Source: Halothiobacillaceae bacterium (GTDB taxonomy: Bacteria > Pseudomonadota > Gammaproteobacteria > Halothiobacillales > Halothiobacillaceae). Taken from it: DNA of 48,995 nucleotides. This document shows, one piece after another, positions 1 through 48,995 of the stretch. The stretch's first letter is position 1. Each line of letters begins with the position of its first letter. Location: assembly GCA_016938615.1 (NCBI GenBank), contig JAFGUH010000132.1:1-48995 (forward strand), in the 5' to 3' direction. Below the pieces are notes generated by a model. The model made no database searches. It worked only from the letters and a program-made list of their open reading frames with translations, and had not been told where the DNA came from. Position numbers and translations under genes: made by a program.

Positions 1-79
1 AGGGATTCGAACCCTCGGTACGGGGTTACCGTACACACGCTTTCCAGGCGTGCTCCTTCGACCGCTCGGACATCTCTCC
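1..79 (-). tRNA. tRNA-Ser(GGA), 3' end cut by window edge
   Basis: Read on the minus strand, the sequence starts with the acceptor strand GGAGAGA and a D-arm containing TCCGAGCGG. An anticodon arm with loop CTGGAAA follows (anticodon GGA), then a long class-II variable arm (GTACGG/CCGTAC) and the T-arm GGTTCGAATCC. The long variable arm and GGA anticodon identify a serine tRNA reading UCC/UCU. The last bases of the acceptor stem and any encoded CCA lie beyond position 1. Confidence 0.93.
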
Positions 80-124
80 GTTTTCCGATCCGCGGGGTAA
101 CCCGTGGCTCGGGAAAGGCTGCGG

Positions 125-153
125 ATTCTAACCAAACGACCGCCCCATGACAA
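125..153 (-). promoter_or_regulatory. sigma-70 promoter of tRNA-Ser
   Basis: On the minus strand TTGTCA (153-148) is separated by exactly 17 bases from TAGAAT (130-125), close to the -35/-10 consensus. A GC-rich stretch follows towards the tRNA, whose 5' end is about 45 bases downstream. Position, spacing and strand fit a stable-RNA promoter. The call rests on consensus matching only. Confidence 0.6.
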
Positions 154-270
154 TGGCCCAACGACCCGGATGCCTCGGGCGGCGTGCGGTGCGCTCGCCC
201 CGGGGGGACAATCGCCACCCACGACCAGCCCCGGGAACCACCCCGCCACTGTCACGAGAATCCGGCCTAC

Positions 271-297
271 CGCGACCACCGCGACCACCGCGACCAC
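271..297. repeat. three 9-bp tandem repeats
   Basis: CGCGACCAC occurs three times in a row without change between rlmD and tRNA-Ser. No gene covers it. It looks like a short slippage-type microsatellite. The rest of 154-375 shows no convincing gene or strong hairpin. Confidence 0.6.
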
Positions 298-375
298 GGC
301 GAGGGTAGCCACGGCAAAGAGCGAGGCAGGTCTCTGGTCACTGGCGACTTCCCGGCCAGCGGACGCGCGCGCAGG

Positions 376-1755
376 CTAGCGCCGGGGCCGACCCGGCTCG
401 AGGACGGCCATCGATTCAACATGTGCCGTGTGCGGGAACATGTCCATCACCCCGGCAGCCAGCAGCCGCCAGCCATGCCCCTGCACCAGCTGCCCGACAT
501 CGCGCGCGAGCGAACCCGGATGGCAGGAAACGTACACCACCCGTTGCGGCTTGATGCGCGCGATCACCGGGATCATCGCTTCGGCACCGGCACGGGGCGG
601 ATCGAGCAGAACGCGATCGAACGATTCGCGCATCCAACCGAGATCGGGGTCCGGCTCGAACAGGTTGCCGATCACGTGGCGAGTGGTACCGATGCCGTTG
701 TCGGTCGCTGCCTGCGCGCCCCGTTCGACCATCGCCTCTTCGACCTCCACGGCGGTCACGCGACCCTCCGCCCCGGCTCGTCGCGCCAATGGCAAGCTGA
801 AGTTACCCAGCCCGGCAAACAGATCGAGCACCCGATCACCCGGCTCGACCGCCAGCCAGTCGAGTGCCTGGCGCACCACGCGCCGGTTGATCTCGGCATT
901 GACCTGGGCGAAGTCCAGCGGCGAGAAACGGATCTCGACGTCGAAATCCTCGAGGCGATAGCTCGGGTAGGTGTCACGCTCGCCCGCCATCAGTGGAGCC
1001 AGCGTCTCCGGCCCGCCGGGCTGGAGGAAGATGGCAAAACCGTGCTCGTCGGCAAACGCGTCCAGGCGCGCGCGGTCGGCCTGATCCAGCGGCACCATGT
1101 GACGGAAGGCCAAGGCACAGTGGTCATCGCCACAAGCGACCTCGATCTGCGGAATGTCGCGATACGCCTTCAGAGCGGCAATCAGCTCCGAGATCGCCGG
1201 TAGCTTCTCGCCCACCCGCGGGTCGAGGACCCGGCAGGTATCGATGTCGGCGATCATAGGGCTCGCCGGCTCGCGAAAGCCGATCAGCACCCGGCCTTTC
1301 TTGCGCACCCAGCGCACGCCCAGGCGTGCCATGCGCCGGTAACCCCAGATCGGCCCCGTGAGCGGCTCGAGCACCTGATCCGGCGCGACCCGGCCGATCC
1401 GCGCAAGCTGGTCGAGCAGCGCCCGCTGCTTGTGGGCCACCTGGGCGCCGGGATCCAGGTGCTGCATCGCGCAGCCGCCGCAGTGGTCGAAATGCGGGCA
1501 GCCCGGTTCGATCCGTTCGGGGCTGGCGCGCTCGACCACAACCGCATCGCCAAGGTCGAACTGACGGCGCTGCTCGCGATAGACGAAGCGCACGTCCTCG
1601 CCTGGCAACGCGCGACCGATGAACGTGGCCTTGCCGTCGATGCGGGCTACGCCACGTCCCTCGAGCGTCAATGAGTCGACATGCGCGGAGAACTCGCCCT
1701 GTGGGAGCGCCTTCTTTTTGCTCATGCGCTTGTTGCCGTACGTCTTTCGGGCCAT
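376..1755 (-). CDS. rlmD: 23S rRNA (uracil-1939-C5)-methyltransferase RlmD
   Basis: SAM-dependent methyltransferase that makes m5U at position 1939 of 23S rRNA. An N-terminal TRAM domain (from about residue 20, GEDVRFVYREQ region) is followed by a cysteine cluster (CPHFDHCGGC and CRVL) that binds 4Fe-4S in this family. The Rossmann domain has SAM motif LDLFAGLGNFSLPLA, the LLDPPRAGA motif and the catalytic-cysteine motif YVSCHPGSLARD. Length of about 459 aa is normal. The ATG at 1755 is preferred; an in-frame GTG at 1797 and an ATG at 1725 are alternatives, and none has a strong ribosome site. It follows cysM by 77 bases on the same strand, so the two may be co-transcribed. Confidence 0.93.
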   Translation of the reverse strand: MARKTYGNKRMSKKKALPQGEFSAHVDSLTLEGRGVARIDGKATFIGRALPGEDVRFVYREQRRQFDLGDAVVVERASPERIEPGCPHFDHCGGCAMQHLDPGAQVAHKQRALLDQLARIGRVAPDQVLEPLTGPIWGYRRMARLGVRWVRKKGRVLIGFREPASPMIADIDTCRVLDPRVGEKLPAISELIAALKAYRDIPQIEVACGDDHCALAFRHMVPLDQADRARLDAFADEHGFAIFLQPGGPETLAPLMAGERDTYPSYRLEDFDVEIRFSPLDFAQVNAEINRRVVRQALDWLAVEPGDRVLDLFAGLGNFSLPLARRAGAEGRVTAVEVEEAMVERGAQAATDNGIGTTRHVIGNLFEPDPDLGWMRESFDRVLLDPPRAGAEAMIPVIARIKPQRVVYVSCHPGSLARDVGQLVQGHGWRLLAAGVMDMFPHTAHVESMAVLEPGRPRR

Positions 1756-1832
1756 GTATAAGGAACCAAAGGCAACCGGCCCCACAGCGCGGTGCACTGC
1801 AGGGCCGGACTGGATTTCGGTGACCAGCGCGA

Positions 1833-2735
1833 TCAGCCGGCCGGGAACACTCCGGTGGAAAGGTAGCGGTCGCCGCGGTCGCAGACGATGGTGACGATCA
1901 CCGCGTTTTCCACCTGGGCAGACACCTTGAGTGCGGCGGCCATCGCCCCGCCCGATGAGATGCCGGCCATGACGCCCTCCTCGCGGGCGAGCCGACGCGT
2001 CATTTCCTCGGCCTCGTCCTGGCCGACGTCAAGGGTGCGATCGACCCGGGCCGGCTCGAAGATCGACGGCAGGTATTCCTTGGGCCAGCGGCGGATGCCC
2101 GGAATCTGCGCCCCCTCGCCCGGCTGCACCCCGACGATCTCGACATCCGGGTTCTGCTCCTTGAGGTAGTGCGACGTGCCCATGATGGTGCCGGTGGTGC
2201 CCATCGCGGAGACGAAGTGCGTCACCCGCCCCTCGGTGGCCTGCCAGATCTCGGGGCCCGTCGTCTGGTAGTGGGCACGCGGGTTGTCCGGGTTGGCGAA
2301 CTGATCGAGCACCACGCCCTCACCGCGCTCGGCCATGGCAGCGGCCATGTCGCGTGCGCCTTCCATGCCCTCTTCCCGCGAGACCAGCCTGAGCTCGGCG
2401 CCGTAGGCGGCCATCGACTGGCGCCGCTCGATCGACATGTGCTCGGGCATGATCAGGGTCAGGCGCAGCCCCAGGGTAGCGGCCACCATGGCGAGCGCGA
2501 TGCCGGTATTGCCCGAGGTCGCCTCGACCAGACGGTCGCCGGGCTTTACGTCGCCACGTTCGATCGCGCGCGCAATCATCGAATGGGCGGCGCGATCCTT
2601 GACCGACCCGGCCGGGTTGTTGCCCTCGAGCTTGCCGAGAATCACGTTGCCGCGCTCGGCCCCGACCGGGTCGAGTCGCTGAATACGCACCAGCGGGGTG
2701 TGGCCGATCAATTGATCAAGACGTTGACCTAACAT
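1833..2735 (-). CDS. cysM: cysteine synthase B (O-acetylserine sulfhydrylase)
   Basis: PLP enzyme making cysteine from O-acetylserine and sulfide, or S-sulfocysteine from thiosulfate in CysM-type enzymes. The start MLGQRLDQLIGHTPLV is typical. The PLP lysine is in NNPAGSVKDRAA, the substrate loop is EATSGNTG, and the phosphate loop is MGTTGTIMG. The final ISSGGAM segment and a length of 300 aa match CysM rather than the longer CysK. An upstream in-frame GTG at 2777 would add 14 residues but lies inside repeat element A, so the ATG at 2735 is preferred. It supplies cysteine in a window otherwise rich in sulfur and redox proteins. Confidence 0.93.
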   Translation of the reverse strand: MLGQRLDQLIGHTPLVRIQRLDPVGAERGNVILGKLEGNNPAGSVKDRAAHSMIARAIERGDVKPGDRLVEATSGNTGIALAMVAATLGLRLTLIMPEHMSIERRQSMAAYGAELRLVSREEGMEGARDMAAAMAERGEGVVLDQFANPDNPRAHYQTTGPEIWQATEGRVTHFVSAMGTTGTIMGTSHYLKEQNPDVEIVGVQPGEGAQIPGIRRWPKEYLPSIFEPARVDRTLDVGQDEAEEMTRRLAREEGVMAGISSGGAMAAALKVSAQVENAVIVTIVCDRGDRYLSTGVFPAG

Positions 2736-2769
2736 ACGCTTAACGGCTCGCTCTGACTTGCTCGGGAAG

Positions 2770-2924
2770 CTCTGCACGAATCGATAGGGCCTCTGGCTCG
2801 CGGGTTTGTTCGCTTTTCAGGCGCCGGCTCGAAGACAAGCCCAAGGCGGGGGCCATTCCTTGCACACGCGCCTTGCTTATGGGCCTTTGTCGGTCCCGAA
2901 TCGGCGCTGTCGGCTCGTGCAGAG
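2770..2924. repeat. dispersed TIR element, copy A (155 bp)
   Basis: A non-coding segment bounded by perfect 10-bp inverted repeats, CTCTGCACGA on the left and TCGTGCAGAG on the right. The similarity extends outward (GGAAG left; GAAAC when the right end is reverse-complemented). It fills the region between cysM and the hybrid regulator. Two further elements (19136-19401 and 41595-41656) have the same ends, and all three right-hand or inverted inner flanks resemble each other. No transposase is inside. A MITE-like or REP-like repeat is the simplest reading. Confidence 0.6.
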
Positions 2925-2991
2925 GTTTCTGACAGAAATCCGGGAACGCGGGTCCGTCCGCCCCCAAACGAGTATGCCATAAAGGTCCCCG

Positions 2992-5235
2992 GTGAACGCT
3001 CCGCCCCGCAGACAACCCGACACCGATCGCCGAGGACCACCTTGGTCCCTGGCGCTCGTGCTGGCCGCACTGGTGGCCCCCTCAGCCCTGCTGCTCACCG
3101 AGGCCGTGCTCGCCGGACGCCCCCTGCCCAACCCCTCGCTGGTTCAATCGTTGATCGGCTGGGCGGCGATCTGGCTCGTTGGTGCCGGTTGGTGGCTGGC
3201 AAGCCTCGGTCGCCAGCGAAGGGCGGGCACCTTCGGGCGCAAAGGGGACGGACAGGACACCCCACGTCCCCCTGCCGACAGTTACCTCTCGCCCGCCTCG
3301 GTGCTCGAACTGGTCAACCAGCAATGGGTGACACCGCTCGGCCACATTCGCTCGGCGGTCGACACACTCGCCGGCATGGAGCGGCAATTGGCCCGCTGTG
3401 CCCCGCCGGGCGAAACGGAAGAACCGGAACCGGCTCGCTCACTGCAGCTGATGCGTCACGCCAGTCACCACTTGCGCATCTCGATCGAGAACATAATCGA
3501 CTACCACGAGATCGCCTCCGGGCGGATGACCCGTACGGACAGCCGGGTCAACCTGCGAAGCACCGGGGAGGACCTGGTGGCCGATTGGCAGACCACCGCC
3601 CAGCGTCAGGGCGAAGTGATCCAGTTCATCGGCTATCAGGACCTGCCGCGCGAGATCGTGCTGGACCCGCAAATGATTCGTCGCCTCGCCGAGCGTCTGC
3701 TCAAGGAGGTGCTTTGCATCGCCCGCCTGCGTGACCCGGCAATCAGCATCGAACTGGAAGACGAGCAGGAAAATCCCGGCGGCGACCTGATCGGGCACTT
3801 CCGGCTCACCGTCGACGGCGAGCACGACGAGGGCGGGCCACTGGATGCCGACGGCCTCGCCGAGCGCTTCGAGGGGGCGCTGCCCGCCTCGCTCGAGGGA
3901 CTGCTGGTCGACGATCTGATCGACGTCTGGATCATTCGCCGCATTTCCGAGTTCCTGCATTCCTCGCTCGAGGTGGTGGCAACCGCCGGGCCGAACCGTT
4001 TCGGCCTGACCGCCACGTTCGAGGCTCCCATCCTCAGCGGCGAGGGCGAGACCGGGGCGCAACTCGCCGGGCAGCTCTGTGGGGTCCTCTGCTCCTCGGC
4101 ACAGCACCGGCGCGCCTGGCGGGGAAACCTCGCCGCGCTCGGTGCCGATATCCAGCTCGAACCGGATTTCGGCCAACCCGTCGACCTTCTCTTCCTCGAC
4201 GAGCGGGTCGTGCTCGAAAACCGGGACGATCCGGCCTTCGATCAGTGGGTGTCCCTGGCCGGGCGTGTCATCGGTCTGTCCAGCCACCTCACCATCCGCG
4301 GTCGGCCCAGCGCCCCGCTCAGCTGGGCCGATTTCACCCTGCCGCTGTTCATCCGCGCCCGCGCTCTGGCCGCGTCGCTCGAGCGCGTGCTGGGCGCCCC
4401 GACGACCTCGGCGCGGCGCCGGCCGTCCCGGTTCGCCGGCGCCCATATCACCGCCGGCCCGTGCGAACGACAAGGCTCCCTCACCGCCCCGTCACGCAAG
4501 CCGCCGCGCCATGCGCTCTACTCGTTCGCCGGGCGCACTGCTCTGGTGATCGACGACGATCCGGTCTATCTCGCCCACCTCGGGAAAACGCTCGGCGAAC
4601 TGGGCTTTTCGGTACTGTCGACCACCAACGGCAAACAGGCGCTGGCCCTCGCCGATCACGAGGACATCGACATCGTGTTCACCGACATGCACATGCCGGA
4701 CATCACCGGCGCAGGCGTCGCCCGCATCCTCAAAAAGCGCCCGCGCCACCTCGAAACCCCGATCATCGCGATCACCGCGAACCGGCAGGGCACCATCCAC
4801 CAGGATCTGCTTCACAGCGGTATCGAACGCGTCCTGACCAAGCCCGTCACCGACGGTGACCTGCTCAGCGCCATCGGTGAATTCTTTCCGCTGCAACCGC
4901 AGGCGCGCCCAGCGGCCGCCGCGACGGACGCGACCGGGACCGATTCCGCCCGGGACCCGTTTCTCACCCGTCTGCTCTGCGACGAGCTGCCCGGCTATCG
5001 GCGTTTGCTGACCCAGCAAGCAGAGGACCACGACGCGCTGCGCCAGGCCGCGCACAAGCTGCGCGGCGCGGCAGCCTGTTGCCAGGAAACCCCGTTACAC
5101 CACCTCGCCGGGGAACTGGAGACATGCCTTGACCACTCGCGCCCGGAAGGTGAGATCCAGCCTCTGATCGACGCGCTGATCGCACGGATCGACGAGATCA
5201 ACGACACGCCCACCTGCCAAGGCGGGGAGCGGTAG
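2992..5235 (+). CDS. BarA/GacS-shaped hybrid sensor protein with degenerate kinase, receiver and HPt domains
   Basis: A 747-aa signalling protein. Two hydrophobic segments (about residues 18-37 and 47-66) suggest a membrane anchor. The segment aligning with the histidine-kinase H-box reads NQQWVTPLGH (109-118) where SHELRTPL is expected, so the phospho-accepting His is Gln110. The ATP-binding region (about 215-350) has no recognisable Asn of the N-box and no glycine-rich G-boxes. The receiver (about 515-635) is intact, with VIDDD, acceptor Asp565 in FTDMHMP and TKP lysine. The C-terminal HPt keeps its His688 in AAHKLRGAA. It therefore probably relays phosphate rather than autophosphorylating; this is inference. 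GTG start with AAAGG six bases upstream. The partner kinase is not in the window. Confidence 0.75.
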   Translation: MNAPPRRQPDTDRRGPPWSLALVLAALVAPSALLLTEAVLAGRPLPNPSLVQSLIGWAAIWLVGAGWWLASLGRQRRAGTFGRKGDGQDTPRPPADSYLSPASVLELVNQQWVTPLGHIRSAVDTLAGMERQLARCAPPGETEEPEPARSLQLMRHASHHLRISIENIIDYHEIASGRMTRTDSRVNLRSTGEDLVADWQTTAQRQGEVIQFIGYQDLPREIVLDPQMIRRLAERLLKEVLCIARLRDPAISIELEDEQENPGGDLIGHFRLTVDGEHDEGGPLDADGLAERFEGALPASLEGLLVDDLIDVWIIRRISEFLHSSLEVVATAGPNRFGLTATFEAPILSGEGETGAQLAGQLCGVLCSSAQHRRAWRGNLAALGADIQLEPDFGQPVDLLFLDERVVLENRDDPAFDQWVSLAGRVIGLSSHLTIRGRPSAPLSWADFTLPLFIRARALAASLERVLGAPTTSARRRPSRFAGAHITAGPCERQGSLTAPSRKPPRHALYSFAGRTALVIDDDPVYLAHLGKTLGELGFSVLSTTNGKQALALADHEDIDIVFTDMHMPDITGAGVARILKKRPRHLETPIIAITANRQGTIHQDLLHSGIERVLTKPVTDGDLLSAIGEFFPLQPQARPAAAATDATGTDSARDPFLTRLLCDELPGYRRLLTQQAEDHDALRQAAHKLRGAAACCQETPLHHLAGELETCLDHSRPEGEIQPLIDALIARIDEINDTPTCQGGER

Positions 5236-5375
5236 TGCCGATAATCGACCGCCGGTCCGCATGAAGTGGAGAGTCGGCGTTCCGCACGGTCCGTTTTGGT
5301 GCTAGGGTCCGAGTTGAAGGGCGCGCCACATACCCAGGGTCGGGTCGATGACAGGCAAGGAGACAGTCTAGCCCC

Positions 5376-7010
5376 ATGACAATGAACACCTCGATGCCAG
5401 CCGACGCCGTCGAACAGGGAATCGTCGCCTTTCTCTGCTCGCCCACCGGACGCGTGCTCGGCGCAAGCCCGCGGGCTGACGACCTATTTCCGTCCGACGG
5501 GGACGACACGCTCCGCGGTCGCCTCGACGGGCACATCAACGTCCGTGCCGATCAGTCGGCCGATCAGTCACTGATACAGGCGCTGATCGACGGTCAACAG
5601 GCCACCTTGCACGGCCTGATGGACAACCGGGACGTCTCGCTCAGCGTCACCCCTCTCGACGCTCAGCATCGACTGGTCCTGCTCATCGACAGCCTCTATG
5701 ACGGGGAGGCCACCGACCCGCTCACCAAGCTGCCCGACCGAAGCGCGATGCTGGCACGGGTCCACGAGATCCAGTCCGGCGACCGGGGCGGTTACCGCCT
5801 GCTGCTGGTCGATATCGACCGTCTCAAGACGGTCAACGACTACCTCGGCTACCACGTCGGCGACCGGGTCATTCGCGACCTCGGACGCATCATGCAGGAG
5901 ACGCTACCCGACGACGTCATGATAGCCCGCTGGAGTGGGCACGAATTCATGGTCTTGCTGCCGCCCCGCCAGGCCGATCGTGCCGCCCGGATCGCCGAGC
6001 AGATTCGCGCCGGCGCCGCACTGGTACAGTTGGTCACCACCGATGATGCGCCGCGGCTGGGAAACGTGACGGTCAGCATAGGCCACGGCGCCCTCGGCCC
6101 GACAGGCTCGACTCGCATCCCGCCCCCGGATCAACTCAGCGCGATCAACGCTGCGGTCTACGAGGCCAAGCGCACGGGTCGGGACCGGGTCGTGGATGCC
6201 GAACATCTCAGGCAACCCTCGGTCTACACGACGGGCGGCGCGCTCGATCGCGCCATCCGCGAAGGACGGATCGTCCGGGCGACGCAGCCGATCGTCGACC
6301 TGCAGACCGGCGCAGTCGTGGGCGACGAGGCACTCGCCCGGATGATCACCCCCGAGGGTGAAGTGATTCCGGCCGGATTGTTCATCGAGGCGGCCTCCCG
6401 ACTGCAACTCGCGCATCGCATCGATTTCGAGATCATCAACCAGACGATCAACGACTGTGTCGCCTCGCTCGACGGGCCACCAATGACGCATTTCGTCAAC
6501 ATCTCCGGCGACTTCCTCCAACACCCGGAACTCATGGAGCAGGTGATCGAGAACGCCCGGAACGCCTGCGCCTGTATCGGTGGCCAACAGGAAATCAAGC
6601 CCCTCGTACTGGAAATGACCGAGCGAGAGGTGCTGGACGACACCGCCGACGCCCTCGCCGCCCTAAAACCGATGATCGACTTCGGTCTGCGCCTGGCGCT
6701 GGACGACTTCGGTTCGGGGTACTCGTCCTACCGCTACCTGCTGGACATGCCTTTCACCTTCCTCAAGATCGAGGGCACCCTGGTTCAAGGGATCAGCCAG
6801 AGCCCGCGCGCGCAGAAGATCGTCCGGCACCTCCAGGCGATGGCCAGCGACATGGGGCTTGTCACCGTCGCCGAGTTCATCGGCGACCAACGCACCGCCG
6901 ACCTGCTCCGCGACATGGGCGTCGACTGGGGCCAGGGGTTCCATTTCGGCCGCCCGAAAGTCGTCCCGGCTCGCTCGGCGCAGTCACAGATGTCGATTCA
7001 CGTCATCTGA
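5376..7010 (+). CDS. GGDEF-EAL protein, probable c-di-GMP phosphodiesterase with degenerate GGDEF
   Basis: A 544-aa cytoplasmic protein. Residues of about 10-110 look like a PAS-type sensor. A GGDEF-fold domain follows (about 110-285), whose signature is changed to SGHEF, so cyclase activity is unlikely. The EAL domain (about 290-530) keeps the expected catalytic set: E318-A-L, the Asn in FVNISG, the Glu in LEMTERE, DDFGSGYSS, the Lys in FLKIEG, the Glu in VAEF and the Gln of WGQGF. It therefore probably hydrolyses c-di-GMP, with the GGDEF acting as a regulatory GTP site. AAGGAGA lies 12 bases before the ATG. It is 140 bases downstream of the hybrid regulator on the same strand; the flagellar cluster elsewhere in the window is a plausible output. 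Confidence 0.88.
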   Translation: MTMNTSMPADAVEQGIVAFLCSPTGRVLGASPRADDLFPSDGDDTLRGRLDGHINVRADQSADQSLIQALIDGQQATLHGLMDNRDVSLSVTPLDAQHRLVLLIDSLYDGEATDPLTKLPDRSAMLARVHEIQSGDRGGYRLLLVDIDRLKTVNDYLGYHVGDRVIRDLGRIMQETLPDDVMIARWSGHEFMVLLPPRQADRAARIAEQIRAGAALVQLVTTDDAPRLGNVTVSIGHGALGPTGSTRIPPPDQLSAINAAVYEAKRTGRDRVVDAEHLRQPSVYTTGGALDRAIREGRIVRATQPIVDLQTGAVVGDEALARMITPEGEVIPAGLFIEAASRLQLAHRIDFEIINQTINDCVASLDGPPMTHFVNISGDFLQHPELMEQVIENARNACACIGGQQEIKPLVLEMTEREVLDDTADALAALKPMIDFGLRLALDDFGSGYSSYRYLLDMPFTFLKIEGTLVQGISQSPRAQKIVRHLQAMASDMGLVTVAEFIGDQRTADLLRDMGVDWGQGFHFGRPKVVPARSAQSQMSIHVI

Positions 7011-7042
7011 TCCACCGCCGGCCGCCGAGGCTGCCGATGGCC

Positions 7043-7071
7043 TTCCTCCATCGCGGCAAATACGCTATCCT
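7043..7071 (+). promoter_or_regulatory. putative promoter of tRNA-Pro
   Basis: TTCCTC (7043-7048) and TATCCT (7066-7071) are separated by 17 bases and end 13 bases before the mature 5' end of tRNA-Pro. The -35 match is only moderate. No better candidate is seen in this interval. Confidence 0.4.
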
Positions 7072-7084
7072 TCGCGCCCTGTTT

Positions 7085-7161
7085 CGGAGTGTAGCGCAGC
7101 CTGGTAGCGCACCTGCCTGGGGGGCAGGTGGTCGGGGGTTCGAATCCCTCCACTCCGACCA
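7085..7161 (+). tRNA. tRNA-Pro(GGG)
   Basis: A complete 77-nt cloverleaf: acceptor CGGAGTG pairs with CACTCCG, the D-arm contains GCGCAGCCTGGTAGCGC, the anticodon stem CCTGC/GCAGG encloses loop CTGGGGG (anticodon GGG), the T-arm contains GGTTCGAATCC, and A plus CCA are encoded at the 3' end. It reads CCC/CCU proline codons. Confidence 0.96.
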
Positions 7162-7172
7162 TACAAAGACAG

Positions 7173-7205
7173 AGGCCTGCGTCGATCTTCGGCGCAGGCC
7201 TTTTT
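7173..7205 (+). terminator. rho-independent terminator after tRNA-Pro
   Basis: AGGCCTGCG (7173-7181) and CGCAGGCCT (7193-7201) form a perfect 9-bp stem with an 11-base loop, followed directly by a run of T residues. This is the strongest terminator in the window and ends the single-gene tRNA transcript. Confidence 0.9.
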
Positions 7206-7418
7206 GCGTCAGGCGACTTGCGGCCACCGGAGCCGAGTTGCTCTCTCGGCCGGGTCGTCTATGCTCCATTCCTCGTAACCGATGTCGGGGCTTTCGCCCG
7301 TATCGACGCCTGGGGATGCAGCGGAGTCGGCCTCTTGCGCACCGCGGCTCGACTGCCGCGACACCAAATCGCCCCGGCGGATTCTCACTTCATACGCACC
7401 CCCTCACAGGCAGCCATC

Positions 7419-8345
7419 ATGCGACCAGTCCATCCCCTCCTGCGGTTTAGCCTCTTCCTCGTGCTGCTCGTCTCGGGCCCGTCCCTCGCCGCCACGCAAA
7501 GCGTGGTACTTGGAATGGGCTGCTTCTGGGGGGCGGAAATGCGAATGGCAAAGCTGCCCGGGGTCGTCGACGTCGAGGCGGGCTACGCCGGCGGCGACGC
7601 GGAAACGGTCGACTACCGGCAGGTGCTGGAGACAGCTCGGGCGATTCGGCGCGGCGAAACCGACGCGACCGGCCACGCCGAGGTGGTCAAGGTCAGCTTC
7701 GACACCGACAAGACCAGCCTGGAGCAGGTGTTGGCCGGCTTCTGGGAAAACCATGACCCCACCCAGGGCAATCGCCAGGGCAACGACATCGGCAGCAACT
7801 ACCGCAGTGCGATCTTCTTCGCCAGTGACCGGCAGAAACAGATCGCAGAGGCAACCCGAGAGGTCTACCAGCAGGCATTGTCAGCCGAGGGATTTGGGAA
7901 GATCACCACCGAAATCGCACCGCTACGAAATTACAATTCCGCCGAGACCTACCATCAGGACTACCTCAAGAAGAACCCCAACGGCTACTGCGGTCTCGGC
8001 GGCACCGGCGTGCCCTACCCGGGCGGTCTGACCGCATCCACCGCGGCCAGCGCCGACCGACTCGACGCCGCCGACCTGCAATTCGACCGCCAGCTGATCG
8101 TGTTCGAGGCCGAGGATTGCCCGTTCTGCAAGGAATTCGAGCGCGACATCCTTTCGAACTGGCCGTCCGCAATCCCCGTTATCACCACCCGTCACCCACG
8201 CCCCCCGCAAGGCTGGACGCTGGAAAAGCCCCTGTTCGGCACGCCAACGATCGTGCTGTTCGAGGAAGGACGCGAAACGGCCCGCTACACCGGCTACCAG
8301 GGCGAGCCGCAGCCCTTCATTGACTGGCTCTCGGCCCACGAGTGA
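7419..8345 (+). CDS. msrA: secreted peptide-methionine (S)-S-oxide reductase fused to a thioredoxin-like domain
   Basis: 308 aa. A Sec signal peptide (residues 1-24, ending SGPSLA) is followed by the MsrA catalytic domain with GCFWG (Cys35), the HAEVV motif, DPTQGNRQGNDIGSNYRS and the family's distal Tyr/Gly-rich segment YCGLGG near residues 195-200. After a short linker the C-terminal part (about 225-308) carries C234-P-F-C237 followed by a strand with GTPTIVLF, the cis-Pro landmark of a thioredoxin fold. The protein should reduce methionine-S-sulfoxide in periplasmic proteins, with the fused domain as likely disulfide reductant. The start is the ATG before the signal peptide; the open frame continues upstream through tRNA-Pro and is not coding there. 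Confidence 0.87.
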   Translation: MRPVHPLLRFSLFLVLLVSGPSLAATQSVVLGMGCFWGAEMRMAKLPGVVDVEAGYAGGDAETVDYRQVLETARAIRRGETDATGHAEVVKVSFDTDKTSLEQVLAGFWENHDPTQGNRQGNDIGSNYRSAIFFASDRQKQIAEATREVYQQALSAEGFGKITTEIAPLRNYNSAETYHQDYLKKNPNGYCGLGGTGVPYPGGLTASTAASADRLDAADLQFDRQLIVFEAEDCPFCKEFERDILSNWPSAIPVITTRHPRPPQGWTLEKPLFGTPTIVLFEEGRETARYTGYQGEPQPFIDWLSAHE

Positions 8346-8557
8346 ACACGCTGAAGGGGCACGGAGAGCCAAACGACTAACTAGGAAGGGCGGCCCTAAA
8401 CGCCCCGGATCCCTCGCCGCACAACCGAACCGGCCAACCGTTTCGCGCCGGCGTCAGGAACACTCCCGGGCACGCCCCCAACCGTACGCCGAGTTGATAC
8501 CGGCCAACGCCAAGATGGATTCAGAGCCATTCTGGACATCCCCCGGGCGCTCCGCGC

Positions 8558-8597
8558 GATCCGGGGCGATCCGGTGAGATCCGGTGATATCCGGGGC
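8558..8597. repeat. four 10-bp tandem repeats, consensus GATCCGGKGM
   Basis: Units begin at 8558, 8568, 8578 and 8588 (the last starts TATCCGG), with a partial fifth GATC at 8598. The period is exactly 10 bases, close to one helical turn, so every GATCCGG faces the same side of the DNA. It lies about 180 bases upstream of the receptor gene. It may be simple slippage or an array of protein-binding half-sites. Confidence 0.6.
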
Positions 8598-8692
8598 GAT
8601 CTCAAGCGCACCGCTCCCCCGACCCCCACACGACCTTCGCGATTCTCGCGACCCGCATCGCAGCAAACAGCACGCACACCACCTGTTATTGC

Positions 8693-8711
8693 ATACGAGA
8701 ACGGTTATCAT
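8693..8711 (+). promoter_or_regulatory. candidate iron-regulatory operator of the receptor
   Basis: The sequence ATACGAGAACGGTTATCAT, 66 bases before the receptor ATG, matches the motif upstream of tonB (on minus, ATTACGAATCGTTACCAT) at most positions and resembles one before exbB. Its right half looks like a weak Fur half-site (GGTTATCAT). A shared iron-dependent repressor is likely from context, but the match to the Fur consensus is poor. Confidence 0.35.
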
Positions 8712-8777
8712 GTAGATTACTGCCTGCGACATGGGTCGCGCCCCGTTTCAATACAGAATCCTTGAGATCGTTCGCTT

Positions 8778-10964
8778 ATGAAGCCTCCATACCCGGCCTG
8801 CGCCTCGCCGGTAGCCATTGCCGTGCGCCGCGCCTTGACCCTGTCCCTCCCGTGCTTTCTCGCCTTCGGGGCCAACGCCCACGCCGAGGAAACGACCTCG
8901 GAGCCGACCGTGCTCGACTCGGTCATTGTCGAGGCCGGCAACCTGAATCGACCCTCCGAGGAAACCGGTCAATACCGCCCCCCCGCCTCGCAAACCGCGA
9001 CGGGCCTGACGCTATCGGCGCAGGAAACACCGCAATCCCTCTCGGTAGTCACCCATCAGCAAATGGAAGATTTTGGGCTCGACGACGCCAACAGTGCGCT
9101 CGAAACCACACCGGGCGTCACCGTAGAGCAACCGGAAACCGACCGTACCTATTACACGTCTCGCGGCTTTACCATCCAGCGCTTCCAGATCGACGGCGTC
9201 GGCGCCCCCCTGCCCTACGACAACGTCCAGGGCGATATCGACACCGCCGTCTACGACCGCATCGAGGTGGTCCGCGGTGCCAATGGCCTGATGTCCGGCA
9301 GCGGCACGCCGTCGGCGACCGTCAACTTCATCCGCAAGCGACCCACCGCCGAGACGCAGGCCTCGGCCAGCGTCTCGGCCGGGTCGTGGGATCAACGCCG
9401 GATCGAGGGTGACGTCTCGGGCCCGCTGTTCGGAACCGACCGGGTGCGCGGACGTCTGGTCGTCGCTGCCGAAGAGGGCGATTCCTATCTTGACCGCCAT
9501 CACCGCGAAAGGCAGGTGGTCTATGGCGTAGTCGAGGCGGATCTCACCGACACCACCCTGCTGACCGCCGGTCACACCTGGCAGAACAACGACACCGACA
9601 GCCCGCTCTGGGGCGCCTTGCCGATGTACTACGGCGATGGCACGCCAACCAACTACGATCGCTCGGCCAGCTCCTCGCCCGAGTGGAGCTACTGGGACAA
9701 CCAGGATCATCGCAGCTTCGTCGAGTTGCAGCAGTTTTTGCCCGGTGGCTGGGAAGCGACCCTGACGGGCACCCACCTTGACGCCGACTCCGACAGCGAA
9801 ATCTTCTATCTCTACGACCCCAATCAGCAATTGCGCCGCGGCACGACCGAAGACCTGTCCATCATCATGGACAACTACCGGTACGAGAACGAACAGTGGA
9901 TCGCCGATGCCCAGGCCAAGGGCCCGTTCGATCTGTTCGGTCGCGAGCACGAGGCCATGGTCGGCGTGAACTGGAGTCGATCGCGCATTACCGATCACTC
10001 CGCGCGTCTCTACCGGACAAGCGACATCGACGTGCCGCTCGACCAGTGGGACGGCAACTACCCGCGCCCGACCTTCGGCCCCTCCGACGGCGGCAGTGAC
10101 TTCACCCAGGAGGAAAGCTCGATCTATGGCGCGACCCGCCTGAGCCTGACCGACCGGACAACCGCCATCCTAGGCGCGCGAGCCACCTGGCTGGAGAACA
10201 GCGGCGTGAGCTACACCGTGGCACGCGAAAGCGAGTACGACGCCGAGATCGTCCCCTACGCCGGCCTGGTCTACGACCTGACGGACACGCTCTCGGCCTA
10301 CGCGAGCTACACCGAGATCTTCGAGCCGCAGAACGAGGTGACACAGGACTACCAGTCATTGCCGCCGATCGAGGGGCGCAGCTACGAGGTCGGTCTCAAG
10401 GCCGCCCTGTTCGACGAGCGCGTGGATGCCACCGCCGCCGTGTTCCGCACCGAGCAAAACAACACGGCCACCTTTGCAGGCACCTTCGCCGATCCCCGCC
10501 CCGGGTACTTCAACTTCTACGAGGCGAGCGGCGGGTTGACCAGCGAGGGCGTCGAACTCACGTTGGCCGGCGAGATCCTGCCGGGCTGGCGGGCGAGTGG
10601 CGGCTACACCTACCTCCAGATCGAGGACAGCGACGGCGAACGTGCCCGCACGTTCATTCCCGAACAGATGCTGCGCGCTCAGACCACCTACCAGCTGCCG
10701 TTCTGGCCGCAGATGACCGTCGGCGGCCAGGTCCGCTGGCAGAGCGAAACCTTCCGCGATCAGCAATACAACGACGGTCAGACGCGTCAGGAAAGCTACC
10801 TCATCACCGATCTGATGGCCCGTTACGAGTTCACGAAGAACCTGAGCGCCTCGCTCAACGTCAACAACGTCGGCAACGAGAAGTACCTCAACAGCCTCGA
10901 GTACGACCAGTCGTTCTACGGCGAGCCGCGGAACGTCATGTTGAGCCTCGACTGGCGCTACTGA
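8778..10964 (+). CDS. TonB-dependent ferric-siderophore receptor (FhuE/FpvA-type)
   Basis: 728-aa outer-membrane receptor. A signal peptide (about 1-36, ending ANAHA) is followed by the acidic TonB-box region (TVLDSVIVEAG). The plug domain contains SAQETPQSLSVVT and YDRIEVVRGANGLMSGSG, features of the TonB-siderophore receptor family for hydroxamate and mixed siderophores. The 22-strand barrel ends in SLDWRY with a C-terminal aromatic residue, as expected for BAM insertion. It takes up ferric siderophore using energy from TonB/ExbB/ExbD, encoded by the facing operon. The receptor is monocistronic, ending at a strong terminator. The exact siderophore cannot be read from sequence. Confidence 0.92.
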   Translation: MKPPYPACASPVAIAVRRALTLSLPCFLAFGANAHAEETTSEPTVLDSVIVEAGNLNRPSEETGQYRPPASQTATGLTLSAQETPQSLSVVTHQQMEDFGLDDANSALETTPGVTVEQPETDRTYYTSRGFTIQRFQIDGVGAPLPYDNVQGDIDTAVYDRIEVVRGANGLMSGSGTPSATVNFIRKRPTAETQASASVSAGSWDQRRIEGDVSGPLFGTDRVRGRLVVAAEEGDSYLDRHHRERQVVYGVVEADLTDTTLLTAGHTWQNNDTDSPLWGALPMYYGDGTPTNYDRSASSSPEWSYWDNQDHRSFVELQQFLPGGWEATLTGTHLDADSDSEIFYLYDPNQQLRRGTTEDLSIIMDNYRYENEQWIADAQAKGPFDLFGREHEAMVGVNWSRSRITDHSARLYRTSDIDVPLDQWDGNYPRPTFGPSDGGSDFTQEESSIYGATRLSLTDRTTAILGARATWLENSGVSYTVARESEYDAEIVPYAGLVYDLTDTLSAYASYTEIFEPQNEVTQDYQSLPPIEGRSYEVGLKAALFDERVDATAAVFRTEQNNTATFAGTFADPRPGYFNFYEASGGLTSEGVELTLAGEILPGWRASGGYTYLQIEDSDGERARTFIPEQMLRAQTTYQLPFWPQMTVGGQVRWQSETFRDQQYNDGQTRQESYLITDLMARYEFTKNLSASLNVNNVGNEKYLNSLEYDQSFYGEPRNVMLSLDWRY

Positions 10965-11005
10965 GCCGACAGCGAGGCCCCGTCTCGCCCCATTCGCCTC
11001 AGCCA

Positions 11006-11026
11006 CCCCGCCTCGGCGGGGTTTTT
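11006..11026 (+). terminator. rho-independent terminator after the receptor gene
   Basis: CCCCGCC and GGCGGGG form a 7-bp GC stem with a very short loop, followed by five T residues, about 40 bases after the receptor stop. Confidence 0.88.
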
Positions 11027-11324
11027 CTTGGCCAGCGCCATCGCAGGGCCACGAACCGGAAACCGAAACGGACCATCTGCAGCCGGTTCCATCTCGAAAT
11101 CGGGCGTGCGTGGTTCAGACCCCTGGTTCGGGGTCGGGGTCGGGGCCAGAGTCGGGGACGGAGGCGGACATCTCGGGCAGAAACACCCATATCGCCGCCT
11201 CGCTTGCGATGAAAAGTCGGCGACGGAGGCCGGCGATCGCGAGACGAGTGACCCGGTCCTATCTCGCCGATCTCCACTGGAGGCGCCGGGCAGGTTGTAT
11301 CGAACCCACCACCTCGGGCGCCGA
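11027..11324. other. intergenic region between receptor and fhuB 3' ends
   Basis: No gene supported. It contains a G-rich stretch at about 11125-11157 built from repeats of GGGTCG/GGTCGG, and no second clear terminator for the minus-strand fhu operon. Open frames crossing it are shadows that continue antisense to fhuB. Confidence 0.5.
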
Positions 11325-13322
11325 CTACAAGCGCCGCAACGCCCAGAGAAAGTAGGTGCCGCCGATCAGGGACGCGACCAGGCCGGCCGGGATCTCGTTC
11401 GGAAACTGGATCTGGCGACCGATCCAGTCGGCCAGAATCATCAACACGGCACCGATCAGGGCCGCCCCGATCAGGTGATCACGGGCCCTCGACAGGCCGA
11501 GGAGGCGGGCCATGTGAGGTGCAAGCAGACCCACGAAGGACAGGGGACCGATGACGAGCGTCGCCGCCGCCGTGAACACGGCCGAGACCCCGAGCACCGC
11601 CAGTCGCCCACCCGCGATGGGCACGCCGAGCGCGCGGCTGATCGGGGCCCCGAGCGGCAGCAGGTCGAGCCAACGCGAAAGCAGCAACACGCCGCCTGCG
11701 GCGATCGCACCGAAACACAACACGGCAATCGCCTGGCCGGTCCCGACGAAGTAGGTCGAGCCGGACAGCCAGGCGACAATCTGCTGACCTCGCGGATCGC
11801 TGCCCGCCAGCACCACCGCGCGCACCGCTTCGGCCAGCGCGGTGATCGCAACGCCCGTGAGCAGCAGACGCTCGGGCAGAAAGCCGCTGCGGGCGTTGAG
11901 GGCGATCAGGACCGTCAACGCCGCCAGGCCACCGGCCACGCCCAGCAACAGGAGCAACGGCAGGCTCACGCCGGGAATCAGCACGATGCCGAGCAACAGA
12001 AAAATCGTCACCCCGCCGCTGATGCCGAGCACCTCGGGACTCGCCATCGGGTTGCCCGTCAGGCGTTGCAGGGCCGTGCCGGCAACCGCCAACAGGACCC
12101 CGGCACCGGCCGCGGCGAGCAGGCGGGGCAAACGCCATTCCCAGACCGGGGCGGTGCCACTCCACCAGTCCCACTCCCCGGCCACATGACCGCTGAACAG
12201 CGCCGCCAGCGCGACGGGGAGCAGCGCCACCGCCATCCAGGTCAAACGCCGTCGGGGGCGATCGGTTCGCGGCCAACGCGTCTCCCCACTACCCGGCGCG
12301 GTCGCCTCCAGGCGCAGCCGCGGGATCAGCCACAACAGCAGGGGGGCCCCGAGAGCGGCGGTCATCGCCCCCGTCGGGATCAGGGTTGGCAGCCAGGCAT
12401 CGACGGATTGCAGCAGCAGATCGGTCACGGCCAACAACAGCGCCCCGATCACCGGTGCCCAGACCAGTCGAGAGCCGAGACGCTTGGCACCCAGCAGGCG
12501 GGCGATGTTCGGTGCAGCCAGACCGATAAACCCGATCAGCCCGACCACGCTGACCACCGTACCGGTCAGGAACACCGCCGTGGCGAGGGCCGCCAGGCGC
12601 AGACCGGCAAGGTTGACCCCCAGGCTGCGCCCACTGGCATCGTCGAGTTCAAGCACGCGTAACGGGCGCAACAGCAGGGCCGCGATCATCAGGCCCGCCA
12701 GCAATCGCGGCCACAGAAAGGCCGCGTCCTGCCAGCCGTCCTGGGCGAGCGATCCCGCGCCCCAGATCAGCAACCCCTGCAGGGTTTCCTGATTGAACAA
12801 GAGCAGCACCATCGCCACGGCGCCGAGGTAGAGGTTCACGACCAGACCGGCCAGCACGACCACCAAGGGCGAGAGCGCCTGGCGCCAGGACAGGATGAAT
12901 ACCAGCCCCATCGCGACCGCGCCGCCCGCGAGTGCCACCCATTCCGGACCGATGCGCATCAGGGCCGGGGCGAACAGGCTTGCTGCCATCAACGCGAGGT
13001 TCGCGCCACCGGCCACCCCCAGGGTGGTGGGCGATGCCAGCGGGTTGCGCAGCACCTGTTGCATCAGGACACCGGCAAGGGCGAGACCCGCGCCGGCAAT
13101 CAACGCGGTGGCCAATCGGGGCCACCAGGTCAGGGCGATCCGCCAATCCTGGTCGCCACCCCCCTGCGCGTCCAGCCACGGGAACCAGCCGACGAGAGCA
13201 AATCCGCCTGTCATACCGTGGAGCTCCCAGCCCATCAACGCCAGGAGGATAACCAGTAGCAATACGCTTGCCCGCGCCGGGGATGCCACACGGCCCTCAC
13301 CCGGCGACTCTTCATTGATCAT
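11325..13322 (-). CDS. fhuB: Fe(3+)-siderophore ABC transporter permease, double-length FhuB type
   Basis: 665-aa inner-membrane permease made of two tandem FecCD/BtuC-like halves, as in FhuB. Each half has about ten hydrophobic helices and the conserved pattern RLATALIAGAGLALAG (first half) or RLLAAAGAGVLLAVAG (second), followed by NPLASPTTLG or NPMASPEVLG. Each also has a coupling segment (GFIGLAAPNIARLL; FVGLLAPHMARLL) that contacts the ATPase. It imports ferric siderophore from FhuD into the cytoplasm. The ATG at 13322 overlaps the fhuD stop by 11 bases, and an upstream frame extension lies inside fhuD. It is the last gene of the operon. Confidence 0.93.
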   Translation of the reverse strand: MINEESPGEGRVASPARASVLLLVILLALMGWELHGMTGGFALVGWFPWLDAQGGGDQDWRIALTWWPRLATALIAGAGLALAGVLMQQVLRNPLASPTTLGVAGGANLALMAASLFAPALMRIGPEWVALAGGAVAMGLVFILSWRQALSPLVVVLAGLVVNLYLGAVAMVLLLFNQETLQGLLIWGAGSLAQDGWQDAAFLWPRLLAGLMIAALLLRPLRVLELDDASGRSLGVNLAGLRLAALATAVFLTGTVVSVVGLIGFIGLAAPNIARLLGAKRLGSRLVWAPVIGALLLAVTDLLLQSVDAWLPTLIPTGAMTAALGAPLLLWLIPRLRLEATAPGSGETRWPRTDRPRRRLTWMAVALLPVALAALFSGHVAGEWDWWSGTAPVWEWRLPRLLAAAGAGVLLAVAGTALQRLTGNPMASPEVLGISGGVTIFLLLGIVLIPGVSLPLLLLLGVAGGLAALTVLIALNARSGFLPERLLLTGVAITALAEAVRAVVLAGSDPRGQQIVAWLSGSTYFVGTGQAIAVLCFGAIAAGGVLLLSRWLDLLPLGAPISRALGVPIAGGRLAVLGVSAVFTAAATLVIGPLSFVGLLAPHMARLLGLSRARDHLIGAALIGAVLMILADWIGRQIQFPNEIPAGLVASLIGGTYFLWALRRL

Positions 13323-14292
13323 CGAGCGCCTCCACCAACTGTTCGGCAAAGCGGCTCGCTGAAGGCAGCGCACCGAAACTCCAGACTGGATCGATCTCGA
13401 TCACGCTCGCCCTCGATTGCGCGATCAGACGATTCCAGAGCGCACTCTCGGCCAAAGAACGACGCACACCGACCGGATAAGGACGCACGACCACCAGACG
13501 ACCGTCGAGGCCGGCTAACGCCTCAAGCCCGACAAGCGCGAATCCCCAGCGATTGGTCTCTCCCGTCCAAGCGTTGTGCAATCCCAGACGATTCATGACG
13601 GCGTGATACAGACCGTTCTCCCCGAACACCCGCACATGGCGGGCATCCATGAACTGCACCACGATCAAGGGCGGTGCGCCTTTGGACAGGCGCGCCTTCA
13701 GACGATCGATTCGCGCCTCGGTCTGAGAGATCAGGGTCTCGGCCTGCGCTTGACGGTCGGCGAACGCGCCCAATTCGCGCGTCACGCGGCGGATCGCCGG
13801 CCAGGTCTCGACGTCGGGGCCGTACAAGTGAAAGGTCGTGACCGGCGCCACCGTCTCCAGGCGCGGCGCAAGACTCGCGAACATCGGCGACAGGGCGATC
13901 CGATCCGGGCCAAGCCCGACCAGTTGCTCCATGTTGGGCTGGGCGCGGAGGCCGAGATCGAGAACCGAGTCCGGCACCGGCGGTTTGCCCACCCAGGCCG
14001 TGTAGCCATCGATCTGCGCGAGCCCGACCAGCCGGGCATCCAGGGCGATCAGGGTTTCGGCAATAGTCCAGTCGAGAGTGGCGATCCGTGGCCCCCGCTC
14101 GTGCTGGCCACCGCGATCTTTCTCATGCGGGGCATCGCGTGGGTCGCCACTCGAGGTCGCCGGGGCAGCCAGGACGATCGCCAGGGGAGTCGTCAGGAAC
14201 ATCGCCGGAGCCATCGCCAGAAGAATGGCGGCAAGCCTCGCCAGCACGCCCCGACGACGGCGAGCCGGGCCGAGAAAACCGAACCCCGTCAT
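13312..14292 (-). CDS. fhuD: periplasmic iron-siderophore binding protein, FhuD type
   Basis: 326 aa. An N-terminal signal (basic RRRR near residues 11-14, then a hydrophobic core up to about residue 43) precedes a TroA/FhuD-fold binding domain. RIATLDWTIAETLIALDA and the long central helix (about residues 185-225) are typical of class III binding proteins. It delivers ferric hydroxamate to FhuB. Gene spacing is tight: four bases after fhuC, and an 11-base overlap into fhuB, so translation is probably coupled. The signal region is longer than usual (about 45 residues), and the Arg run could make it a Tat substrate, as seen for some FhuD proteins. Confidence 0.9.
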   Translation of the reverse strand: MTGFGFLGPARRRRGVLARLAAILLAMAPAMFLTTPLAIVLAAPATSSGDPRDAPHEKDRGGQHERGPRIATLDWTIAETLIALDARLVGLAQIDGYTAWVGKPPVPDSVLDLGLRAQPNMEQLVGLGPDRIALSPMFASLAPRLETVAPVTTFHLYGPDVETWPAIRRVTRELGAFADRQAQAETLISQTEARIDRLKARLSKGAPPLIVVQFMDARHVRVFGENGLYHAVMNRLGLHNAWTGETNRWGFALVGLEALAGLDGRLVVVRPYPVGVRRSLAESALWNRLIAQSRASVIEIDPVWSFGALPSASRFAEQLVEALDDQ

Positions 14293-14296
14293 GAAT

Positions 14297-15064
14297 TCAG
14301 TCGACGACGGCGATCGGCCGGGACTGGCCGGGTGGCACGATCACCTGCATCGAGACCCCGTAGATCGATCGCAACGTGGCGCTGTCCATCAATGCCTCGG
14401 GTGTGCCGCGCACCAGCAGGCGGCCACTGTGCATCGCGATCAATTCGTCGGCGTAGCGGGAGGCCATGTTGATATCGTGCAGCACGATCACGACACTCAG
14501 GCCCAGCTCGTGCGAGAGCTGCCGGATCCGACGCAGCACGTCGACCTGATGAGCGATGTCGAGCGCGGACAAGGGTTCGTCGAGCAGCAGGAAATCGCTT
14601 TCCTGCGCCAGCAGCATCGCGAACCAGACGCGTTGGCGTTCCCCGCCGGAAAGCGTCTCGACCCGGCGATCGGCGAACTCGCTCGTCTGCGTCATCGCCA
14701 TCGCGTGCTGGACCTGGCGCCGATCCTCGACCGTGGTGCGTCCAAGCAGTCCCTGCCACGGATAGCGGCCGAATCCGACCAGCTCGCGCGCGGTGAGGTG
14801 CCCCGCGGCGGGCGGATGTTGCGGCAGATAGGCGACACGGCGAGCAAAGTCTCGGGCCGACCAGTCGGGCAACGCCGTTCCATCGAAATGCAGCTGCCCC
14901 GACGTCGGCATCGTTTGGCGGGCCAGGAGCTTGAGCAACGTCGATTTGCCGGAACCGTTGTGCCCTACCAGGGCGTAGACACGCCCCGGTTCGAGGCAAA
15001 GGTCGACCGGATCGAGCAACCGCGTGCCGTTGATCGAGAACGTGACGCGCTGCAACTGGAACAT
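14297..15064 (-). CDS. fhuC: Fe(3+)-siderophore ABC transporter ATPase FhuC
   Basis: 255-aa ABC ATPase. Walker A is GHNGSGKS, the Q-loop is AYLPQH, the signature is LSGGERQR, Walker B is FLLLDEP, and the switch His is in VLHDIN. The region YPWQGLLGR is characteristic of FhuC/FecE-type ATPases. It powers FhuB. The ATG at 15064 overlaps the fhuF stop by one base (TGATG), so coupling is likely. The open frame continues about 66 codons upstream within fhuF but MFQLQRVTF is the natural N-terminus. Confidence 0.94.
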   Translation of the reverse strand: MFQLQRVTFSINGTRLLDPVDLCLEPGRVYALVGHNGSGKSTLLKLLARQTMPTSGQLHFDGTALPDWSARDFARRVAYLPQHPPAAGHLTARELVGFGRYPWQGLLGRTTVEDRRQVQHAMAMTQTSEFADRRVETLSGGERQRVWFAMLLAQESDFLLLDEPLSALDIAHQVDVLRRIRQLSHELGLSVVIVLHDINMASRYADELIAMHSGRLLVRGTPEALMDSATLRSIYGVSMQVIVPPGQSRPIAVVD

Positions 15065-15969
15065 CAGGCCATCCCCGGGGCGAGGCGCGCGACCTCCGGG
15101 CCTGCGGTCCCACTTGCCTGCGCGTCGCGCTGCCGGCAGTTCAACGGGCAATTGGCACAGGTGGCCGTCGCGGGTAACAGGTAACGGATGCAGCAGACGC
15201 GCCGCAGACGCGCGATCTCCCCTTGCCCCGTGGGCACGGAGCGATAGCGCACGGGGCGCCACAGCGGGTTGCGCTCGCCGCTTGGCAGGTGGCGGCGGTC
15301 GAGAAAGGCAAAGGAATCGCGCTGGGCCTCAAGCGTGATCGCGGGGTGCTGTGCCATCTCGCCGACAAGGTACTCGACGACGTTACCGGCATTGCTCCAG
15401 AACACGTTCCGTGAAGCCCCGCTCTCGCGGGCGAGCGTCTCGATCACGGGTGCTAACAGGCCAGTCATCAGCCGCTCCAGGCCTTCACCGACCGAGACAG
15501 ACGCCCCGATGACCGCCGGCGAGCGCAGCCACAATCGCTCTGGTCGGGCATCCGAATCCAACACCACGCCGATCGCCGATCGCTCGCCCGTCCAGCCACG
15601 CCCTTCGGTCATCAACAGGCCGATAAACGTCGGCAGAACGGCGTTGTAAAGCCATTTGGACCAAATCGAGGCGACCGCTCGACGATCGCCACCCGGGTAG
15701 GTGCGGGCAAATCGACGCTGCCGCTCGGCCAGGAACGCCGGATCGCTTAACGTGGCGAGGTCCGGCGCATGGCGATCAGGGCGATCAGGGCGGGGCTGCC
15801 CCAGCGCCGGCTGTGTCACGGCCTCCAAAGGGCCGGCAAAAACCGCGAACAGGGACGGGCTGTCCGCCTTGGGGGCGGGCAACGCCTCGGGGTCAAAATG
15901 CGGCCAGGTGACGGTCGATACGTCGGGGTAGCGCATTGGCTTGATCCGGTCTCGTCTCACCGTCGTCAT
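15064..15969 (-). CDS. fhuF: siderophore-iron reductase FhuF
   Basis: 301-aa cytoplasmic 2Fe-2S protein that reduces imported ferric hydroxamate so that iron is released. The C-terminus carries the family's unusual cluster motif, C-C followed by ten residues and C-x2-C (RVCCIRYLL to CANCPLNC). The middle contains the ferric-reductase-like region. The ATG forms an ATGA overlap with the exbD stop, and the stop overlaps fhuC by one base, placing it in the middle of the transport operon. Confidence 0.92.
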   Translation of the reverse strand: MTTVRRDRIKPMRYPDVSTVTWPHFDPEALPAPKADSPSLFAVFAGPLEAVTQPALGQPRPDRPDRHAPDLATLSDPAFLAERQRRFARTYPGGDRRAVASIWSKWLYNAVLPTFIGLLMTEGRGWTGERSAIGVVLDSDARPERLWLRSPAVIGASVSVGEGLERLMTGLLAPVIETLARESGASRNVFWSNAGNVVEYLVGEMAQHPAITLEAQRDSFAFLDRRHLPSGERNPLWRPVRYRSVPTGQGEIARLRRVCCIRYLLPATATCANCPLNCRQRDAQASGTAGPEVARLAPGMA

Positions 15970-16373
15970 TCCGGGCGCGAAACAAAGCCGAGACGTTCGA
16001 CGCCTGCCTGGCGCGACGTGGCCATCGTTTCGGCGACTCGACCGTAGGGCGTCGACTCGTCGGCGCGCAGGTAGACCACGAGTTCCGGCGTCTCGTTGAG
16101 GGCGTTTCGCAGGCGGGCGGCAAGGTGGTCCGGGTCGATCGGCTTGTCGTTGACGTAGAGCCGGCCGGCTTCGTCCAGCGCCACCGTGAGGCTATCGGCC
16201 GTTTCGGCCTGCGGACTGGCATTCGCTGTCGGCAACTTGACGTTGACCGAGTGCGTGATGACCGGCGCGGTCACGATGAACACCACCAGCAGCACCAGCA
16301 TGACGTCGACGAGCGGGATGATATTCATCTCCGCCATCGGTTCGCGTTGATCGCCGAGTCGACCGAAGGCCAT
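15966..16373 (-). CDS. exbD: biopolymer transport protein ExbD
   Basis: 135 aa. One N-terminal transmembrane helix follows the signature MAEMNIIPLVDVMLVLLVVF, whose Asp is the proton-carrying residue in ExbD/TolR. The periplasmic domain has the expected end VERLGFVSRP. Part of the ExbB5-ExbD2 motor that energises TonB. One base separates it from the exbB stop. A longer frame upstream lies inside exbB and is rejected. Confidence 0.93.
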   Translation of the reverse strand: MAFGRLGDQREPMAEMNIIPLVDVMLVLLVVFIVTAPVITHSVNVKLPTANASPQAETADSLTVALDEAGRLYVNDKPIDPDHLAARLRNALNETPELVVYLRADESTPYGRVAETMATSRQAGVERLGFVSRPE

Positions 16374-16374
16374 G

Positions 16375-17124
16375 TCAGGCTTCCACCGCTGTGGCCACGA
16401 CAGGCTCTGCCCTCTCGTTACGATGTCCGCCACCAGCCCATTGACCAAGGGCCGGGTCGTGCATCAACAGGGCATGCACATCGTGGGCGTTTGCTTCGAG
16501 CACCTGCGCGTAAAGACGATGCCCGCGGTTGTAGAGGTTGTAGAAGAGCACCGCGGGAATGGCGGCCGCGAGGCCCGCGGCCGTCGCGACCAGCGCCTCG
16601 CCCAGCGGGCCGGCAACCAGGTTCATGGTGACGTTGTCGGCTGCCGCGAGTTCGAGTAGCGCCCCGTGGATGCCCCATACGGTGCCGAACAACCCCACGA
16701 AAGGCGCAAGCGAACCCACACTCGCAAACAACGTCTGCCCAGCCTGAACCCGCGCCTCCTGGCGATCGAGCGCCTGACGGATCCCACGAATCAATGCCTC
16801 ATCCAGGCGTTGGTTGTCCGCATGACTGCCATCCCAACGGCCACGAAACGCCCGCGCGGCGTCGAGCCCCGCCTGGGCGATGGCCGCGACCGGGTCGGTA
16901 CGTCCCTGCAGGCGACGCGCGAGGTTGAGCGCCGAGCGTGATTCGACGATCTCCCGCTGCGAAACACGGCTCGCGCGGGCGCGTTCGAGCCAGGCCACCA
17001 GCTTGGCCACGGCGACGGCCCAGGTGGCGAGTGACATCAAGGCAAGAATAACGAACACCGCAACCAAAACGGCATCGCCGTGCTCGAAAACGCTGAACAG
17101 ATCCACGGCGGTTTCCTCCATCAT
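16375..17124 (-). CDS. exbB: biopolymer transport protein ExbB (MotA/TolQ/ExbB proton channel)
   Basis: About 249 aa with three predicted helices: about 18-45, 130-155 and 170-200. The conserved region ASVGSLAPFVGLFGTVWG and the helix with EALVATAAGLAAAIPAVLFYN mark the MotA/TolQ/ExbB channel. Two adjacent ATG codons (17124 and 17121) are both possible starts. It begins a compact run exbB-exbD-fhuF-fhuC-fhuD-fhuB, 110 bases after tonB. Confidence 0.93.
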   Translation of the reverse strand: MMEETAVDLFSVFEHGDAVLVAVFVILALMSLATWAVAVAKLVAWLERARASRVSQREIVESRSALNLARRLQGRTDPVAAIAQAGLDAARAFRGRWDGSHADNQRLDEALIRGIRQALDRQEARVQAGQTLFASVGSLAPFVGLFGTVWGIHGALLELAAADNVTMNLVAGPLGEALVATAAGLAAAIPAVLFYNLYNRGHRLYAQVLEANAHDVHALLMHDPALGQWAGGGHRNERAEPVVATAVEA

Positions 17125-17156
17125 CTCGGGAACCGCGAGCTTATTTGATCACGGTT

Positions 17157-17177
17157 CATAACGCAAACCGTTCGTAT
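17157..17177 (-). promoter_or_regulatory. putative exbB promoter/operator
   Basis: The minus strand has ATACGAACGGTTTGCGTTATG, related to the receptor and tonB motifs in its first 12 bases. TTGCGT here is followed after 17 bases by TAAGCT, a plausible -35/-10 pair for a second promoter inside the operon. The match is weak. Confidence 0.3.
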
Positions 17178-17234
17178 TTACTTTCCATGATCGGCGCACC
17201 GAGCGGGCAAAGCGAACCGCCTTTCCCCGGAAGA

Positions 17235-18194
17235 TCAGCGCAGACGGAAGCGCATGGGCACGATCACCTCGCCCGCAACCGGCTGGCCGTTTCGCTGCGC
17301 CGGCGTGAACCGCCACTCCTCGATGACGTCAAGCGCGGCCTGGTCGAGGCGATCGTGACCGCTGGACGCCTCGATCGCCCATTCGACCGGCCGGCCCTCG
17401 GCATCCACCATCACGCGCAAGCGCACGGTGCCCTCCTCCCCGATCCGCTGGGAGAGACGGGGATAGCGCGGTGCGGGGTTGTCGAGGTAACCCGCGGAAA
17501 AGCTAGGCTTGGTCACCGATGGCGAGGGCGGTGGTGCAGGCGCGTCCTTATCGGATTTATTCGAAGACGACGGGCTTGCCTGACTCGCCCCCGCAGGTGG
17601 CGACTCCTCAGGTGACGGTCGTGACGGCGGCTTCGGCTGCGGCTCTGGTTCTGGTTTCGGCTCGGGTTTTGGTTCCGGCTCTGGCTCGGGCTCTGGCTCG
17701 GGCTCTGGCTCGGGCTTGGGCTCCGGCTTTGGTTCCGGCTTTGGTTCCGGCTTTGGTTCCGGCTCGGGCTCGGGCTCCGGCTTTGGCTCCGGCTTTGGCT
17801 CCGGCTTTGGCTCCGGCTCGGGCTCGGGCTTGGGCTCCGGCTTTGGTTCCGGCTTGGGCTCGGGCTCGGGTTTTGGTTGGGGCTTCGGCTCGGGCTTGGA
17901 CACTGGCTCCGGGCTAGCCTTGGCCTCGAGCCTAGGCTCGCGCCGCGGTTCCGATGCAGGTGCCGGCGAAGTCGACGCCGTGCGGGTCTGCTTGCCCGGG
18001 TTGCCCGGCTCGTCTGCCGGGGCCGCTGACTCGCTCAAATCCACCCAATCGACGCGCAATGATTCCGAAGAGGTCGTCGGCACCGTCTTTTCCGCGGCCG
18101 TGCCGAGCCACCACAGCATCCCCAGATGCAGAAACAGGCTCGACACCAGCCCGACCAAGATCCACCGAACTACCTGACTGGGGAACCGCTGCAC
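17235..18194 (-). CDS. tonB: energy transducer TonB with very long Pro-Glu/Pro-Lys spacer
   Basis: 319 aa. A cytoplasmic stub is followed by one membrane helix (about 11-31, [16 protein letters not shown]). A spacer of about 48 X-Pro dipeptides (EP and KP, residues about 95-190) should span the periplasm. The C-terminal domain has [20 protein letters not shown] and [13 protein letters not shown], which bind receptor TonB boxes. GTG start; the first codons (M-Q-R-F-P) lie inside a sequence matching the end of the dispersed TIR repeat. It heads the iron-uptake operon. Confidence 0.93.
17625..17912. repeat. hexamer-based repeat array inside tonB
   Basis: About 290 bases made of imperfect GGCTCN/GGYTTN-type hexamers, encoding alternating EP and KP dipeptides on the minus strand. 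The opposite strand has a long open frame of Gly-Ser-Phe repeats that is only a by-product. Such arrays expand and contract by slippage, so spacer length may vary between strains. Confidence 0.8.
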
Positions 18195-18200
18195 GAATCG
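18182..18200. repeat. isolated TIR-like end overlapping the tonB start
   Basis: GGAACCGCTGCACGAATCG matches the outer end of elements A-C (consensus GGAASCTCTGCACGAATCG) with the core CT changed to CG. No partner end is found nearby. The GTG start codon and first four codons of tonB lie in it. Confidence 0.4.
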
Positions 18201-18300
18201 ACATCACCCACGGTTGACCGGACCTGGCCGGGAAAAACGACCGACCGACGCCGGGCGCGAAAAGACCCGTTACCCTAGTCGATTCGAACGGTTGGCGCAA

Positions 18301-18318
18301 ATGGTAACGATTCGTAAT
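18301..18318 (-). promoter_or_regulatory. candidate iron-regulatory operator of tonB
   Basis: On the minus strand ATTACGAATCGTTACCAT lies about 107 bases before the tonB start and matches the receptor motif (ACGAGAACGGTTATCAT) apart from small changes. A TTGCGC, 17 bases, TAGGGT pair lies just downstream. Function is inferred from being shared by two iron-uptake promoters. Confidence 0.35.
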
Positions 18319-18456
18319 ACTTGTGTTGTCAGGTCGATCCCTCACGTTGTCATGCCGCGCGACGTGACGATCGGGAACGATCACGGTGGGAGATCGGGCG
18401 GTGCCGGCATGCCTGGCGCGTCTGCCCGGCAGGGAACGGCGAGAAAAGGCGGGGAC

Positions 18457-19044
18457 TCAGCGCAACCCAGGTGCGTCGACGAACGACTGACATTCGGCGG
18501 GACTCATGTCTCGCGCGCAACGCTCGGCAAGATCAACGTTCTTGTCGAGGTAGTAACTGTAAAAGCCGGGCGCGGTGCCGGTGATCTCGCCAACCCGTTG
18601 GCCGTTGGGCGCGAAGAACAGCACGTAGGGAACCCCGCGCACCTCGAGGCGATCGGCCAACGCTTTCGGGCGACCTTCGTCGCCGTCCACGTCGACGAAG
18701 TTGCGACCGCCATCCACCTGCACCCGCCGGATGATCAGGCGCCCCTGGTAGTCCGGGTCAAGCCGCATGGGAATAAGGAATTCGTCGTCGATCTTCCGGC
18801 AGTAGCCGCAATAGCTCGCGTGAAAGAAAACCATCATCGGCTTGTCGTGCGCCTGCATCCAGGCAATGTCCGCGGGCAGATCGTTGAGATGATCGACGAA
18901 ACGCACCGTGTCGTAGACCGACGTCGACGTTTCCGCCGTCACCGGCACGCCCCAGAACAGAGTGGCCAATACAAGCAGGGCAACCCGGTGAGACGCCCTG
19001 CGGATGGTGGGGAAGGCTGATCGAATCATTTGTACTGTTGGCAT
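18457..19044 (-). CDS. periplasmic thioredoxin-fold protein (CGYC)
   Basis: About 195 aa. A hydrophobic signal segment (about residues 20-38, ending VTAET) is followed by a thioredoxin fold with active site SYCGYC, preceded by MVFFHA, and the cis-Pro motif GVPYVLFF. A second pair of cysteines near the C-terminus (ERCARDMSPAEC) is unusual. The layout resembles SoxW/TlpA-like thiol reductases working outside the cytoplasm. The ATG at 19044 has AAGGGA eight bases upstream; an in-frame GTG three bases earlier and an ATG at 19029 are alternatives. It belongs to the sulfur/redox cluster around the ECF sigma factor. Confidence 0.82.
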   Translation of the reverse strand: MPTVQMIRSAFPTIRRASHRVALLVLATLFWGVPVTAETSTSVYDTVRFVDHLNDLPADIAWMQAHDKPMMVFFHASYCGYCRKIDDEFLIPMRLDPDYQGRLIIRRVQVDGGRNFVDVDGDEGRPKALADRLEVRGVPYVLFFAPNGQRVGEITGTAPGFYSYYLDKNVDLAERCARDMSPAECQSFVDAPGLR

Positions 19045-19135
19045 CACTCAGTCCCTTCGACTTGTTGACCGCCGGGATGCATGCCCGGTGGTGTGGAAAA
19101 CTAATGTGGCCGAGGCGCGGGATCCTTAAAGAAAG

Positions 19136-19401
19136 CTCTGCATGCATGCGACACCGCTGAAGCGTGCCTTGAGCCAGGCAGATACAAGGCGCTCGTCCGC
19201 CGCGGGGAGTCATTCTCGCATCTACGGAGGACAACGCAGCAGATGCCCGGCTCAAGATTCTCCCTGCGGGGCTGAGCGAGTCGGCCGTGCTCCGCGTTGC
19301 GATGTCTTGAGGTGGCCACCGGCGCGCCGACGACATCGCGCCCCGCTCACGAACGAACTCGCCAACCCAGGGTGGCCAGGATGGCATGAATTCGTGCAGA
19401 G
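19136..19401. repeat. dispersed TIR element, copy B (266 bp)
   Basis: The left end GAAAGCTCTGC and the right end TCGTGCAGAGTTTCC are inverted copies of the same terminus as elements A and C, with the left end diverging after CTCTGC. The last 55 bases resemble element C closely (CACGAACGA, CTCGCCAA, TGGC, ATTCGTGCAGAG) and can fold by pairing CACGAA with TTCGTG. No gene is inside. It fills the gap between the thioredoxin gene and the DsrE-like gene. Confidence 0.6.
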
Positions 19402-19410
19402 TTTCCTCAA

Positions 19411-19902
19411 TCAGTACATGGGGTTGACGGCCCAGCCCTCGTTGGCAAGCCAGGCCACCTCGAGGAAACCGGAGGGGACGATGTCCTTCTCTTCGACCCC
19501 GTAGAGCGATTGCCAATTGAGATCCAACGCCCGCATGGTGTTGTTGCAGACCTCGAACTCGACGCCTTCGCCACGCAGGTAGTCGATCGAGGCGGCCAGC
19601 TTGTCGCTCGGGTCGACCAGCATCCGCAGGCCCGGACCGTAGAGCTCGACCTTGACTCGAGTCTCCCCTTCCCAATCGGCCGCGCCTCGAATGGCGTTGC
19701 CGATATTACGTAGGCGGAAGGTCCAGACCCATTCGTCGTCCGTAGCGATCGGCACGACCATGCGTACCTCGCCATAAGCGGGGTGCTCGATATTGGGCTC
19801 GACGTATTCGGCCCGAGCCTGGCTGCTGATGGCGGTTGCCCCAAGGGCGGCCGCGACGGCGATGGCCGTGAACGTCCGGCGCGTTGTGCTGTTGGTGTTC
19901 AT
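19411..19902 (-). CDS. exported DsrE-like protein
   Basis: 163 aa. The N-terminus TTRRTFTAIAV followed by a hydrophobic run and SSQARA looks like a Tat or Sec signal peptide. The mature part resembles DsrE/DsrF-like proteins: a strand of hydrophobic residues, a helix (LAASIDYLRGEGVEF), then EVCNNTMRALDL, with the single conserved cysteine of the family. DsrE-type proteins bind and transfer sulfur on this cysteine; here the site would be periplasmic. GAGGA lies seven bases before the ATG. It is paralogous in layout to 24193-24717. The candidate sigma promoter at 20009-20040 lies about 107 bases upstream. Confidence 0.75.
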   Translation of the reverse strand: MNTNSTTRRTFTAIAVAAALGATAISSQARAEYVEPNIEHPAYGEVRMVVPIATDDEWVWTFRLRNIGNAIRGAADWEGETRVKVELYGPGLRMLVDPSDKLAASIDYLRGEGVEFEVCNNTMRALDLNWQSLYGVEEKDIVPSGFLEVAWLANEGWAVNPMY

Positions 19903-20008
19903 GGGATATTCCTCATTCGTTGATGGCTGCTCTCGCGCGGCAAGGTGCTTTTCGCCACCCGGCCGGCAAGCGGCTTGCCGCAATCTCGCGCCCACCGCCT
20001 GACAGTAA

Positions 20009-20040
20009 GTCGCGTAAGGGGGCGCCTTCCTTACACCGCC
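20009..20040 (-). promoter_or_regulatory. candidate ECF-sigma promoter, DsrE-like gene
   Basis: On the minus strand GGCGGTGTAAGGAA is followed by CGAC, 14 bases after TGTAAGGAA. The same arrangement occurs at 30175-30206, where GGCGGTGTAAGGAA is identical, and a close variant lies at 23289-23314. ECF sigma factors typically use a conserved -35 block and a short CG-containing -10 block. The region also has an inverted repeat GTAAGG/CCTTAC. Confidence 0.45.
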
Positions 20041-20065
20041 TGCCTGCCCCCTCCGCCACAGGGGA

Positions 20066-20749
20066 TCAATAGGCCAGGCTGTCGAGATCGATGCTCTCGA
20101 AGTTGTGGTCGGTGACTTCGACGTTGTCCTGGATATTCCAGAGGTTGAAGGTCGGCACGGACCACAATCCGACCAGGAACAGGACAACGAAAATCGCCTG
20201 CCACGGCCGGACTCGCTGGATCGGCTCGACCCGCTTGATCGAACAGGCACCGCCGGGGCAGAGCTGGGGCTTCTGGCCGGTCACCAGGTTGTAGGCAAGG
20301 CACCCGAGGCAGATGCCGAACGCGGCCTCGAACACGAGGAAGAGCAGGCAGGCGCTGCAGCCGATCAGGTTGAGCAGGCCGGTGTTGGCCTGGATGAACA
20401 CCACCCAGATCATGAACAGGGCGATGCCCAGACCGATGCCCCAGGCGATGCGTTTCTGCGGTGCGCCGACGTACTCGACCTCCTAGTTTCGCGTGATGAG
20501 GCGTCCGAGAATCATGAAGGGGGCGAACTGCGGATTGACCAATACCCGGATGCCGAACTCGACGGCAAAGGCCAGGATCAGCAAGCGCTCCCACATGAAG
20601 TTGCCGGTCAGATAGCCCTGAGCGAATGCGAGGCCGGCGAACAGGGCGAGAAAGCCGGCCGCGGCGCGTGCTTCGCGCTCGTTGATGACACGCACGGGAT
20701 AGTCGTCGACCACCTCGCCGAAATGAAAGATGCGTTTTAGATCAAACAT
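20066..20749 (-). pseudogene. DUF4395 membrane protein interrupted by an in-frame amber codon
   Basis: Two pieces in the same frame, 20483-20749 and 20066-20482, are separated by a single TAG at 20483-20485. Joined they give a 227-codon protein of the DUF4395 type: a start with EREARAAAGFLAL, helices, the family motif EYVGAPQKRIAWG straight after the stop, further helices with cysteines (GCSACLLF, GICLGCLAYN) and CPGGACSIK near the end. Homologues, as I recall them, usually have Gln after RN, so a CAG to TAG change is likely. It may be a true nonsense mutation, suppressed readthrough or a sequence error. GGAAGA precedes the ATG. It is 24 bases after the preceding gene and probably in the same operon. 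Confidence 0.75.
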
Positions 20750-20773
20750 GATGGTTTCTTCCGTTGTTTTTGG

Positions 20774-21493
20774 TTACGGGGATACAGGCGTGCCGCGGCT
20801 GGCCGCCGAAAGCCGCTCCTGCAGGTCGCGCAGCCAGCCACCCACGTCGATGGGAATCACGCCGGTCACCTCCAGCCGCTCGTCCTCGAAGACGTTCTCG
20901 CCGACATGGCCGTCGACCCACGCGTCCAGGCACTCGTCCCGGTGGATCAGCAGCCGCTCGAAGTGCGGCCGGAAGAGGATCGGCATGGCGGTGATCCAGC
21001 GGTTCACCGGCCAGGAAGGCACGGCATGATCGACGACGAACCGATCCAGCAGGGCAATCGTCTTGTCCGCCGGTAGCCAGTGCTCGTCGGTGACCCAGCG
21101 ATTGGTGGCGAACAGGGCGAGCGGCAGCCCGTGGGCACTCATGCTGATCGCCCCGACATGGACGGTGATCGGCTTGCCGCTCTCGGAATCGTGGTCCTGG
21201 ACGAAGCAGTGGAAATGACCGTGCTCGTGGCCTTCGCGGTGGGAGTGGTAGTAGTAGAGCGCACCGGAATCAGCGTCCTTCACGTCGTTCTCCGGGTAAT
21301 GGCTCCAGGTTTCCGGCTCCTCGGCAGCGTCGCGGAGGATCTCCGTGACCAGATTGGTCCCGCCTCGATGCAGCACGCGGTGGCATTCATGCACCTCCCG
21401 GGCGGCCACCAACATGCGCTGGAGCTGCTCGAAAGGCAGACCGTCCAGTGATGGCGCGGCGAGGACAGCGGGATCGACCGGCTTAGTGGACAT
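20774..21493 (-). CDS. His-rich protein of unknown function (probably DUF6969 family)
   Basis: 239 aa, soluble, without signal peptide. The most distinctive part is around residues 85-100, where YYYHSHREGHEHGHFHCF packs many histidines and could bind metal. Two other regions are conserved-looking: ECHRVLHRGG and the C-terminal helix pair. I associate this pattern with DUF6969 proteins, without certainty. The start overlaps the HD-GYP stop by 11 bases, so the two are translationally coupled, and DUF4395 follows 24 bases later. Confidence 0.6.
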   Translation of the reverse strand: MSTKPVDPAVLAAPSLDGLPFEQLQRMLVAAREVHECHRVLHRGGTNLVTEILRDAAEEPETWSHYPENDVKDADSGALYYYHSHREGHEHGHFHCFVQDHDSESGKPITVHVGAISMSAHGLPLALFATNRWVTDEHWLPADKTIALLDRFVVDHAVPSWPVNRWITAMPILFRPHFERLLIHRDECLDAWVDGHVGENVFEDERLEVTGVIPIDVGGWLRDLQERLSAASRGTPVSP

Positions 21494-22352
21494 GGGGAAG
21501 CATCCTCTCGGCCAAGACGTGAATCAGCGCCCGGTCGGCTCGCGGTTGCAGGGCGTCCGCCGTTGCCATCCGCCCGGTCGGCAGGATCTCGCCGTCGCGC
21601 TCATCGAGTTCGGCGCCGCAGATCCGGCACGGCGGGACCGATTCGGCCGGGTCGGTCGGCCGGGCCAGCGGGCCGTGGCACATCGGGCAGACCTCCAGCG
21701 GAATACCATCGGCGCTGTGGCCGATGACATGCTCGATCTCGCGAGACGGGACGGCATCGAGCAGTATCGAGGCCCAATGCGGATCGAACTGGCTGCCCTG
21801 CCCGTCGGCAACGATGGCGAGTGCGGTTTGCGAATCCATGCCCTTGCGGTAGGAGCGGTCGCTCGTCATCGCATCGAAGGCATCGGCCAGGCCGATCACG
21901 GCCGCCGTCTGCGGGATTGCCTCCCCGGCGAGGCCATCGGGATAACCACGACCGTCTGGCCGTTCGTGGTGGGAGCGCACGGCGTCGTGAACCAGCGCAC
22001 CCAGCGGCTGCATGTCGGTCAGGTGGGCACCGACGCCGGGGTGGGTTTTCATGATCGCGAACTGTTCATCACTGAGCCGGGAGGTGCCGGTCAGGATCGA
22101 GTCGGGGATCGCGATCTTTCCCAGGTCGTGCACGAATCCGCCGAGTTCGCACAGCGCCTGGTCGCGAGGTGACAGCCCGCCGTATTCGGCAAGCAGTCGG
22201 GAAAAGCGCGAGACCCGCCACATGTGCCCCGCGGTATAGGGGTCACGGGCCTCGACGAGCATGGTCAGGTTCATCAGCGATACCAGACCCTGTCGCGCCG
22301 CATCGGCGGCGTTATGGCCGGTCTTTTTCGATGATTTCATCCACTGAAACAT
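21483..22352 (-). CDS. HD-GYP phosphohydrolase with C-terminal zinc ribbon
   Basis: 289 aa. The HD-GYP domain (about residues 20-200) has the metal-binding HD in GFVHDLGKIAIPDS and the signature HHERPDGRGYPDGL, both intact, so c-di-GMP hydrolysis is plausible. After this, CPMCHGPLARP and PPCRICGAEL form two CxxC pairs, a zinc-ribbon or rubredoxin-like knuckle rarely seen on HD-GYP proteins. GGAG lies about eight bases before the ATG at 22352. The longer upstream frame is antisense-like repeat sequence from the cytochrome gene and is rejected. It is 71 bases after the Cys-repeat cytochrome and overlaps the next gene. Confidence 0.85.
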   Translation of the reverse strand: MFQWMKSSKKTGHNAADAARQGLVSLMNLTMLVEARDPYTAGHMWRVSRFSRLLAEYGGLSPRDQALCELGGFVHDLGKIAIPDSILTGTSRLSDEQFAIMKTHPGVGAHLTDMQPLGALVHDAVRSHHERPDGRGYPDGLAGEAIPQTAAVIGLADAFDAMTSDRSYRKGMDSQTALAIVADGQGSQFDPHWASILLDAVPSREIEHVIGHSADGIPLEVCPMCHGPLARPTDPAESVPPCRICGAELDERDGEILPTGRMATADALQPRADRALIHVLAERMLPHVH

Positions 22353-22423
22353 CGGCCTTCTCCTGTCAGTGGTGGTGACTGAAAGGCCCGGCCACCCGGC
22401 CGGGCATGCCCATCCGGCTTGCC

Positions 22424-23134
22424 TTAGTGAGGCGCGCAGGGCGAGGCTTTCGGGGCGCAACCGCCTTTGGGAGCGCATCCGCCTTTCGGGGCGCAACCAC
22501 CCTTCGGCGCGCAGGCCCCTTTCGGTGCACAAGCGCCCTTGGGCGCACAGCCACCACCGCGATTCTGACCTGGCTTGAAGGTTTCCTGCTGGAGCTTGGT
22601 ATACGCCGTCAGCGCGGCGAGCTCCTTGGAATCCCAGGGCAGCGGCTCGCCGGCCATCGGCGAGACCAGGCAGAACTGAACGATCTCGTCGAGATGGATC
22701 TCCTTTATGCCGGCCTGATCGTCGGCCATCTTCACGTAGTGCGGATACGGCTGGGCGAAGGTATCGGCGTAGGAGGCGTGATCCGCGTGGCAGGTGTTGC
22801 AGGACAGGCCGTTGCTGCCAAGGCTGGTCTCACTGAACAGCCGCTCGCCCAGGGCGACGAGTTCCGCCTGCGGGGCGTCGTCGTAGAGCTCGGTGCCTTG
22901 CGGGCGGGTCACTTGCGCCGGCGAGACCATCGGCCCGCAACCACCCTTGGCCGCGGGGCCACAGCCACCTTTCGCCGCCGGGCCACAGGCGCCCGCCGAC
23001 ATGCGCGGCTTGCAGCCCGACCGCGGGGCACAACCGGCGGCCAGCAGGCCGCCCGAGAAGGCAATCGCCGCCGAGCTGGCCGCCGCCAGGGCAAAACGAT
23101 TGAAAGAATGCGTGCGTGTGTTGGTCGTCTTCAT
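22424..23134 (-). CDS. exported c-type cytochrome with Cys-rich repeat arrays
   Basis: 236 aa. A signal peptide (about 1-33) ends at LLAAGC, which may be a lipobox. The mature N-terminus has GACGPAAKGGCGPAAKGGCG, a short Cys-Gly-Pro repeat. A single haem-c site CNTCH lies near the centre, followed by a cytochrome-like helical domain in which a Met of LVSPMAGEPLPW may be the sixth ligand. The C-terminus is six repeats of the form G-(G/A)-C-A-P-K ending CAPH. With the N-terminal array this gives about twelve cysteines outside the haem site. Cys arrays of this kind suggest metal binding or a thiol redox role; this is inference. GAGGAG precedes the ATG. It heads a minus-strand operon with HD-GYP, and is divergent from the sigma factor. 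Confidence 0.8.
   Translation of the reverse strand: MKTTNTRTHSFNRFALAAASSAAIAFSGGLLAAGCAPRSGCKPRMSAGACGPAAKGGCGPAAKGGCGPMVSPAQVTRPQGTELYDDAPQAELVALGERLFSETSLGSNGLSCNTCHADHASYADTFAQPYPHYVKMADDQAGIKEIHLDEIVQFCLVSPMAGEPLPWDSKELAALTAYTKLQQETFKPGQNRGGGCAPKGACAPKGACAPKGGCAPKGGCAPKGGCAPKASPCAPH
22455..22562. repeat. six 18-bp tandem repeats in the cytochrome gene
   Basis: Six consecutive 18-bp units, each beginning GCGCA or GCACA and ending near a CTTTCGG or CTTGGG-type block on the plus strand, encode the C-terminal Cys-Ala-Pro-Lys array. Third-base differences between units show that the array is not a fresh duplication. Confidence 0.8.
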
Positions 23135-23288
23135 GACAATGACTCCTCTTGGGTCAAGTTCGGGCGACAAGCCCGTTTTGCTGTCGGGGCACCACCACGA
23201 GGCGGTAATCGACAGCGCCTCAAGCGCGTTCGGGGCAACCACTTGGCGAGTCGGTCACGACGAACGCATGCGTTTCCTGCAAGGGTTG

Positions 23289-23314
23289 GTCGGTCGAGAC
23301 CGACATCCCTTACA
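23289..23314 (-). promoter_or_regulatory. candidate ECF-sigma promoter, cytochrome operon
   Basis: On the minus strand TGTAAGGGA is followed after 13 bases by CGAC, a near copy of the elements at 20009-20040 and 30175-30206. It points towards the Cys-repeat cytochrome, about 155 bases from its ATG. It lies in the divergent region with the sigma gene itself. Confidence 0.4.
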
Positions 23315-23346
23315 GTGAAAAACGAATAAACAGAGGGAGAACGTCG

Positions 23347-23922
23347 GTGCTGACGGAAAAGGACATCACCCCGTATCTCGAAGAGCGCAGAGGCGACCTC
23401 TTGCGCTTTGCCCAGTTGCAACTCGGGGAGCGTCAGCGGGCCGAGGACGTCGTCCAGGAAACCCTGATGGCGGCCCTGAACGGCGGGAAGGGCTTCGAGC
23501 GCCGCAGCCAGGTCAAGTCCTGGGTCTTCGGCATCCTGAAACACAAGATCATCGACGAGATCCGACGCTCCGACCGGGAGCGGAGGCTGGGCGATATCGC
23601 CCCCGAGGGTGACGAGGTGCTGGTCGAGCAATTGTTCAACCGCCACGGCTTCTGGCGGGGCGAGACCCGGCCCAGTCGCTGGGTCGACCCGGACGAATCG
23701 CTGGAAAACCGTCAGTTCTGGCAGATCTTCGAGGCCTGCCTGACGCACCTGCCGGACCGAACGGCCCGGGTGTTCATGATGCGCGAGATCCTGGAACTGG
23801 AGACCAAGGAGATCTGCGCCAACCTCGGCATATCGACCAGCAACTGCTGGGTGATCCTGCACCGGGCCCGTCTGGGGCTGCGGCACTGCCTGAGCCGGGA
23901 ATGGTTCGAGGAGGAACGATGA
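23347..23922 (+). CDS. ECF-type RNA polymerase sigma factor
   Basis: 191 aa. Sigma region 2 (about residues 15-85) has AEDVVQETLMAAL and QVKSWVFGILKHKIIDEIRR. Region 4 (about 130-185) has LPDRTARVFMMREILELETKEICANLGISTSNCWVILHRAR, including the helix-turn-helix. There is no region 1 or 3, so it is an extracytoplasmic-function type, and resembles the TIGR02943 group. GTG start with GGGAG upstream. It overlaps the zinc-finger anti-sigma gene, which is a standard arrangement. A cysteine in the region-4 helix (SNCWVI) is notable. Confidence 0.9.
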   Translation: MLTEKDITPYLEERRGDLLRFAQLQLGERQRAEDVVQETLMAALNGGKGFERRSQVKSWVFGILKHKIIDEIRRSDRERRLGDIAPEGDEVLVEQLFNRHGFWRGETRPSRWVDPDESLENRQFWQIFEACLTHLPDRTARVFMMREILELETKEICANLGISTSNCWVILHRARLGLRHCLSREWFEEER

Positions 23923-24134
23923 TGAATTGCAAGCACGCCACCCGACTGCTCTCCGAATCCCTGGAACGTCGCCTCGGCCCGGTGGAGAAAGGAATGCTGC
24001 GCCTGCACACCTCCATGTGCAGTGGCTGCCGGCAATTCGGCGTCCAGACCCGGGAACTGCGACAAATCTGCCGCGCCTACACCCCCATGGAGGAGGCGGA
24101 GGACGACCGTGACGAGGACCGCCAAGGCCGTTGA
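23919..24134 (+). CDS. zf-HC2 anti-sigma factor (short, soluble)
   Basis: 71 aa. The zinc-binding anti-sigma motif is present, with C-K-H near the start and C-S-G-C (MCSGCRQF) about 36 residues later. Such proteins hold the sigma factor and release it when zinc or thiols are oxidised or when a signal arrives. No membrane segment follows, so it acts in the cytoplasm. The ATG overlaps the sigma stop (ATGA), with GAGGAGGA upstream, so the pair is co-translated. An in-frame start at 23901 is unlikely. Confidence 0.82.
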   Translation: MMNCKHATRLLSESLERRLGPVEKGMLRLHTSMCSGCRQFGVQTRELRQICRAYTPMEEAEDDRDEDRQGR

Positions 24135-24153
24135 GGTCGGGGGTCACCCTGCT

Positions 24154-24175
24154 GGCTGAGCTCGTGCCCTCAGCC
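24154..24175. terminator. hairpin between convergent anti-sigma and DsrE-like genes
   Basis: GGCTGAG (24154-24160) pairs with CTCAGCC (24169-24175) over an 8-base loop. There is no T run, so termination is only suggested by position between convergent genes. Confidence 0.4.
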
Positions 24176-24192
24176 CGGGCGGTCATGCCGGA

Positions 24193-24717
24193 TCACTCCG
24201 GCTTGAGCTGCGGCTGGTCGAGATACCGCACGTCGCGCACCGAATACGGCAGCGGGTTGATGTACTCATAGCCCTGGTGCTGCAGGTAGGCGATCTCGGG
24301 GAAACCGGCCGGCACGACGGTGACAAACCCGTGCATGTCGTCGGGCTCGAAGCCCGCGGCGGTCAGCGCATTGTTGCACATGCGGAACTCCACGCCCGAA
24401 TCGGCCAGCTCGGCCATCTTGTCGACGATGCCCTGGTACTTCATGTAGTTCTCCTTGGCGAAGGCACGAAGCTCCGGGCCATGCGTCACGACAATCATGT
24501 CGCCCTTGAGCGGCTTGGCCGTGTTCTTGACGAACGAATACAGGATGTTGAGCTTGTTCGGGTCCTCGTAGTTGACGTCAAAGACTGCGTCGATCTCCGG
24601 GTACTCGTGCATGTCGGTCGTGGCCGTGCCATACGGGGAGAACTCCTCGGCCAGGGCCAGCGGGGTTGTCACCGCCACGGCGGTGGCCAGCGACAGGCTC
24701 GTGATCAGTTTTTTCAT
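24193..24717 (-). CDS. exported DsrE-like protein, second paralogue
   Basis: 174 aa. A classic Sec signal (MKKLITSLSLATAVAV up to ALA) precedes a DsrE-like fold: NILYSFVKNT, DMIVVTHGPELRAF, a helix (KYQGIVDKMAELADSG) and FRMCNNAL with the single conserved cysteine. It resembles 19411-19902 in layout, including the CNN motif and the end YxxINPLPYS versus WAVNPMY. A periplasmic sulfur-carrier role is inferred from the family. GGAGATGAG leads directly to the ATG. It ends convergent to the anti-sigma gene. Confidence 0.8.
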   Translation of the reverse strand: MKKLITSLSLATAVAVTTPLALAEEFSPYGTATTDMHEYPEIDAVFDVNYEDPNKLNILYSFVKNTAKPLKGDMIVVTHGPELRAFAKENYMKYQGIVDKMAELADSGVEFRMCNNALTAAGFEPDDMHGFVTVVPAGFPEIAYLQHQGYEYINPLPYSVRDVRYLDQPQLKPE

Positions 24718-24794
24718 GACTCATCTCCTTCGATTGGTGGTTCGGGCATCCGGCCCGCCTATCCGCCCGCCCGTCCCTGGGGGAGCTGTCCCGT

Positions 24795-24811
24795 TGCCCG
24801 CCAGGCGGGCA
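24795..24811 (-). terminator. hairpin after acetolactate synthase gene
   Basis: TGCCCGCC and GGCGGGCA form a nearly perfect palindrome just after the acetolactate synthase stop on the minus strand. There is no T run, so it is a possible weak or rho-assisted terminator. Confidence 0.35.
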
Positions 24812-24826
24812 TGACAAGACGACGGT

Positions 24827-26518
24827 TCATACCCGTCGGCTCTTCTCCTTGATCTCGTGGTTGAGGATGCGGTCGTTGTCGGCGTAGTCGACCGGCAGGT
24901 CTATCAAGTGCACGCCGCCGGCGTTGAGACATTCGCGCAGCAGGGGCGCGAGATCACCAGCGCGCTCGACGCGATGACCGGCCGCCCCGTAGCTCTGTGC
25001 GTGGACGACGAAATCGGGGTTGCCGTAGTCGAGGCCGAACCCTTCGAAGCCGAGGTGAGCCTGCTTCCACTTGATCATCCCGTAGCCGCCGTCACGCAGG
25101 ATCAGCACGACGAGATCGAGGCCTAGCCGGACGGCCGTCTCAATCTCCTGGGAATTCATCATGAAACCGCCGTCGCCACAGATGGCGACCACGTCCCGGT
25201 CGGGATGCACCAGCTTGGCGGCCATCGCCGAGGGCAGGCCCGCGCCCATCGTCGCGAGCGCGTTGTCCAGCAGCACCGTGTTTGCCATCCGCGCCTTGTA
25301 GTTGCGGGCAAACCAGATCTTGTAGATACCGTTGTCGAGCGCGACGATGCCGTCGTCGGCCATGACCGTGCGCACGTCCTCGACCAGGCGCTTGGGCCGA
25401 ACCGGCCAGTGGGGGTCGTCGCGGCCCTCGGCCAGGTCGGCCTCCAGGTGCTCGCGCACCGTCTCGAAGCGCGTGAAATCCCAGTGCGGTTGCGGCCGGA
25501 TGGCATCGGCCAGGCGCGTGACGCTGTCGGCCACGTCCCCGATCACGCCAAGCTGGGGGTGATAGACCGAATCGATCGTGGCCGTGACGTAATTGACGTG
25601 GATCACCTCGGCATTGCCGACGTGCCCGGCACCAACGTGCTGGCTCAGGCTCCGGCTCTCCGGGGTCATCTGCCCCATCAAAAACGGCGGCTTTTCCACC
25701 ACGTCGTGACCGACGTTGATGATCAGGTCCGCATGTTCGATCGCGCGATGGAGAAAGTCCTCGCCGGAGAGCGACGCGGTTCCCATGAATTGCGGATGGC
25801 GCTCGTCGACCACACCCTTGCCCATCTGGGTGGTGAAGAACGGAATGCCCAGCGCATCCACGAAACGCCGCAACGCCCGGCAGGTATGCCGCCGATTCGC
25901 CCCGGCGCCGATCATCAGCAGCGGTCGGGAGGCCGACTCGATCCGCTCGACGGCCGCCGCAATCGACCCATTCGCCGCGCAGGGGATCTCGAAGCGGCTG
26001 CGCTGGATCACCGACACATCGGTGTGTTCGCGGGCAATGTCCTCGGGGAGCTCGAGGTGTACCGCTCCCGGGCGCTCGTCCTCGGCCTGGCGGAAGGCCT
26101 CGCGCACCCGGGCGGGCACGTTGTTGGCGCTGCTGATCTGGTGGGCGAACTTGGTCAGCGGGCGCATGCTGCCGACCACGTCGACCACCTGGAACTGGCC
26201 CTGCTTGCTGGCCTTGATCGGCTTCTGGCCGGTAATCATCAGCATCGGCATCGCGCCAAGTTGCGCGTAGGCCGCGGCGTTGACGAGATTGAGCGCCCCG
26301 GGGCCGAGGGTGGCCAGACTTACCCCCGTCCGGCCAGTCAGCCGCCCGTAGGTCGCGGCCATGAAGCCGGCGGCCTGCTCGTGTCGGGTGAGGATCAGTC
26401 TTATGGAGGACTGTCGCAGCGACTCGAGAAAATCGAGATTCTCCTCGCCGGGCACCCCGAAGATGTACTCGACACCCTCGGCTTCCAGGGCCTGCACGAA
26501 CAGATCGGAAGCCTTCAT
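24827..26518 (-). CDS. alsS: acetolactate synthase, catabolic AlsS type
   Basis: 563-aa thiamine-diphosphate enzyme joining two pyruvates to acetolactate. The activating Glu is in RHEQAAGFMA near residue 48. The FAD-like central domain is followed by the ThDP motif GDGGFMMNSQEIETA and DGGYGMIKWKQ, a pattern typical of catabolic AlsS (FAD-independent). No regulatory IlvN-like subunit or ALDC gene is adjacent. The ATG overlaps the GH100 stop (ATGA), so it ends a tightly coupled operon with FMN glutamate-synthase-like and GH100 genes. Confidence 0.87.
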   Translation of the reverse strand: MKASDLFVQALEAEGVEYIFGVPGEENLDFLESLRQSSIRLILTRHEQAAGFMAATYGRLTGRTGVSLATLGPGALNLVNAAAYAQLGAMPMLMITGQKPIKASKQGQFQVVDVVGSMRPLTKFAHQISSANNVPARVREAFRQAEDERPGAVHLELPEDIAREHTDVSVIQRSRFEIPCAANGSIAAAVERIESASRPLLMIGAGANRRHTCRALRRFVDALGIPFFTTQMGKGVVDERHPQFMGTASLSGEDFLHRAIEHADLIINVGHDVVEKPPFLMGQMTPESRSLSQHVGAGHVGNAEVIHVNYVTATIDSVYHPQLGVIGDVADSVTRLADAIRPQPHWDFTRFETVREHLEADLAEGRDDPHWPVRPKRLVEDVRTVMADDGIVALDNGIYKIWFARNYKARMANTVLLDNALATMGAGLPSAMAAKLVHPDRDVVAICGDGGFMMNSQEIETAVRLGLDLVVLILRDGGYGMIKWKQAHLGFEGFGLDYGNPDFVVHAQSYGAAGHRVERAGDLAPLLRECLNAGGVHLIDLPVDYADNDRILNHEIKEKSRRV

Positions 26519-27996
26519 GATTGGACCTCCCCACGAGTGTCGGCGGGCTCACCGGCCCCGGCCAACACGCCGGCATCACAGGACGCCGGTCGGCTCGGCT
26601 CGCCGAAGGTCAGCATGTCGATCTTGTCGGGGGCATCCAGCAGGCAGCGGGCGGCCAGTGGCCCGGCGATGCTCCAGGTCTGGTTCAGGCGGGCCTGCTT
26701 ACCGAGTATTCGCCCGCGCCGACCGTCGTAGTATTCCGGCCACTGATCGGCGGCGAGACGTTCCTCGACCGCGTCGAGCACCTCGACGGCGAATGCCCGT
26801 CGACCCACGCGCAGGCAGGCGGCCGTGAACTGCCAGAGCAGGAACGGCCAGTTGCCGCCGTTGTGGTAGGACCAGGGCGCGTTCTTGGGATCGCTGCCGG
26901 TCATCAGCGACCAGTCGCGCCCCTCGAGCGCCGGGAACACCAGCTTGAGCGGTGTCTCGCCGATCAGGTCGTCACGGCGGTCCTCGAAGAGCTGGATGAT
27001 CGCCTCGGCCTGCGAGGCATCGGCCACGCCCCCCAGGATCGCCAGCAGGTTGCCCTGCGAGAAGAAGCGCACGTCCAGGCGAGCGGGGCCGAGGTTGCCG
27101 GCGAAGTAGCCGCCGTCGCGCGGCATCCACTCGAACAACCAGGTCGGGATTGTTTCGGGATAGATATTGAACTGGTTGGCAGCGTTCTCGCCGAGCTCCT
27201 CGACCTCGTAGCGGTAGATCCGGTTGAGGCCGGCCATGTCCAACCAATAATAGGTGCGCAGGTGATGGGCGAGATGCGCCTCGCGTTCACGCACCGCCCG
27301 GCGTAGCGGATCGTCCGCCGGGGCATCAAGCAGGCCGTCGGCCGATCGCAGCGCGATGTGAAACAGCACCTGGATATCGAGCGGATGGCCGTAGACCCCG
27401 AGCCGGCGGTCAATCATGAACGAGCCGTCGGGGACCAGCAGGGTCGGCAGCATTTCGTGGCGCGGCGGCAGGCACAGATCCAGGATCAGGCGGATACCGC
27501 GCTGCGTGGCCTCGCTCTTGGCCAGCGACTCGTCGCCGCTGGCGCGGGTATAGGCATGCAGCAGGTACAACCACCAGAAGCCGGAATCGATCGGCGTGAC
27601 CCGCGCGATCGCCAGCTCGCCGAAATCGGCCTCGACCCGCTCCTCGTCCCCCTCGCCGCTGACCTTGAAGCTCGCCGGCATCATCCCCTGCCCCGGTCGG
27701 AAACAGTCCATGTGTCGCTCGGCGCTCTGCAGGTCGAGCGTGACGGTGAGGAAATGGCGCACGATCTCGAAATCGCCGCGCAGCAGGTAGGCGACAGCGG
27801 AGACGAAGAAATCGCGCGTGAAGACCTGGTCGTAGTTCTGTGCCGAGGCCGCCCTATCCATCGAGGCGACCGTCCCGACCGGCTTGCCGCCGAAATACAC
27901 GACGGATTCTTCCAGTCGCCGCCAGGCCTCGGCCTCGCCCGCCGACATGGTCGGTCGCCCCTGGGTCAGGCGAGCAAGCCACTCGGGCCGGTTCAT
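26515..27996 (-). CDS. GH100 neutral/alkaline invertase
   Basis: 493 aa. An (alpha/alpha)6-barrel hydrolase that splits sucrose into glucose and fructose, found in plants, cyanobacteria and some proteobacteria. Landmarks are FTRDFFVSAVAYLL, RVTPIDSGFWWLYLLHAYT (the Asp in DSGxWW is the catalytic acid in characterised members), LDIQVLFHIALRS, PWSYHNGGNWPFLLW and WPEYYDG (nucleophile region). No signal peptide, so cytoplasmic. The ATG overlaps the upstream stop and its own stop overlaps alsS. Longer upstream frame is rejected because it lies in the preceding gene. Sucrose turnover suits osmolyte metabolism, which is inference. Confidence 0.86.
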   Translation of the reverse strand: MNRPEWLARLTQGRPTMSAGEAEAWRRLEESVVYFGGKPVGTVASMDRAASAQNYDQVFTRDFFVSAVAYLLRGDFEIVRHFLTVTLDLQSAERHMDCFRPGQGMMPASFKVSGEGDEERVEADFGELAIARVTPIDSGFWWLYLLHAYTRASGDESLAKSEATQRGIRLILDLCLPPRHEMLPTLLVPDGSFMIDRRLGVYGHPLDIQVLFHIALRSADGLLDAPADDPLRRAVREREAHLAHHLRTYYWLDMAGLNRIYRYEVEELGENAANQFNIYPETIPTWLFEWMPRDGGYFAGNLGPARLDVRFFSQGNLLAILGGVADASQAEAIIQLFEDRRDDLIGETPLKLVFPALEGRDWSLMTGSDPKNAPWSYHNGGNWPFLLWQFTAACLRVGRRAFAVEVLDAVEERLAADQWPEYYDGRRGRILGKQARLNQTWSIAGPLAARCLLDAPDKIDMLTFGEPSRPASCDAGVLAGAGEPADTRGEVQS

Positions 27997-29663
27997 GCTG
28001 CCCCCTCCTCGACCCGAGTGATCGTGTCGCGGTTCTCCACGGGCCGGCATTCCTCGTGGATGCGGGTCAGGCAGGCGCGAGGCTGGAAGGTCTTGGCACT
28101 GGCCTCGTCCATCAGAAGCTGCCATTCCCCTGCCGGCGGCTCGCCCAGCAAATCACCCGTACGCAGGTAAGGGAAGATCTCGTCATAACGTCGGACAGCC
28201 TCGGGGCCGAGCCGGCGATAGATATGGGTGCGATTGAGATCCCAGGGGTGGCGCACGCCGGCCGAGGAGAGTAGCTCGGCGGTCGCGTGCACGGTGGCAC
28301 GATGGAACTGCTCGACGCGATCGGCCTTGTCCGGCACGACCAGGCCGCGGTAGAGCTTCGGGTCCTGGGTCGCGACACCGGTCGGGCAGCGGTTGGAATT
28401 GCAGGTCAGCGACTGCACGCAACCCAGCGCCAGCATCATGCCGCGGGCGCTGTTGCAGATGTCCGCGCCCAACGCGAGGTTCTTGACCAGGTGAAAGCCG
28501 GTGAGGATCTTGCCGGAGGCGATCACCCGGACGTGTTCGCGCACGCCAAAGCCGGTGAGGCAGTCATCGACGAAGGCGACCGCCTCGCGCAGGGGCATGC
28601 CGACCGAATTGCTGTACTCCATCGGCGCGGCGCCGGTGCCCCCTTCGCCACCATCGACGGTGATGAAGTCGGGATAGCTGTCCCGTTCGACCATGGCCTT
28701 GCAGATGGCGACGAACTCGCTCTTGCGGCCCACCGCGAGCTTGAAGCCCACCGGCTTGCCATTTGAGAGCTCACGCAGCCGGTCGATGAAATCGATCAGT
28801 CCCAACGGACCGTCGAAAGCCGTGTGCGTCGGCGGCGAGTTGACCTGCACCCCGACCGGCACGTCGCGGATCGCGGCGATCTCCGGGGTGTTCTTGTCCG
28901 CCGGGAGGATGCCGCCATGACCGGGCTTGGCTCCCTGCGAGAGCTTGATCTCGATCATCTTCACGTTCGGAAGATTGGCCTTCTCGCGGAAGGTGTCCGG
29001 GCAGAAGTCGCCGCCATCGTTGCGACAACCGAAGTAGCCGGTGCCGACCTGCCAGACGATGTCGCCACCCCCCTCGAGGTGATAGGGACTCAGGCCGCCC
29101 TCGCCGGTGTTGTGATAGAAGCCGCCCTGCCGCGCGCCGCGGTTGAGCGCGAGGATCGCGTTCTGGCTCAGCGCCCCGAAACTCATCGCCGAGATATTGA
29201 GCACGCTGGCCGAATACGGCTGACGGCAGGCCGGCCCGCCCACCTGCACCCGCAGGTCGGTGTCGATGTCCTCGACCCGCAGGGCCGCGAGCGACTGCCC
29301 GATCCATTCGTAGCCCGGCCGGTAGGTATCCACCCGCGTGCCGAACGGGACGGTTTCGCTTTCCCGCTTGGCGCGCTGGTAGACGATCGAGCGGAACATG
29401 CGATTGATCGGCGCGCCGTCCGTGTCCGACTCCAGCAGGTACTGGCGGATGAAGGGGCGCAAGCCTTCCGCGACCCACCGGGCACGCGAGACCAGCGGGT
29501 AGTTCCGACGCAGGGAATGGTGCGTCTGGAGCATGTCGTACAAGCCGACCGCGACGAGCGGGGCGACCAGCAACAGCGCCCACCACGCCGGCGGCCAGGC
29601 CAGCCCCAGGGCCACGACCGCCCCGATGGCGATCGCGGCGGCCAGGAGAAAGGCGCGTCTCAT
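27993..29663 (-). CDS. FMN-binding glutamate synthase-like membrane protein
   Basis: 556 aa. An N-terminal hydrophobic stretch (about residues 3-45, probably two helices) anchors a GltB central-domain-like TIM barrel. SAMSFGALSQNAILALN, NTGEGGLSPYH, KPGHGGILP, DGGEGGTGAAP and the 3Fe-4S cysteines CVQSLTCNSNRCPTGV match glutamate synthase. The amidotransferase domain is absent, so ammonia or another donor would be needed and the real substrate is unknown. It overlaps DUF6789 upstream and GH100 downstream by a few bases each. Confidence 0.88.
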   Translation of the reverse strand: MRRAFLLAAAIAIGAVVALGLAWPPAWWALLLVAPLVAVGLYDMLQTHHSLRRNYPLVSRARWVAEGLRPFIRQYLLESDTDGAPINRMFRSIVYQRAKRESETVPFGTRVDTYRPGYEWIGQSLAALRVEDIDTDLRVQVGGPACRQPYSASVLNISAMSFGALSQNAILALNRGARQGGFYHNTGEGGLSPYHLEGGGDIVWQVGTGYFGCRNDGGDFCPDTFREKANLPNVKMIEIKLSQGAKPGHGGILPADKNTPEIAAIRDVPVGVQVNSPPTHTAFDGPLGLIDFIDRLRELSNGKPVGFKLAVGRKSEFVAICKAMVERDSYPDFITVDGGEGGTGAAPMEYSNSVGMPLREAVAFVDDCLTGFGVREHVRVIASGKILTGFHLVKNLALGADICNSARGMMLALGCVQSLTCNSNRCPTGVATQDPKLYRGLVVPDKADRVEQFHRATVHATAELLSSAGVRHPWDLNRTHIYRRLGPEAVRRYDEIFPYLRTGDLLGEPPAGEWQLLMDEASAKTFQPRACLTRIHEECRPVENRDTITRVEEGAA

Positions 29664-30103
29664 GCCAGCGCCTCCTGAGCACGTCCGTTGGGAAACGAGC
29701 GGTATGCCAGTCCCAGCACCAGGCCGAAGATGACGTGCAGCATGAAGGTCGCGACCGGGGCCATCGGGCCGATGCCCATGCCGAACAGGCCGGCACCCGC
29801 CATGGGCATGACGACGATCATCATGACAAGCCAGCCGGCCACACCAAGAAGCACGCCGCGCAGCGCATGACCACCGAACGGCAAGCGCCGGAACACCAGG
29901 GCATAGGCCAGACCGTAGCCAACGACGCCGATGAGGAAGTGGGCGGCCCAGCCCATGGCCGGCCCGGCGTTCATCTGGGCGGCCAGCATCTGGATCACGT
30001 TAAGCTCCGGCATCACGCCCATCAGGGACTTGGCCACCATCAGCACCGAAAGCACAATCGTGGCCAGCAGGGCCGCGGCAAGGGAGGAGAGTATCGGTTT
30101 CAT
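29660..30103 (-). CDS. DUF6789 family membrane protein
   Basis: 147 aa with about four hydrophobic helices. The pattern KSLMGVMPELNVIQMLA and MPMAGAGLFGMGIG (Met-rich) matches DUF6789 proteins. Function unknown. The ATG at 30103 has AAAGGAG eight bases upstream; a longer frame to 30193 is rejected. The candidate sigma promoter at 30175-30206 lies about 70 bases upstream. It overlaps the glutamate-synthase-like gene (ATGA). Confidence 0.78.
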   Translation of the reverse strand: MKPILSSLAAALLATIVLSVLMVAKSLMGVMPELNVIQMLAAQMNAGPAMGWAAHFLIGVVGYGLAYALVFRRLPFGGHALRGVLLGVAGWLVMMIVVMPMAGAGLFGMGIGPMAPVATFMLHVIFGLVLGLAYRSFPNGRAQEALA

Positions 30104-30174
30104 GTCATGACTCCTTTCAATGAAGTGGAGACCGGATCGATTCATGAACGAGCCGGTCGGGGATTCACCCTTCT

Positions 30175-30206
30175 GTCGTAGGCGGCGGTGCATTCCTTAC
30201 ACCGCC
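30175..30206 (-). promoter_or_regulatory. candidate ECF-sigma promoter, DUF6789 operon
   Basis: On the minus strand GGCGGTGTAAGGAA is identical to the element before the DsrE-like gene, with CGAC again 14 bases after TGTAAGGAA. The first half also forms a GGCGGTG/CACCGCC hairpin, so it could instead act as a terminator for DUF302; no T run follows. Confidence 0.45.
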
Positions 30207-30214
30207 GTCAGCAG

Positions 30215-30706
30215 TCAATCCCGGCCTGCCGCCGTCCGAGCAAGTCCGTCGAGCACCTTGCCGACCTTTTCCTGGACCGGCTTGGCACAGTCACCCAGCC
30301 CGTGACGCCCGGCGAGGTAGTCGGCGGTGTTGTAGGCCACATGGACCTCGCCGCCCTCGTTCCAGATCAGCATCTTCATGGGCAGGTCGATCGCCACGCT
30401 GCGCTGGCACTGCATCAGCCGGGTGCCGCCGGCAGGGTTGCCGAAGATCACCAGCCGGGTGGGCGCAAGCTCGAGGTCGACGGACCGGGCGCCCTTGGCG
30501 TGGTCGACCTGGGCCATGATCGTGAAGCCCTTCTCCTCGAGCGCGGCGACCAGGCGCTGCTCAGTCTCGGCGACGTCGTACTTGCTCGTCACGACGTTGA
30601 TGCCCTCCACCGACCAGGCGGTGGCGGGAAAGACGGCGGCAGCCAACAGGACCAGTAGCGTCCGGGCCAGGCGCTGGGGTTGGGCTATCAGATTGAAACG
30701 GTTCAT
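30215..30706 (-). CDS. exported DUF302 protein
   Basis: 163 aa. A signal peptide (about 1-33, ending ATAWS) is followed by the DUF302 fold: KYDVAETEQRLVAALEEKGFTIMAQVDHAKGA, PTRLVIFGNPAGGTRLMQ, DLPMKMLIW and VHVAYN. The family is widespread, often beside sulfur or redox genes, with no agreed function. Two cysteines (MQCQRS; GDCAKP) occur. AAAGGAG lies eight bases before the ATG. It follows the AhpD-like gene by 44 bases. Confidence 0.84.
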   Translation of the reverse strand: MNRFNLIAQPQRLARTLLVLLAAAVFPATAWSVEGINVVTSKYDVAETEQRLVAALEEKGFTIMAQVDHAKGARSVDLELAPTRLVIFGNPAGGTRLMQCQRSVAIDLPMKMLIWNEGGEVHVAYNTADYLAGRHGLGDCAKPVQEKVGKVLDGLARTAAGRD

Positions 30707-30750
30707 GGCATGACTCCTTTCTCGGTTTGCATTCGATGGGACAAGGCGGC

Positions 30751-31314
30751 TTAGCTCGCCGGCGGTGTCCACTCGTTGGCTTTCATCGGGGCATCGACCG
30801 GCGTGCCGGCGACGTGGTTGGTGAAGTTGCTCAGTGTCTTTTGGGCGACACCCACCAGCACGTCGAGAAGCTGGCTGGGCGTGAACCCCGCATCGAAGAA
30901 ACGCTGCTGGGTTTCCTCGCTCGGCCAGCCGCGGCGATCGACCATCTCACGCGTCAGGACCCGCAGGGCTTCGAGCTTGGGATCGCTGATCGGCTGGTCA
31001 TTGCGGATCGCCTCGACCACGCCCGAATCGACGCCCATCATCCCGGCCGTGGTCGAGTGGGCCGCCATGCAGTACTGGCATTCGTGGTAGCGGCTGACCG
31101 TCAGCAGCACGATGTGCTGTTCGGTGGCGTCCAGGCTGGTCTTGGTCTGAAAGATGTCGGAAAGTGCGAGATAGGCCTCGGCCAGCGCCGGCGACGAGGC
31201 CATGATCCCGATCAGGTTGGGCAGGAAACCGAAGGCGGCCGTGGCCTGTTCAATGGCCGGGCCGGCTTGGTCGGGGGCCGTCTCAGCGGTATGAACGGGG
31301 AAGCGCTCGGTCAT
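30751..31314 (-). CDS. carboxymuconolactone decarboxylase/AhpD-like protein
   Basis: 187 aa. The AhpD-type active site is clear: CQYCMAAH (C-x2-C-x3-H), preceded by LTVSRYHE. This arrangement gives alkylhydroperoxidase or thiol peroxidase activity in AhpD relatives. It starts with AAGGAG before the ATG and is divergent from the TetR gene; two palindromic operators lie between them. It is the first gene of the unit continuing with DUF302. Confidence 0.85.
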   Translation of the reverse strand: MTERFPVHTAETAPDQAGPAIEQATAAFGFLPNLIGIMASSPALAEAYLALSDIFQTKTSLDATEQHIVLLTVSRYHECQYCMAAHSTTAGMMGVDSGVVEAIRNDQPISDPKLEALRVLTREMVDRRGWPSEETQQRFFDAGFTPSQLLDVLVGVAQKTLSNFTNHVAGTPVDAPMKANEWTPPAS

Positions 31315-31339
31315 GTAATGACTCCTTGGTTGCTATAAT

Positions 31340-31353
31340 TGAACAGACGTTCA
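31340..31353. promoter_or_regulatory. TetR-type operator O1
   Basis: TGAACAGACGTTCA is a palindrome with arms TGAAC/GTTCA. It overlaps a TATAAT at 31335-31340 (plus strand) and lies 26 bases before the AhpD-like start. With O2 it forms a pair in the divergent region. Confidence 0.6.
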
Positions 31354-31378
31354 TGTCACCATGGAACCTATACCACTA

Positions 31379-31392
31379 TGAACGGTCGTTCA
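31379..31392. promoter_or_regulatory. TetR-type operator O2
   Basis: TGAACGGTCGTTCA has 6-bp arms TGAACG/CGTTCA around a 2-base centre, sharing TGAAC/GTTCA with O1, whose centre is 39 bases away. It lies 47 bases before the TetR start, so the regulator probably controls itself as well as the AhpD-like gene. Confidence 0.62.
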
Positions 31393-31438
31393 AATAAAGA
31401 ATTCATGACACCCGACGGCGAAGGCTGATACCCCCCCC

Positions 31439-32035
31439 ATGCCCAGAAAACCTTCTTTCGAACGCGACGAGGTCCTCGAGCAGGCCATGGACCTCTTCTG
31501 GTCCCGCGGCTACAACCGCACCTCGATGCGCGACCTGAAAGACGCCACCCGGCTGAACCCGGGCAGCCTGTATGCCGCCTTCGAGAACAAGCAAGGCGTC
31601 TTTACGGAATCACTGGGGCTTTACAGCCGGGGATTGCGCCGGGAGGTCGAGTCACTGCTCGGCGGCAACGACGCGCCGCTCGATCGCATCCGTCGCTTCT
31701 TCGACAATCTCGTCGAGGGCAGCCACCAGGACAAGGAATCCCGCGGCTGCCTGCTGGTCAACACCCTGATCGAGGCCCCCGCGGACGAGCCCGAGATTCG
31801 AGCCCAGGCCGGCGAGGCCTTGCAGTACGTCGAGCGACGTTTCGAGACCCTGATCGCCGAGGGGCAGCGCGATGGCAGCATCCAGAGCCAGCGGCCGGCA
31901 GCCACGCTGGCCCGAACCCTGATGACCGGGATCTTCGGCATGCGCGTCTACAGCCGCATGCCCGATGGGCTCGACCATATCCGCGAAATCGTGAACACCC
32001 TGATCGACGGCACCCTCGCCCCGAGAACGAACTAA
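31439..32035 (+). CDS. TetR/AcrR-family transcriptional regulator
   Basis: 198 aa. An N-terminal DNA-binding domain, with ERDEVLEQAMDLFWSRGYNRTSMRDL and LNPGSLYAAFENKQGVF, is followed by a C-terminal ligand domain with the RGCLLVNTLIE segment containing a Cys seen in redox- or electrophile-sensing members. It probably represses the divergent AhpD-like gene through O1 and O2. The ribosome site is weak. A stem-loop follows directly. Confidence 0.9.
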   Translation: MPRKPSFERDEVLEQAMDLFWSRGYNRTSMRDLKDATRLNPGSLYAAFENKQGVFTESLGLYSRGLRREVESLLGGNDAPLDRIRRFFDNLVEGSHQDKESRGCLLVNTLIEAPADEPEIRAQAGEALQYVERRFETLIAEGQRDGSIQSQRPAATLARTLMTGIFGMRVYSRMPDGLDHIREIVNTLIDGTLAPRTN

Positions 32036-32061
32036 GGCCGACCGCGCTCATACGGTCGGCC
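32036..32061 (+). terminator. hairpin after the tetR gene
   Basis: GGCCGACCG (32036-32044) pairs with CGGTCGGCC (32053-32061), 9 bp with an 8-base loop, immediately after the TAA. No T run follows, so it is a probable terminator or transcript-stabilising hairpin. Confidence 0.55.
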
Positions 32062-32183
32062 TGAATCGTCGCCAGGCCAGGACACCCGTCTGGGTTGTCC
32101 CCCCCCGACCCACGAACGGGGACCCGGGAAGGTCTGCACGAAGTAACGGCGACCCACCTCGAACCGGCGCATGAAACGAAATC

Positions 32184-32419
32184 ATGGCCAATCCATCGAC
32201 GATTCTCGAGTCGAGCATCACCTGCCCGCTTTGCGGATAGTCGAAAAACGAAGCCATGCCACCCGATGCCTGCCAGTGGTTCTACGAATATGACGGGTGT
32301 CAGACCTTGCTGCGTCGAAGCCAGGCCACTGCTGCGTGTTTTTCTCATACGGCAGCGTGCCCTACCCGCCGGTCCAAGACGGCCAGGGATGCTGCGAGTC
32401 GCAATCCAGCGGAAGCTAA
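32184..32419 (+). pseudogene. decayed GDCCVxC-domain protein gene
   Basis: Starting from ATG at 32184 the translation reads MANPSTILESSITCPLCG, then TAG (32238-32240), then SKNEAMPPDACQWFYEYDG and CQTLLR. After one base lost near 32316-32317 it continues in another frame as KPGHCCVFFSYGSVPYPPVQ, then DGQGCCES, ending TAA at 32417-32419. The assembled protein matches GDCCVxC-domain proteins: CPxCG, DACQWFYE, the GDCCVxC core and SYGSVPCPP. The core reads GHCCVFF, so the final C/U is Phe and GD is GH. There is thus a nonsense change, a frameshift and loss of key cysteines. The whole lies antisense-free between tetR and the WYL gene. Confidence 0.72.
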
Positions 32420-32442
32420 ATGGGCAACGCGACGGAAAGCGG

Positions 32443-33348
32443 TCAGAATGCCCGTCCCGGCCGTGCTACCACTTCAGGATTCACCAGACGGATTTGTTGT
32501 ATCACCGCGTCGGGGTGTTCGCGCTCGGGCTCGATCTGCATCAGGCGCAGCAGGTAGGGCAGCAACGCCCGGCGCACGCTCACCTGCCGCTCGCCGTCGA
32601 CCATGCCGTAGTCCGCTGCGATCACCGCCTGTTGGGCTGCGGGCAGGTCCGGGTGCACACCCACCCGCAACACCACCTCCTCGAACCAGTCGCCATCCCC
32701 ATCGCGCGGGGCGCCCGGTCGATCCGGCAGCGGTTCGGCGCTCGCCATCCGCGCCAGCACGAAGTCGCGGTACTCGTCGTGCTCGTGGCTGAAGGCGCGC
32801 AGGTGCCAGCGAAAGCCGCTGAACACCAGCGTGTGCGGCGAGAGCTCGATCGCGCGCGGCTCGGGGCGACGCATGGACTGGTAGTCCACCCGCAAACGAT
32901 GCCCGTTGCTGGCCGCCGCCGAGACCGCCCGCAGGATGTCGAGATCCAACTCGCGCTCGAGCGGGCGCAGCAACTCCACGTTCGGCCCGGCCGCCGCCAG
33001 CGCGACTACCGGCCGATCCGCCCCCGGCAAGGCGCCCAGCACGTCGAGCAGCTCCGAGGTCCGCCCGGACAACAGCCGTGCGGCGAAGTGCTCGCCCGGC
33101 TCGTAATACTTCTGCGAGCGGTTGTAGACGAGGTTGTCCGGGGCGAGCGCCTGGTAGACGGCGAAGTCCTTGGAGGCCTGCGCGCGGCTGATGCCGAAGG
33201 TCTCGGTCAGGGCCTGGGTGCGCACCCAGCCGTTGAGCAGCAGGGTGCATTCGAGCAGCTTGAGACGCTGGCGCAGGTCCCACTTGAGGTCATCGATGGC
33301 CGGATCGGGGGCGGGATCAGTCATAAGGAGGGGCGGCGCGGTAGTCAT
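32443..33348 (-). CDS. WYL-domain transcriptional regulator
   Basis: 301 aa. A winged-helix part (WVRTQALTETFGISRAQASKDFAVY) precedes a WYL domain (HRLRVDYQSMRRPEPRAIELSPHTLVFSGFRWHLRAFSH) and a C-terminal WCX-like extension. The layout resembles BrxR/CapW-type regulators, but no defence genes are nearby. The ATG at 33348 has GGAG 10 bases upstream and is preferred to 33357 or 33324. A minus-strand TTGACA at 33383-33378 with GAGAAT 16 bases on would place transcription almost at this ATG. It is divergent from the small gene at 33477. Confidence 0.85.
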   Translation of the reverse strand: MTTAPPLLMTDPAPDPAIDDLKWDLRQRLKLLECTLLLNGWVRTQALTETFGISRAQASKDFAVYQALAPDNLVYNRSQKYYEPGEHFAARLLSGRTSELLDVLGALPGADRPVVALAAAGPNVELLRPLERELDLDILRAVSAAASNGHRLRVDYQSMRRPEPRAIELSPHTLVFSGFRWHLRAFSHEHDEYRDFVLARMASAEPLPDRPGAPRDGDGDWFEEVVLRVGVHPDLPAAQQAVIAADYGMVDGERQVSVRRALLPYLLRLMQIEPEREHPDAVIQQIRLVNPEVVARPGRAF

Positions 33349-33394
33349 GCTGCCCATTCTCCGCCCACCCGACGGTATGTCAATAAAAATGACG

Positions 33395-33455
33395 CTAGTT
33401 TGTTGACACGTCGAGATTGTGTGCATACTATCTGGACATGCCTAGTTTGTAGGCA
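33395..33455. promoter_or_regulatory. repeat-flanked promoter region between the WYL gene and 33477
   Basis: CTAGTTTGT occurs twice (33395-33403 and 33442-33450) on the same strand, each followed by a similar WGRCA. The second copy is part of an inverted repeat TGCCTA/TAGGCA (33439-33455). The copies bracket the plus-strand promoter, one ending on the -35 and the other just after the -10. A WYL-regulator operator is likely from context. Confidence 0.5.
33403..33431 (+). promoter_or_regulatory. sigma-70 promoter of the 33477 gene
   Basis: TTGACA (33403-33408), a 17-base spacer and TACTAT (33426-33431) give a near-consensus promoter. It is 45 bases from the start codon of the small gene. Confidence 0.7.
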
Positions 33456-33476
33456 GTCAACGAAAGGAGCACCGCC

Positions 33477-33791
33477 ATGCAGACCTACCACGACGACGTG
33501 ATCGATTTCTGGGCCAACATCTTCCGCGCCTGCCGACTGTCGACCACCGGGCTCGACCTGGAGACCTTCCTCGAGGCCCCCGCCCAGCACCTGGAACGAC
33601 TGGGCCTGTCGGATGCCGTCGAAATGCTCGCAGGCTCCCACCTGCCGCTGCTGCCCGAACAGGCCGCGGTGCGCCGCGAGATCGACGCCCGCTTCCCCCA
33701 CGCCCCCGCAATCAACCCGGTGCCGCAGTCAGCGGCCACCCGGGCGGGCGCCTTTCTCCCGCCACCGACCTTCCTCGCCACCGCAAGCTGA
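33477..33791 (+). CDS. small protein of unknown function controlled by the WYL gene region
   Basis: 104 aa, not recognised. It has no signal peptide or membrane helix. The N-terminal half is predicted helical and acidic (YHDDVIDFWANIFRACRL, LDLETFLEAP); the C-terminal third is rich in Pro, Ala and Arg and may be flexible. AAAGGAG lies seven bases before the ATG and a near-consensus promoter precedes it, so it is very probably a real, well-expressed gene. Its function may be inferred from what the adjacent WYL regulator controls. Confidence 0.7.
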   Translation: MQTYHDDVIDFWANIFRACRLSTTGLDLETFLEAPAQHLERLGLSDAVEMLAGSHLPLLPEQAAVRREIDARFPHAPAINPVPQSAATRAGAFLPPPTFLATAS

Positions 33792-33924
33792 TCACGGCCC
33801 TCGCCTCGCCGACGGGGCAAGTAGTCTCCGCGGCGTCGCCGGGCCGCATCCGCTGGACGGTCGGGCTCGCGTATAGTTGGGTGACTGTCACCCACGCCCG
33901 AACCGAGAGCCTGACCCGAGAGCA

Positions 33925-35652
33925 ATGGACGCGACCAACTCGTTTATCCTGCTCGGCGCCCTGCTGCTGTTCACCAGCATCCTCGCCGGCATGGCCTCGT
34001 CGCGGTTCGGCTTCCCGCTGCTGCTGATCTTTCTCGGCGTGGGCATGCTCGCCGGCCAGGACGGCATCGGCGGCGTGCAGTTCGACGACTTCGAAACCGC
34101 CTTCCTGATCGGCAACCTCGCGCTGGCGATCATCCTGCTCGATGGCGGCCTGCGCACGCATATCCGCACCTTCCGCGTCGCCCTCAAGCCCGCCCTGTCG
34201 CTGGCGACCGTCGGCGTGATGATCACCGCCGGGGCCATGGGCGCGCTGGCCACCTGGCTGATGGGCTTCGGCTGGCATTACGGGCTGCTGATGGGGGCGA
34301 TCATCGGCTCGACCGACGCGGCTGCGGTGTTCTCGCTGCTGAAGGGCAGCGGCACGCGGCTGAACGAACGGGTCGGCTCGACGCTCGAGATCGAGTCGGG
34401 CATCAACGACCCGATGGCGATCTTCCTCACCATCACCCTGCTCGAGGTGATCTCGGCCGGCCAGTCGCTGCTCGACCCGTGGATCCTGGTGTTCCTGGTC
34501 CAGCAGTTCGGCATCGGCGCGGTGCTGGGCGTCGCCTTCGGCTTTGTCCTGCGCGAGGTGCTGCGCCGCATCGAGCTGGCCGAGGGGCTCTACGCGCTGC
34601 TGATCGCCTCGGGCGGCTTGCTGTCGTTCGCGCTGATCAACGAGCTCGGCGGCAGCGGGTTCCTCGGCGTCTATCTCACCGGGCTGGTGATCGGCACGGC
34701 ACGCAACCGCGGCACCTTCCACGTCCTGCGCATCATGGACGGGCTGGCCTGGCTGGCGCAGGCGGGCATGTTCCTGATTCTGGGGCTGCTGGTCACCCCG
34801 TCGGCGGTGCTCGACCAGATCGTCCCGGCGCTGATCCTGGCCTTCGCCCTGCTCCTGGTCGCCCGGCCGATCGCGATCTGGATCGGGCTGTGGCCGTTTC
34901 ACTTCAATTGGCGGGAGACCACCTTCATCGCCTGGGTGGGCCTGCGTGGCGCGGTGCCGATCGTGCTGGCGCTATTCCCGATGATCTACGGCATCCCCGA
35001 TGCCGAGCGCTTCTTCGAGATCGCCTACGTGGTGGTAATCACCTCGCTGTTGATCCAGGGCAGCACCGTGCCGCTGGCCGCCCGCCTGCTCAAGGTCGAG
35101 GTGCCACCGCTGGCCGAGCCACGCCAGCGCGCCGATCTGAACCTGCCGATCGAACCGCGCCTGGAGATGGTGCAGTTCGTGGTTGGAGAACACACCGATG
35201 CCGATCGTGCCGGCCCCGAACTGATGCCATTCGGCGAATCGGTAATGATCGCGGGCGTCGTGCGCAATCTCGCCTTGCGCAAACCGGAGACGGGCTTTCG
35301 CTTCCAGTCGGGCGACATCGTGCTGACGATCATTCCCGAGGACATGATCAACGATCTCAACCGCTTCTTCACCGGCGAGCGCCGCAAGAAGGCCGATCTG
35401 GCCGAGCAGACCTTCTTCGGCGCCTTCTCCCTGCGCGGCGGGGCGAAGATCGCCGATCTCGCCCAGGTCTACGGCATCGAGCCGCCCGAGGCATTGCAGG
35501 AGGCAACTCTCGACGAGGCGATCAAGTCGCTGTTGCGCAACCCGCCGGTCGTGGGCGATTCAGTGGATCTGGATCGCGTCAGCCTGACCGTGCGCGAGAT
35601 GGACGGCCCGACGATCACCCAGGTGGGTCTCAAGTTCCGCGAAGAGGGTTGA
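33925..35652 (+). CDS. nhaP2: CPA1-type potassium/proton antiporter, NhaP2/CvrA-like
   Basis: 575 aa. About twelve hydrophobic helices cover residues 1-395, with the family segments GSTDAAAVFSLL and ESGINDPMAIFLTITLLE (ion-binding Asp pair) and the GLRGAVPIVLA motif. A cytoplasmic tail follows with a TrkA-C/RCK-C region (about 400-490) and a CorC/HlyC-like end (about 500-575), the arrangement of NhaP2. It exchanges K+ (or Na+) for H+, relevant in a salt-exposed organism. The ATG at 33925 is preferred over an upstream in-frame start at 33877. Confidence 0.9.
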   Translation: MDATNSFILLGALLLFTSILAGMASSRFGFPLLLIFLGVGMLAGQDGIGGVQFDDFETAFLIGNLALAIILLDGGLRTHIRTFRVALKPALSLATVGVMITAGAMGALATWLMGFGWHYGLLMGAIIGSTDAAAVFSLLKGSGTRLNERVGSTLEIESGINDPMAIFLTITLLEVISAGQSLLDPWILVFLVQQFGIGAVLGVAFGFVLREVLRRIELAEGLYALLIASGGLLSFALINELGGSGFLGVYLTGLVIGTARNRGTFHVLRIMDGLAWLAQAGMFLILGLLVTPSAVLDQIVPALILAFALLLVARPIAIWIGLWPFHFNWRETTFIAWVGLRGAVPIVLALFPMIYGIPDAERFFEIAYVVVITSLLIQGSTVPLAARLLKVEVPPLAEPRQRADLNLPIEPRLEMVQFVVGEHTDADRAGPELMPFGESVMIAGVVRNLALRKPETGFRFQSGDIVLTIIPEDMINDLNRFFTGERRKKADLAEQTFFGAFSLRGGAKIADLAQVYGIEPPEALQEATLDEAIKSLLRNPPVVGDSVDLDRVSLTVREMDGPTITQVGLKFREEG

Positions 35653-35707
35653 TCACCCGGGCTTGCCAGCCGGGAGATATCAGCCTGCTCATACCAACCA
35701 GCACACC

Positions 35708-36307
35708 TCAGCCGGGCTCGAGCAGCCGGCCGACCCGCTCGCGCAGGGCCGGGACCACCTCGGCCTCGAACCAGGGGTTGTTGCGTAACCAGCGGTTGTT
35801 GCGCGGACTGGGATGCGGCAACGGAAAATGCGTCGGGGCCAGGCGCCGCCAGTCGGCGACGACGTCGGTCAGCCGCTGACCACCCTTGAGCCCCAGGTGC
35901 CAGCCCAGCGCGTAGAGGCCGATCACGACCGTGGTTTCCACCTCCGGCATGGCCGCCAGCAACGGCCGGCGCCAGGTCGGGGCGCACTCGGGCCGCGGCG
36001 GCAGGTCCCCGCCCCGGCCGGTGCCGGGAAAGCAGAAGCCCATCGGCACGATGGCGATCGCCGGGTGGTGGTAGAAGGTCTCGCGGTCGATCCCGAGCCA
36101 GTCACGCAGCCGGTCGCCGCTGGGGTCGTTGAACGGCAGGCCGGTCTCGTGCACGCGCCGCCCCGGGGCCTGGGCGGCGATCAGCAGCCGCGCCTCGGGC
36201 CGGGCAATGAACACCGGCCGTGGGCCGAGCGGCAGTTCCGGCTCGCACAGCCGGCAGGCGCGAATGTCCGCTGCGAGGGACTCGATATCGGGTGGCTCAG
36301 CCGGCAT
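35708..36307 (-). CDS. uracil-DNA glycosylase family protein
   Basis: 199 aa. The UDG fold motifs are AAQAPGRRVHETGLPFNDPSG (glycosylase motif 1 region), followed by YHHPAIAIVPMGFCFPG and LPHPSPRN, which includes the second active-site loop with His and Pro-Ser. This subgroup carries CRLC near the N-terminus but not the full 4Fe-4S pattern, so it is not a classical family-4 enzyme. It should remove or bind uracil or related bases in DNA. The ATG overlaps the histone-deacetylase-like stop by 11 bases. The frame open upstream for many more codons lies inside that gene. Confidence 0.82.
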   Translation of the reverse strand: MPAEPPDIESLAADIRACRLCEPELPLGPRPVFIARPEARLLIAAQAPGRRVHETGLPFNDPSGDRLRDWLGIDRETFYHHPAIAIVPMGFCFPGTGRGGDLPPRPECAPTWRRPLLAAMPEVETTVVIGLYALGWHLGLKGGQRLTDVVADWRRLAPTHFPLPHPSPRNNRWLRNNPWFEAEVVPALRERVGRLLEPG

Positions 36308-37226
36308 CCAGCGCCTGAAGGTGCGCGAGCACCGAGTCCTCCAGTGCCTGCAGGTCGTACCCGCCCTCGAGCAGCGAGACCACTGGCAGGTCATCGCCGC
36401 CGGCAGCCGCGATCGCCTCGCGGGTAATCCAGGCGAAGTCCTCCTCGAGCAGCAGCAGACCGCCCAGCAGGTCCTGCTTGTGGGCGTCGAAGCCTGCCGA
36501 GAACAGCAACAATTGCGGCTGGAACTCGGCCAGGGTATCGAACCAGCCCGAGTCGCGGATCGCCCGGCGAAAGCCCTCGCCGTCGGTGAGGTTCTCCAGC
36601 GGCACGGGGTGGCAGTTGTCGGCCAGCGGCGGGATGCCCGAGTAGGGGTAGAACGGATGCTGAAAGCTGGAGAAGAGGTGCACCGGCGCGCTGTTGGCGA
36701 CGATCTGCTCGGTGCCGTCTCCGTGATGCACGTCGAAATCGACGATCGCCACCCGCTCGAGGCCATGGTGCCGAACGGCGTGGTAGGCGGCGATCGCGAC
36801 ATTGTTGAACACGCAGAATCCCGCCGGGCGACAGGGTGCGGCGTGATGACCCGGCGGACGAGTCGCGAGGAAGGCCCGACGGTCGGGGCCGGCCAGTACC
36901 CGATCCACCGCGTCCATCGCCCCGCCGACCACCCGCCGGCTCGCCTCGAGCGTGTACTGATTGAGCGAGGTGTCGCCATCGACACGCAGGGGGTTATGAC
37001 CCTTGGGCGCCTGCCGGAAGATGGCATCGACATAGCGTGGATCGTGCGCGAGCTCGTAGTCCACCTTGTCCGCGAGCGGGGGCTCCAGGCGCCGGTAGCG
37101 AACCGGCGGCAGGCGGTCGATCGCCGCCATGACCGCATCGAGACGCTCTGGACGCTCCGGGTGCGGCAGCATCACGTCGTTCTCGTTCTCGTGCTTCCAG
37201 CAGACCGGATGGCTGTAGATCAACAT
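36297..37226 (-). CDS. histone deacetylase-like amidohydrolase
   Basis: 309 aa of the arginase/HDAC superfamily, class II-like. Zinc and charge-relay residues are visible in RPPGHHA, DFDVHHGDGTEQIV, SAGFDAH and LLEGGYDL. Substrates in bacteria include acetylpolyamines and acetylated proteins, not identifiable here. The ATG at 37226 has GAGG nine bases upstream; a frame to 37316 is less likely. It overlaps the UDG-like gene, so the two are co-translated. Confidence 0.88.
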   Translation of the reverse strand: MLIYSHPVCWKHENENDVMLPHPERPERLDAVMAAIDRLPPVRYRRLEPPLADKVDYELAHDPRYVDAIFRQAPKGHNPLRVDGDTSLNQYTLEASRRVVGGAMDAVDRVLAGPDRRAFLATRPPGHHAAPCRPAGFCVFNNVAIAAYHAVRHHGLERVAIVDFDVHHGDGTEQIVANSAPVHLFSSFQHPFYPYSGIPPLADNCHPVPLENLTDGEGFRRAIRDSGWFDTLAEFQPQLLLFSAGFDAHKQDLLGGLLLLEEDFAWITREAIAAAGGDDLPVVSLLEGGYDLQALEDSVLAHLQALDAG

Positions 37227-37415
37227 GGTTAACGTCCTCGCCTCGGGCCCTCCGATCAGGCACTCGACCGGTGGCTTGCAAACCAGGAAACCGTCAGCAT
37301 CACCAGACTCGCGCATTTTCCCCCAGACCGAAAGGCCGAGGGAATGACGCGAGAACTCGCAACGGTGAACTCCGGGCCTGCGGTGCGGCTCGGTGGAGGT
37401 CGACGACCGGTCTGC

Positions 37416-38330
37416 TCAGTTCCAGCCGATGAACGCGGTGGCTGCATCGGCCGCGTCATAAAGGAAAAGGTCGCGGAACATGTGATCCGCGCCGGAGACG
37501 ACCGTCATCTCGATGTGATCGTCCTCGACCCGATCGGCCATCCTGGCCTCCAGGTCGGTCACCGTCGTGTCAGCACCGGCGACGACGACCAGCGTCGGTA
37601 CGCTCGTTTCGCCCAGCACGGTCGGCGTGTCCATCATCGGGTCCTCGCGGTAGTAGCTGACCACGCTCTCCGCGGCGACCCTGGTGTCCGGGCAGTAGAT
37701 GAAATCCATCTCCATGATCTCGTCACCACGACCGGCGTCGAGCAGCGCCTCGGCCTTCTCGAGCAGCGGGCCCAGTTCGGTGTCGTAGTTCGACTTGTAG
37801 TCCTTGGCATAGTAGCCCGGTGACCAGGTCTGCGGGGCAAGCAGCACGGCCTTTTCGACCATCGGATCGGGCTGATCGGCCAGATAGCGCGCCACCTGGT
37901 TGCCGCCCCGCGAGTGGCCCAGAACGGCCAGGCGTTTCGCACCCTCGCCCTTGAGCCATTCGACCCAGGCGGCAATCTCGTCGACGGCCTCTTCGTGCTT
38001 GTGACGGTGGGTGACGTCGCAGTCGTACATCCCTTCACGACCATCCAGGCCCAGGCTCAGGTTGACCGCGAGCGCGTTGTAGCCTGCCTCGGCCAGCAAT
38101 GACTGCATGCTCTCCATGATTTCCATCTGACCATGGGCGAGCGTGCCGTGGACCATCAGCACCACTCCGTCACTCGGGTCCTTGCCCGGCGCGGTTTCCA
38201 TGTGCCCCACCAGGGTAAGGCCATCATGTTCGATCTCGACTCGGTCGGCTGCTTGCGCCCCGTGAACCAGGCCGCCGAGAAACGGCAGGGCAAGGACAAT
38301 TGCCATCAGGGTTCGAATGGTGCGTGTCAT
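37416..38330 (-). CDS. secreted alpha/beta hydrolase
   Basis: 304 aa. A signal peptide (1-27, ending HGAQA) is followed by an alpha/beta-hydrolase fold with oxyanion region VVLMVHGTLAHG, the nucleophile elbow GHSRGG, an acidic residue in VVAGADTTV, and the His in SGADHMFRD. A short insertion with Cys (YDCD, FIYCPD) may form a disulfide. Substrate unknown; esterase or peptidase relatives exist. It lies between the UDG/HDAC pair and fabG, on the same strand. Confidence 0.82.
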   Translation of the reverse strand: MTRTIRTLMAIVLALPFLGGLVHGAQAADRVEIEHDGLTLVGHMETAPGKDPSDGVVLMVHGTLAHGQMEIMESMQSLLAEAGYNALAVNLSLGLDGREGMYDCDVTHRHKHEEAVDEIAAWVEWLKGEGAKRLAVLGHSRGGNQVARYLADQPDPMVEKAVLLAPQTWSPGYYAKDYKSNYDTELGPLLEKAEALLDAGRGDEIMEMDFIYCPDTRVAAESVVSYYREDPMMDTPTVLGETSVPTLVVVAGADTTVTDLEARMADRVEDDHIEMTVVSGADHMFRDLFLYDAADAATAFIGWN

Positions 38331-38490
38331 GGGTCAAGCCCCCTTCATTTGTGACGATTCAATGGCCATCGGCTCCAGCGAGGATTCTAGGCCGAAAACT
38401 CATCGGAACGTCGTCAGGTCGGGGGAAATCGATAAGCCAGACCATGCAATCAGCCCGTTGGGCAACGGGCGCGAACGAAACGGCAGGGGT

Positions 38491-39249
38491 TCAGCCCATG
38501 TACATGCCGCCGTTGACGTGAATCGTTTGGCCATTGATGTACGCAGCTTGGGGAGCCGCCAGGAAACGCACCGCCGAGGCGATCTCCTCGGGCTGGCCCA
38601 GGCGGCCGTTGGGAATGTTGCCCAACAGCGCTTCCTTCTGCTTTTCCGGCAGATCGCGGGTCATGTCGGTCTCGATGAAGCCCGGGGCGACCACGTTGAC
38701 GGTCACGCCACGCGGGCCGAGCTCGCGGGCCAGCGACTTGGAGAACCCCATGATGCCGGCCTTGGCCGCCGCGTAGTTGGTCTGCCCGGCGTTACCCATC
38801 GAACCGACCACCGAGGCGATCGAGATGATGCGCCCCCAGCGGGCCTTGGCCATCGACCGCATCACCTTCTGCGAGAGCCGGAACACCGAGGTGAGGTTGG
38901 TGTCGAGGATCGCGTCCCAGTCGTCTTCCTTCATCCGCATCAACAACGTGTCGCGGGTGATGCCGGCGTTGTTGACCAGCACCGCGACCGGCCCGAAACG
39001 CGACTCGATCTCCTTGATCACCGTGTCGACCTGCGCGCTATCGGTGACGTCAAGCGCCATGCCGGCGCCCTTCTCGCCCAGGCGTTCGTCGATCGCCGCC
39101 GCGCCCTTCTCCGAGGTGGCCGTACCGACGACAGTCGCCCCGGCGGCAACCAGTGCATCGGCGATGGCCGCGCCGATGCCGCGCGAGGCACCGGTCACCA
39201 GGGCAACGCGGCCGTCGAGGTTGGCAAATTGAGTCGCTTGTTCAGACAT
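38491..39249 (-). CDS. fabG: 3-oxoacyl-[acyl-carrier-protein] reductase FabG
   Basis: 252-aa short-chain dehydrogenase that reduces 3-oxoacyl-ACP with NADPH in fatty-acid synthesis. TGASRGIG binds the cofactor, NNAG follows, and the catalytic Ser (IASVVGS) and YAAAK Tyr/Lys pair are intact. The end AAYINGQTIHVNGGMYM is typical of FabG. It follows fabD by 39 bases. The usual acpP and fabF are not downstream; a secreted hydrolase is there instead. Confidence 0.94.
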   Translation of the reverse strand: MSEQATQFANLDGRVALVTGASRGIGAAIADALVAAGATVVGTATSEKGAAAIDERLGEKGAGMALDVTDSAQVDTVIKEIESRFGPVAVLVNNAGITRDTLLMRMKEDDWDAILDTNLTSVFRLSQKVMRSMAKARWGRIISIASVVGSMGNAGQTNYAAAKAGIMGFSKSLARELGPRGVTVNVVAPGFIETDMTRDLPEKQKEALLGNIPNGRLGQPEEIASAVRFLAAPQAAYINGQTIHVNGGMYMG

Positions 39250-39288
39250 GGGGATTCCTCGTGATGATTCGTGTTCGATCGGCCCGGC

Positions 39289-40215
39289 TTACTCGGCGCC
39301 CAGTGCCTTTTCCAGGGTCGCCTGGTCGAAGACGGCCTTGGCGCCCATCTGACGATCGATGCGACGCGCCAGCCCAGTAAGCACCTTGCCCGGGCCGAAC
39401 TCGACCTGGTCGCCGGCGCCCATCGCCTGCATCGCCTGGACGCAGGCGACCCACTGGACCGGGCGGAACAGCTGCTCGACCAGTGCCGTGGCGATGGCCT
39501 CGGGCTTGTCGTGGGTCAGGGCATCGACGTTGTGAATGACGGGGATCTGCGGGGCCCGGAGGTCGACCTGGGCGATCTCGGCGCGCAGCTGTTCGCCAGC
39601 CTCGCGCATGAGCGAGGAATGCGACGGCACGCTCACCGGCAGCAGGACGAAACGCTTGGCACCGGCCTCGCTCGCGAGCGCCTCGGCCCGTTCGACGGCC
39701 GCGCGATCACCGGCGATCACCACCTGCCCGGGGGCATTGAAATTGACGGCCTCGCAAACCGCTCCATCGGCGGCCTGCTTGCAGACGCCGCGCACCGCCT
39801 CGTCCTCGAGACCCAGCACCGCGGCCATCGCGCCCTGCCCTTCGGCCACGGCCGACTGCATCAGCTGGCCGCGCCGGGCGACCAGCGCGACGGCGGCCTC
39901 GAAATCGATGGACTCGGCGGCGACCAGGGCGGCGTATTCGCCCAGGCTGTGACCGGCCAGCGCGGCGGGCATGGCGCCGCCGTTGTGACGCCATATCTGC
40001 CAGGCGGCCACATCGGCGGCAAGCATGGCCGGCTGGGTGACTTCGGTGCGGTTCAGGTCGGCGGATTCGCCCTCGGCCACGAGTTTCCAGAGATCGTAAC
40101 CGAGCACGTCGCCGGCCCGGTCGAACACCGCCTGCGCGACATCCTCGTGCTCGCCCCAGCCACTGGCCATGCCGACCGATTGGGAACCCTGTCCCGGAAA
40201 CACCCCTGCAATCAT
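39289..40215 (-). CDS. fabD: malonyl CoA-acyl carrier protein transacylase FabD
   Basis: 308 aa. Transfers malonyl from CoA to ACP. FPGQGSQ near the start, the nucleophile Ser in GHSLGEYAAL, the Arg of ARRGQLMQ, and VPSHSSLM (catalytic His) identify it. fabG follows at once. fabH/plsX/rpmF, normally upstream, are replaced by a plus-strand glycosyltransferase. Confidence 0.94.
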   Translation of the reverse strand: MIAGVFPGQGSQSVGMASGWGEHEDVAQAVFDRAGDVLGYDLWKLVAEGESADLNRTEVTQPAMLAADVAAWQIWRHNGGAMPAALAGHSLGEYAALVAAESIDFEAAVALVARRGQLMQSAVAEGQGAMAAVLGLEDEAVRGVCKQAADGAVCEAVNFNAPGQVVIAGDRAAVERAEALASEAGAKRFVLLPVSVPSHSSLMREAGEQLRAEIAQVDLRAPQIPVIHNVDALTHDKPEAIATALVEQLFRPVQWVACVQAMQAMGAGDQVEFGPGKVLTGLARRIDRQMGAKAVFDQATLEKALGAE

Positions 40216-40364
40216 GGTCTCGCCTCGCCACTCGCCATTTCAAACGGTCGCGATCGTACCACAGGGCCCATGACGGGCCGCCCCGCCCGGGACACCGAAA
40301 CGTCACAGGCGGCGGCGAGAATGTACGGGCTCATGCCGCACGACTCGCCTGGAGGCGACGCCTT

Positions 40365-41567
40365 TTGCATATCCTGATGATCTCCGACGTCTTCTTCCCG
40401 CGCATCAACGGCGTATCGACCTCGATCGAGGGTTTCCGCCGGGAACTGCTCGAACTCGGCCACCGCGTCACCCTCGTCTGCCCGGGCTATCCCGAGGACC
40501 AGCCGGGCACCGGCACGATCGATCTCGGCGACGACGGCGTGGTTCGGGTCGCGTCCCGCCGAGCGCCACTCGATCCCGAAGACCGACTGATGCACTGGGG
40601 CGACTTGATGCGCCGGCTCTCGTCGCTCACAGCGACCGACATCGATCTGGTGCACGTCCACACCCCGTTCATCGCCCATTACGCCGGCCGCCGATTCGCC
40701 CGCCGGCTGGGCGTACCGGTGGTTGAGACCTATCACACCTTCTTCGAGGAGTACGCGGACAAGTACGTTCCGTGGTTGCCATCCGGGTGGCTGCGCCGCA
40801 TCGCACGGGCGTGGTCGCGCGCGCAATGCAACGGCGTCGACCGCCTGATCGTGCCCTCGGTGCCGATGAAGGCCGCGCTGGTCACCTATGGCGTTCGGAC
40901 CCGAATGACGGTCATCCCCACCGGCCTGCCGCTCGCCGAGCCCGCCTCGACGGCGGATGCGGCGGAATTTCGAGCGGCGAACGCAATCCCCGCCGACGCG
41001 CCCTTGCTGCTGTACGTCGGCCGCGTCGCGCGAGAGAAGAACATCGATGTCCTGGTCGAGATGCTCCCCGCCGTGCTGGAAAGCCATCCCGATACCGTAC
41101 TGCTGATCGCCGGGGAGGGCCCGGCGCGTGTAGCGCTGGCCGAACGGGTACGGTCGATGGGGCTGGACGCATCGATCCGTTTTCTGGGGTATCTGTGCCG
41201 CAAGACCGAACTGCCCGCCGCCTACCGCGCTGCCGACCTGTTCGTGTTCGCCTCGACCAGCGAGACGCAAGGCCTGGTCCTGCTCGAGGCACTGGCGCAA
41301 GGCACGCCGGTGATCGCCGTCGCGGAGATGGGCACGCGGGACGTCCTTCACGCCGATGGCGGCTGCCGGATCGTCGCGAACGACCCGGCAGCCTTCGCCG
41401 AGGCGACCCAGAATCTGCTGGCCGATCCCGATCAACGTGAAAGACTGGCGAGCGCAGCGAGGTCATACGCAAAGCGGTGGTCCATCGGGGCCATGACCGA
41501 GCGGCTGCTCACCGTTTATCACGAGCTATCCCTCAGCGCCGCCTCTGCACCCACGAGGCGAGGCTAG
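40365..41567 (+). CDS. GT4 family glycosyltransferase
   Basis: 400 aa, GT-B fold. The N-terminal half begins HILMISDVFFPRINGVSTSI, the C-terminal half has LLYVGRVAREKNIDVLV and the nucleotide-sugar site FASTSETQGLVLLEALA. Relatives include diacylglycerol glucosyltransferases and alpha-mannosyltransferases, so a membrane glycolipid is likely. The start is probably TTG at 40365, with GGAGG nine bases upstream and the conserved M-x-I-L-M-x-S-D N-terminus; ATG at 40377 would drop it. It is divergent from fabD. Confidence 0.85.
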   Translation: MHILMISDVFFPRINGVSTSIEGFRRELLELGHRVTLVCPGYPEDQPGTGTIDLGDDGVVRVASRRAPLDPEDRLMHWGDLMRRLSSLTATDIDLVHVHTPFIAHYAGRRFARRLGVPVVETYHTFFEEYADKYVPWLPSGWLRRIARAWSRAQCNGVDRLIVPSVPMKAALVTYGVRTRMTVIPTGLPLAEPASTADAAEFRAANAIPADAPLLLYVGRVAREKNIDVLVEMLPAVLESHPDTVLLIAGEGPARVALAERVRSMGLDASIRFLGYLCRKTELPAAYRAADLFVFASTSETQGLVLLEALAQGTPVIAVAEMGTRDVLHADGGCRIVANDPAAFAEATQNLLADPDQRERLASAARSYAKRWSIGAMTERLLTVYHELSLSAASAPTRRG

Positions 41568-41594
41568 GAGCAGATACGCCAAAACCATATGCCG

Positions 41595-41656
41595 CTCTGC
41601 GCGCCTTGATCACGAACGACTCGCCAAGCCTTCAGTGGCATGGCATTCGTGCAGAG
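41595..41656. repeat. dispersed TIR element, copy C (62 bp)
   Basis: The shortest copy, bounded by CTCTGCGCG and CGTGCAGAG with one mismatch. Its inner part has CACGAA/TTCGTG and GCCA/TGGC pairs, as in the right end of copy B, and can fold into a branched hairpin. It sits between the convergent ends of the glycosyltransferase gene and flgL and might also act as a terminator. Confidence 0.6.
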
Positions 41657-41661
41657 ATTCC

Positions 41662-42726
41662 CTAGAGGAGATTGAACAGGGACAGCCCCTGGATCTTGAC
41701 CATGCTCTGCTGGGTGGCCTGCAGATTGACGTAGTTCTGGTTGAGACGGGTGATCGCCTCGGGCAGGTCGGTGTCGCGCATGCCGGAAACCGCGGTCTCG
41801 TTTGCCAGTTTCCAGGCCTCCTGATCGTTCTTCATGCGATCGAGGATATTGAGGTCGTTGCCCATTTCGCCACGGGCAACCACGACCTGCTCGAGCAACA
41901 CATCCACGTCCTGTTGGCTGGCCGAGTAGAACTCAGAGGGCGCGTCCAGGTTGTCGTGATTATCGATAGCCCACTTCAGGCCGTCGATGACCTGCAGCGC
42001 TGAACGAGCCGCACCGGGATCGGTCGACTCCAGTTCACCATCGTTGTCTCCTTCGGAGTCCAGCACGAGACTGAATGGAAAATCGCCCGGCAGGTCATCT
42101 TGATTAAACCCAGTTGCGTTCGGATCAACCAATGGTGGATACCGAGGTCCATCGTTAGGCTCCACTGTAAAAATGTCCGTACCGACACGCTGGGTGGTCA
42201 CTTGCTGGTTCTCACCCACATCGACCCGAACGGCGCGCGAAACACCATCTTCAGGTGCGACGAAACTGTCCTGACCGGAATCAGGGTCAAAGGGACGCAT
42301 GTTGGCCTTAGTGCCGGAGAACACGTACTCGCCGCGCTCGTCCTTCGCGTTCATCTGCTCGGCGAGCGCCTCTCGCAATTGCGACAGCTCGTTGCTCAGC
42401 GCCTTCCGCGAGGTCGGGTCCTGCAGGATGCTACCGGTCTCCAGGGAGATGTCGCGCACCCGCTGCAGGATGTCAGTGCTACTGGCCAGCCGCGTTTCCT
42501 GCGTGCGGATCTTGCCTTCGGCCATCTCGTTGTTGCGAAGAAACTGCTCAACCCGCTCCTGTTGCGCGGAGAGTTCACTCACCCGCGAGAAGGCGACCGG
42601 GTCCGCATCGGCCGTGCGCAGTTTCACGCCGGTCGAGATATCGGTCTGGGCAAGCAGCATTTCCGACTGCTGGCGCTGCAGGTTCTGCAGCCCGGTCTGG
42701 AAGATCATCGCGGTGGATACGCGCAT
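41662..42726 (-). CDS. flgL: flagellar hook-associated protein 3 FlgL
   Basis: 354 aa. The N-terminal helix MRVSTAMIFQTGLQNLQRQQ and the C-terminal helix with LNQNYVNLQATQQSMVKIQG are the flagellin-like D0 coiled-coils. The middle domain (about 140-240) is acidic (Asp/Glu-rich), which is common in halotolerant bacteria. FlgL joins hook and filament. It follows flgK by 11 bases and ends next to repeat C. Confidence 0.93.
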   Translation of the reverse strand: MRVSTAMIFQTGLQNLQRQQSEMLLAQTDISTGVKLRTADADPVAFSRVSELSAQQERVEQFLRNNEMAEGKIRTQETRLASSTDILQRVRDISLETGSILQDPTSRKALSNELSQLREALAEQMNAKDERGEYVFSGTKANMRPFDPDSGQDSFVAPEDGVSRAVRVDVGENQQVTTQRVGTDIFTVEPNDGPRYPPLVDPNATGFNQDDLPGDFPFSLVLDSEGDNDGELESTDPGAARSALQVIDGLKWAIDNHDNLDAPSEFYSASQQDVDVLLEQVVVARGEMGNDLNILDRMKNDQEAWKLANETAVSGMRDTDLPEAITRLNQNYVNLQATQQSMVKIQGLSLFNLL

Positions 42727-42737
42727 CAGTTCACCCC

Positions 42738-44441
42738 TTAGCGAACGGCATTGAGAACCGACTGGAACAGGTCGCCGGAGATGGAAATACTGCGGGCGAG
42801 CGCCTGGTATTGCTGCTGGTACTGCAGCAACTTGGCCGCCTCTTCATCGAGGTTGACCCCGGAGACCGACTGCTTGCGCGCCTCGAGGTTGTCCAGCGCG
42901 GCCCGGGCAGATTCACCCTGCAACTCGGCCGTGCGTGCCACGGAGCCTGCCTGGCTGACGGCGGAGGAGATGGCGCCGCCAATGGTCTGTCCATCCAGTC
43001 CCGCACTAGCCGACTGGCCGACCACGGCCTGGTTGGCCAGCTCGGTAATGCGCTGGATATTGGTGTTGTCGCGCGATCCCGCCGTGACACGGTCACCGTT
43101 CTGATCCAGAACGGATCCGGCCGCAGCAACCTCAGCCGGGCTTAGATCCCGTGTCGACATTTGGCCAGCTGCACCCAAACCGGCATCGATATACAACATG
43201 TCCCCGACGGCCGGCGCTCCGCCACCAAATGTCAGATCCATCCCAGGGATAGCGGCTGTCGTTGCCGGGGTAACGCTTGCGGGGTCGAATGCGATCGACG
43301 TGCCAGAACCGTTCTCTTTTGAAATATTCCACACCGATCCGTCAAACCGCGCGACGTAACGCCCGCTTTCCAGCAAGGTCGCGTCCGTAATCTCGGCTTG
43401 CGCGCTCGCTGAGCTGCCGTTGCGGGGACTAGCGGTGACATTTCCCATCATGGGATCGACATCGGGGTCGCCTTGCCCGACGTTGAACAAGGATTCCCCC
43501 GGATTCCCGTTCAGGTCAAAGCCATCCCTCTGAATCGCGTTTACTTCCTGCGCGATCACCATCGCCGTGCGGCCCAGCTCGCTGCGCAGCGGCTGAATCA
43601 GGGTGCTCTGCGCCTCGATCATGCCGCCGAGATCCCCACCGGTGACCCGACTGGTGATCGAGCGACCATCGATCTGGATCTCAAGGCCACTCGGTGCGTT
43701 GACGGCCTTCAGTTCGGCGGCGGTATTGGCGGTGACGAGCGACTGCCCGGAGCCCACGGCAAGGTTGAGCGAGCCGGCGTCATCATCGGTAACCCGCACG
43801 TTGATACGCTCGGCGATGTTCTGGATCAACTGGTCACGGCGATCGAGCAGGTCATTGGGCAACGCGTTCGGGTTCTGCGCGAACGCGGTGCTGATCTTGC
43901 CGTTCAGGTCGGCCACTTCCTGGGCGAAAGTGTTTACCTCGCGGGTAATCGCGTCGGCCTGCTGTCCAAGCCCGGCGTTCAGTTGCGCCAGTTGCTCGTC
44001 CATGCGGTTGAAGCGATCGGTCAGCGCGCCGGCCTGGTTGAGGAAGGCCTGGCGGGAGGTAATGTCGGTGGGGTTCGAGGCAACGTCACCGGCGGCATTG
44101 AAGAACGCCTCGGTGCTGCGGGTCATGCCGGTCTCGGTATCGCCGAGCACGCCGGTGACCTGGCTGGCGAAATCCTGCACAAAACTCAGACGACTGCTGT
44201 CGCTGGTCGCGTCACGCAATTGCGATTCGACGAACTGGTCGAAGGTACGCGTAATGCTGTCCACCTTCGTGCCGCTGCCGATGTAGCCATTGCCCATGAA
44301 CTGCGGCATCTGCGCGCTCATTTCCACGCGCTGGCGCGAATAGCCCTCGGTATTGGCATTCGAGACGTTGTGCCCGGTCGTCGCTAGTGCGCGTTGCACC
44401 GCGAGCAGTCCGCTGACCGAGTTGCTGAGGATGTCCGCCAT
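42738..44441 (-). CDS. flgK: flagellar hook-associated protein 1 FlgK
   Basis: 567 aa. The start has NSVSGLLAVQRALATTGHNVSNANTEGYSRQRV, the flagellar rod/hook N-terminal signature. The C-terminus has GVNLDEEAAKLLQYQQQYQA, typical of FlgK. Two bridging domains in between. With FlgL it caps the hook. A FliA-type promoter is present 30-60 bases upstream. It is the first gene of the flgKL pair. Confidence 0.95.
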   Translation of the reverse strand: MADILSNSVSGLLAVQRALATTGHNVSNANTEGYSRQRVEMSAQMPQFMGNGYIGSGTKVDSITRTFDQFVESQLRDATSDSSRLSFVQDFASQVTGVLGDTETGMTRSTEAFFNAAGDVASNPTDITSRQAFLNQAGALTDRFNRMDEQLAQLNAGLGQQADAITREVNTFAQEVADLNGKISTAFAQNPNALPNDLLDRRDQLIQNIAERINVRVTDDDAGSLNLAVGSGQSLVTANTAAELKAVNAPSGLEIQIDGRSITSRVTGGDLGGMIEAQSTLIQPLRSELGRTAMVIAQEVNAIQRDGFDLNGNPGESLFNVGQGDPDVDPMMGNVTASPRNGSSASAQAEITDATLLESGRYVARFDGSVWNISKENGSGTSIAFDPASVTPATTAAIPGMDLTFGGGAPAVGDMLYIDAGLGAAGQMSTRDLSPAEVAAAGSVLDQNGDRVTAGSRDNTNIQRITELANQAVVGQSASAGLDGQTIGGAISSAVSQAGSVARTAELQGESARAALDNLEARKQSVSGVNLDEEAAKLLQYQQQYQALARSISISGDLFQSVLNAVR

Positions 44442-44471
44442 GGTGAGGCCTCGAAGGGTTTACTGCCGACG

Positions 44472-44498
44472 GTATCGGCCGATTGAGGGAAAACTTGA
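44472..44498 (-). promoter_or_regulatory. FliA (sigma-28) promoter of flgK
   Basis: On the minus strand TCAAGTTT, 11 bases, GCCGATAC matches the sigma-28 consensus TAAAGTTT-N11-GCCGATAA with only two changes. It lies about 30 bases before the flgK ATG, and would make flgK-flgL late genes. Confidence 0.75.
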
Positions 44499-44515
44499 AT
44501 GTCGGCTCGACTCGA

Positions 44516-45565
44516 TCACACCGCGTCCCTCATCGCCGGCGAATTCATGATCGAGATCAGCTTGTCGGCGTACTTCGGATCGGTGGCGTAGCCGGCCTGC
44601 TGCAGTTCGCGCACGAACTGCTCGGGATCGTCACGCACCTCCAGCGCCTTGCCGTAGCGCGGGTTCTCCTGGAGAAATCGGGCGAAGTCGTTGAAGGAGG
44701 CGGCCATCGAGTCGTACTGGCGGAAGGCCGCCTGTCGACGCACCAGGCTGCCGGATTCGAATTCCAGCGTGCCGTGAACCTGGCGCTCGCCGTCCCAGCC
44801 ACGATCGGCCTTGATACCGAAGAAATTGTGGCTTGCCTGTCGGCCGTCATGCGGGACGTGTCTGCCCCAGCCGGTCTCCAGCGCCGACTGGGCCACCAGC
44901 ACCTTCGGCGAAACGCCGAGCTTGTCCGCCGCGTCGCGGGCATGCGGCAGGATCGCCTCGACGAACTGCTCGGGGGATTCCCAATAGGCCGGCTGAGACG
45001 ACATCGGCTCGGCGGGCCCCGACGCGCCTGAGGAACGCATGGCGGCCAGCCGCTCCCTGGTCGGCCCGGGCTGCTCGAATCTGTCTTCCGACATCTTGAC
45101 GGCATGCTTGTCCTCCTCCGATTTCATCCAGGCGTGCGGACGCAAGGTCCATTCGGAGGCCTCCGGTAGCGGGTAGGCACGCGGCGCTTGCTCGACCACG
45201 CCCCCGTGCGCCTCGACCTGCAGCGGGAACCCCTCCGAGGGCCGTTCGCCATCGTTGCCGTCGGCCTGTTTGGAAAGCTGGCGCTCGATCATCTCGGCCA
45301 GGCCGATCCCGCCGGCACGACTGGAAAGCGTCTGTGCGATCTCCTGGTCGAACATGCCCTCGAAGGTCTTCATCTGGTCGCTGTTGAACAGCCCATCCCG
45401 CGGCGTGGCCTCGCGCATGGACTGGAGCATCATCTTGACGAACTGCGTCTCGAACTGGGAAGCGACCGTCTTGAGTGCCTGCGCCGGGTCCGAGCCGGCT
45501 TGCGACTTGAGGCGGTTGAGACCCTGAAAGTCGGTGTAGGAGCGTATCTGCGCGGGGTCGATCAT
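44516..45565 (-). CDS. flgJ: flagellar rod assembly protein/muramidase FlgJ
   Basis: 349 aa, bifunctional form. The N-terminal rod-binding domain (about 20-105) has AS-QFETQFVKMMLQSMREA, and DQEIAQTLSS. A variable linker (about 105-190) follows. The C-terminal glucosaminidase (about 195-345) has AQSALETGWGRHVP with the catalytic Glu and FFGIKA. FlgJ opens peptidoglycan for the rod and caps its growth. The ATG at 45565 has GAGG upstream; a GTG directly before is the other choice. Nine bases after flgI. Confidence 0.93.
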   Translation of the reverse strand: MIDPAQIRSYTDFQGLNRLKSQAGSDPAQALKTVASQFETQFVKMMLQSMREATPRDGLFNSDQMKTFEGMFDQEIAQTLSSRAGGIGLAEMIERQLSKQADGNDGERPSEGFPLQVEAHGGVVEQAPRAYPLPEASEWTLRPHAWMKSEEDKHAVKMSEDRFEQPGPTRERLAAMRSSGASGPAEPMSSQPAYWESPEQFVEAILPHARDAADKLGVSPKVLVAQSALETGWGRHVPHDGRQASHNFFGIKADRGWDGERQVHGTLEFESGSLVRRQAAFRQYDSMAASFNDFARFLQENPRYGKALEVRDDPEQFVRELQQAGYATDPKYADKLISIMNSPAMRDAV

Positions 45566-45574
45566 CACGTCACC

Positions 45575-46708
45575 TCAGATCACGATCAACTCGGCCTTCA
45601 GGGCGCCCGCCTGCTTGAGCGCCTGCAGGATCGCCACCAGGTCGGACGGGGACGCCCCCACCGCGTTGACCGCCTGGACAATGTCGTTGAGCTTCACGCC
45701 CGGATCGAACAGGAATGCCCGGCTGTCTTCTTCCTGGACCGCGATGTTCGAATCCGGCGTGACCACCGTCTGGCCCTCGCTGAACGGCGCTGGCTGAGAG
45801 ACGTTGAGGCTCTCGTCGACCGTGACGGTCAGGTTGCCGTGCGATACGGCGGCGGCCTCGATGGTCACGTTCTGGCCGATCACCACCGTCCCGCTTCGCG
45901 AATTGACCACGACGCGCGCCGGGCCCTCGCCGGGTTCCACCGTGACGTTCTCGAGCACGGACATGAACCCGACACGCTGATCGGGCGCATCCGGGGCGCG
46001 GACCTTGATCGTCCCGCCGTCGACCGCCTGGGCCACGCCCCCACCGAGCACATCGTTGATCGCCTTTTCCATGCGCCGCGCGGTGGTGAAATCCGACTCG
46101 CGCAGGTTGAGGAACACCGCGCCCGCGCCCCCCATCTTGCTGGGCACGCTGCGCTCGACCGTCGCACCGTTCGGAATCCGACCGGCCGTGGGAATGTTGA
46201 CGGTCACCCGCGAGCCGTCGCGGCCCGAGGCATCCAGGCCACCGACGATCAGGCTGCCCTGGGCGACGGCGTAGATATTGTCATCGGCGCCCTTGAGCGG
46301 TGTCATCAGCAGTTCGCCGCCCCTCAAGCTGTCGGCATTACCCATCGAGGACACGGTCACGTCGATGGTCTGACCCGGCTTAGCGAACGGCGGCAGCGTT
46401 CCGGTAACCATGACCGCCGCGACGTTGGCCAACTGCACGTTGCCTCCGTCGGGCGAGAGTCCCTGACGTTCGAGCATGTTCTGGATGCTCTGCCGGGTGA
46501 AGGGCACCTGGGTGGTCTGGTCACCGGTGCCGGCCAGACCGACCACGATGCCGTAACCGATCAGCTGGTTGTCGCGCACCCCGGCAAAGCTGGCGAGGTC
46601 CTTGATGCGTTCGGCCCCCGCCTGGGGCACCCAGCCGATGCTGATCGCCAGCATGGCCAGGGGCAGCAGGCCGGCGAGGCAGGCGCGTGCGTGTTCGATC
46701 AATCTCAT
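45575..46708 (-). CDS. flgI: flagellar P-ring protein FlgI
   Basis: 377 aa. A signal peptide (about 1-32, ending PQAGA) precedes [31 protein letters not shown], the invariant FlgI start. The tail [23 protein letters not shown] is typical. It forms the periplasmic ring around the rod. It follows flgH by 10 bases. Confidence 0.95.
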
Positions 46709-46718
46709 GCCATCGACC

Positions 46719-47411
46719 TCAGAAGGGGAAGACCGGGCTGTTGAAGAAGCGCGCCAGCCAGCCCATGTTGTTCGATTCGTTGATCACGCCCTCGCCGCCG
46801 TAGGCGATCTTGGCGTTCGCCACGCGCGTCGACATCACCGTGTTGTCCGGCGCAATATCCTGCGGGCGGACCATGCCCGCGAGCTTGATGAACTCGCTGC
46901 CCTGGTTGATGCCGATCCACTTCTGGCCCCGGATCACGAGATTGCCGTTGGAAAGCACGCGCGAGACGGTCACGGTAATCTGCCCGTTGAGCGTGTTCTG
47001 CTGGCTACTCGTGCCATCGCCGGCAAAGTCGCGCTCACCACTGATCTGCGCGTTGAGCCGATCGACCCGCGGACCAGTCAGCCCCAGCACGCTGGGTGGC
47101 GTGATACCCACTTCCTGGCTCTTGCCCGTCGAGGTCTCGGCGCTCTTGGAGGCCTGCATGCGCTCCTCGAGGACGACCGTCAGGATATCGCCCACCCGGT
47201 ACGGCCGGGCGTCGGCGAACATATTGTCCACTTGCCCGGTCTGGAAGATCGCGCCGTTGCTCTGCACCGGATTGTGCTGGGACGGTTCCGGCGGCAACGC
47301 AGCGTCGAATTGCGGGTCGGGCTGGATCGGCGGTTGACTGGCGCAGCCCGCCAGCAGCACGACGACGACCAGGGCGGACACCCGGAAAAGCCGGCGGCTT
47401 GTGGGTTTCAT
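46719..47411 (-). CDS. flgH: flagellar L-ring lipoprotein FlgH
   Basis: 230 aa. Lipobox LLAGC gives lipid Cys23. The mature part has [17 protein letters not shown] and the LRVVGEK-like block [21 protein letters not shown]. The conserved end [20 protein letters not shown] is present. It forms the outer-membrane ring. It is 25 bases after flgG. Confidence 0.95.
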
Positions 47412-47436
47412 GATCTGCCTCCGCGAATCGCCGTCA

Positions 47437-48225
47437 TCAGACGTTCTGGTTCAGGTACTGAAGCATGCCGTCGGTGGTCGAGATGGCCTTGGAATTCATC
47501 TCGTAGGAGCGCTGGGTCTCGATCATGCTGACCAACTCCTCGACCACGTTGACGTTCGAGCTTTCCAGCGCGCCCTGCTGGATCGCCCCCATGCCATTCA
47601 GGCCCGGCGTATCCAGCTGCGGCGCCCCACTGGCACCCGACTCGACGAAGAGGTTGTTGCCTACCGGCTGCAGGCCTGCCGGATTGACGAAGTCGGCAAG
47701 TTGAAGAGTACCCAGCTGGACGGGCTGTGCCTGCCCGGCAAGCTGTGCGCTGACCGTACCGTCCGAACCGATGGTGATCGATTGGGCGCCCTGCGGGACG
47801 TTGATCGCCGGCTGGACGGGCTGGCCGTTGGCAGTTACCAGTTGCCCGTCGCTATTGAGCGAAAAGTCGCCGTCGCGGGTATAGGCCATGTTGCCGTCGG
47901 GCTGGAGCACCTGGAAAAAGCCACGACCGTTGACGGCCATGTCCAGCGCGTTGTCCGTCTGCTGGATATTGCCCTGGCTATGCTGCTTCTCGGTGGCCAC
48001 CACGCGGACGCCCGTGCCGACATTCAGGCCGGTGGGCACCTCGTCCTGCTGGTTGTTCGCCGCCCCGACCTGGCGATAGTTCTGGTAGATCAGGTCCTCG
48101 AACACCGCCCGGTCTCGCTTGAAGCCGGTGGTATTGACGTTGGCGAGGTTGTTGGAAATCACCGACATGCGCGTCTGCTGCGCGTCCAAGCCGGTCTTGG
48201 CGGTCCAAAGTGCGGGTGTGGTCAT
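47437..48225 (-). CDS. flgG: flagellar distal rod protein FlgG
   Basis: 262 aa. [20 protein letters not shown] and [20 protein letters not shown], the rod-protein N-terminal signature, and the C-terminal [19 protein letters not shown] and MLQYLNQNV are characteristic. It forms the distal rod. It follows flgF by about 23 bases. Confidence 0.95.
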
Positions 48226-48248
48226 GGCGTTTTCTCCCCTAAATCCAA

Positions 48249-48992
48249 TTAACCGAGGCGCATCAGGCGGTCGGCGGCTTCGCCGTTCTCGTCCGCCGTG
48301 CGAATCATTCGGCTTTGTGTCTCGAACATGCGGCCGTACTCGATCATGTTGACCATGGCCTCAACCGCATTGACGTTGCTGCCCTCAAGCACGCCACTGG
48401 CGATCTGCACCGCGGCATCGGCCTGCGGCTCCTCGACGCCTTCACGCAGCGAGAATCGCCCGTCCGGTGCCTTCTGCAGGTCCGCCTGGTCGGGGTTGAC
48501 CAGCCGGATGCGATCGACCATCGCCGGGGCGTTGGCCTGACCACCGACCGGGATGATGCTGATGCTGCCGTCGGCGTGAATATCGATCTTCTCGGCCGGC
48601 GGGATCGCGATCGGCCCTTCGTTGCCCATCACCGGATCGCCCTGGCCGGTCTGCAACTGGCCGTTGGCCGTCAGGTGAAGATCACCCCGCCGCGTATAGG
48701 CCACCCGGCCGTCCGGGGCCTCCACGGCGATAAAGCCCTCGCCCTTGACGGCAATGTCGAGATCCCGGCCGGTGCTCATCAGGGGGCCGGGCGAGAAATC
48801 GGCCCCCTTGCCCTGCGCCTCGGTATAGACACGCGATGCCTGCCCCGGGCCGTAGACCGGCAGCGCGGCAAAGGCGTCGATATCCGCCTTGAAGCCCTGA
48901 GTGTTCACGTTCGCCAAATTATTGGCGTTGGTGGCCTGGGCCCGTAATGTCTGCGAGGCACCGCTCATGGCGATATAAGCCAGACGATCCAT
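48249..48992 (-). CDS. flgF: flagellar proximal rod protein FlgF
   Basis: 247 aa. [19 protein letters not shown] and [18 protein letters not shown] at the start, and [20 protein letters not shown] at the end, mark FlgF. The ATG at 48992 is preferred to a GTG three bases upstream, because FlgF proteins usually begin MDRL-x-Y. The gene appears complete, but its upstream neighbours are outside the window. Confidence 0.94.
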
Positions 48993-48995
48993 CAC

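Follow-up and report, generated by a model that had tools for sequence, protein, structure and literature searches.

The window, by which we mean the whole 48,995-nucleotide stretch of DNA analysed here (contig C5 of its genome), comes from a Halothiobacillaceae bacterium that is probably a sulfur oxidiser. It encodes a secreted haem protein with a cysteine array on either side of the haem domain, referred to below as the array cytochrome. The protein, its parts and the neighbouring genes are as follows.

22424..23134, minus strand: array-cytochrome gene, 236 residues with a Sec signal peptide (ATG at 23134, stop at 22424, AGGAG ribosome site before the ATG)
22934..23032, minus strand: N-terminal Cys array, residues 35–67, five Cys (GCAPR/GCKPR/ACGPAAK/GCGPAAK/GCGP)
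22565..22912, minus strand: SoxA/TsdA-type mono-haem cytochrome c domain, residues 75–190 (PF21342, E 1.3e-8; profile match to SoxA 1h31, E 2.5e-7; predicted model)
22787..22801, minus strand: CNTCH haem-binding motif, residues 112–116 (CxxCH invariant in 31/31 relatives aligned)
22670..22672, minus strand: Cys155, present in all 31 aligned proteins, at the alignment position of the SoxA/TsdA Cys ligand of the haem iron
22427..22555, minus strand: C-terminal Cys array, residues 194–236, six G(G/A)CAPK units, then CAPH as the last motif
21483..22352, minus strand: HD-GYP protein, its gene lying between those for the cytochrome and DUF6969 (start ATG 22352; found in 8 array-cytochrome loci)
20774..21493, minus strand: DUF6969 gene (PF22308, E 4.9e-68), no signal peptide seen, His-rich motif YYYHSHR...EHGHFHCF
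19411..19890, minus strand: second secreted DsrE-like protein (PF02635, E 4.5e-4, a weak match just under the Pfam cut-off)
23347..23922, plus strand: divergent ECF sigma factor, TIGR02943 family (E 8.7e-75; found in 9 array-cytochrome loci)
23922..24134, plus strand: zf-HC2 anti-sigma factor, from family match and HxxxCxxC motif
24193..24717, minus strand: secreted DsrE-like protein, a putative periplasmic sulfur transferase (PF02635, E 6.3e-9)

The array cytochrome contains 15 Cys, of which two belong to the haem motif, one (Cys155) to the core and twelve to the arrays. The five of the N-terminal array are at residues 35, 41, 50, 58 and 66, after the signal peptide; of the seven at the C-terminus, six lie in the repeat units between residues 196 and 226, and the last is that of CAPH, at 233. 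The 18-bp array encoding the C-terminal repeats was also detected independently by TRF. CAPK occurs six times, and not one of 2000 shuffles of the protein gave even two. The six 18-bp units show 54 synonymous as against 8 non-synonymous codon-pair differences, from which we conclude that the peptide motif has been maintained and that there has been no recent slippage; this suggests that the repeat peptide is under selection.

An earlier, sequence-only reading of this DNA described a CNTCH haem site between an N-terminal array and six C-terminal 18-bp repeats, which is correct for 22424–23134 on the minus strand. Its estimate of about twelve non-haem Cys in repeats agrees with the exact count of twelve, Cys155 being a thirteenth non-haem Cys that it missed. 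The chimera of haem c and Cys arrays that it pointed out is thus real, and is conserved; the kinship to SoxA and the link to DUF6969 went unnoticed.

Two further genes in the window may be recorded here. A DUF4395 membrane protein gene (20066–20749, minus strand) is broken by one in-frame stop, which follows codon 88 and has Pfam matches on either side of it; the gene is either decayed, affected by a sequencing error, or genuinely split. The TonB-like protein encoded at 17235–18194 (minus strand) contains a PEPKPEP repeat of great length. A role in anti-phage defence was considered and rejected, PADLOC giving no match.

The haem core

By sequence and predicted fold, the core of the array cytochrome is a SoxA/TsdA-type cytochrome. 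It scores 35.2 bits against the Pfam family PF21342 (SoxA-TsdA cytochrome c), for which the cut-off is 27, and a profile of the 31 relatives described below has SoxA of Rhodovulum (1h31) as its best match in the PDB. The predicted model of the core has a pLDDT of 93. Its best Foldseek matches are TsdA (E 5e-4, TMq 0.56), and VIA-align gives a best Z of 9.1 to SoxA (1h31_A, 94 residues aligned, 3.3 Å) and a Z of 8.0 to TsdA (4wqc). From its aligned position Cys155 is a candidate distal haem ligand, since the corresponding Cys of SoxA and TsdA ligates the haem iron (PMC4423706). Enzymes of the SoxA family join thiosulfate to a thiolate via this haem Cys ligand: in TsdA it holds an S-thiosulfonate intermediate, and SoxA is inferred to couple thiosulfate to the carrier Cys of SoxYZ in a similar way (PMC4423706).

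The residues around the ligand position are different from those of TsdA. At the position of Arg119 (Cys-4) all 31 array cytochromes have Met or Ile, and at that of Ser127 (Cys+4) 30 of the 31 have Pro; Met and Pro are found together in 30/31. TsdA-type proteins in related genomes keep the Arg and Ser, and the array-less sister cytochromes have the same Met/Pro pair as the array cytochromes. Moreover, the family profile aligns better with the N-terminal haem domain of SoxA than with the C-terminal one. Thiosulfate chemistry is therefore doubtful. The SoxA equivalog TIGR04484 is also not reached (29.2 bits, against a cut-off of 110), and together with the Met/Pro positions this marks the protein as a member of the fold family that is not necessarily a thiosulfate enzyme.

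Relatives and the link to DUF6969

When the window protein alone was used as query, a scan of the genome collection gave no relatives. A scan of GTDB contigs with a three-row alignment gave 30 loci, making 31 array cytochromes with that of the window. A database search for CAPK repeats beside CxxCH had been advised in the sequence-only reading. The 30 loci encode the same core, nearly always with arrays flanking it. They span Betaproteobacteria to Gemmatimonadota, the hosts being Halothiobacillaceae, Comamonadaceae, Rhodocyclales, Aromatoleum, Denitromonas, Nitrosomonas, Magnetococcales, Mariprofundaceae, Tectomicrobia and Gemmatimonadota.

Arrays of the (NPCAAK)n type enclose the haem domain in nearly all of the 31 proteins, their copy number differing widely between relatives. 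The exceptions are two from Mariprofundaceae with the N-terminal array only (L039 and L043) and one from Nitrosomonas with degenerate repeats (L040). About half of the loci also encode at least one secreted protein consisting of an array only, located by a motif scan in this GC-rich DNA. In the class sample, nine genomes form a clear array-cytochrome group (E <= 5e-25), separated by a gap from an array-less sister group. The nearest sisters are array-less mono-haem SoxA-like cytochromes with a M(I/V)NWC motif (L115, L120–L122), which may represent the ancestor of the array form. None of ten same-genus genomes tested has the array cytochrome; at least three of these ten have an array with DUF6969. 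A plasmid search gave one partial match, in Cupriavidus.

Nitrosomonas mobilis has two array cytochromes, the degenerate L040 and a second one (L062) with intact NPCAAK repeats, whose gene adjoins those for DUF6969 and an ECF sigma factor. Ten array-cytochrome loci (L022:4482-4967; also L020, L027, L031, L033–L037 and L041) share a family of small secreted proteins, VPCQF...YSCPLNTTPDYRL, that has a cupredoxin-like look and no match in Pfam.

The commonest neighbour of the array cytochromes is DUF6969, which is found at 19 of the 31 loci. It is present in 24 of the 31 distinct array-cytochrome genomes and not found in the other 7, as against 29 of 368 genomes of the class sample, or about 8% (Fisher p ~3e-18, in a test that ignores phylogeny). 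Within the class sample alone, it occurs in 4/9 array-cytochrome genomes and 26/360 others (p 0.003, phylogeny again ignored). A secreted or membrane-anchored Cys-array protein adjoins DUF6969 at 28 of 31 class-sample loci on unblinded inspection, with no array seen at L072, L073 and L093; a strict automatic rule finds a Cys array at 19/31 of these loci and at 0/20 control loci. The array motifs near DUF6969 vary, and include NPCAAK, NPCAPSARGG, SPCSL/SPCGL, KCGACK and CCGCCG. We propose to group these proteins as DUF6969-linked secreted Cys-array proteins; the window locus fits this grouping, its DUF6969 gene at 20774–21493 lying within a few genes of the array cytochrome. A second DUF6969 subfamily (L083–L094), mostly adjoining YeeE/YedE and rhodanese genes, is accompanied by small single-helix proteins in which GSAxGLAAIAVAIDHTRHxLPEP is followed by SPCSL/SPCGL repeats.

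Since no signal peptide could be seen by eye, DUF6969 is predicted to lie in the cytosol. Across 40 aligned members the common residues are Y82, H83, H85, E90, H91, G92, H93, H95, F97, H112, N131 and W133, a set that resembles a metal site. Searched by sequence against the PDB, DUF6969 gave nothing at E 10. At E 0.001 Foldseek matched its predicted model, with a pLDDT of 90, to nothing in the PDB, and the best VIA-align Z was 3.1, which is not meaningful and leaves a new fold unproven. No paper mentioning DUF6969 was found in the literature, and none of relevance on the array motifs NPCAAK, NPCAP, NPCSL or CAPKGGC. DUF6969 could conceivably be a metal-dependent enzyme of new fold, whose substrate in the cytosol would be the not yet exported Cys arrays or their sulfur cargo. 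In favour of this are the array that is almost always encoded alongside, the conservation of Y82, E90 and six His (83, 85, 91, 93, 95 and 112) in the 40 members, and the confident model without significant Foldseek match; its absence from 7 of the 31 array-cytochrome genomes counts against it, and we consider the assignment rather doubtful. If true, it would amount to a second, MNIO-independent route to modified or loaded Cys-array proteins, fused here to a haem domain.

Sulfur, metal and MNIO context

Among the families tested, YeeE/YedE and rhodanese are the commonest neighbours of the sister arrays. At 13 of the 31 class-sample DUF6969 loci, YeeE/YedE is on one side and rhodanese on the other, with the Cys array between them. 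The gene order in a complete same-genus genome (G010) is metallo-beta-lactamase-fold protein, YeeE/YedE, array, DUF6969, rhodanese. The window genome itself has a second DUF6969 copy (L057, contig C151) in the order array, DUF6969, rhodanese; the array, with GGNPCAPSAR repeats, is cut by the contig end, and the rhodanese downstream is secreted. YeeE/YedE is also found near nine of the array-cytochrome loci. YeeE-like SoxT proteins bring in sulfur for oxidation (PMC11582611).

SoxB is enriched in DUF6969 genomes (22/30 as against 126/339, p=1.5e-4, phylogeny ignored), whereas it is present in only 6/31 array-cytochrome genomes, below the class average of 148/369. The case for sulfur is therefore strong for the sister arrays and weaker for the cytochrome form. 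An accessory role in the Sox pathway was rejected on the same depletion of SoxB, the enrichment being confined to DUF6969 genomes. The suggestion in the sequence-only reading that the arrays carry sulfur or persulfide has gained support from the SoxA-family core, from YeeE/YedE and rhodanese beside the sister arrays, and from the two DsrE-like genes of the window, with the cargo itself being what we infer. Its suggestion of anchoring to minerals found no specific support.

The same reading remarked that no DUF692/MNIO gene is present, which is true of the window and false of the genome: a check elsewhere in the genome, which it advised, located a single MNIO (PF05114) match at C60:12719–13501. 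That locus (L001/L064) has its own small secreted acidic precursor with CGSGQCG, and follows a thioredoxin-fold gene similar to that at 18457–19047 of the window. MNIO is present in 7 of the 31 array-cytochrome genomes and absent from 24, isolate genomes included. Bufferin-type modification is thus not the rule, and MNIO is ruled out as a general partner by its genome-wide absence from the 24. A bufferin/MNIO gene pair adjoins the array cytochrome at two loci (L017 and L018), and a true MerA lies near the Aromatoleum loci (L024); the neighbour at L039 is only a generic FAD oxidoreductase. Neighbours of the MerA and MNIO kind are restricted to a few lineages. Copper chelation is known for bufferins, whose secreted precursors are rich in Cys, and long Cys precursors bearing signal peptides go together with MNIO enzymes (PMC12452194); this MNIO survey makes no mention of cytochromes or DUF6969.

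Proposed function and comparison with known systems

The array cytochromes and their sister arrays represent an undescribed kind of locus, encoding secreted Cys arrays (NPCAAK, NPCAPSARGG, SPCSL, KCGAC and similar), usually with DUF6969 and often with YeeE/YedE and rhodanese. The safe periplasmic movement of reactive sulfane sulfur or soft metals is an open problem, and SoxYZ, perhaps the best-studied periplasmic sulfur carrier, has a single carrier Cys. We tentatively hypothesise that the array cytochrome stores or passes on sulfane sulfur on the thiols of its periplasmic arrays and uses the Cys-ligated haem as their redox partner, and would put this a little below an even chance. The protein would be a periplasmic single-haem cytochrome of the SoxA family, with Cys-ligated haem and flexible tails bearing twelve regularly spaced Cys. 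Each array thiol would then be a site at which sulfane sulfur is carried or stored in the periplasm, much as if the single-Cys arm of SoxY had been multiplied; oxidation by the haem would load thiols or sulfur onto the array or release them from it, the electrons going on to other cytochromes. This is consistent with the PF21342 match, with SoxA as best PDB profile match, with the resemblance of the model to TsdA and SoxA, and with the invariant Cys155, as well as with YeeE/YedE and rhodanese at the sister arrays, the two DsrE-like genes and the enrichment of SoxB in DUF6969 genomes. It has to be set against the replacement of Arg119 and Ser127, the low count of SoxB in array-cytochrome genomes, the several array cytochromes near mercury or bufferin genes, and the incomplete link to DUF6969, which is missing in 7/31 genomes and overlaps in only 4/9 in the class sample, in co-occurrence tests that ignore shared ancestry.

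A possible though less probable function is that of a soft-metal store, with periplasmic arrays as ligands for Cu(I), Hg(II) or Ag(I) and a haem domain that shifts the metal/thiol redox state, so controlling loading and release. Short, regularly spaced Cys with Gly, Pro and Lys linkers would suit Cu(I), and the HxxxCxxC sigma/anti-sigma pair could sense metal or thiol stress. The copper chelation by bufferins, the bufferin/MNIO pair at two loci and MerA near the Aromatoleum loci point in the same direction, as does a weak resemblance of the core to MbnH/MauG-type haem proteins (Z 5.2 to 6e1c). Yet MerA and MNIO are neighbours in few lineages only, and it is YeeE/YedE and rhodanese that most often accompany the sister arrays. 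These two genes would be left unexplained if the array cytochrome were simply a redox buffer or electron relay against oxidative or nitrosative stress, its array Cys alternating between thiol and disulfide forms, the haem exchanging electrons with them and no cargo being stored, a function that we regard as unlikely. In its favour, electron exchange with disulfides would be possible for a His/Cys haem of low potential. The zf-HC2 anti-sigma factor, which we take to resemble thiol-sensing anti-sigma factors, also fits such a buffer, as do the multihaem c554-like proteins near 10 array-cytochrome loci and the thioredoxin-like and CcdA-like genes beside DUF6969 in L058, L059 and L060 (the last being the source of queries).

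Cytosolic MNIO modification of the arrays ahead of their export, as in bufferin-type RiPPs, is largely refuted as a general rule and very improbable here. The genome does have an MNIO gene, MNIO is adjacent at L017 and L018, and such enzymes are tied to long Cys precursors with signal peptides (PMC12452194), but the MNIO gene of this genome is on another contig with its own small precursor, and 24 of the 31 genomes have none. We give still less credence to the idea that an ordinary cytochrome carries the arrays as neutral tails of low complexity. It would accommodate the wide variation in copy number, the lack of a C-terminal array in L039 and L043, the degenerate repeats of L040 and the existence of array-less sisters. 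Against it are the presence of arrays around the core in nearly all 31 relatives, which belong to several phyla, the repeat units whose codons have drifted apart under a preserved peptide, and the secreted array-only proteins that about half of the loci encode next to the cytochrome.

On the sulfane-sulfur hypothesis, a SoxA-type haem domain with a dozen array thiols in the same protein, together with an array family tied to the strongly conserved DUF6969, would provide a new and directly testable route. The system would handle sulfur, or possibly metals, outside the cell membrane, and DUF6969 is present in about 8% of the class-sample genomes.

Compared with the SoxA/TsdA family (PF21342), the array cytochrome shares the predicted fold, CxxCH and, where the haem ligand is expected, an invariant Cys, but it has a single haem without SoxX or a second haem domain, carries two Cys arrays, and has Met/Pro at Arg119/Ser127. 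The similarity to the MbnH/MauG haem proteins of copper homeostasis is weak and limited to the first haem region (TIGR04039, E 1.6e-4); the score is far under the cut-off (20.9 as against 362.85 bits), and those proteins have two haems rather than one. With the carrier arm of SoxY(Z) it shares a flexible segment of small residues that would offer a sulfur-carrying Cys to a SoxA-family haem (PMC4423706), a likeness of working idea and not a claim of homology; each chain here has many Cys, in the same protein as the haem domain. The transport and rhodanese genes (PF04143, PF00581) flank DUF6969 sister arrays in the same genus and in other families, although they are not adjacent to the array cytochrome of the window; in a close relative (L015) YeeE/YedE is just upstream. 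Finally, the likeness to bufferins and other MNIO-modified proteins (PF05114; Buf_EGKCG, CxxxxC), which the sequence-only reading had raised, holds for the architecture only, a gene for a secreted Cys-motif protein lying beside one for a conserved, predicted cytosolic protein. The usual partner here is DUF6969 rather than MNIO, and the array motifs are NPCAAK and GCAPK rather than EGKCG.
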